From Bacteroidales bacterium (GTDB taxonomy: Bacteria > Bacteroidota > Bacteroidia > Bacteroidales > UBA932), in NCBI GenBank assembly GCA_017465225.1, contig JAFTWQ010000012.1, positions 1 through 37,335 of the forward strand: a DNA stretch of 37,335 bases, in the 5' to 3' direction. A program made the translations under genes and the position numbers. Below are positions 1-37,335 of this stretch, piece after piece (positions within the stretch are counted from its first letter, which is position 1; every line of letters starts with the position of its first letter). The notes under the pieces are model-generated. The model saw only the letters and a program-made list of their open reading frames with translations, was not told the DNA's origin and did not search any database.

Positions 1-1
1 A

Positions 2-523
2 GATACGCTCACTGAAGGGTACAATTTCACCCCGAACTTCTTCATCAGCGCATACATCCCTGACGAACTGACATACGAAAACACAGAACTTAACCCACGC
101 GAGGTAAACGAAAAGAAGCACAGGATGTCTCACTTTGAGAACCGTCTCTTTGATAGAGACACCCTTTGGCTCACCCACTTCGATATAAATCTGCTCTTTG
201 TTATGATGCTCTATGCACAGGACGACTCTGCAGAACAATCTGCCTTTAAGGAAGAATTCAAGTCAAACGTCCGGAAAGCATTCTGGGCAATCTTGACTTC
301 GAAATACGACTTCTATAAAGTAGAGCCATTTGATAGTGACTATCCGACATTTGTAAGGAATCACTTCATGCTTTTGAATGGCAAGATTTATACGTCAGCT
401 GATGGTAATTTGATATTGGCTTTAGAAAGGTCTTGCAGTGAAGGCAATGAAGAAATATTATCTTGTCTGAAAACACACGCAAGCCTTTCAAGGACAAATC
501 TTCAGAATCTTATCCTTGGATAA
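2..523 (+). CDS. C-terminal fragment of an unrecognised protein, possibly part of a restriction system
   Basis: The reading frame is open from base 2 of the window, so the gene starts outside it; the ATG at 125 is only an internal methionine. About 173 residues are visible and end in TAA at 521-523. The fragment has an aromatic-rich stretch (NFFISAYIPDEL), then HFENRLFDRDTLWLTHFDINLLFV around the internal methionine, then a helical tail. I do not recognise the family with confidence. The gene lies only 7 bases upstream of a DUF4365-like gene and is followed by vsr, a gene that usually travels with cytosine-methyltransferase restriction systems. A restriction-system subunit is therefore a reasonable guess, but it rests on context, not on motifs. 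Confidence 0.6.
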   Translation, partial: DTLTEGYNFTPNFFISAYIPDELTYENTELNPREVNEKKHRMSHFENRLFDRDTLWLTHFDINLLFVMMLYAQDDSAEQSAFKEEFKSNVRKAFWAILTSKYDFYKVEPFDSDYPTFVRNHFMLLNGKIYTSADGNLILALERSCSEGNEEILSCLKTHASLSRTNLQNLILG

Positions 524-530
524 TAGCAGA

Positions 531-2336
531 ATGGACAACAAAGCAATTGAAGAAAAAGCCATAATATGCTTTAAAGATTATATATTAGACAGCAAGGTCA
601 TTTCCCCATTTCTAAATGAAAATGATAAAGAACCTTGCTGGGATGGTCACTTGTATGTGTTCTCTGATGTTACTAAAAAGAAGGAGTTCTTGGTAGGAAA
701 AATACCGGTACAAGTGAAAGGGAAAGTAGTGAGCAACTTTATTACTAAGAAATATAAATATCCTATAGACATACGTGATCTCAATGCCTATAAGAATGAT
801 CCTACCATTTATGTTGTGTGCCAGTTAAAAGAGAATAGCAAGGAATACAAATTATTTTATCGATCATTGTTGCCAGAAACAATAAAGAATCTTTTGAAGG
901 GTAAGAATGGACAGAAAAGCATAAGCGTTTTACTTCATGATATTCCCCAAGATATAAAGGATTTTGAAGATCGTGCTAAAATCTTTATTGGAGACAGAAA
1001 AAAGCAGTTGAGTTTCGTGGATAGTAAACCCTTTACATTGGAGGATGCGAGACAAAGGCAAATAACGAATTTTACATTTTTGGCTCCAAGTCGTGGCATG
1101 AATCAATTTGAGATAATGAGTTATTTGTCGTCCAATCCGTCATTTTTATATGCTAAGGTTGACACTTCACTAGATATAGATTTCCCTATTGCCGGTGGTC
1201 CGATGTCTTTTGTTTTCAATCAGACCGTGTACGAAGATATTAAGGTTGGGGAGAGAGTCTTTTATAATCAATATGTAAAAGAGATAAAAGATGGTGAAAT
1301 GAGAATTTATGTCGGAAATTTTATGCGTTTGATTATAACTCCAGACAAGAAGAGTGAGTCATATCACTTGAATTACAACTTTGATAGCAAAACGACTTCT
1401 CTAAATGAAAGATTGATTGAGACTGAATTTATTAGAAGTTTATCCGAGTCAGGCAGTTTTCAGATAGGAGAATTGAATCTACAGATTCCAATTACGGATG
1501 AGCAGTATATAGCTGCTAATAATCAAGAGCTACAAAATTGGCGGGAACTTAAAACGCTATTAGATACGCTGAATGTCGATAAGGATCTGAATATAGGAGA
1601 CCTAAAAGAAAAGGACAGTGAATATATTAATATATTGGTCAAAACGATTCTCCATAAACAGACCATGGGGTTAACGATCAAAGACAATGTTATTGTTAAT
1701 CTAGCTGTGAGTAATGTTAAATTGTTGTTATGGGCGAGTGTAAATGCAGATGGTAGTTGCTCGGTGGGTGATTTCTTTGATGGAAGAGTGGAGCTCATGC
1801 ATAGACTGGATGATGGCAAAGATGTTAAGGTGACACCGTTTTCATATTTGCAAAAAGAAGATTTGTGGATAGAGCTTGATAATATTCCATTTAAGAATAT
1901 TGTTAAGTATTATGATGATATAAGACCTATGCATAAACATATATTTGACATAGCAAACTTCGATATATTGTTTATGCTGAAAGCGTATGACAAGATTGAA
2001 GATAAGGAGTCTGTAAGATGTCGTTCTTTATTGAAGGCGTCTATGGAGTTATGTGATTGGTTGCTTAATCACAATAATGCTCCAGCAAAAGATATGATTT
2101 ATCGTCTTAATCGTCTTCAGATAATAAAGAGAGAAAGGCCGTTGTCAATGGAGGAGTTGCAATATCTTGATAAAATTATTTGTTCTGAAGATATAGCACC
2201 TAATATTAAAGTGGGAGCCTGTCTGTTGGCTGAAGCTAAAGATGAGTTTCATGCATTGTATGGTCAATGTAGTGCTCAACAACAAAATGAGCTGGAAAGT
2301 TTCCCTGTATGGTATTTTAGGAAGTATGTCAATTAG
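531..2336 (+). CDS. DUF4365-like protein with a large C-terminal extension
   Basis: The protein has 601 residues when started at the ATG at 531, 7 bases after the upstream stop; a TTG start at 516 would overlap the upstream gene. The N-terminal ~150 residues resemble the DUF4365 family: an acidic/aromatic motif (CWDGHLYVF) is followed by IPVQVKGK, which has the spacing of a D...QxK site in the PD-(D/E)XK nuclease fold. The remaining ~450 residues show no motif I recognise, and no membrane segments or signal peptide. The gene is AT-rich compared with the purine and ribosomal genes in the window, which suggests horizontal acquisition. It lies in a tight plus-strand run with the upstream fragment and with vsr (6-base gap). 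A role as a nuclease or effector in a restriction or defence cluster is inference. Confidence 0.7.
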   Translation: MDNKAIEEKAIICFKDYILDSKVISPFLNENDKEPCWDGHLYVFSDVTKKKEFLVGKIPVQVKGKVVSNFITKKYKYPIDIRDLNAYKNDPTIYVVCQLKENSKEYKLFYRSLLPETIKNLLKGKNGQKSISVLLHDIPQDIKDFEDRAKIFIGDRKKQLSFVDSKPFTLEDARQRQITNFTFLAPSRGMNQFEIMSYLSSNPSFLYAKVDTSLDIDFPIAGGPMSFVFNQTVYEDIKVGERVFYNQYVKEIKDGEMRIYVGNFMRLIITPDKKSESYHLNYNFDSKTTSLNERLIETEFIRSLSESGSFQIGELNLQIPITDEQYIAANNQELQNWRELKTLLDTLNVDKDLNIGDLKEKDSEYINILVKTILHKQTMGLTIKDNVIVNLAVSNVKLLLWASVNADGSCSVGDFFDGRVELMHRLDDGKDVKVTPFSYLQKEDLWIELDNIPFKNIVKYYDDIRPMHKHIFDIANFDILFMLKAYDKIEDKESVRCRSLLKASMELCDWLLNHNNAPAKDMIYRLNRLQIIKRERPLSMEELQYLDKIICSEDIAPNIKVGACLLAEAKDEFHALYGQCSAQQQNELESFPVWYFRKYVN

Positions 2337-2342
2337 AAGAGT

Positions 2343-2936
2343 ATGTCGGACGTTTTAACTCTACTTCAGCGACATCATTGTATGTCACGTATACGTGGCA
2401 AGAACACCACGCCGGAAATTCTGGTTAGGAAGGGATTGCACGCTCGTGGATTTCGTTTTCGTCTGCATAATAAGAAATTGCCAGGAAGTCCGGATATTGT
2501 TCTGCCGAAGTATGGTGTCGCTATAATGGTAAACGGATGCTTTTGGCATGGGCATAAGGGATGTCGCTATGCAACTGAACCTAAAACTAATATTGAGTTC
2601 TGGGAAACAAAGATTGCCAGGAACCGGCACCGTGACGAGGTGACGACAGCACATCTGGAGGCTTTGGGCTGGACCGTGATAACGATATGGGAGTGCGAAC
2701 TTCGTAACAGTTCCCAGTTGGATGATAGGCTTGATGCTTTGGCCGAGGAAATCCGATATGCCGGTGAGGTCAAGAGGATCAGGGATATTAATAAGCAGCA
2801 AAGTGGAGCTGCAGCAAGAAGAGAAAGGGAGGCACTCCTCCGTAAGCAGGCTGAGTTAGAGGCTGAAATTAATCAGTTGTATCCGATACCTAAGAGGATT
2901 CGAACAATCTCCCGCGCTTTTGATGGTGATGAATAA
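2343..2936 (+). CDS. vsr: very short patch repair (Vsr) DNA mismatch endonuclease
   Basis: Vsr nicks DNA next to T:G mismatches produced by deamination of 5-methylcytosine and is normally encoded beside a Dcm-like methyltransferase. The family signature is complete: MSRIRGKNTTPE at 14-25, RFRLH then LPGSPDIV with the catalytic-type Asp51, GCFWHGHKGC with His69 and His71, KTNIEFWETKI, RNRHRD, and GWTVITIWECEL. The spacing matches the E. coli enzyme. The protein is about 40 residues longer than E. coli Vsr (197 versus 156) because of a charged, helical C-terminal tail rich in Arg, Glu and Ala. No methyltransferase lies in the window, so its partner is probably upstream of base 1 or lost. The start is the ATG at 2343, 6 bases after the previous stop. 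Confidence 0.95.
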   Translation: MSDVLTLLQRHHCMSRIRGKNTTPEILVRKGLHARGFRFRLHNKKLPGSPDIVLPKYGVAIMVNGCFWHGHKGCRYATEPKTNIEFWETKIARNRHRDEVTTAHLEALGWTVITIWECELRNSSQLDDRLDALAEEIRYAGEVKRIRDINKQQSGAAARREREALLRKQAELEAEINQLYPIPKRIRTISRAFDGDE

Positions 2937-2977
2937 GATGTCTGTGCATTCTTAGTGTCAGGACCTATGTCGATTTG

Positions 2978-3004
2978 GCGTGATTCTTGAGTCGCGCTTT
3001 TTTT
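2978..3004 (+). terminator. rho-independent terminator after vsr
   Basis: A 7-bp stem (2978-2984 with 2991-2997, two G-U pairs) with a 6-base loop is followed directly by seven T residues at 2998-3004. It ends the plus-strand run of the fragment, the DUF4365-like gene and vsr, so the following DUF2971 gene probably has its own promoter. Confidence 0.7.
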
Positions 3005-3067
3005 ATGCTCGGCACCCAGCAGGGTGTAGATGCCTCCGGTGATTAAGTGTCTTAAATAAAATAAATC

Positions 3068-3970
3068 ATGGAACTGATATATAGAAATGACCACCAAGAA
3101 CGCTCTGGCGATGCAGAGGGTTTGCATCGGTATATCTGTGAGTCTACTAAGCCTGTAGAGGTTCCTTATGTATATCATTATACCTCGCTTGATGCATTGT
3201 TCAATGGTATGTTGCTTGAGCAACCTGTCAATGGTATGCAGATATGCTTGTGGGCTTCCAGTGTTTTATGTGTAAATGACACTCAAGAAGTCAGAATAGC
3301 TTTTGATTTTGTCAGAGATCATATCGTCAAAATCGAAGACGCAAATGATGATGTGAGTATGATGACAGAAATGTTAGCGGATTATTATGTAACATCCTTT
3401 TCTTTGTTGCGTGATTCTTTGCTCATGTGGCATAGATACGCCAAGAATGCCACGGGGATTTCCATTTGCTTCGATGTAAATGTCTTAAGGCAATCAGCAA
3501 AAGACAGTTTAATGAAATGTGTTTATCTGACACCGGAGGTGTTAGATAAGATAAGGTCTTATATAAAAGATTCTAAGCCTGTCAGCTGTACATTCGGGCA
3601 GTTCGCGTTGGTTTGTTTTGTGCTTTTATTTGGTTTGAGTAAATCAAAGGATAGAGACAAAGTCGTTGGTCGGATTTCTGCATTTTTGGATTTTCTGATG
3701 TCTTTAAAGAATAGGGATTATATTGACGAAAATGAGGTCAGATTATTTGTCGTAGAACAAAATACTAATGCGAAATCGAGAGTACGAGAGCAGAAGGATA
3801 TTATGGAATATGTGGAACGATTCTTCCCGAAAGAAGCAGTTGTAGAAATAATGGTGGGGCCTAATAATCTCGATAAAGAGAAAACTGCATTATTTATCAA
3901 GCGATATTTAGATCGTATAGGTATGAGTCATGTAAAAGTGACGACTTCCGGAGTCCATTATAGAGGATAA
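3068..3970 (+). CDS. DUF2971 family protein
   Basis: The 300-residue protein shows the DUF2971 pattern in order: VYHYTSLDALF near residue 35, a CVNDTQE motif near 70 (the family's LND.E position), a serine-rich FSLLRDSLLMWHRYAKN segment near 110-128, then GISICFD. The C-terminal third carries an acidic NEVRLFV segment. The biochemical function of the family is not established; members are often found in accessory and defence regions. The gene is AT-rich, like its left neighbours, and is separated from them by a terminator. It is followed by three hairpins and a tRNA gene. I see no clear promoter in the 60 bases ahead of the ATG. Confidence 0.85.
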   Translation: MELIYRNDHQERSGDAEGLHRYICESTKPVEVPYVYHYTSLDALFNGMLLEQPVNGMQICLWASSVLCVNDTQEVRIAFDFVRDHIVKIEDANDDVSMMTEMLADYYVTSFSLLRDSLLMWHRYAKNATGISICFDVNVLRQSAKDSLMKCVYLTPEVLDKIRSYIKDSKPVSCTFGQFALVCFVLLFGLSKSKDRDKVVGRISAFLDFLMSLKNRDYIDENEVRLFVVEQNTNAKSRVREQKDIMEYVERFFPKEAVVEIMVGPNNLDKEKTALFIKRYLDRIGMSHVKVTTSGVHYRG

Positions 3971-4008
3971 ACGCCCCCGGTTTAACAAATGTTTAACAAG
4001 TAAACCAA

Positions 4009-4040
4009 AATCGCCCTCTCAGACATCTGAGAGGGCGATT
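4009..4040. terminator. long near-perfect palindrome, likely bidirectional terminator
   Basis: The 32-base palindrome has 15-base complementary arms (4009-4023 and 4026-4040); in practice it forms a stem of about 13 bp with a small loop. It is GC-rich in the middle of an AT-rich spacer, 38 bases after the DUF2971 stop. Neither side has a strong T run, though the minus strand reads TTTTGG after it, so the termination role is moderate-confidence. Confidence 0.55.
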
Positions 4041-4056
4041 AAAGTGATTCGGGATT

Positions 4057-4077
4057 AAGCCTCTGCGAGGCTTTTTC
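4057..4077 (+). terminator. rho-independent terminator (second after the DUF2971 gene)
   Basis: A perfect 7-bp stem, AAGCCTC (4057-4063) with GAGGCTT (4067-4073), and a TGC loop runs straight into a T-rich tail. It is a compact classical terminator on the plus strand. Confidence 0.75.
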
Positions 4078-4113
4078 CCTACCTCCGCGGGCCATCATCG
4101 AAAAGAAGCAAAG

Positions 4114-4144
4114 CGGCATTCTGCTGGGGCAGATGCCGTTTTTT
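4114..4144 (+). terminator. rho-independent terminator (plus strand)
   Basis: The stem CGGCAT/ATGCCG (4114-4119 with 4133-4138) encloses a second stem CTGC/GCAG (4121-4124 with 4129-4132) with one bulged T, followed by six T residues at 4139-4144. It is the third terminator-like structure facing the tRNA from the accessory side. Confidence 0.75.
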
Positions 4145-4193
4145 GTGCTCCGTCGGTCCTTATGAGAGCGAGCTCTCAACGGCCCTCCGTACC

Positions 4194-4226
4194 ACAAAAA
4201 AAGCGCATGACAACGTCATGCGCTTT
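4194..4226 (-). terminator. terminator of tRNA-Arg
   Basis: Read on the minus strand, a perfect 12-bp stem (4215-4226 with 4200-4211) with a 3-base loop ends in a run of T residues (4196-4202). It starts 11 bases after the tRNA 3' end and would end the tRNA transcript and any read-through from the upstream operon. Confidence 0.85.
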
Positions 4227-4237
4227 GCTTCTTTTCG

Positions 4238-4311
4238 TGATTCGGTTGGGATTCGAACCCAAGACCCACAGCTTAGAAGGCTGTTGCTCTATCCAACTGA
4301 GCTACCGAACC
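4238..4311 (-). tRNA. tRNA-Arg, anticodon TCT
   Basis: On the minus strand the gene starts GGTTCGG and folds into a full cloverleaf: 7-bp acceptor stem closing with CCGAATC (one G-U pair), D arm GCTC/GAGC, a 5-bp anticodon stem ACAGC/GCTGT with loop CTTCTAA (anticodon TCT, reads AGA), and a T arm with GGTTCGAATCC. The discriminator base is A and CCA is not encoded. A strong promoter lies just upstream and a terminator just downstream. Confidence 0.95.
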
Positions 4312-4327
4312 GAGCCAAAAGTGGGTG

Positions 4328-4359
4328 CAAAGGTAAGTATTTGTATGTTAAAAACCAAA
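4328..4359 (-). promoter_or_regulatory. promoter of tRNA-Arg (Bacteroidota type)
   Basis: On the minus strand TTTG (4356-4359) is separated by 20 bases from TACCTTTG (4328-4335), an excellent match to the Bacteroidota housekeeping consensus TTTG-N19-21-TAnnTTTG. The expected start site is just before the tRNA 5' end. It sits immediately after the stop codon of the popT-like gene. Confidence 0.75.
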
Positions 4360-4360
4360 T

Positions 4361-5263
4361 TTATTTGTTGCGGGCGATGGATTTTCCGATGAGCTCGATG
4401 GAGGTGACGAGGGTGAGGCCGATGAGGGCGAAGAGGGCGGCGCTGCCGTAGAGCATGCTGCCGGTTTCTTCGGCCTGGGCGAGGGCTTCGGGGTTGGACC
4501 ATGGCCATACTTTGACGAGGGAGCCGATGATGAAGCCGGCGAGGACGATGAGGGTTTCTTTGTTCCAGCGGGCGAGGAGCCAGTGGAGGAACTTCGAGAA
4601 GCCGAGGATACCGACGATGGCTCCGATGGCGAATACGCCGAGGATGAGGAGGTTGCGTCCGAAGTCGACTCCTGATACGAGGTCGGAGATGACTCCCATC
4701 ATGTACTGGTATTTGCCGAGGATCAGGAGGATGAAGCTGCCTGATATGCCGGGGAGGACCATGGCGCAGATGGCGATGGCTCCGCTGAGGAAGATGAACC
4801 AGAGGCCGTCAGGGGTCTGGGTAGGGGAGAGGGTGCAGATGGTCACTCCGAGGATCATTCCCAGAAGCAGCAGCACGCCTTCGCGGAGTTTCCAGCCGCT
4901 GATACCACGGATGATGAATACCGATGATGCGACGATGAGGCCGAAGAAGAAGGCCCATGTCTGGATCGGGAAGTCGGAAAGGAGGGTCTGCATGAGTCCG
5001 GCGAGGGCGATGACGCTGATGCCGATTCCGATCACGAGGGAGAGGAGGAAGCCGCCGTTGATGTGCTTCCAGAAGGCTTTGAACTGTCCTTTCAGCAGCA
5101 GCCTCACGGCTTCGCCGTTGATTGATGCGAGGGAGCCAACGAAGTCGTCGTAGATGCCCATGATGAAGGCGATGGTGCCTCCGGATACGCCCGGAATCAC
5201 GTCAGCTGCGCCCATGCATGCGCCTTTGACGGCGGTCATTATGTACTTTCCCAATCCTTTCAT
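4361..5263 (-). CDS. popT: DUF368 family membrane protein, PopT-type undecaprenyl-phosphate transporter
   Basis: DUF368 proteins have been shown to act as polyprenyl-phosphate (C55-P) translocases that return the lipid carrier across the inner membrane for cell-wall and surface-glycan synthesis. The sequence shows the family's duplicated re-entrant motif: AADVIPGVSGGTIAFIMGIY at 19-38 and a second copy VLPGISGSFILLILGKY at 169-185. It has about eight to nine hydrophobic segments and a length (300 residues) typical of the family. It is the last gene of a minus-strand operon: the upstream DUF6913-like stop is 2 bases away from its ATG. The family assignment is firm; the symbol is transferred from characterised members and the transport direction is inferred. 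Confidence 0.88.
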   Translation of the reverse strand: MKGLGKYIMTAVKGACMGAADVIPGVSGGTIAFIMGIYDDFVGSLASINGEAVRLLLKGQFKAFWKHINGGFLLSLVIGIGISVIALAGLMQTLLSDFPIQTWAFFFGLIVASSVFIIRGISGWKLREGVLLLLGMILGVTICTLSPTQTPDGLWFIFLSGAIAICAMVLPGISGSFILLILGKYQYMMGVISDLVSGVDFGRNLLILGVFAIGAIVGILGFSKFLHWLLARWNKETLIVLAGFIIGSLVKVWPWSNPEALAQAEETGSMLYGSAALFALIGLTLVTSIELIGKSIARNK

Positions 5264-5265
5264 CC

Positions 5266-5811
5266 TTACATTATCCTTTTTAAGAAGTCGGTCATCGATG
5301 CGAAGATCCTGCGTGCGTCAGAGATGAGGTCTTCTGTCGGGTTGCCGACGATGACCATGTCGTATGCATGGCCTTCGAACGGGCATCTGCCGATCTTGAA
5401 TCTTGCCTTCGAGCATTTGCTGAGGAATTCGATAGGGAAGTCGCCGTTGTCGATCATGGAGATGAGCAGGTCGCTCGGTTCGTACATGAGGGCGCCTACC
5501 TTGCTGAATTCGGGAGTGCCGATCCAGTCGAGTTCCTTCCTCAGGATGGTCGTGTTGATGCTGGTGAGGAGGAGTTCCTCCTTGCCGAGTCTTCTGAAGT
5601 CGAAGAAGTAGATGTTGACCTTGAGGCCGTTCTGGCGGCCCCATGAGAGGATGTCTTCCCTCAGCTTGTCAAAGCCGGGTTCTTCGACGTCGATGATGAC
5701 GTTGACGGTCGAGATGTCCCTGAGCGGGCGGATGCCTGTAGGGACGTCGCTGAGGAATTTCTTTATCTTTCTTTTGCGGAATACCGCAAGGACTGTGTCT
5801 GCTATGTTCAT
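5266..5811 (-). CDS. DUF6913-like conserved protein of Bacteroidota
   Basis: The protein is 181 residues, soluble and without a signal peptide. It starts with a basic helix (FRKRKIKKFL) followed by an alpha/beta pattern (VNVIIDVEE, VNIYFFDFRR, a SINTT segment, then GALMYEPSDLLISMIDNGDFPIEFLSKCSKARFKIG split over residues ~105-140). This resembles the uncharacterised Bacteroidota family annotated DUF6913; I name it from memory and am not certain of the number. Its ATG overlaps the kinase stop by 4 bases (ATGA) and its stop is 2 bases from the popT-like gene, so the three genes are probably translationally coupled. No function is assigned. Confidence 0.75.
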   Translation of the reverse strand: MNIADTVLAVFRKRKIKKFLSDVPTGIRPLRDISTVNVIIDVEEPGFDKLREDILSWGRQNGLKVNIYFFDFRRLGKEELLLTSINTTILRKELDWIGTPEFSKVGALMYEPSDLLISMIDNGDFPIEFLSKCSKARFKIGRCPFEGHAYDMVIVGNPTEDLISDARRIFASMTDFLKRIM

Positions 5812-6809
5812 GCTTCAGGGGTGTTTGCCGCGATGAGCTCGCGGATTTCCTTCTTTGCCGCTTTCCAGCGTGGGATGTCAATCTTTGTTCCGACGACTTC
5901 CACGACCTTTGCCGCTATGATGGAGCCGACTTCGCCGCAGACTTTAAGCGGCATGCCGAGCGAGTGTGCATAAAGGAAGCCGGCCGCGTAGGTGTCTCCG
6001 GCGCCTGTGGCGTCTACCGGCTTTGCAGGCCATGCTTCGATGAAGTGGTATTCGTCTCCGCTCTTGACCATGGATCCGTCCTTTCCGACCTTGACGATCG
6101 CGGTCTTGCATGACTTTGCGATCTCGTCGAGGGCTTCGCGTGGTTCGAGGCCGGTGAATGACTTGGCTTCTGTCTCGTTCGCGAACACGATGTCGACGTA
6201 GTTGTCGACGAGGTCATGGAGGAAGGCGAGGTTCGATTCCACGACGTTGTATGATGCCATATCGAGGGATATGATGCATCCTGCGGCCTTCGCGAGCTCT
6301 ACGGCTCTGCGGATCGTGGCCTGGTTCTGGACGAGATAGCCTTCGATGTGGAAGTAGTCGTATCCTTCGAAGTATTCGGGCTTGAGGTCTTCAGGCACGA
6401 GTTCGAGGGCCGCTCCGAGGTATACGGCGAATGTCCTTTCGGCGTTCGGTGCGGTGATGAACACCATGGCTCTTCCCGATGAGTGGACTCCCTTGAGGAG
6501 GGTCGATCTGATGCCGTACTGCTCCTGGTCGCTCTTGAAGAGATGTCCCAGGTCGTCGTCACCCACCTTTCCGATGAATCCCGATTCCATGCCGAAGATG
6601 GCTGTGCCTGCGATCGCATTGGCTGCGGAGCCTCCCGCCACGAGCTGTACGCCCATCGGCTTGAGGGTCTTCCAGATCTTGTCTCCTGTCTCCATGTCGA
6701 CGTGCTGCATGCTTCCTTTCGGAAGATGGAACTCGTTGAGGAGGGTGTCGTCAGGAAGGACGGCGAGAATGTCCGTCAGGGCGTTTCCTATGCCTAAAAT
6801 AGATGCCAT
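5808..6809 (-). CDS. PfkB family sugar/nucleoside kinase, adenosine-kinase-like
   Basis: This is a ribokinase-fold enzyme that transfers phosphate from ATP to a sugar or nucleoside hydroxyl. Signature 1 is GGSAANAIAGTAIFG from residue 59; signature 2 is DATGAGDTYAAGFL from 266, with the catalytic base at Asp272 in the GAGD anion-hole motif. The N-terminal half (DMETGDKIWKTLKPMG, then QLVAGGSAAN) matches the adenosine-kinase-like branch common in Bacteroidota; substrate choice (adenosine, inosine, ribose or another sugar) cannot be read from the sequence. Length 333 is normal. It is the first gene of the minus-strand operon, and a -7-like box lies 26-33 bases upstream. Confidence 0.9.
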   Translation of the reverse strand: MASILGIGNALTDILAVLPDDTLLNEFHLPKGSMQHVDMETGDKIWKTLKPMGVQLVAGGSAANAIAGTAIFGMESGFIGKVGDDDLGHLFKSDQEQYGIRSTLLKGVHSSGRAMVFITAPNAERTFAVYLGAALELVPEDLKPEYFEGYDYFHIEGYLVQNQATIRRAVELAKAAGCIISLDMASYNVVESNLAFLHDLVDNYVDIVFANETEAKSFTGLEPREALDEIAKSCKTAIVKVGKDGSMVKSGDEYHFIEAWPAKPVDATGAGDTYAAGFLYAHSLGMPLKVCGEVGSIIAAKVVEVVGTKIDIPRWKAAKKEIRELIAANTPEA

Positions 6810-6835
6810 ATTTTCCTTTTTACATATAAAATGAA

Positions 6836-6864
6836 CAAAGTTAGCAAACTTTTGGATAAATTTG
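6836..6864. promoter_or_regulatory. divergent pair of -7 boxes between the PfkB and YbhN-like genes
   Basis: Minus strand: TAACTTTG at 6836-6843. Plus strand: TAAATTTG at 6857-6864. Both fit TAnnTTTG and lie 13 bases apart. I do not see good -33 TTTG boxes for either, so they may need an activator or be weak. The plus-strand box supports starting the YbhN-like protein at 6894 and not at 6831. Confidence 0.45.
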
Positions 6865-6893
6865 CAGCCTGTCTTCAGCAGACATGCACTTAT

Positions 6894-7904
6894 ATGAATA
6901 AAAAAGCGTCACAAATATTGAAATATGCGGTTTCGGCCGCTCTTGCGTTCGTTCTCCTCTGGTTCTCGTTCAGGGATGTGGAGTGGGCTGATTTCATGGA
7001 GGGACTCAAGTCTTGCAGATGGGAGTTCGTGCTGCTTTCGATGGCGGCGGGCTCATTCGCCTTCTGGCTCAGGGGCATCCGTTGGAGGAAGCTTCTCCTT
7101 CCGATCGACCCGAGCATTTCGAGGGTAACCACATTCAACGGAGTGAACATCGGAAACATATCGAATTTCGTTTTCCCGCGTATCGGCGAGTTCGTGCGCT
7201 GCGGAGTGATAACGCGTCGGTCGGAGCCGGTTTCGGCGGATGATCCGGAACATAAGAAGGCTTCATACGACAAGGTCCTCGGTACGGTTGTCCTCGAGAG
7301 GAGCTGGGAGCTTCTTGTCATGCTCATCCTGCTGGCCGTGGTGGTTGTGGGAGGATTCGACCGTTTCGGCGGGTTCTTTGTCGAACAGATATGGACTCCG
7401 ATGTCGCAGAGGCTCGATTTCAGCATATGGTGGATCGTGGCTCTGCTTGCCGTGGCCGGAGCGGGAATGCTCTATGCCCTCTGGCGTTTCAGGGAGTCAA
7501 ATCCGTTCTGCAGTAAGGTCTGGGGCATATTCAAGGGCATCCTTCAGGGCTTCTCAAGCTGTCTGAAGATGGACCGCAAATGGCTCTTCTTCGCATACAC
7601 GGGCTGCATCTGGCTGACCTACTGGCTCATGGCCGCAAGTACCGTGTGGGCCGCTCCGTTCCTCAGCGATCTCGGCCTCATCGACGCGCTTTTCCTGTCT
7701 CTCGTCGGCGGTCTCGGCTTTGCCGTGCCTGTGCCTGGCGGAATCGGTGCCTTCCATTTCATCATCAGCCTGGCCCTTTCGGGCATCTACGGCGTCCCTG
7801 TGGAGATGGGCATCGTATATGCGACCCTCTCGCACACATCTCAGGCCATCACCCAGATCCTTTTCGGTGCAGGCTCATATGCTTATGAGGCTCTGAAGAA
7901 GTAG
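6894..7904 (+). CDS. lysylphosphatidylglycerol synthase TM region / YbhN-like membrane protein
   Basis: This is an integral membrane protein of the UPF0104/LPG-synthase-TM family (PF03706), without the soluble aminoacyl-transferase domain of MprF. It opens with a hydrophobic segment ending WFSFRDVEW, the usual beginning of the family, then GIRWRKLL, the loop motif GVNIGNISNFVFPRIGEFVRC, and late PVPGGIGAFHF, as expected. About eight membrane segments are visible. I start it at 6894 (336 residues): the in-frame ATG at 6831 adds 21 atypical residues and lies upstream of the -7 box. The exact substrate is unknown; relatives are linked to lipid or glycolipid handling. It is divergent from the PfkB operon. 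Confidence 0.85.
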   Translation: MNKKASQILKYAVSAALAFVLLWFSFRDVEWADFMEGLKSCRWEFVLLSMAAGSFAFWLRGIRWRKLLLPIDPSISRVTTFNGVNIGNISNFVFPRIGEFVRCGVITRRSEPVSADDPEHKKASYDKVLGTVVLERSWELLVMLILLAVVVVGGFDRFGGFFVEQIWTPMSQRLDFSIWWIVALLAVAGAGMLYALWRFRESNPFCSKVWGIFKGILQGFSSCLKMDRKWLFFAYTGCIWLTYWLMAASTVWAAPFLSDLGLIDALFLSLVGGLGFAVPVPGGIGAFHFIISLALSGIYGVPVEMGIVYATLSHTSQAITQILFGAGSYAYEALKK

Positions 7905-7944
7905 GGCTGGCATCGCTTTTGAGATGGTCGGGGAAAAAGAGACC

Positions 7945-8196
7945 ATGAAGATAAATCATCTGAAAGACAAAGATCGTTTCGAGACAATGATCGAGGGCCA
8001 TACGGCTTTCGTGGAGTATGTCGTGCGTGACGGGGCGCTGGTTGTGGTGCATACATATGTGCCGAGGCCTCTGAAGGGGCGTGGGATCGCTTCAGAGCTG
8101 GTCCGCGAGGCATATGCCTATGCCGATAAGGAGGGGCTTGGCTGCAAGGCTACATGTTCATATGCTCTGGCCTGGCTGGCGAAGCATGGATATTGA
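7945..8196 (+). CDS. small GNAT-fold N-acetyltransferase (Acetyltransf_CG type)
   Basis: The protein is 83 residues from the ATG at 7945; an in-frame ATG at 7924 would add 7. It shows the minimal GNAT family PF14542: RFE near the start, a beta strand AFVEYVVRDGALVVVHTYVP, then the acetyl-CoA loop PLKGRGIASELVREAYAYA, and a C-terminal Cys-Ser-Tyr (TCSYALAWLAKHGY). The human relative is NATD1. The substrate is unknown. It follows the YbhN-like gene by 40 bases on the same strand, so the two may be cotranscribed. Confidence 0.85.
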   Translation: MKINHLKDKDRFETMIEGHTAFVEYVVRDGALVVVHTYVPRPLKGRGIASELVREAYAYADKEGLGCKATCSYALAWLAKHGY

Positions 8197-8222
8197 CAAC
8201 TTTTTTTCGTGATATGAGGTTT

Positions 8223-8237
8223 TGGCACGCGCTTTGC
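8223..8237 (+). promoter_or_regulatory. sigma-54 (RpoN) type promoter
   Basis: TGGCAC (8223-8228), five bases, TTGC (8234-8237), preceded by T and followed by A: this matches the sigma-54 consensus TTGGCACG-N4-TTGCW at every conserved position, with the -24 GG and -12 GC at the required spacing. The predicted start is near 8249. No protein gene lies downstream on this strand before 9446; only a strong hairpin at 8286-8324. Confidence 0.5.
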
Positions 8238-8248
8238 AAAAGCTTAAT

Positions 8249-8330
8249 CACGGTTAGTTTAGTTGTTAATAATAGGGTTATAGTTCAATAATGGGACATC
8301 GGAATCTCCGGTGTCCCATTATTGATTCTT
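8249..8330 (+). ncRNA. candidate small RNA from the sigma-54-like promoter
   Basis: If the sigma-54 site fires, transcription would start near 8249 and meet a 17-bp hairpin at 8286-8324, giving an RNA of about 75-82 bases. The first ~37 bases are AU-rich and unstructured, as in many antisense-acting small RNAs. No open reading frame of note is present. The call is inference from promoter plus hairpin; no known RNA family is recognised. Confidence 0.3.
8286..8324. terminator. 17-bp hairpin between convergent genes
   Basis: Arms 8286-8302 and 8308-8324 pair over 17 bp with a single G-U wobble and a 5-base loop. It lies between the GNAT gene (plus) and exodeoxyribonuclease III (minus), where a bidirectional terminator would be expected, but neither side has a strong U run. 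Confidence 0.6.
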
Positions 8331-8380
8331 GTCTATGGGGTTTAAAAGCACGTTTATGCCCGTTTTCTTTGCTTTGAATG

Positions 8381-9136
8381 TTATTTCAGTGTGAGTTCTA
8401 CCGGGCAGTGGTCCGAGCCGAAGATTTCAGTATGGATCTTTGCGCCCTCGAGCCTGTCTCGCAGGTTTTCGCTGGTCACGAAATAATCGATACGCCACCC
8501 CGCATTCTTCTGGCGGGCCTGGAATCTGTATGACCACCATGAGTATATGTCGGTCTGGTCCGGGTAGAAATAGCGGAAGGTGTCGATGAATCCTGCGTCC
8601 AGAAGGTTTGTGAACTGTGCACGCTCCTGGTCGGTGAATCCCGCGTTCATGCGGTTTGTCTTAGGATTCTTCAGGTCGATCTCCTTATGGGCCACATTCA
8701 GGTCGCCGCATACGATGACGCCTTTCTTCTCTGCCAGTCCGCAAAGATATGCTCTGAAATCATCCTCCCATGTCATCCTGTAGTCGAGTCTCTTCAGGCC
8801 GTCCTGCGAGTTCGGCACATACACGCACACAAGATAGAAGTCCTCCATCTCGAGGGTGATCACGCGGCCCTCATGGTCATGCACATCCACTCCGATGCCG
8901 TATGTCACGCTCAAAGGCTCATGCTTTGTGTATATCGCTGTTCCCGAATATCCCTTTTTATCAGCATAGTTCCAGTATGACCTATAGCCCAGGAACTCCA
9001 GGTCGATCTGTCCCTCCTGCAGCTTGGTCTCCTGCAGACAGAAGAAATCCGCATCCAGATCTTCGAAAATATCCGCGAATCCCTTCCCGCACACAGCCCT
9101 CAGGCCGTTCACATTCCATGAAATGAATTTATACAT
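8381..9136 (-). CDS. xth: exodeoxyribonuclease III (AP endonuclease)
   Basis: This is a Mg-dependent enzyme of the exonuclease III/APE1 family that cuts at abasic sites and removes 3' blocks during base-excision repair. Motifs in order: [11 protein letters not shown] at the start, LQETKLQ (metal-binding Glu), YSGTAIYTK, then [15 protein letters not shown] (active-site Asp/Asn), GWRIDYF and the terminal GSDHCPVEL with the catalytic Asp-His. The start is the ATG at 9134-9136, directly before YKFISWN; a longer frame adding 13 residues does not fit the family. Length is 251 residues. It stands alone on its strand. Confidence 0.95.
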
Positions 9137-9445
9137 AAATTGGTGTTTTTCTGATTGGTAAGGTGCCTCCTGCACCGCGCTTTCCGCTAATATAACGCTT
9201 TTCTCTCAATTCTTACTAGGACCTAGTGCAAAAAACTACAGAAAACGCTCGCGGTGCCCCGAAATACAAGGGTACCGCGAGCATTTTTACTATAAAACTG
9301 CGCTAGGTCATGCCTCCTAATATCATTAAAATAAATTTTAGCATCATTCAAAAAGATTACATCATTATAAAAAAGAGAAAAATGTGAAGAATCTTTTTTA
9401 TGATTTGCCTTTACTTCCGGGAAACCGGTATATCTTGCACAAAAA
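9137..9445. other. 309-base intergenic stretch carrying repeat copy 1
   Basis: Besides the 90-bp repeat at 9220-9309, this stretch holds an AT-rich segment (9310-9416) with no visible gene and a small CCGG-GAAA-CCGG tetraloop hairpin at 9417-9428 just before the RAYT start. A TTTG at 9404-9407 with TATATC 21 bases later could be a weak RAYT promoter. No tRNA or small RNA gene is recognised. Confidence 0.5.
9220..9309 (+). repeat. 90-bp palindromic repeat, copy 1 (upstream of RAYT)
   Basis: It is bounded by near-perfect 11-base inverted ends, GACCTAGTGCA and TGCGCTAGGTC. Inside is a 13-bp hairpin GCTCGCGGTGCCC/GGGTACCGCGAGC with one G-U pair, followed by ATTTTTAC. It is 87/90 identical to copy 2 at 10303-10392, in the same orientation, and ends 136 bases before the RAYT start codon. 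Confidence 0.95.
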
Positions 9446-10303
9446 ATGAAAGGTTATTATCACATAAGCAGTCACGGACTGGAGAAGAATGACATTTTTA
9501 AGAAAAAGGAAGATTTTGTTGCTGGAATGAATGACATTGCTATCTGTGTCCTGGGTTTTGACGTAATCATTTTGTGCTTCTGCCTCATGAGCAATCATTT
9601 TCATTTTGTGCTTTATGGCACCTTGTCAGAGTGCCGGAGGTTCTCTGAGGAATATAAAAGGAGATGTGCGATGAGGATGAAACTTGCCGGAGGAGAAGTG
9701 CAGGGAATGCGTGGTGTGGAAGTTCAGATTGCGCTTGTTGACAGCCAGGAGTATCTGGAAAATGTTATAGCCTATGTTCTGCGTAATCCTCTTGCGGCCG
9801 GTATCCTGTTGTTGCCATATCATTATCCATGGTCGTCGGCCGCATTGTATTTTAACGGTGGGATTCAGCAGGCAGGGGAGAGCCTGAATGAAATGAGTGA
9901 GAGAAAGCGTTTCAGGATATTGAAATCCCGTGTACCGGTGCCCGACAGTTATCTTGTAGATGGACAAGGAATGATTCTGCCTTCGTGCTATGTTGACTCA
10001 AAGGCTGTGGAACAGGTCTTCCGTCATCCTTCAAGGTTCATGATGTCTCTTGCAAGGAAGGTCGAGAATGATGTCGAGATTCATTTAGGTGTTGCAGGCC
10101 AGGTCTCTATGACGGATCAGGAGATTCTGACTCAGCTGGGTGACTTGATAAGAAATGAATTCCGGAAGGAATCCTTATCCGAACTTTCCATGGAGCAGCG
10201 TATCAGACTTTGTCTGCTCATGAAAAGAAATTTCAGAGCAGGAATCAAGCAGATAGCAAGGATTACCCGCCTTGACCCTGAAACTGTAGCAAAGGTGGTT
10301 TAG
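9446..10303 (+). CDS. REP-associated tyrosine transposase (RAYT, Y1/HUH type)
   Basis: This 285-residue protein is a Y1 HUH single-strand DNA transposase of the RAYT group, related to IS200/IS605 TnpA but normally non-autonomous and linked to REP palindromes. Seen: YYHISSHGLEKNDIF at the start, the HUH motif LMSNHFHFVLYG with His51 and His53, the tyrosine helix ENVIAYVLRNPLAAG (candidate nucleophile Tyr110), and YPWSSAALYF, a motif typical of RAYTs. The C-terminal ~60 residues look like a helical DNA-binding extension ending IARITRLDPETVAKVV. The gene lies between two 90-bp palindromic repeats in direct orientation, and the last base of its TAG stop is the first base of copy 2. The association with hairpin repeats supports a RAYT over a plain IS200. 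Confidence 0.88.
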   Translation: MKGYYHISSHGLEKNDIFKKKEDFVAGMNDIAICVLGFDVIILCFCLMSNHFHFVLYGTLSECRRFSEEYKRRCAMRMKLAGGEVQGMRGVEVQIALVDSQEYLENVIAYVLRNPLAAGILLLPYHYPWSSAALYFNGGIQQAGESLNEMSERKRFRILKSRVPVPDSYLVDGQGMILPSCYVDSKAVEQVFRHPSRFMMSLARKVENDVEIHLGVAGQVSMTDQEILTQLGDLIRNEFRKESLSELSMEQRIRLCLLMKRNFRAGIKQIARITRLDPETVAKVV

Positions 10304-10392
10304 ACCTAGTGCAAAAACCTACAGAAAACGCTCGCGGTACCCCGAAAAACAAGGGTACCGCGAGCATTTTTACTATAAAACTGCGCTAGGTC
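10303..10392 (+). repeat. 90-bp palindromic repeat, copy 2 (downstream of RAYT)
   Basis: It has the same length and orientation as copy 1, with only three substitutions. The central hairpin is perfect here: GCTCGCGGTACCC pairs with GGGTACCGCGAGC over 13 bp around a 10-base A-rich loop. The ends GACCTAGTGCA and TGCGCTAGGTC form the terminal inverted repeat. It lies between the convergent RAYT and cysS genes and, with T runs on both strands, probably also serves as their terminator. Confidence 0.95.
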
Positions 10393-10401
10393 TCTAAGGA
10401 T

Positions 10402-11943
10402 TTACTCCAATGTCCACTCTGTGCCGTCCTTGGTGTCCTTGATCTGGATGCCAAGGGCCTTGAGGTCGTCACGGATACGGTCGCTGGTAGCCCAGTCCTT
10501 TGCCGCTTTTGCTGCCTTTCTCTGCTCGAGGACCATCTGCACGAGTCCGTCGATGGTCTTGACTGCCTTTCCGCCTTCCGAAGCCTCGTCGTCGCGAAGT
10601 CCGAGGACTCCGAATACGATGTTGTCAAAGAGGTCCACAAGTGCCTTGTAGTCAGATGCATCGAGAGTCATCTTCTTGTCCTTGGCAGTGTTGATGATGC
10701 GTACTGCGTCGAAGATGTGCGAAAGTGCGATAGGGGTGTTGAGGTCGTCGCAGAGTGCCTCGTAGACGCTTTCCACCAACGAACGGACCTCTGCATTAGA
10801 AGCTGCAACAGAGTCAGGAGCGACAGCTGAAACGAACTCTCCGTAAGCGAGAGCCGGAGCTGCCTGGACGCCTGCCGCTGCTGCCAGGGCGCGGAGGTCC
10901 TTTGCGGCCTGCATGATCCTCTTCAGACCCTTCTCGGCTGCCTGCAGGGCCTCGTTGCTGAAGTCGAGGGTTCCGCGATAGTGAGCCTGAAGAATGAAGA
11001 AACGCACTGTCATAGGAGTATATGCCTGCTCGAGCTTCGGATGCTTGCCGGCAAAGAGCTCCGGCAGCGTGATGAAGTTGCCCAGCGACTTGCCCATCTT
11101 CTTGCCCTCGATGGTGATCATGTTGTTGTGCATCCAGTACTTCACGCCTGATGTGCCGCGCGAAGCTGTGTTCTGCGCGATCTCGCACTCATGGTGAGGG
11201 AAGAGAAGGTCCATTCCGCCTCCATGAACGTCGAACTCCTTGCCGAGATACTTCTCGCTCATTGCCGAGCACTCGAGGTGCCAGCCTGGGAATCCGTCGC
11301 TCCAAGGTGACGGCCAGCGCATGATGTGCTCCGGCGACGCCTTCTTCCAGAGGGCGAAGTCGTATGAAGCACGCTTGTCCTGCTGTCCGTCGAGGTCGCG
11401 TGTGCCTTCCTTCACTTCGTCCAGTGTGCGTCCGGACAACACGCCGTATTTATGGTCTGCATCATATTTCAGAACATCGAAATAGATCGATCCATTGCTC
11501 TCATATGCATATCCTGCCTCGAGAATCTTCTTCACGAGGTCGATCTGCTCGATGATGTGACCCGAAGCGCGAGGCTCGATCGAAGGGGGAGCAACGTTGA
11601 GCATCCTCATGGCTTCGTGATATGCGAGTGTACATCTCTGCACCACCTCCATCGGCTCCAGCTGCTCGAGGCGTGCCTTCTTTGCAATCTTGTCCTCTCC
11701 CTCGTCAGCGTCATGCTCGAGATGTCCCACATCGGTGATGTTACGGACATAGCGCACCTTGTATCCGAGGTGCTTCAGGAGCTTGACGAACACATCGTAT
11801 GTCACGCCCGGTCTTGCATGGCCGAGGTGAGCATCGCCGTAGACTGTCGGGCCGCAGACATAAAGTCCCACATGACCCTCGTTGATCGGCTTGAAAATCT
11901 CTTTCTTTCTCGAAAGGGAATTTGTTATATAAAGTTCTCTCAT
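10402..11943 (-). CDS. cysS: cysteinyl-tRNA synthetase
   Basis: This class I aminoacyl-tRNA synthetase charges tRNA-Cys in the cytoplasm. It shows the zinc/active-site Cys in [18 protein letters not shown], containing the HIGH box as HLGH, then [38 protein letters not shown] and the KMSKS loop as KMGKSLGN. The C-terminal helical tRNA-binding domain and small terminal extension are complete. I start it at the ATG at 11941-11943 ([11 protein letters not shown]); 513 residues. Upstream in-frame codons exist, but the -7 box at 11967-11974 would place the transcript start near 11960. The stop lies 10 bases from repeat copy 2. Confidence 0.96.
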
Positions 11944-11966
11944 AATCATGATTTTGTCACAATCTG

Positions 11967-11974
11967 CAAATATA
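11967..11974 (-). promoter_or_regulatory. -7 box of cysS
   Basis: On the minus strand TATATTTG followed by C, an exact TAnnTTTG match, lies 24 bases upstream of the chosen cysS start. No clear -33 TTTG is present at the usual distance. Confidence 0.5.
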
Positions 11975-12009
11975 GCAAAAATATGGCTATATCCGGCTTT
12001 CACCCGGAC

Positions 12010-13275
12010 TTATTCTTCTCCGTCCTGCTCTTCTGTTCCGGAAAAGGCGCGTGCCTCGTCGAATTTCGCCTTCATCGTCGGGTTCCTGTAGGTCAGTTTC
12101 TTGATTGTCAGACCCTCTGCCTTCTCGTTGGCGAGGCGAAGGTTGTTTTCCGAGCTGAGAAGTGCATCCTTTGTCTTCTGGAGCGCCTTGATCGACTTGT
12201 CGATCTCGTCGATGGCGTCCTTGAACTTCCTGCTGGCAAGCTCGTAATTCCTGCCGAACTTCTCCTTGAATTCCAGCAGTCTGTTCTCGAAATTCGTCAC
12301 ATCGACCGACTGGCTGCGGGCAAGAGCAAGCTCGCGCTGGTACTGTATCGATTTCTTTGAAGCGTTGACCAGAAGGGTGATCAACGGCATAAAGAATTGA
12401 GGACGTATTACATACATCTTCGGATATCTGTATGATACATCGACAATGCCATTGTTATACAGCTCGTTTTCAGGTTCCAGCAGAGATACGAGTACGGCAT
12501 ACTCACATCCTTTGGCTGTGCGGTCGGCATCGAGCTTCCTGAAGAAGTCCTCGTTCCTGTGCCTGTGAGCGGTCTCGTCGAGTTCGTTCTTCATCTCGAA
12601 CATGATGGAAACATATTCGATCCCGTCCTCATAGTCGCGGAAGATGAAGTCACCCTTGCTTCCTCCGGAAGCGTCGTTGTCCTTTTCGAAATATGCATTA
12701 GGGAACATCGGGCGCATGGATCCGTTGAAGATGTTCGCACAATGGGCCTCGAGGCTTTCTCCTACCATTTTTGTGGACATCCTGATCTTCATGTCCTTAT
12801 AATAGTCTACCTGTTCCTGAGCCATCCTCAGCTTTGCCTCATATTCTTCTCTGATGGCCTTCTTTTCAAGCTCGGCCTGACTTCTGGCGAGTGACCTGTC
12901 GTTCTTCAGCTCGGATATCTCCTTTTCCTTGGCATTTATGCTGTCCTTCATCTCGTCCCGCGCCTTCAGAACGGCATTGCTCTTTTCAAGCAAAGCTCTT
13001 TCTGCAATGCTCTGAAGCTCCGTCTTCAGCCTGCTGATCTCCTGGTCTTTGCTGCTGATTTCCAGCTCCTTGGCCTGCATCCTTCTTCCGAAATCCTCTC
13101 TTGTAACGGCATCCTTTGCCTTCTGCTCAGCCTCCTGACGGCCACGCATCTCCCCAAGCCTTCTTCTGAGCTCCTCTTCGAATTCCACATTCCTTACCTG
13201 GCTCACAATCGATGCGTAATCGGCTTCGTCAACGGAAAAAACATTTCCGCATTTAGGACATTTCAATTCTTTCAT
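12010..13275 (-). CDS. DUF2130 family coiled-coil protein
   Basis: The 421-residue protein opens with a CPKCG zinc-ribbon half-site (Cys6, Cys9), followed by a long charged coiled coil (about residues 25-175). Next comes the DUF2130 core: [11 protein letters not shown], then GGSKGDFIF with Asp209 and SIMFEMKNE with Glu227 and Lys229, a D...ExK arrangement like PD-(D/E)XK nucleases, and [15 protein letters not shown] second helical region and an acidic tail close it. Function is not established; the fold suggests nucleic-acid processing. Its start faces purE across a 156-base divergent region with symmetrical promoter boxes. It is separated from cysS by 66 bases that contain the cysS promoter box. 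Confidence 0.88.
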
Positions 13276-13298
13276 TGTTCATTTGTTTTCTTCCCCCA

Positions 13299-13328
13299 CA
13301 AAAGTAGTGATTTTTTTCACTATATTTG
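13299..13328. promoter_or_regulatory. divergent promoter pair with a central dyad (DUF2130 gene / purE)
   Basis: Minus strand TACTTTTG (13299-13306) and plus strand TATATTTG (13321-13328) both fit TAnnTTTG. Between and overlapping them is the dyad TAGTGA (13305-13310) / TCACTA (13317-13322) around a T tract. The symmetry suggests an operator that could control both directions. Confidence 0.5.
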
Positions 13329-13431
13329 CATCTTAATGTCCCGGACTGTCGTTGACATATTTTCATATTATGCACTTCGCGGAAAAAGGGATAAGTAATT
13401 AACGGTAAATTCTTGTAATATCGTATAAAAT

Positions 13432-13899
13432 ATGAAAGTAGCTATCATTATGGGTTCGACCAGCGACCTTGAGATCATGTCGCAGGCGATCAATGTCCTC
13501 GAGGGTTTCGGGGTGGAGGTCGTGAAGAAGGTCATCAGCGCCCACAGGACTCCTGATCTCATGTGTGAGTTCGCCAAGTCGGCAAAGGAAAACGGAATCG
13601 GTGTGATCATCGCAGGAGCGGGCGGAGCTGCCCATGTGGCAGGTGTGGTTGCGGGTATGACCACAGTGCCTGTGATCGGTGTGCCTATCCAGACCAAGGC
13701 TCTCGGCGGTATGGACTCGCTTCTTTCCATCGTCCAGATGCCTGCAGGCATTCCTGTAGCGACAATGGCTATCAACGGATCCAAGAATGCCGGCCTTTTT
13801 GCGGCTCAGATCCTTGCCCTTACTGACGAGGCTCTCGCAGCGAAGCTCGATCAGTTCAGAAAGGAACAGACACAGAAAGTTTTAGACGCAACAATCTGA
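13432..13899 (+). CDS. purE: 5-(carboxyamino)imidazole ribonucleotide mutase (class I PurE)
   Basis: PurE interconverts N5-CAIR and CAIR in de novo purine synthesis. The 155-residue protein begins with [15 protein letters not shown], carries SAHRTPDLM with the conserved His, a [10 protein letters not shown] loop and [16 protein letters not shown], all of class I type. A class I enzyme needs PurK to make N5-CAIR; purK is not in the window. The AGGAAHVAG loop differs slightly from the usual AHLPG. It starts about 100 bases after a divergent promoter box and its stop is 3 bases before the purL ATG, so purE and purL form a unit. Confidence 0.95.
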
Positions 13900-13902
13900 C
13901 AT

Positions 13903-16900
13903 ATGAGCAATTATCGTATTTACGTTGAAAAGTATCCTGAATTTCAGGTTGAGGCACGCAGCCTTCTGAGCGAGCTGAACGAGAATCTTCAGCTTGACCT
14001 CGGAACCCTGCGCCTTCTTAATGTCTATGACCTCTTCGGTTTCTCGAAGGATCTCCTCGAGAAGAGCCGCTACAGCGTGTTCGGAGAGATCGTTACAGAC
14101 AGCGTTACAGACGAGTGTGACCTCTCTGGCGCCAAATATATCGCCGTGGAGTACCTTCCAGGCCAGTTCGACCAGCGTGCGGCTTCAGCCGTAGACTGCG
14201 TCCGTCTCATCGATCCTTCGGCACAGGTGAGCATCAAGAGTTCGAAGCTCATAATCCTCCCTGGCGAGACTTCAGACGAGACTGTAGAGAAGATCAAGAA
14301 GTATTACATCAATGCCGTTGAGTCGCGTGAGAAGGATCTTGCGAAGCTCAATGCGATGGAGCAGCCGGAGGTTGCGCCTGTCCCTGTGCTCGAGGGCCTT
14401 ACCGCCCTGACAGAGGAGGAGCTTGCACCATACTGCAGGAAGATGGGCCTTGCCATGAATGCCGATGACCTTCGTGAGGTCGTGAATTATTTCAAGGCTG
14501 AAGGACGTGACCCATATGAGACTGAGCTCCGCATTCTCGATACATATTGGAGCGACCACTGCCGCCATACAACCTTTACGACAGAGCTCGAGGATATCGA
14601 CGTCGAGGATTCATTCCTCAAGGAGGAGATCGACGGCACACTCAATCTCTATATGAAGATCCGCAAGGAGCTCGGCCGCGAGAACAAAGGTCTGAACCTT
14701 ATGGATATGGCCTGCATCGGCGCGCGTTATCTGAAGGCACATGGCCTTCTTGATGACATGGAGGTAAGCGAAGAGAACAATGCATGCAGCATATATGTCG
14801 ACGTGGATATCGTTGATGACGAGGGAGAGATGACCACAGAGAAGTGGCTTCTCCAGTTCAAGAACGAGACCCACAACCATCCTACAGAGATCGAGCCTTT
14901 CGGTGGTGCAGCGACATGTCTTGGCGGTGCCATCCGTGACCCGCTTTCAGGCCGTGCGTATGTATACCAGGCAATGCGCGTGACAGGTGCGGGAGATATC
15001 TATCTTCCTGTAGCTGACACAATCCCTGGCAAGCTTCCGCAGAGCATCATTTCGCGCAAGGCAGCCCATGGCTACTCAAGCTATGGTAACCAGATCGGTC
15101 TTGCTACAACTCATGTTCGTGAGGTTTATCACGAGGGATATGTTGCGAAGCGTCTCGAGGTCGGTGCGGTTGTAGGTGCTGTGAAGGCTGACAGCGTGCG
15201 CCGCGAAAGCCCTGCTCCGGGCGATGTGGTTCTCCTCCTTGGAGGCCGTACAGGCCGTGACGGTGTAGGTGGAGCGACAGGTTCATCGAAGGAGCATACA
15301 GAGGAGTCTCTCGAGACATGCGGAAGCGAGGTTCAGAAGGGTAATGCTCCGGAGGAGAGAAAGCTTCAGAGGCTTTTCCGCCGTCCGGAGGTGACAAGGC
15401 TCATAAAGAAATCCAACGACTTCGGTGCCGGCGGTGTCAGCGTTGCGATCGGCGAGCTTACCGACGGTCTTGACATATATCTCGACAGGGTGCCGGTGAA
15501 GTACAACGGTCTCAATTCTACCGAGCTTGCTATCAGTGAGTCCCAGGAGCGTATGTCTATCGTGATCGAGGCGAAGGATATGGAGCAGATGATCGCATAT
15601 TGCCGCAGCGAGAATGTCGAGGTCACATATGTTGCTGACGTGACCGACAGGGGCCGTATGCGTATGTTCAACGGCGATAGGCTTGTCGTGGATCTTTCAC
15701 GTGAGTTCATCGACAGCGCGGGAGCTAAGCATTATGCGAAGGCTACAGTCGGCGCTGTAGAGGACAGGAATCCTTTCGAGCGCGAGGTAGAGGGCGAGAC
15801 TCTCAAGGAGAAGGTATTCAACAATCTCCAGGACTGGAACGTGACTTCGCAGAAGGGTCTCATCGAGATGTTCGACTCTACTATCGGACGCTCAACAGTC
15901 CTCATGCCGTTCGGAGGTATGCTCCAGACTACAGAGACACAGGTTTCTGTGCAGAAGCTTCCTACAGACGGATATACCGATACAGCATCCATCATGGCAT
16001 TCGGATACAACCCTTACATCGCTAGCTGGAGCCCATATCATGGAGCGGCTTACGCTGTCGTGGAGGCATGTGCCAAGGTTGTAGCGGCCGGTGCATCATA
16101 TGAAAAGATGCGTTTCTCATACCAGGAGTATTTCGAGCGCATGACAGACCGCAAGTCATGGGGCAAGCCGCTTTCGGCTCTCATGGGTGCGCTCAAGATG
16201 CAGGTCGAGTTCGGCCTTCCTTCGATCGGAGGCAAGGACTCTATGAGCGGAACATTCGAGAACATCAATGTGCCGCCTATGCTCATGGCGTTCGGTATCA
16301 CTACAGTAGATGCAGAGCAGGTGATCTCACCTGAACTCAAATATGAAGGCAACAGGCTTTATCTGATCAAGCATACTCCGCTTGCTAACTATATGCCTGA
16401 TGTAGAGCAGCTTAAGGCAAACTGGAAGTATGTTCATGAGCAGATACAGGCAGAGAACATCGTTTCAGGATATGCTCTCGGATTCGGAGGCCTTGCAGAG
16501 GCAGTCTGCAAGATGTCTTTCGGTAACGGCCTCGATGCTAAGATCACTTATGACGAGAAGGAACTCTTCAACTACGGATACGGTTCTATCCTTGTCGAGG
16601 CTGAAGGGGAGCTCGACTATCCGAATGCCATCCTTATCGGAGAAGTTACTGACGGAGAGGAGAGCGAGCTCACTATCAACGGCAAGAGCTTCGATATCTT
16701 CGAGCTCATGGATGTGAACTCTGCAAGATTCGCTCAGGTTTATCCTGATACAGCGGAGGCATACAGCCAGAAGGTCCTTCCTGCCGGTCTTGAGGGCGTC
16801 AAGCCGTTCAAGGCGAAGAAGGCTGACCTCAAGTACAAGGGTGAGCCTGTGGAGAAGCCTATCGCTTATCTCCCTGTATTCCCTGGTACAAACTGCGACT

Positions 16901-17661
16901 ACGATTCGGCAAAGGCATGGCGTAATGCAGGTGCAGAGGTGCGCATGAGCGTGTTCTGCAACCTGACTGAAGATGACATCTTCAGGTCTATCGCCGAGAT
17001 GAAGAAGAATATCGACGAGTGTCATATCCTTATGCTCTGCGGCGGATTCTCGGCTGGAGATGAGCCGGACGGCAGCGGCAAGTTCATTGCGAATGTGCTG
17101 AACAATAAGGAGATAGCTGATTCTATCCATGCTCTCATCGATCGTGGCGGTCTCATCCTCGGTATCTGCAACGGATTCCAGGCTCTCGTGAAGTCGGGTC
17201 TCCTTCCATACGGCCGTCTGGGTCAGGTGACAAAGGAGAGTCCTACTCTCTTCCGCAACGACATCAACCGTCACATCTCGCAGATGGTGACAACTCGCGT
17301 GTCTACTACAAATTCTCCATGGCTCAAGGGCTTTGCTGCAGGTGATCTGCACACTATCGCTGTCAGCCATGGCGAGGGTAAGTTCGTTGTCAGCGAGGAG
17401 CTCGCAAAGGAACTTTTCGCAAACGGTCAGGTGGCGTTCCAGTATGTCGATCCTATCGAGGAAGAGGTGACTATGGAGTCTCCATACAATCCTAACGGTT
17501 CATACTATGCTATCGAGGGTATCATAAGCCGCAATGGTCAGATCCTCGGTAAGATGGGCCATACAGAGCGTTTCGAGGGCAATCTGTTCAAGAACATTAT
17601 GGATGAGGGTCTTGAACAGCCGTTGTTTGACAATGCTGTAGAGTATTTTAGAGGGGAATAG
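13903..17661 (+). CDS. purL: phosphoribosylformylglycinamidine synthase, single-chain PurL with glutaminase domain
   Basis: The enzyme makes FGAM from FGAR, ATP and glutamine. This is the long single-chain form (1252 residues): N-terminal PurS-like domain, two AIR-synthase-like repeats with SDHCRHTTF at 217-225 and FKNETHNHPTEIEPFGGAAT near 319-338, GGKDSMSGTF near 775, and a C-terminal class I glutamine amidotransferase domain from about 990 (FPGTNCDYDSAKAW). The glutaminase triad is visible: nucleophile in LGICNGFQ (about Cys1089) and SHGEGKF (about His1156). Separate purS and purQ are therefore not needed. It follows purE by 3 bases and is the largest gene of the cluster; a hairpin separates it from purF. 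Confidence 0.97.
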   Translation: MSNYRIYVEKYPEFQVEARSLLSELNENLQLDLGTLRLLNVYDLFGFSKDLLEKSRYSVFGEIVTDSVTDECDLSGAKYIAVEYLPGQFDQRAASAVDCVRLIDPSAQVSIKSSKLIILPGETSDETVEKIKKYYINAVESREKDLAKLNAMEQPEVAPVPVLEGLTALTEEELAPYCRKMGLAMNADDLREVVNYFKAEGRDPYETELRILDTYWSDHCRHTTFTTELEDIDVEDSFLKEEIDGTLNLYMKIRKELGRENKGLNLMDMACIGARYLKAHGLLDDMEVSEENNACSIYVDVDIVDDEGEMTTEKWLLQFKNETHNHPTEIEPFGGAATCLGGAIRDPLSGRAYVYQAMRVTGAGDIYLPVADTIPGKLPQSIISRKAAHGYSSYGNQIGLATTHVREVYHEGYVAKRLEVGAVVGAVKADSVRRESPAPGDVVLLLGGRTGRDGVGGATGSSKEHTEESLETCGSEVQKGNAPEERKLQRLFRRPEVTRLIKKSNDFGAGGVSVAIGELTDGLDIYLDRVPVKYNGLNSTELAISESQERMSIVIEAKDMEQMIAYCRSENVEVTYVADVTDRGRMRMFNGDRLVVDLSREFIDSAGAKHYAKATVGAVEDRNPFEREVEGETLKEKVFNNLQDWNVTSQKGLIEMFDSTIGRSTVLMPFGGMLQTTETQVSVQKLPTDGYTDTASIMAFGYNPYIASWSPYHGAAYAVVEACAKVVAAGASYEKMRFSYQEYFERMTDRKSWGKPLSALMGALKMQVEFGLPSIGGKDSMSGTFENINVPPMLMAFGITTVDAEQVISPELKYEGNRLYLIKHTPLANYMPDVEQLKANWKYVHEQIQAENIVSGYALGFGGLAEAVCKMSFGNGLDAKITYDEKELFNYGYGSILVEAEGELDYPNAILIGEVTDGEESELTINGKSFDIFELMDVNSARFAQVYPDTAEAYSQKVLPAGLEGVKPFKAKKADLKYKGEPVEKPIAYLPVFPGTNCDYDSAKAWRNAGAEVRMSVFCNLTEDDIFRSIAEMKKNIDECHILMLCGGFSAGDEPDGSGKFIANVLNNKEIADSIHALIDRGGLILGICNGFQALVKSGLLPYGRLGQVTKESPTLFRNDINRHISQMVTTRVSTTNSPWLKGFAAGDLHTIAVSHGEGKFVVSEELAKELFANGQVAFQYVDPIEEEVTMESPYNPNGSYYAIEGIISRNGQILGKMGHTERFEGNLFKNIMDEGLEQPLFDNAVEYFRGE

Positions 17662-17667
17662 AACGGC

Positions 17668-17695
17668 CTATGGTCATGTGTTCCGGCGACCATAG
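17668..17695 (+). promoter_or_regulatory. hairpin between purL and purF
   Basis: An 8-bp stem CTATGGTC/GACCATAG (17668-17675 with 17688-17695) with a 12-base loop begins 6 bases after the purL stop. No U run follows, so it is more likely a processing or stability element than a full terminator. About 60 bases follow before purF, whose start has a strong GGAGG 7 bases upstream, unusual for this genome. Confidence 0.4.
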
Positions 17696-17756
17696 TCCTG
17701 TTATCAATATCATCATTGTCAAACATTCCAAAGGATGTTAACGCGGAGGTTTAGAA

Positions 17757-19160
17757 ATGTGTAAGTGTAGTAATAAAAAATTTAGAGACGATAAGTTGCA
17801 TCACGAATGTGGTGTACTTGGAATATATGGTGTTGAGGATGCTGCAGGCCTGGCTTATTATGGCCTGCACGCCCTTCAGCACAGAGGCCAGCAGGGTTGC
17901 GGCATCGTGTCCGTGGCTCCTGACGGTCAGTTCCACAGGGTGAAGGGAGACGGTCTGGTTTCAGAGGTGTTCAATGAGCAGAAACTGGCGAAGCTTCCGG
18001 GCAAGATGGCCATCGGCCATGTCCGCTACAGCAATGCCGGCTGCAAGGGAACCGAGAATATCCAGCCTTTCCTTTTCCATCATAATTCAGGCGATTTCGC
18101 CATGGCCAACAACGGTCAGATAGTCAACTACAACAAGCTTCGTGAAGAGCTTGAGGACAAGGGCAGCCTTTTCCAGTCTTCGTCCGATGCCGAGGTTCTG
18201 GCTCATCTGATCAAGAAGCAGGGTACAGACAAGCATCTGCCTCGTATCTATGCGATCAAGGATGCGTTGTGCACTCTTGACGGTGCATTCTCGTTCGTGA
18301 TCATGACAGGCCGCCGCATCTATGCATGCCGCGATAAATATGGTTTCCATCCTCTCGCTATCGGTAAGCTCGGCGATGGATATGTGGTAGCCAGCGAGAC
18401 ATGTGCGTTCGATGTGCTCGGAGCGGAATATATCCGCGATGTAGAGCCGGGCGAGATAGTTACTCTTGACCATCATGGCATCCGCAGCCAGTTCTATGCA
18501 GAGCCGCAGCGTCATGCTATGTGCGCGATGGAGTATGTGTATTTCGCGCGTCCAGACAGCGACATCGAGGGATGCAATGTGCATAACTATAGAAAAGAGT
18601 CCGGAAAGATTCTGTTCCAGGAGGCTCCGGCTGATGCGGACATCGTGATCGGTGTGCCGGATTCAAGCCTCAGCGCCGCTCAGGGATATGCGGAGGCCAG
18701 CGGCCTTCCGTATGAGATGGGCCTGATCAAGAGCAAATATGTGGGCCGAACCTTCATCCTGCCGACGCAGTCGATGCGTGAGAAGGGCGTGAAGATGAAG
18801 CTTTCGCCTGTGAAGACCATCGTCAAGGGCAAGAGGGTAGTGCTGGTGGACGATTCGATCGTGCGTGGTACGACTTCCCTGAAGATCGTGAAGATGCTTC
18901 GTGAGGCCGGCGCTGCCGAGGTGCATGTGCGTATCGCCAGCGCGCCGCTCAAGTACACATGTTACTATGGTGTCGATGTGCATACCCCGCAGGAACTCAT
19001 CAGCAACAGCAATGATGTCGATCAGGTATGCAGGCTCATTGAGGCTGACTCTCTCGCATTCCTCTCCCATGAGGGTATGCTTGCTGCCGGCCATCGTGAT
19101 GACCTCTGCCTCGCATGCTTCAATCACAAGTATCCTACTCAGCTCTACGGCGAGGAGTAG
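17757..19160 (+). CDS. purF: amidophosphoribosyltransferase
   Basis: This is the first committed step of purine synthesis: PRPP plus glutamine gives phosphoribosylamine. The 467-residue protein has a 17-residue propeptide ending LHHE before the N-terminal nucleophile Cys18 (CGVLGIYG), an Ntn glutaminase domain with HVRYSNAG and NNGQIVNY, and the PRPP loop VVLVDDSIVRGTT. Cys256 (MCAMEYVYFARPDS), Cys402, Cys451 and Cys454 (CLACFNHKYP) match the four [4Fe-4S] ligands of the B. subtilis-type enzyme, so this copy is probably processed and oxygen-sensitive. GGAGG at 17745-17749 decides the start. It converges on the ORF6N gene with a single base between the stops. Confidence 0.97.
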   Translation: MCKCSNKKFRDDKLHHECGVLGIYGVEDAAGLAYYGLHALQHRGQQGCGIVSVAPDGQFHRVKGDGLVSEVFNEQKLAKLPGKMAIGHVRYSNAGCKGTENIQPFLFHHNSGDFAMANNGQIVNYNKLREELEDKGSLFQSSSDAEVLAHLIKKQGTDKHLPRIYAIKDALCTLDGAFSFVIMTGRRIYACRDKYGFHPLAIGKLGDGYVVASETCAFDVLGAEYIRDVEPGEIVTLDHHGIRSQFYAEPQRHAMCAMEYVYFARPDSDIEGCNVHNYRKESGKILFQEAPADADIVIGVPDSSLSAAQGYAEASGLPYEMGLIKSKYVGRTFILPTQSMREKGVKMKLSPVKTIVKGKRVVLVDDSIVRGTTSLKIVKMLREAGAAEVHVRIASAPLKYTCYYGVDVHTPQELISNSNDVDQVCRLIEADSLAFLSHEGMLAAGHRDDLCLACFNHKYPTQLYGEE

Positions 19161-19161
19161 A

Positions 19162-19737
19162 CTATTTGAATCCGATTTTTTTAACAGTATTCTGCGGTTC
19201 TGCCGGTCTTTGGACTGACAGAACCGCGATTGCTTGATAGATGTTGTCGATTTCCTGTCTCATGTCTTCTGATAAGTCGTTGATGGCTTTAAGGTTGTCT
19301 TCGTCGTTTCTTTCCAGCAGTTCGAGTCTTGCTTTGAGTGCTGCCAGCTCTGATTCAATATGCTGGGTTGACATTATAAAGTTTCGCATTGCGACAAAGG
19401 CCCGGGTAATCTGTATGCTTGCATTTATAGCAAGTTCGCTTCTTAACAGGCTGGCCAGCATAATCACTCCATGCTCGGTGAATGCATAAGGCATGTAGCG
19501 TCTTCCTCCTTTCTCGTTTGAGGTCACAATTTGTGACCTCAAACTGATTATCAGGCAGTTATACTCTTCTGGTGTGAGTTCAAACATGAAGTCTTCGGGG
19601 AATCGGTCAAGATTTCTTCTGACTGATTGCTTGAGCACCTTGGTTTCTACCTGATATAAATCTGCCAGGTCGAAATCAAGCATTACGCGTACTCCGCGTA
19701 TCTCGTAGATCCTTTTCTGAATGATGTTCAGTTCCAT
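19162..19737 (-). CDS. ORF6N domain DNA-binding protein
   Basis: The 191-residue protein begins with the ORF6N domain (PF10543), a fold first described in phage antirepressor-like proteins: IIQKRIYEIRGVRVMLDFDLADLYQVETKVLKQSVRRN (residues ~5-42, quoted only as the landmark IRGVRVMLDFDLADLY) then RFPEDFMFEL, GGRRYMPYAFTEHGVIMLASLL and ITRAFVAMRNF. A coiled coil at about 120-170 follows, probably for oligomerisation. Such genes are widespread in Bacteroidota and often lie in mobile or accessory spots. Here it interrupts the pur cluster on the opposite strand. A terminator with alternative pairing sits in its leader (19762-19810), so expression may be attenuated. Targets are unknown. Confidence 0.9.
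   Translation of the reverse strand: MELNIIQKRIYEIRGVRVMLDFDLADLYQVETKVLKQSVRRNLDRFPEDFMFELTPEEYNCLIISLRSQIVTSNEKGGRRYMPYAFTEHGVIMLASLLRSELAINASIQITRAFVAMRNFIMSTQHIESELAALKARLELLERNDEDNLKAINDLSEDMRQEIDNIYQAIAVLSVQRPAEPQNTVKKIGFK
19194..19227. other. hairpin inside the 3' end of the ORF6N gene
   Basis: GCGGTTCTG (19194-19202) pairs perfectly with CAGAACCGC (19219-19227); an inner GTC/GAC pair is possible. It overlaps the last codons of the ORF6N gene and lies 34 bases after the purF stop, so it may help end purF transcription. It lacks a U run on either strand. Confidence 0.4.
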
Positions 19738-19761
19738 ATAAACGTTTTATGTGTCGTATAA

Positions 19762-19810
19762 AAACAAAAAAACGCAATATGGGCATATACGACTATGCCT
19801 ATATCGCGTT
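19762..19810 (-). terminator. terminator hairpin in the leader of the ORF6N gene
   Basis: On the minus strand arms 19794-19810 and 19771-19787 form a 17-bp stem with one G-U pair and one mismatch, followed by seven T, one G and five more T. It lies between a -7 box at 19841-19848 and the ORF6N start at 19737. TATACGAC (19786-19793), covering the loop, is complementary to GTCGTATA at 19753-19760 downstream, so an alternative pairing exists that would disrupt the terminator. Confidence 0.65.
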
Positions 19811-19840
19811 GTGGATCTCTTTCTTCCGACCCACGGCATC

Positions 19841-19848
19841 CAAACTTA
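19841..19848 (-). promoter_or_regulatory. -7 box for the ORF6N leader transcript
   Basis: TAAGTTTG on the minus strand fits TAnnTTTG. No clear -33 box is present. It would start an RNA near 19834 that meets the terminator hairpin about 25 bases later. Confidence 0.35.
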
Positions 19849-19910
19849 TCTGCAATGTTAGTAAATCTTCACATGATATGCAAAAGACTGCGGGGAATTC
19901 TTTCAGCAAA

Positions 19911-19942
19911 TTTGTATAGAAGGGAGAATTGTGGTAATTTTG
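19911..19942 (+). promoter_or_regulatory. promoter of the BASS-family transporter
   Basis: TTTG (19911-19914), 20 bases, TAATTTTG (19935-19942): a full match to the Bacteroidota consensus. The predicted start is near 19949, only a few bases before the first ATG, so the mRNA is close to leaderless. Confidence 0.75.
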
Positions 19943-19955
19943 TGGACTGATAGAA

Positions 19956-21005
19956 ATGATGAATCTTAAACAGACAATAAAGGACTGGATGCTTCCGATC
20001 GCGATGGTGACGGGAGCATCTGTCTATCTTATATACCATGCATTGCCGGAGCCGGTGCATAAGGCAGGGCCGTTTCTGAATGAGGCGGTCGGGATCATCC
20101 AGCCTCTGCTGATCTTCGCGATGCTTTTCCTGACTTTCTGCCGTATCGAGCCGAAGGATCTGAAGCCTCACAGGTGGCATTGGTGGCTCCTGCTCATTCA
20201 GGGCGGGTTCTTTACCGTTCTCGGACTTGCTGCTGTCATTGCCATGAAGTTGCTGCCGGAGGGGAGGCATGACTGGATAGTGCTGCTGGAAAGCGCCATG
20301 CTGTGCATGATCTGTCCGACTGCGACCGCGGCTGCGGTGGTGACCAGGAAGCTTGGGGGTGATGTGCCGGGTATCACGACTTATATAGTCCTTATCAATA
20401 TTGTGGCGGCGGTTCTGGTGCCGCTGATCGTGCCTCTGATCCAGCCGATGGCAGGGCTTACATTCTGGGAGGCCTTCAGTATGATTCTTGCGAAGGTGCT
20501 TCCTTTGCTGATGCTGCCTTGCTTCAGCGCATGGCTGGTGAGGTATCTCATGCCGAAGGTGCATAGGAAACTGCTTGAGTGGCAGGATCTTCCGTTCAAT
20601 CTGTGGGTCGCGGCTCTCGTGCTTGCCATTGCTGTGACTACGAAGGCGATAGTGAAGAGCGAGATGAGCTGGACTCTGCTTGGAGCGATGTCGCTTGTGT
20701 CGCTGCTGTGCTGTGTCTTCCAGTTCTGGGCCGGCCGGTATGTCGGCAGCTGCTATAAGCCCCGTCGTCATCATCCTGCTGGGAAGAGGGCCTCGGACGT
20801 CCCCTCTTCCCAGCAGGCGGAAGAACGGGGCAGGGAAGTGAGGAAGGTTACGGCTGGGCAGTCGCTAGGCCAGAAGAACACGGTCTTTGCGATATGGCTC
20901 GGGTATACCTTCATGACCCCGGAGACGGCGATAGTCGGCGGCTTGTACAGCATATGGCACAATCTGTACAATTCGTGGCAGTTATATAGGGCTGGGAGGG
21001 GATAG
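19956..21005 (+). CDS. bile acid:sodium symporter (BASS/SBF) family transporter with an in-frame insertion
   Basis: This is an integral membrane protein of the BASS family (PF01758), with about nine to ten hydrophobic segments. Landmarks: EAVGIIQPLLIFAMLFLTF early, CPTATAAAVVTRKLGGD mid-protein, and GQKNTVFAIWLGYTFMTP followed by YSIWHNLYNSWQLYR at the end. The substrate is not predictable; many bacterial members carry organic anions other than bile acids. The membrane order is broken by a basic, hydrophilic segment at residues 269-297, between the GRYVGSCYK and VTAGQSLGQKN motifs that normally adjoin. It is encoded by an 87-base palindromic insertion that keeps the frame. A second in-frame ATG follows the first directly. 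Terminated at 21004-21030. Confidence 0.88.
   Translation: MMNLKQTIKDWMLPIAMVTGASVYLIYHALPEPVHKAGPFLNEAVGIIQPLLIFAMLFLTFCRIEPKDLKPHRWHWWLLLIQGGFFTVLGLAAVIAMKLLPEGRHDWIVLLESAMLCMICPTATAAAVVTRKLGGDVPGITTYIVLINIVAAVLVPLIVPLIQPMAGLTFWEAFSMILAKVLPLLMLPCFSAWLVRYLMPKVHRKLLEWQDLPFNLWVAALVLAIAVTTKAIVKSEMSWTLLGAMSLVSLLCCVFQFWAGRYVGSCYKPRRHHPAGKRASDVPSSQQAEERGREVRKVTAGQSLGQKNTVFAIWLGYTFMTPETAIVGGLYSIWHNLYNSWQLYRAGRG
20760..20846 (+). repeat. 87-base palindromic element inserted in the transporter gene
   Basis: A perfect 16-bp stem (20775-20790 with 20802-20817) lies inside an outer 7-bp stem GCCCCGT/ACGGGGC (20759-20765 with 20825-20831). The segment interrupts the conserved family sequence after TATAAG, and AAG is found at both junctions (20757-20759, 20844-20846), consistent with a 3-base target duplication. 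Its 87 bases add exactly 29 codons with no stop. Confidence 0.65.
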
Positions 21006-21030
21006 TCTGTTGCTTGCAGACTCTTTTTTT
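21004..21030 (+). terminator. terminator of the BASS-family gene
   Basis: AGTCTG (21004-21009) pairs with CAGACT (21017-21022), 7-base loop, followed by C then seven T residues. It begins inside the stop codon region and overlaps the -33 region of the purM promoter. Confidence 0.75.
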
Positions 21031-21040
21031 ATTATCTTCG
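21010..21040 (+). promoter_or_regulatory. probable purM promoter
   Basis: TTG (21010-21012), 20 bases, TATCTTCG (21033-21040), one mismatch from TAnnTTTG. The start would be near 21047, 20 bases before the purM ATG. It gives purM-purH-purD-folD transcription independent of the transporter. Confidence 0.5.
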
Positions 21041-21066
21041 CGGGATATTATATAATCAATCCTGTT

Positions 21067-22236
21067 ATGAGCAATCAGAGATATATGCAGCGTGGTGTGT
21101 CGGCATCCAAGGAGGATGTGCACAACGCTATAAAGAACATCGACAAAGGTATTTTCCCAAAGGCATTCTGCAAGATCATTCCTGACATTCTCGGAGGCGA
21201 TCCTGAATACTGCAACATCATGCACGCTGACGGTGCAGGCACAAAATCATCACTTGCATATCTCTATTGGAAGGAGACAGGCGACCTCAGCGTATGGAAG
21301 GGCATTGCGCAGGATGCGCTCATCATGAACATCGACGACCTCCTCTGCGTGGGTGCGGTGGACAATATCCTCGTTTCGTCGACCATCGGCCGCAATAAGC
21401 TTCTTGTTCCGGGCGAAGTGATCAGCGCCATCATCAACGGTACAGACGAGCTTCTCGCCGAGCTTCGCGAGATGGGAGTGGGCGTTTATGCTACAGGTGG
21501 CGAGACTGCGGATGTGGGCGACCTCGTGCGTACGATCATCGTGGACTCGACTGTTACATGCCGTATGAAGCGCAGCGATGTGATTGACAACGCGAACATC
21601 CGTCCGGGTGACGTGATCGTGGGCCTTGCATCTTATGGTCAGGCTACATATGAGAAGGAGTATAACGGCGGAATGGGCAGCAACGGTCTTACCAGTGCAC
21701 GCCATGACGTGTTCTCGAAGTATCTTGCGGAGAAGTATCCTGAGAGCTATGACAAGCAGGTCCCTGAGGATCTTGTATACAGCGGCGGCCTGAAGCTGAC
21801 CGACTCTGTGGAAGGATCACCGATCGATGCCGGAAAGCTCGTGCTTTCACCTACCCGTACATATGCTCCTGTTGTGAAGAAACTTCTTGATGCGCTCAGA
21901 CCTGAGATCCATGGAATGGTACACTGCTCAGGCGGTGCACAGACCAAGATCCTTCACTTTGTCGGCGACAACATCCGTGTCATCAAGGACAACCTCTTCC
22001 CTGTACCGCCTCTCTTCAGGACAATCCACGAGCAGAGCGGCACAGACTGGGCGGAGATGTACAAGGTGTTCAACATGGGCCATCGTCTCGAGGTTTACCT
22101 CTCGCCTGAGCATGCGGAAGAGGTCATCGCTATATCGAAGAGCTTCGGCATAGACGCACAGATCGTCGGACGCGTAGAGGAGTGCGACCACAAGGAACTC
22201 ATCATCAGGTCAGAATTCGGAGAATTTGTGTACTGA
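21067..22236 (+). CDS. purM: phosphoribosylformylglycinamidine cyclo-ligase (AIR synthase), Bacteroidota type
   Basis: PurM closes the imidazole ring of FGAM with ATP to give AIR. The 389-residue protein has the AIR synthase fold: GVSASKEDVHNAI near the start, a MHADGAGTKSSLAYLYW loop where other bacteria have VDGVGTK, GGETADVGDLV with the conserved acidic residues, and HCSGGAQTKILHF in the C-terminal domain. It is longer and more divergent than E. coli PurM (345), as is usual in Bacteroidota, where it is often annotated AIR synthase-related. I start at the ATG at 21067; an upstream TTG frame would add 19 hydrophobic residues and overlap the promoter. It heads the purM-purH-purD-folD run. Confidence 0.92.
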   Translation: MSNQRYMQRGVSASKEDVHNAIKNIDKGIFPKAFCKIIPDILGGDPEYCNIMHADGAGTKSSLAYLYWKETGDLSVWKGIAQDALIMNIDDLLCVGAVDNILVSSTIGRNKLLVPGEVISAIINGTDELLAELREMGVGVYATGGETADVGDLVRTIIVDSTVTCRMKRSDVIDNANIRPGDVIVGLASYGQATYEKEYNGGMGSNGLTSARHDVFSKYLAEKYPESYDKQVPEDLVYSGGLKLTDSVEGSPIDAGKLVLSPTRTYAPVVKKLLDALRPEIHGMVHCSGGAQTKILHFVGDNIRVIKDNLFPVPPLFRTIHEQSGTDWAEMYKVFNMGHRLEVYLSPEHAEEVIAISKSFGIDAQIVGRVEECDHKELIIRSEFGEFVY

Positions 22237-22241
22237 TCGTC

Positions 22242-22262
22242 ATGCCCGACCTGATCGGGCAT
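22242..22262 (+). other. hairpin between purM and purH
   Basis: ATGCCCGA (22242-22249) pairs with TCGGGCAT (22255-22262), 5-base loop, just after the purM stop. No U run follows. It is probably an mRNA 3' stability or processing element within the pur transcript. Confidence 0.45.
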
Positions 22263-22289
22263 CTATATAACAAGTAAAACAATACATTC

Positions 22290-23840
22290 ATGAGAGCATT
22301 ATTTTCAGTATCTGATAAGACCGGCGTAGTAGAATTCGCCAGTCAGTTGGTTGACCTCGGTTGGGAGATCATCGCAACCGGAGGAACAATGAAGCTCCTG
22401 CAGGATGCAGGACTCAAGGTGATCAACATCAGCGAGATCACAGGTTTCCCTGAAATCTGTGACGGACGCGTGAAGACCCTTCACCCGAAGGTTCATGGAG
22501 GCCTTCTCGGCCGTCGTGACCTTGACAGCCACATCGCGCAGCTCAAGGAGAATGGCATCGAGTTCATAGACATGGTGTGCGTGAACCTCTATCCGTTCAA
22601 GCAGACCATTGCGAAGCCTGATGTGACGATGGAGGATGCTATCGAGAACATCGACATCGGAGGCCCTTCAATGCTCCGCTCTGCAGCAAAGAACTGGAGC
22701 GCAGTTACAGTAGTCTGCAATCCGGAGAACTATGCAAAGATCATCGCAGAGATCCGTGAGACCGGCAATACTACAAAGGAGACCCGTCTCCAGCTGTCGG
22801 CAGAGGCATATACTCACACAGCGGAGTACGATATGATGATCGCTACATACATGCGTAAGGCCGCAGGTCTCAACGAGAAGCTTTTCCTCGAGTATGACCT
22901 TAAGCAGAGCCTCCGCTATGGCGAGAATCCTCATCAGAACGCGAAGTTCTATGCGACTCTCGACAAGGTCCCTTATTCGCTCGCTACTGCTGAGCAGCTC
23001 AACGGAAAGGAGCTTTCATACAATAACATCCAGGATGCAAATGCGGCGCTCAACATCGTCCGCGAGTTCGACGCTCCGTTCTGCGTAGGCCTGAAGCATA
23101 TGAATCCATGCGGCGCGGCTATCGGAACAGATGTGGTTGATGCATGGAAGAAGGCATATGAGGCTGACAAGGTCAGCATCTTCGGCGGTATCGTGGCAGT
23201 TAACCGTGAGGTCAACAAGGAAGTGGCTGAACTCATGAAGCCGATCTTCCTCGAGATCATCATGGCTCCTTCCTTCACTCCAGAGGCTCTCGAGGTTCTC
23301 TGCACAAAGAAGAATCTCCGTCTCCTCAAGGTGGACATGAGCAAGGAAGAGGGCGGACATAACATGTATGTGAGCATGAACGGCGGTATCCTTGTTCAGG
23401 AGCAGGATATTGATACAAAGACTGTTGTGGCTGATATGTGCGTGACAGAGGCAAAGCCTTGCGAGGCGCAGCTTACTGATCTTGACTTTGCATGGAGAAT
23501 AGTGAAGCATGTGAAGTCGAATGCGATCGTTGTCGTGAAGAATGGTGCGACTCTCGGCGTGGGAGCAGGTCAGATGAACCGTGTGGGCTCTGCAAAGATC
23601 GCCCTCGAGCAGGCAGAAGCGGCATTGAAGGAGGAAGGAAAGGACATCAGGAACGAGGCTCTCGTGCTCGGATCTGATGGTTTCTTCCCATTCGATGATA
23701 CCGTTTCCCTCGCAGCAGAGTACGGCGTTAAGGCTATCGTTCAGCCTGGCGGAAGTGTCCGCGACGAGGACTCTGTAAAGAAGGCAAACGAGTGTGGCAT
23801 CACAATGCTGTGCACTGGAATGCGTCACTTCAAACATTAA
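22290..23840 (+). CDS. purH: bifunctional AICAR transformylase / IMP cyclohydrolase
   Basis: PurH performs the last two steps to IMP. N-terminal cyclohydrolase domain (MGS-like): [45 protein letters not shown]-terminal transformylase domain: [45 protein letters not shown] with the active-site Lys-His, and the terminal [12 protein letters not shown] and QPGGSVRD. Length 516 is standard. It lies 53 bases after purM and 87 bases before purD on the same strand. The 10-formyl-THF it uses is made by FolD, encoded two genes on. Confidence 0.97.
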
Positions 23841-23927
23841 TCAGTCATGGAGACCGTACTCTCTCTGCATGGTGTTAACCAATCTGAAAAAGATGAGGCA
23901 GGAACTGTAAATATAACGAATCTATAT

Positions 23928-25181
23928 ATGAAGAAAGTTTTGGTAATCGGCGGCGGTGGCCGTGAGCATGCGATTGTTGATGCGCTCAGCCGCAGTCCGC
24001 AGGTAGGAAAGATTTATTGTGCTCCTGGCAATGCCGGCATTTCAGCTCAGGCTGAATGCGTGGCTATCAAGGATACAGACGTGGAAGGCCTCAAGGCTTT
24101 TGCACTTGAAAATAGCATTGATCTTGCTGTAGTCGGCCCGGAGGTGGCTCTTGCTGCAGGTGTCGTTGATGCGTTCAAGGAGGCTGGATTGAGGATTTTC
24201 GGCCCTTCAAAGGCTGCTGCAACCATCGAGGCAAGCAAGGACTTTGCAAAGCAGCTCATGGCAAAATATGACATTCCTACAGCGGCATTCGAGACTTTCG
24301 AGGATTACGAGCCGGCTTTGGAATACGTAAAGAAGGGTTCATTCCCGGTAGTCCTGAAATATGACGGACTTGCAGCGGGCAAGGGTGTCGTTATTCCGGA
24401 GACTCTTGAGGAGGCTGATGAGGCTCTCAAGGATATGCTTCTTGATGCCAGGTTCGGAAAGGGTAAGGTCGTGGTCGAGGAGTTCCTCACAGGTCCGGAG
24501 TTCTCTTTCATGTGCTTTGTAGACGGTCTGGATGTTTATCCTATGACTCTCTCGCAGGATCATAAGCGTGCATACGAGGGCGACAAGGGCCCTAATACAG
24601 GCGGTATGGGAGCATATTCTCCGGTTCCGATCATCTCGGATGAGGATGTTGAATATGCGATGGAGAAGATCATGAAGCCTACCGCTGCCGGAATGGTGGC
24701 AGAGGGCTGTCCTTTCACAGGCGTTCTTTACGGTGGTCTCATGAAGACTCCAAACGGTGTGAAGGTGATCGAGTTCAACTGCCGTTTCGGTGATCCGGAG
24801 ACAGAGGTAGTTCTCCCAAGACTTGCATCTGACATCTATGATATATTCTCGGCCGTTGCAGATCATACTCCAATGCCACAGATCGAGTGGAGAAAGGAGG
24901 TTACAATGGGATTTGTAATGGCTTCAAAGGGCTATCCTGGAAGCTATGACAAGGGATATGAAATCCTTGGTCTGGATAAGCTGCCTGAAGATATCCGTGT
25001 TTTCCATATGGGAACATCACTCAAGGATGGTAAATTCTATACTGCAGGAGGCCGTGTGCTGATGGTGGTAGGTTCCGGTGCCGATCTTCAGGAGGCGCAT
25101 GACAAGGCTCTTGCGGCTGTCGAGTCAATCGGATGCGACAATCTTTTCTATCGTCGCGATATAGGATGGAGGGTTCTGTAA
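23928..25181 (+). CDS. purD: phosphoribosylamine-glycine ligase (GAR synthetase)
   Basis: This ATP-grasp enzyme joins phosphoribosylamine and glycine. The N-terminus MKKVLVIGGGGREHAI fixes the start at 23928; an in-frame ATG at 23847 would add 27 atypical residues. ATP-grasp landmarks follow: FGPSKAAATIEASKDFAKQ, VVLKYDGLAAGKGV, EEFLTGPEFSFMCFVDG, DHKRAYEGDKGPNTGGMGAY, and EFNCRFGDPETEVVLPRL. Length is 417 residues. Its TAA stop shares one base with the folD ATG (TAATG), which implies translational coupling. Confidence 0.97.
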   Translation: MKKVLVIGGGGREHAIVDALSRSPQVGKIYCAPGNAGISAQAECVAIKDTDVEGLKAFALENSIDLAVVGPEVALAAGVVDAFKEAGLRIFGPSKAAATIEASKDFAKQLMAKYDIPTAAFETFEDYEPALEYVKKGSFPVVLKYDGLAAGKGVVIPETLEEADEALKDMLLDARFGKGKVVVEEFLTGPEFSFMCFVDGLDVYPMTLSQDHKRAYEGDKGPNTGGMGAYSPVPIISDEDVEYAMEKIMKPTAAGMVAEGCPFTGVLYGGLMKTPNGVKVIEFNCRFGDPETEVVLPRLASDIYDIFSAVADHTPMPQIEWRKEVTMGFVMASKGYPGSYDKGYEILGLDKLPEDIRVFHMGTSLKDGKFYTAGGRVLMVVGSGADLQEAHDKALAAVESIGCDNLFYRRDIGWRVL

Positions 25182-26044
25182 TGGCAACAGTAATATCAGG
25201 AAAAGAACTTTCAGCACAGCTGAAAGAGGAAATGAAGGCTCAGGTAGCAACATTCCCGGAGAAGTACGGCCGTGTGCCGCATCTCGTGGTTATTCTTGTA
25301 GGTGAGGATCCCGGCAGTGTTTCATATGTGACCGGAAAGGCAAAGGCTTCAGAGGTGGTAGGTATAAAGAATACCACGATCCGTAAGCCGGATACCATTT
25401 CAGAGGCTGAACTCCTTGGCCTCATCGAGGAACTCAACGCAGATGATACTGTTGACGGTATCCTTGTTCAGCTTCCTCTTCCGAAGCATATCAGCGAGGA
25501 TAAGGTGATCGCTACAATCGCTAAGGAGAAGGATGTGGACGGTTTCCATCCGCTCAATGTGGCGGCGCTCTGGCAGAAGCAGGATTGTGTCCTGCCATGT
25601 ACACCAAAGGGTATCATCAAGATGCTCAAGAGGGCAGGAGTGGAGATCAAGGGCAAGAGAGCGGTCGTGATCGGACGTAGCAATATCGTAGGTCTTCCTG
25701 TATCGAAGCTCCTTCTGGATGAGAATGCAACCGTTACCATCGCCCACAGCCGTACTGCAGATCTTCCTACGGTAACCCGCAATGCAGAGATTCTTGTCGT
25801 TGCTATCGGCCGTCCGAAGTTCGTAACTGCCGATATGGTTTCTGAAGGAGCAGTCGTCATCGACGTAGGAGTCAACCGCGATCCGGAGACCGGCAAGCTC
25901 TGCGGAGATGTTGATTATGCAGCTGTGGAACCGAAGGCTTCTGTGATCACCCCTGTTCCGGGCGGAGTCGGCCCTATGACCATCTGCTGCCTTATGGAAA
26001 ACACTATCGAGTGCTTCCTCCGTAAAATGGACAAGCAGCTTTAG
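25181..26044 (+). CDS. folD: methylenetetrahydrofolate dehydrogenase / methenyltetrahydrofolate cyclohydrolase
   Basis: FolD makes 10-formyl-THF, the one-carbon donor for PurH and the GAR transformylase. The 287-residue protein shows SYVTGKAKASEVVGI with the catalytic Lys (the usual YV..K motif), DGILVQLPLPKHI, KDVDGFHPLN, PCTPKGIIKML, VVIGRSNIVGLPVSKLL for NADP binding, and TPVPGGVGPMT at the end. The ATG at 25181 overlaps the purD stop and has GGAGG nine bases upstream; upstream in-frame codons lie within purD. Its last bases overlap the glycosidase gene on the opposite strand by 4. Confidence 0.96.
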   Translation: MATVISGKELSAQLKEEMKAQVATFPEKYGRVPHLVVILVGEDPGSVSYVTGKAKASEVVGIKNTTIRKPDTISEAELLGLIEELNADDTVDGILVQLPLPKHISEDKVIATIAKEKDVDGFHPLNVAALWQKQDCVLPCTPKGIIKMLKRAGVEIKGKRAVVIGRSNIVGLPVSKLLLDENATVTIAHSRTADLPTVTRNAEILVVAIGRPKFVTADMVSEGAVVIDVGVNRDPETGKLCGDVDYAAVEPKASVITPVPGGVGPMTICCLMENTIECFLRKMDKQL

Positions 26045-26907
26045 TAGACTGCAATCATATTAGGAACTGTTCTTTCACCCTCATGGTCAAACTTCCTGTT
26101 GTCATGAGGGTGATTTATTACTCCGGTCTTTTCAGTCCATAATGTAGTGGATCCTCCACCGTCCAGATTAATGGCTTCCGTCATGCCGATATATTCGCAT
26201 ATGCATGCAGTCTCATAAATTGATGTGCCGTCGGCTTCGCCCTGGAACCTTCCGTCAATGACGACGAGATAGTGGAATCCTTCCTCGTCTGTCCCGAATG
26301 CGGCGCGAGGATGTCTCTTGTCATAGAATTGGGTAGTTGTGTCATTCATCGTCTTCTGTACGACGATATCTCCATCAAGAATGAGAAGGGGACCGGACGC
26401 AAGCGACGAATGCCACCTTCTGTCTGCTGCAGAATATAGCGTGGTATCCGATACCGCTTCAATCCTGGCTTTTCGGCCTTTCCTGTCCTTGAAGCCAAGC
26501 AATGCGTCTACGCGGAACATCTCTGTGGGATGGGTATGTGAGAGTACTTCCTTGCCTTTCCTGAAATATACCGATGGTATTCTTTGCTTTACATGGAAGT
26601 ATCCGCCATTTAGTACGAATGCAGCATTTTCTTCCTTGCCGATTTCACTCGGTTTTCCTGCAGACTCACCGGGCCTGTGCAGTATTTCTGTCCTGAACTT
26701 CTTTGCCGGGTATTTTACGATGCAGATGCTCTGTGTAGAATTGAACATGTCTATCTGCGCATACATCGCTTGTGCTCCCTTTCCGAGATCAGTGATTTCC
26801 CATTCCGCCTGTGTGAAGGCCTCTCGGTCCGAATCCTGATTCTGGGCCATTGATGCAGTCATGGCAAACAGTGCCATGAAGAATGCTGTCAGTCTTTTCA
26901 TTGCCAT
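26041..26907 (-). CDS. secreted phosphodiester glycosidase family protein (NAGPA domain)
   Basis: The 288-residue protein starts with a basic N-terminus and a hydrophobic stretch ending ASMAQ, a plausible signal peptide cut near residue 21. The NAGPA domain (PF09992) follows: FVLNGGYFHV, SGPLLILDGDI, RHPRAAFGTDEEG, VVIDGR, and the signature AINLDGGGSTTLW, ending in ERTVPNMIAVY. The family includes the enzyme that uncovers mannose-6-phosphate in animals; bacterial substrates are mostly unknown, perhaps surface or host glycans. The start may be the ATG at 26907 or the next Met at 26901. A -7-like box TATATTCG lies at 26919-26926. It is convergent with folD. Confidence 0.88.
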   Translation of the reverse strand: MAMKRLTAFFMALFAMTASMAQNQDSDREAFTQAEWEITDLGKGAQAMYAQIDMFNSTQSICIVKYPAKKFRTEILHRPGESAGKPSEIGKEENAAFVLNGGYFHVKQRIPSVYFRKGKEVLSHTHPTEMFRVDALLGFKDRKGRKARIEAVSDTTLYSAADRRWHSSLASGPLLILDGDIVVQKTMNDTTTQFYDKRHPRAAFGTDEEGFHYLVVIDGRFQGEADGTSIYETACICEYIGMTEAINLDGGGSTTLWTEKTGVINHPHDNRKFDHEGERTVPNMIAVY

Positions 26908-26949
26908 CTGATTTTATGCGAATATACCTATATTTTTTCAGGTATGAGT

Positions 26950-26992
26950 ATTATAAATAAAGAAAGGGCTGACTGTTCTGTCAACCCTTTCT
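26950..26992 (-). terminator. terminator of the rpoBC operon
   Basis: On the minus strand a 13-bp stem (26980-26992 with 26961-26973, one G-U pair on the RNA) with a 6-base loop is followed by a T-rich tail. It starts 18 bases after the rpoC stop. Confidence 0.75.
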
Positions 26993-27010
26993 TCGATATG
27001 GAATTCTCTA

Positions 27011-31255
<4,245 letters not shown>

Positions 31256-31281
31256 ATTTCTATAATTTCAATTGTCAGTAA

Positions 31282-34200
31282 TTAGTCCAAAGTCACTTTA
31301 AGTCCGAGACCTCTAAGCTCGTGGAGCAATACGTTGAGGGACTCAGGGATGCCTGGGTTAGGCATAAGGTCGCCCTTGACGATTGCCTCGTATGCTTTGG
31401 ATCTTCCTGTAACGTCATCTGACTTCACAGTCAGGATCTCCTGGAGAATGTTGGATGCACCGAATGCCTCGAGTGCCCATACCTCCATCTCTCCGAAACG
31501 CTGTCCTCCGAACTGCGCCTTACCTCCGAGAGGCTGCTGGGTGATGAGTGAGTAAGGACCGATAGAACGTGCGTGCATCTTGTCGTCAACCATATGACCG
31601 AGCTTGATCATGTAGATGACTCCGACTGTTGCAGGCTGGTCGAACCAGTCACCTGTACCACCGTCACGGAGATATGTCTTACCGTATCTTGGGAGACCTG
31701 CCTTGTCAGTGTACTGGCAGATGTCGTCAAGGCTTGCACCGTCGAAGATAGGAGTGCTGAACTTCACTCCGAGCTCCTCACCGGCCCATCCGAGAACAGT
31801 CTCGTAGATCTGACCGAGGTTCATACGTGAAGGCACACCGAGTGGGTTGAGGACGATATCTACCGGAGTACCGTCTGCGAGGAACGGCATGTCCTCGTCT
31901 CTTACCACCTTCGCTACGATACCCTTGTTACCGTGGCGTCCGGCCATCTTGTCACCGACTCTGATCTTTCTCTTCTTGGCAACATATACCTTTGCGAGCT
32001 GCATTACTCCGTTAGGGAGCTCGTCACCGACCTTGATCTTGTCAAGAACCCTCTTGTTGCGTGCTGCCTCTTCCTTATGTGCGATGCAGTAGTTGTTGAT
32101 GAGCTCTCTGATGAGAATGTTGGCATTCTTGTCAGTAGTCCACTTGCTTGAGTTGATGTTCTCGTAGTCGATCGCATTGAGGTCAGCGACAGTGATGTCC
32201 TTGCCCTTTGCGATGATCTCTACTCCGTAGAGGTCGCTGATGCCTGCGCTCTTCTTGCCCTGTACGAGGACTGCAAGCTTCTCGATGAATCTTGCCCTGA
32301 GTGCCTCAGCCTTAGCATTGAACTCTTCCTCTGCCTTCTCGATCTTGGCCTTCTGCTCGCTCTTGGCACCCTTGCGTCCGCTTTCCTTCGCTACCTTTGT
32401 ATAAAGGGCAGTGTTGATTACGGTACCGCTGAGTGAAGGTGTAGCCTTGAGTGATGCATCCTTGACGTCGCCGGCCTTGTCACCGAAGATAGCTCTGAGG
32501 AGCTTTTCCTCAGGTGAAGGATCGCTCTCTCCCTTAGGAGTGATCTTACCGATCATGATGTCTCCCGGCTCGATGTGCGCACCGATACGGATGATACCGT
32601 TCTCGTCGAGATCCTTTGTGGCGTCCTCGCTTACGTTAGGAATGTCTGATGTGAGTTCCTCCATACCACGCTTGGTGTCGCGTACCTCTGTGATGTACTC
32701 GTCGACATGGATGGATGTAAGGATGTCCCAGCGGATCATGCGTTCAGAGATAACGATAGCATCCTCGTAGTTGTAACCCTTCCATGGCATGAACGCCACC
32801 TTGAGGTTCCTTCCGAGTGCGAGCTCGCCGTTCTGTGTCGCATATCCTTCAGTGAGGATCTGTCCTGCCTCTACGATGTCACCCTTGCGGACGATTGGCT
32901 TGAGGAGGATAGTCGTGCTCTGGTTTGTCCTTCTATATATAGGAAGCTGATATACTGTGATGTCCGGTGTGAAGCTTACGAACCTCTCGTCATCGGTACG
33001 CTCGTACTTCACGTGGATTTCCTTTGCGTCTACATATACGACCTCTCCCTTTCTTTCTGCCTTCACCTGTGTCCTTGAGTCGAGACATACTCTCTCCTCG
33101 AGGCCGGTTCCTACGATAGGAGACTCTGGGTTGAGAAGCGGAACTGCCTGACGCATCATGTTCGCTCCCATGAGTGCACGGTGGGCGTCATCATGCTCGA
33201 GGAACGGAATGAGTGATGCTGCAACCGAAGCGATCTGGTTTGGAGCAACGTCCATGTAGTTCACTTCCTCCTTTGTAACGACAGGGAAGTCGGCGCCGTA
33301 ACGGCACTGGATTCTGTCCTCAAGGATGTTGCCCTCATTGTCCATCTTCACCTTTGCGAGCGAAACCATCTGGTTCTCCTCCTCCTCGGCGCTCATGTAT
33401 GTCCAGCCTTCTGAACTGAGGTCAACCTTTCCTCCGTCAACCTTGCGGTATGGAGTCTCGATGAATCCGAGGTCGTTGATCCTTGCATATACGCAGAGTG
33501 ATGAGATAAGACCGATGTTCGGTCCCTCCGGAGTCTCGATAGGGCAGAGACGGCCGTAGTGTGTATAGTGTACGTCTCGTACCTCGAAGCCGGCACGGTC
33601 TCTTGAGAGACCTCCTGGACCGAGGGCTGAAAGACGACGCTTGTGTGTCATTTCAGACAGCGGGTTGGTCTGGTCCATGAACTGTGACAGCTGGCTGGTT
33701 CCGAAGAACGAGTTGATCACTGAAGAAAGTGTCTTCGCGTTGATCAGGTCTGTCGGAGAGAACTGCTCGCTGTCGCGTACGTTCATTCTTTCGCGGATGG
33801 TGCGGGCCATACGTGAGAGACCTACGCTGAACTGGTTTGCAAGCTGCTCACCTACGGTTCTGATACGTCTATTGCTCAAGTGGTCGATATCGTCGACAAC
33901 GGCCTTTGAGTTGATCAGCTGGATGAGATACTTGATGATCTCGATCATATCAGTGTTTGTGAGCACTCTTGTATCCTCGTCGATTGTAAGGTTCAGCTTC
34001 TTGTTGAGTCTGTAACGTCCTACGTCGCCGAGGTCATATCTCTTTTCAGAGAAGAAGAGCTTGTCGATTACATCTCTAGCTGTAGCTTCATCAGGTGGTT
34101 CTGAATTACGCAACTGTTTGTAGATGTAGTTGACAGCTTCCATCTCCGTATTTGTCGGGTCTTTCTGGAGAGTGTTGTAGATGATGGCGTACTCGTTTAC

Positions 34201-35103
34201 GTTTGCCTCGTCCTTCTGGAGAAGGATGGTCTTCACGTCTGTTTCCGAGAGCTTCTCGATGGTCTCCTCGTTGAGGATCTCGCCACGGTCTACATAGATT
34301 TCACTTCTCTCCACCGGAATCACCTCTCCGGTATCCTCGTCCACGAAGTCCTCGCTCCATGTCCTGAGCACCTTTGCCGCAAGCTTCCTTCCCTCGTTTG
34401 CCTTAAGGTTATCCGCAGTAGCTTCAATCTCGTCAGCGAGACCGAAGATGTCGATGATATCCTTGTCGCCGTTGAATCCAATGGCCCTGAGGAGGGTTGT
34501 TACAGGTAATTTCTTCTTACGGTCAATGTAGGCGTACATGACATTGTTGATGTCTGTCGCGAACTCGATCCATGATCCCTTGAACGGAATGATACGTGCC
34601 GAATAGAGCTTTGTACCGTTTGCGTGAAGGCTCTGTCCGAAGAACACGCCTGGGGATCTGTGGAGCTGTGATACGATGATTCTTTCTGATCCGTTGATTA
34701 CGAATGTACCGCCCGGTGTCATGTATGGAATGTTACCGAGATATACATCCTGGACTATCGTGTCGAAGTCCTCATGCTCAGGATCGCTGCATGAAAGGCG
34801 GAGTTTTGCCTTCAGAGGAACATTGTATGTCAGTCCTCTCTCAAGACACTCATCAATCGAATACTGCGGAGGATCAATGAAGTAGTCGATGAACTCGAGC
34901 TTGTAGTTGTTCCTTGTGTCTTCGATTGGGAATATCTCCTGGAACACCTGATACAGACCCTCGTTTCTCCTGTTTTCAGGAGTGGTGTCGAGCTGGAAGA
35001 AGTCCTGGAACGACTTCAGCTGCACCTCGAGAAGATCCGGGTACTCAAGGAGAATTTTTGATGATGCGAATGAAACTCGCTGATTGTTAGTCTTTTTTGA
35101 CAT
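31282..35103 (-). CDS. rpoB: DNA-directed RNA polymerase subunit beta
   Basis: The 1273-residue beta subunit shows the rifampicin-pocket segment [19 protein letters not shown] followed by [13 protein letters not shown] with the usual order, [23 protein letters not shown], the [13 protein letters not shown] segment, and C-terminal [10 protein letters not shown] and [15 protein letters not shown]. The rifampicin-pocket residues I can read (Gln, Asp, His, Arg, Ser positions) look wild-type. A 104-base spacer with a strong hairpin separates it from rplL. Confidence 0.98.
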
Positions 35104-35142
35104 CTTTCTGCCTTTATATAGAGAAAAACTTTTTATTACGAC

Positions 35143-35175
35143 AAAAAGGTTTAGGGCCTATTTGGCCCTAAACCT
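35143..35175 (-). terminator. rplL-rpoB attenuator hairpin
   Basis: A perfect 12-bp stem AGGTTTAGGGCC/GGCCCTAAACCT (35147-35158 and 35164-35175) with a 5-base loop is followed on the minus strand by TTTTTG. It lies 32 bases after the rplL stop and about 40 bases before the rpoB start. Because no strong promoter is visible between it and rpoB, partial read-through is required, as with the known E. coli rplL-rpoB attenuator. Confidence 0.75.
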
Positions 35176-35207
35176 GACTTTTTTCCCATCTCGGGGAAGG
35201 GGTGAAG

Positions 35208-35576
35208 TTATTTAATCTCAACTTCAGCTCCTGCCTCTTCGAGGGCAGCCTTAAGTGCTTCAGCCTCTGCCTTAGAAACCTTCTCCTTAACAGCTACTGG
35301 TGCCTTGTCAACAATCTCCTTAGACTCCTTAAGACCGAGGCCTGTAGCCTCCTTAACTGCCTTAACTACGCCGAGCTTAGCTGCTCCTGGTGACTTAAGG
35401 ATAACGTCGAACTCAGTCTGCTCAGCCTCAGCTGCTGCTGCTGGTCCTGCTACTGCTACTACTGCTGCAGCTGCTGGCTCAATTCCGTACTCCTCCTTGA
35501 GGATGTTTGCGAGCTCCTGTACATCTTTTACAGTAAGGTTTACCAACTCTTCTGCAAGTGCTTTAATGTCTGCCAT
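35208..35576 (-). CDS. rplL: 50S ribosomal protein L7/L12
   Basis: This is the flexible stalk protein that recruits translation factors. The 122-residue protein has the N-terminal dimerisation helix region ([19 protein letters not shown]), an Ala/Val-rich hinge at about 35-52, and the conserved C-terminal domain [21 protein letters not shown] then [15 protein letters not shown]. It follows rplJ by 38 bases. Confidence 0.97.
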
Positions 35577-35614
35577 AATTGTATATTTTTATTAATTGTT
35601 TGTTTTTCTTTAAA

Positions 35615-36127
35615 TTACTCTGCTGATTCCTCAGTCTTTTCGTCATCCTTGTGCTCGAGAGCTGACATGACGTTGCGGATTGGTGAGAGGAGGAGTGATA
35701 CGATGTCAGCGATCATTTCCTCACGTGACTTGATAGCGAAGAGGTTATCAAGCTGGTCTGCGCCGATGAATGCCGGCCAATCCTGAACGAATGCACCCTT
35801 GAGAACTGGCTTCTCGTTACCGCTCTCGCGGAACTTCTTGATTACCTTTGCAGGAGCGTTAGGAGCTACAGTGAACATGATTGCAGTAGGACCTGCAAGT
35901 ACCTCTGTAAGCTTCTTCATCTCCTCGTTCTCTGATGTCTCAAGAACCTTGGTGATGAGAGTGTTCTTTGCTACTACGAGCTTTACGCCAGCGTCGAAGC
36001 AAGCCTTGCGGAGAGCGTGTGTCTTCTCTGCGTTGAGTCCTGCGATGTCAGTGATGTAGAAGTTAGGAGTCTCCTCCAACTGTGCTGCAATCGCGTTGAT
36101 AATATCGAGTTTACCTTCTTTTCTCAT
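35615..36127 (-). CDS. rplJ: 50S ribosomal protein L10
   Basis: L10 anchors the L7/L12 stalk to 23S rRNA. The 170-residue protein shows NFYITDIAGLNAEKTHALRK, LVVAKNTLITKVLE, TEVLAGPTAIMFT, and a C-terminal helix for L12 binding with an acidic end. It begins 14 bases after rplA. No separate L10 leader is visible in this short gap. Confidence 0.96.
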   Translation of the reverse strand: MRKEGKLDIINAIAAQLEETPNFYITDIAGLNAEKTHALRKACFDAGVKLVVAKNTLITKVLETSENEEMKKLTEVLAGPTAIMFTVAPNAPAKVIKKFRESGNEKPVLKGAFVQDWPAFIGADQLDNLFAIKSREEMIADIVSLLLSPIRNVMSALEHKDDEKTEESAE

Positions 36128-36141
36128 AACGTTCTAGCACT

Positions 36142-36834
36142 TTATTCTACTGATTTAACATCTACGGTGATACCTGGGCTCATTGTAGAGCAGATTGAAA
36201 CACCCTTCATATATGTACCCTTAAGCGCCTGTGGCTTAAGCTTGAGGATTGCTGAAATAAGCTCCTTTGCGTTGTCAAGGATCTGAGCGCCAGAGAATGA
36301 CACCTTACCGATTGCAGCGTGGATGATACCGGTCTTGTCAACCTTGAAATCGATCTTACCTGCCTTTACTTCCTTGACTGCGTTGCCTACTTCCATAGTA
36401 ACTGTACCGGTCTTAGGGTTTGGCATGAGACCTCTTGGACCGAGGATTCTACCGATAACACCGACCTTGGCCATTACTGATGGAGTACAGATGATAACGT
36501 CTACATCTGTCCAGCCGCCCTTGATCTTTTCAATGTACTCGTCAAGTCCTACGAAGTCAGCACCAGCCTCCTTTGCCTCGTTCTCCTTGTCAGGAGTACA
36601 GAGTACGAGAACTCGCTTTGTCTTACCTGTTCCGTGTGGGAGGGTAACGACGCCACGAACCATCTGGTTTGCCTTACGTGGGTCAACGCCGAGGTTTACG
36701 TGAAGCTCTACTGATGCATCAAACTTAGTGTAAGAGATCTCCTTAACGAGTTCACATGCCTCAGCAAGCTTATATTCCTTAGCTGCGTCGTACTTCGCGA
36801 TTACAGCCTTCTGATTTTTAGTAAGTTTACTCAT
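36142..36834 (-). CDS. rplA: 50S ribosomal protein L1
   Basis: L1 forms the mobile L1 stalk and in many bacteria represses the rplK-rplA transcript. The 230-residue protein carries [51 protein letters not shown] and the C-terminal [19 protein letters not shown]. The gap to rplK is 15 bases. Confidence 0.97.
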
Positions 36835-36849
36835 TGTTGCGTGTGATTT

Positions 36850-37290
36850 TTAGAGTTCAGGAAACTCTCCTTCTACTTTGATACCCATGCTTCTTGCGGT
36901 ACCTGCTACCATAGTCATCGCCGACTTAAGTGTGAAGCAGTTCATATCCGGCATCTTGCTTTCAGCGATTGCCTTTACCTGATCCCAGGTGATAGTACCG
37001 ACCTTCTTTCTGTTTGGCTCAGCAGATCCTGCAGAGATCTTTGCAGCTTCCTTGAGCTGTACTGCTACAGGCGGCTGCTTTACAATGAATGAGAAAGACT
37101 TGTCGCTGTAGACTGTGATCACTACTGGCAATACCTTACCTGCGCTTTCCTGCGTACGGGCATTGAACTGCTTGCAGAAATCCATGATGTTCAGACCCTT
37201 TGAACCGAGGGCTGGACCTACTGGTGGTGATGGATTTGCTGCGCCACCTTTAATCTGGAGTTTAATGAATCCAGTTACTTCTTTTGCCAT
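36850..37290 (-). CDS. rplK: 50S ribosomal protein L11
   Basis: The 146-residue L11 protein has [26 protein letters not shown] at its start (conserved proline-rich stalk segment), [10 protein letters not shown], and the RNA-binding C-terminal domain ending [12 protein letters not shown]. It follows nusG by 9 bases, the universal nusG-rplK-rplA order. Confidence 0.97.
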
Positions 37291-37299
37291 AATTTCTGA

Positions 37300-37335
37300 T
37301 TATTCTTTAGTTACCTGTGTAAAGTTGAGTTCCAA
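37300..37335 (-). CDS. nusG: NusG C-terminal tail (partial)
   Basis: Only 11 codons and the TAA stop are inside the window. Read on the minus strand they give LELNFTQVTKE, which fits the end of the NusG KOW domain, and the position directly before rplK is the conserved place for nusG. The rest lies beyond base 37335. Confidence 0.8.
   Translation of the reverse strand: MELNFTQVTKE

Follow-up and report, generated by a model that had tools for sequence, protein, structure and literature searches.

A RAYT-Like Protein between Direct 90-bp Hairpin Repeats and the Sharing of Its Gene Segment across Species of Uncultured Bacteroidales

Introduction

By Nunvar's definition, the palindrome of a REP has a 5' GT[AG]G head at its foot (PMC3686654, PMC2817692, in the parts that treat the definition). 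Known RAYTs use this head together with a WQ motif (relevant parts of PMC6006769 and PMC8266576); the WQ motif belongs to the guide-binding region and is listed for the REP-linked subclasses in the portion of PMC6006769 used here. Known RAYTs nick their hairpins as single-stranded DNA, according to the corresponding part of PMC8266576. A REPIN, as described in sections of PMC8049555, is a hairpin unit that is not autonomous and owes its duplication to a RAYT. The same sections call RAYTs "single-copy" and "vertically inherited," give their exact function as unknown, and report no evidence of significant transfer of REPINs at the species level. Horizontal transfer has been called likely for isolated pseudomonad RAYTs (PMC3686654, in the passage concerned).

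Here we describe a repeat-flanked RAYT-like gene on a 37,335-nucleotide contig (JAFTWQ010000012.1 of assembly GCA_017465225.1; this whole stretch is called the window) of an uncultured Bacteroidales bacterium whose genome assembly amounts to 2.35 Mb in 90 contigs and is 78% complete. It was compared with 200 genomes of the same genus, the window's own included (numbered G000 and up). The relatives are titled Bacteroidales, many of them from ruminant gut, and the genomes are MAGs, some of them broken at the repeat palindromes.

Results

Two Nested Palindromes around the Gene

The RAYT-like gene (9446–10303, + strand) lies between two copies of a 90-bp nested palindrome, REP1 at 9220–9309 on the xth side and REP2 at 10303–10392 on the cysS side. 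Both copies are on the + strand, that is, direct rather than inverted, and they are identical at 87 of 90 positions (direct-repeat match E 1.85e-39, which is not chance); a sequence-only reading of the window had described this pair, and it was right to the base. The 11-base inverted ends that it named are present in both copies (GACCTAGTGCA / TGCGCTAGGTC, or GACCTAGYGCA), and the final base of the RAYT stop codon (10301–10303) is also the first base of REP2, as it had claimed. The three mismatches fall at element positions 16 (spacer), 37 (inner stem, a G-U versus an A-U pair) and 46 (loop), which agrees with its count of two differences outside the stem and one pairing-preserving change within it. 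Both copies fold into an 11-bp outer stem, two A/T-rich spacers, an inner stem of ~18 bp, and a 10-nt loop. The central 13-bp hairpin of that reading is thus part of the fold and too short as a measure of its extent, the inner stem being 13 bp plus an A/T extension of 4–5 pairs.

That reading had also held the structure to be conserved, and homologues bear this out. We aligned 18, removed two copies from G007 because they were aligned out of register, and kept 16. Two-sided changes are seen in 17 of 29 pairs (48 cells), a level reached in 0 of 500 shuffles, and the outer stem covaries too (8/11 pairs). Across 462 alignment cells, 90.3% pair, and sliding the partners by 1–3 columns lowers this to 29%–46%. 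Given the covariation and the loss of signal on sliding, we regard the nested fold as real. The GT[AG]G head is absent from both feet of both window copies. Rfam has no RNA family at E ≤ 1 for positions 9000–10600, a phage search gave no match, and a plasmid search gave two weak partial matches, to Skermanella.

The RAYT-Like Protein

The 285-aa protein has an HUH motif (NHFH, with H51 and H53) and a candidate catalytic Y110 in YVLRNP; H51, H53, Y110 and N114 are invariant in 30/30 and 27/27 aligned RAYTs. It scores 24.3 bits against NCBIfam REP_Tyr_transpos (NF047646; cut-off 80), a model matched at E ≤ 0.01 by 29 of the 30 aligned members, the window's among them; Pfam Y1_Tnp matches 13 of the 30, and the window's is not one of these. 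The best hit of a PDB profile search is weak (chain 2xm3, "transposase," E 0.45); we take 2xm3 to be an IS200-type enzyme. The WQ motif is absent from the window RAYT, since no W occurs between H53 and Y110. The long C-terminal extension ends in a stretch that looks helix-turn-helix-like by eye and is matched by no model. In pairs with the window RAYT, dN/dS is 0.05–0.16 (computable in 4 of 9), pointing to purifying selection.

RAYT-like proteins occur in 166 of the 200 genomes, often several in each. The window's genome has one copy of this RAYT, and its next paralogue is 26% identical. That genome has six further RAYT-like matches, all divergent (24%–35%), on contigs C18, C80 (two places), C25, C81 and C85; the match at C80:55107 is interrupted by a TGA. 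Direct repeats of at least 40 nt, palindromic or not, stand within 600 nt on both sides of 12 of 28 RAYT loci of the genus versus 0 of 28 cysS loci (p 1e-4; 30 loci were fetched per set, of which 28 had enough flank). Some distant RAYTs of the genus (L020, L021, L028, L029, L032, L035) have longer direct repeats, of 121–258 nt, and are perhaps related systems.

Linkage of Repeat and RAYT

Sixteen loci of a collection whose RAYTs reach 56% identity or more (L113–L128, some from the same genomes as the G set) were searched with a repeat model built from the 16-homologue alignment. A repeat is found on at least one side of the RAYT in 16/16 (weakest in L120, E 0.006); in 12 of the 15 loci where this could be tested, it begins no more than 8 nt from the RAYT stop, and an upstream repeat is present in 13 of 16. 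Fourteen more distant RAYT loci gave one marginal match.

At the genome level, DNA matches at E ≤ 0.01 are confined to 6 of the 200 genomes, and the model finds matches in 42. Among the 42 are all 11 genomes whose RAYT match reaches 50% or more and is either full-length or truncated at the end of a contig, versus 31 of the 189 others (Fisher p 1.1e-8). G068, which has no repeat match, is counted among the 189 because its 50% RAYT match spans 139 aa only. Nine of the counted genomes had contributed to model training (seven of the 11, plus G186 and G187); the four RAYT genomes outside the training set (G007, G026, G129, G138) are all repeat-positive. The sequence-only reading was right to tie the 90-mer to this RAYT. 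Diverged family members are also present in those 31 of 189 genomes without a close RAYT.

RAYTs with repeats of the same architecture are found at three different loci, and G123 and G026 hold two each. The locus-2 RAYTs group with the locus-1 RAYT of G123 (89/89); as to movement from locus 1 to locus 2, a single locus-1 RAYT clade is not rejected (p-AU 0.347).

A Probable Insertion at cysS/xth

In the window, the repeat-bounded segment is flanked by xth (exodeoxyribonuclease III, 8381–9136, − strand) and, convergent with the RAYT, by cysS (cysteine–tRNA ligase, − strand; a mechanical ORF at 10402–12003, likely start near 11943); both lie outside the exchanged segment described below. We examined 20 of 30 fetched cysS loci. 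Two have the full order cysS-repeat-RAYT-repeat-xth, the window and G066, with the RAYT in the same orientation beside cysS; one has a solo repeat between cysS and xth (G186); four have a RAYT downstream of cysS (G026, G032, G183, and G138 in part); in three, no more than a repeat, the remnant of a RAYT, or the end of a contig is visible (G123, G169, G024); and four show neither repeat nor RAYT (G007, G039, G136, G120). The remaining six are empty sites: cysS runs directly into xth, which lies within ~60 nt, with no repeat or RAYT (G129, G187, G021, G056, G112, G012). The compact arrangement, which G112 and G012 share although they are more distant, speaks for an insertion of the cassette; the cysS tree, being too star-like, gives no date for it.

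Exchange between Species

The RAYTs of the window and L115 are 97.2% identical, compared with 80.1% for xth and 85.0% for cysS. The spacer upstream of the RAYT (9310–9445, + strand) belongs to the exchanged segment, since its positions 9328–9445 are 98.3% identical to L115. In sliding windows, identity is 96%–99% just past REP1 and <91% at REP2. A patch of 92%–95% over the xth start and the spacer before REP1 is about equally similar to L113, where nothing was exchanged. Synonymous divergence follows the same pattern, dS between the window and L115 being 0.087 for the RAYT, 1.05 for cysS and 1.34 for xth. The cysS tree rejects a window + L115 grouping (p-AU 0.0041) and places L115 with G123 (96/97); the RAYT tree joins window and L115 (100/99).

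Two other comparisons also have a low RAYT dS. For L113–L114 the values are 0.050 (RAYT), 0.31 (cysS) and 0.63 (xth). For G024, whose contig ends within the RAYT so that the left edge alone is visible, RAYT and xth give 0.22 (83 codons) versus 1.18 against the window and 0.28 versus 1.47 against L115. In the remaining 6 of 10 pairs, which are the closest found rather than a random sample, RAYT dS is 0.92–1.24, as high as in the flanks. Judged from these alignments, the repeat-bounded segment has passed from one species to another, and the window–L115 pair is the only one in which both of its edges lie at repeats. Clean repeat edges were considered for L113–L114 and rejected: the alike tract extends through the 80 nt of spacer outside REP1 and, at the other end, into the start of cysS. 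A RAYT swap between G066 and G026 was likewise dropped, as the RAYT tree keeps the two together, weakly.

In L114 and L115, an ORF of 371 and 379 aa, respectively, stands between the upstream repeat and the RAYT, and its TAG stop ends on the last base of the repeat. HSDR_N matches the L114 protein weakly (E 2.1e-5; 24.9 bits against a cut-off of 25.1), and the PADLOC candidate PDC-S57 matches it at 4.5e-8; these hits tentatively suggest a restriction-nuclease-like product. In L114, a 23-bp fragment from the right end of a repeat remains on the RAYT side. Between L114 and L115, dS is 0.168 for the cargo and 1.02, 1.12 and 1.40 for RAYT, cysS and xth; by their dS values, RAYT and cargo were each shared more recently than the flanks, and not together. 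Cargo homologues occur in four of the 200 genomes: G169 has the same arrangement, G032 keeps, at the corresponding position, a remnant interrupted by two stops, and in G127 and G049 no repeat-model match lies alongside. The G049 homologue (C256, L207) is distant (25%–27%) and lies ~0.8 kb from cysS, on its other side. In G123, a WYL gene and a weak GIY-YIG match (below cut-off) stand between the RAYT and the repeat on the cysS side. No such cargo is seen in L113, G024, G066, L117, L122 or L123.

In 54 of 55 pairs (11 loci), within-locus similarity of the repeats exceeds their similarity across species, a comparison in which only 17 pairs are >70% alike and some margins among these are 0–2 points; unlike pairs within a locus are found in G066 (73%), G183 (62%) and L113 (82%). 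Window and L115 have the hairpin core in opposite orientations, and their 3' copies rise from 86% to 96% identity once the core is flipped; the same holds for the L113 3' and L114 5' copies (90% to 97%). A three-gene block (LptG-like, tgt, nucleoside-permease-like) is inverted between the two species of L126 (4859–8710) and L127 (4862–8736), with both ends at inverted repeats. As far as alignments can tell, core flips, repeat-pair similarity and block inversion would fit hairpin processing and plain recombination between palindromes alike.

Copies Away from the RAYT

In the window's own genome, the DNA search returned only REP1 and REP2 at meaningful E-values. Four other places have E of at least 0.18, and one of these is the opposite strand of copy 2; beside one weak DNA match, on contig C71, lies a diverged element of the same architecture. 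The further copies in the same genome, whose absence the sequence-only reading had named as a refutation, are therefore lacking at close identity, near-identical copies in high number were not found there (two close copies in 2.35 Mb), and, without a third close copy, dispersal is not visible in that genome. In relatives, the number of strand-wise repeat matches per genome reaches at least 21, and solitary copies stand elsewhere in sister genomes. The idea of a distinct palindromic unit tied to the RAYT thus stands. A unit mobilised by a RAYT matches the description of REPINs (in the sections of PMC8049555 cited above), so that the idea is less new than first claimed.

From 162 strand-wise matches in 69 sources (among the matches listed, together with the L113–L128 loci), we hand-picked 83 places in 65 sources, dropping second strands and redundant loci; several places are orthologous, so counts over them are not independent. 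Among the matches listed, 40 of the 83 places lie within 15 nt of a gene stop (versus 206 of 1,631 random intergenic placements in the same loci), two lie near a gene start, 23 lie between convergent genes, and 12 are inside an ORF of at least 100 aa. A target rule "TA before GACC" was rejected: among the same listed matches, the end base of the element is exactly the last base of a stop at 10 of 83 places, partly orthologous copies. In the flanks, G/A prevails ahead of the element and T/C behind it, a pattern that would lengthen the palindrome; we do not claim it as a target site. GT[AG]G is found at the element start at 0 of 83 places and just before the core at 4 (L143 twice, L164, L124), again among the matches listed. 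A phosphofructokinase-like gene is present in 12 of 17 genomes asked and has a repeat downstream in two of the 12 (G183, G186); two of the 12 have <160 nt of downstream sequence.

Seven copies in G138 (L175–L181) have flanks that, by eye, are alike beyond the 90-bp core, on the right in six and on the left in five, making the unit longer there. In G123 (C43; L145, 2770–5058), a repeat at 3513–3602 falls within a 762-aa ORF at about residues 248–278, between AroD-like (2–239) and AroA-like (280–667) matches, as if it lay in a fusion linker. In L143 (4165–8096; G032, C5), two direct ~130-nt copies (96%) surround 3.7 kb of sequence in which a KilA-N gene (PADLOC PDC-S22, E 6e-130) is accompanied by a TPR gene; the end of the right-hand neighbour gene seems to be contained in the left copy, and GTAG stands just before the core in both copies. 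An apparent duplication of the unit in G032, at two places with identical repeat pairs, turned out to be a single 12-kb stretch that the assembly contains twice (100% identical).

Discussion

We propose, with a probability of roughly 0.64, that this is a RAYT/REP-type system of uncultured Bacteroidales in which the RAYT would process the 90-bp hairpins and the flanking copies also serve as borders of an interspecies swap. The RAYT would recognise the long hairpin in single-stranded form, probably on the lagging-strand template, and nick it there; for the window protein, both cleavage and the choice of strand are inferred. It would then copy or move the 90-bp unit, copies of which often stand at the 3' ends of genes in sister genomes. 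The two RAYT-side copies would act as borders of the RAYT segment, which, with or without nuclease-like cargo, has been exchanged among species while the cysS/xth site stayed fixed. Recombination or strand transfer in or close to the repeats would account for the exchange, and it may be RAYT-driven or plain homologous recombination. Our confidence is tempered by the presence of only two close copies, the lack of GT[AG]G and WQ, the overlap between training and counted genomes, the repeat-free G068, the diverged repeats in genomes without a close RAYT, the L113–L114 tract that runs past the repeats, and the 6 of 10 pairs with flank-like RAYT dS. Interspecies exchange of a repeat-bounded segment, its cargo, the empty sites and the inversion of hairpin cores had not been foreseen in the sequence-only reading.

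The strongest competitor, which we put somewhat short of even odds, is that the RAYT segment came to be shared through ordinary homologous exchange at a hotspot, with the repeats as homology arms at most and the RAYT uninvolved. Repeats of 90 nt that are similar between species could serve as such arms, the L126/L127 inversion ends at inverted repeats on both sides, and the alike tract of L113–L114 passes the repeats; homologous recombination alone could yield both exchange and inversion. It leaves the purifying selection on the RAYT unexplained, however, and it is compatible with a RAYT-dependent spread of the solitary copies. A bolder idea, which we consider doubtful, is an anchored mobile cassette in which the segment between the hairpins (the RAYT plus variable, sometimes defence-like cargo) is replaced across species at one site, flipping cores and without hopping. 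An IS200/IS605-like insertion sequence transposing as one REP-RAYT-REP block would account for the empty sites and for RAYTs with repeats at three loci, two each in G123 and G026; it seems quite unlikely, given one RAYT copy in the window genome with a next paralogue at 26%, the lack of another ORF as large as TnpB between the copies, and a nesting of locus 2 in locus 1 that is not significant.

Two further explanations make the RAYT incidental. The 90-mers could serve mainly to terminate transcription from both sides between convergent genes, and could have spread through ordinary duplication. The window repeats have a G+C-rich stem with A and T tracts on both sides, and the siting of the family, close to stops, rarely at starts and frequently between convergent genes (orthologues included), is as expected of terminators. 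A terminator scan flagged no repeat, with the limit that it allows loops of 3–8 only; the 11-bp outer stem would be superfluous, yet it covaries, and 13 of the 16 close-RAYT loci have a repeat upstream of the gene as well. As a replacement for the RAYT system this seems unlikely, and a terminator role may hold in addition. Alternatively, the repeats could be MITEs or target sites of another transposase, with the RAYT merely lying between two of them. Their terminal inverted repeats and small size fit this, as do the family members in genomes without a close RAYT and the mere two close copies in the window's genome. We give this very little credence: the same architecture recurs beside RAYTs at three loci, the only other ORFs of at least 60 aa between the window copies are two antisense ones of 68 and 113 aa, and no target-site duplication is apparent by eye in the element flanks.

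In these Bacteroidales, largely from ruminant gut, a RAYT segment has crossed species, which contrasts with the vertical inheritance described in the cited part of PMC8049555. Were the anchored cassette true, RAYTs here would be gene-exchange enzymes and not vertically kept domesticated transposases. The benefit of a RAYT to its host becomes testable anew, in the form of whether it promotes exchange at its hairpins, and one locus offers a natural series of empty site, solo repeat, repeat-RAYT-repeat and repeat-cargo-RAYT-repeat. Judging by the sequences, this type of RAYT apparently works without a GT[AG]G guide.

Comparison with Known Systems

A search of open full text (whole-word matching that could miss "Bacteroidales," and no subscription papers or preprints) turned up no other description of such a system. 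IS200/IS605 elements differ in having many near-identical copies per genome, as against the single copy here. TIRYTs and their TIRtrons (Di Nocera 2013, PMC3733652, as far as the parts used go; subclass 2.1) resemble the window in a RAYT-like protein with a C-terminal HTH-like part (here by eye) and in long flanking repeats that are not GTAG-REPs; their TIRs are inverted around the gene, many with GGGGWSAS, whereas the window repeats are direct and each a full palindrome. Subclass 2.6 of TnpA_Y1, compared by description from part of Quentin 2018 (PMC6006769), shares Bacteroidetes hosts, HUH class 2 membership and atypical flanking structures without GT[AG]G; it differs in a median length of 179 aa, WQ, and YIH[QN]NP, against 285 aa, no WQ, and YVLRNP here.

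The closest likeness is to RAYT/TnpA_REP (TnpA_Y1 class 2) and its REP, REPIN and BIME elements. Shared features of the protein are the two-His HUH, the single Tyr in Y---NP, a palindrome-flanked gene, and copies elsewhere in sister genomes; the window protein departs from them in its 285 aa with a long C-terminal extension and no WQ guide motif, and the genus in having several paralogues per genome and a RAYT segment shared across species. The repeats, like REPs, REPINs and BIMEs, are palindromic, mostly outside ORFs, often near gene stops, RAYT-linked, and nested inverted pairs overall; the half-element hairpins looked for as a test of REPIN structure are clear by eye in the G183 and G000:C71 copies and weak in the window. 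They differ in being 90 nt rather than 20–40, in lacking a 5' GT[AG]G in the window, in RAYT-side copies that are direct and not inverted, in low copy number, and in having the core in both orientations. Our verdict is that the window holds a RAYT/REP system of a variant kind, with 90-nt repeats, direct flanking copies, no GT[AG]G head and no WQ.
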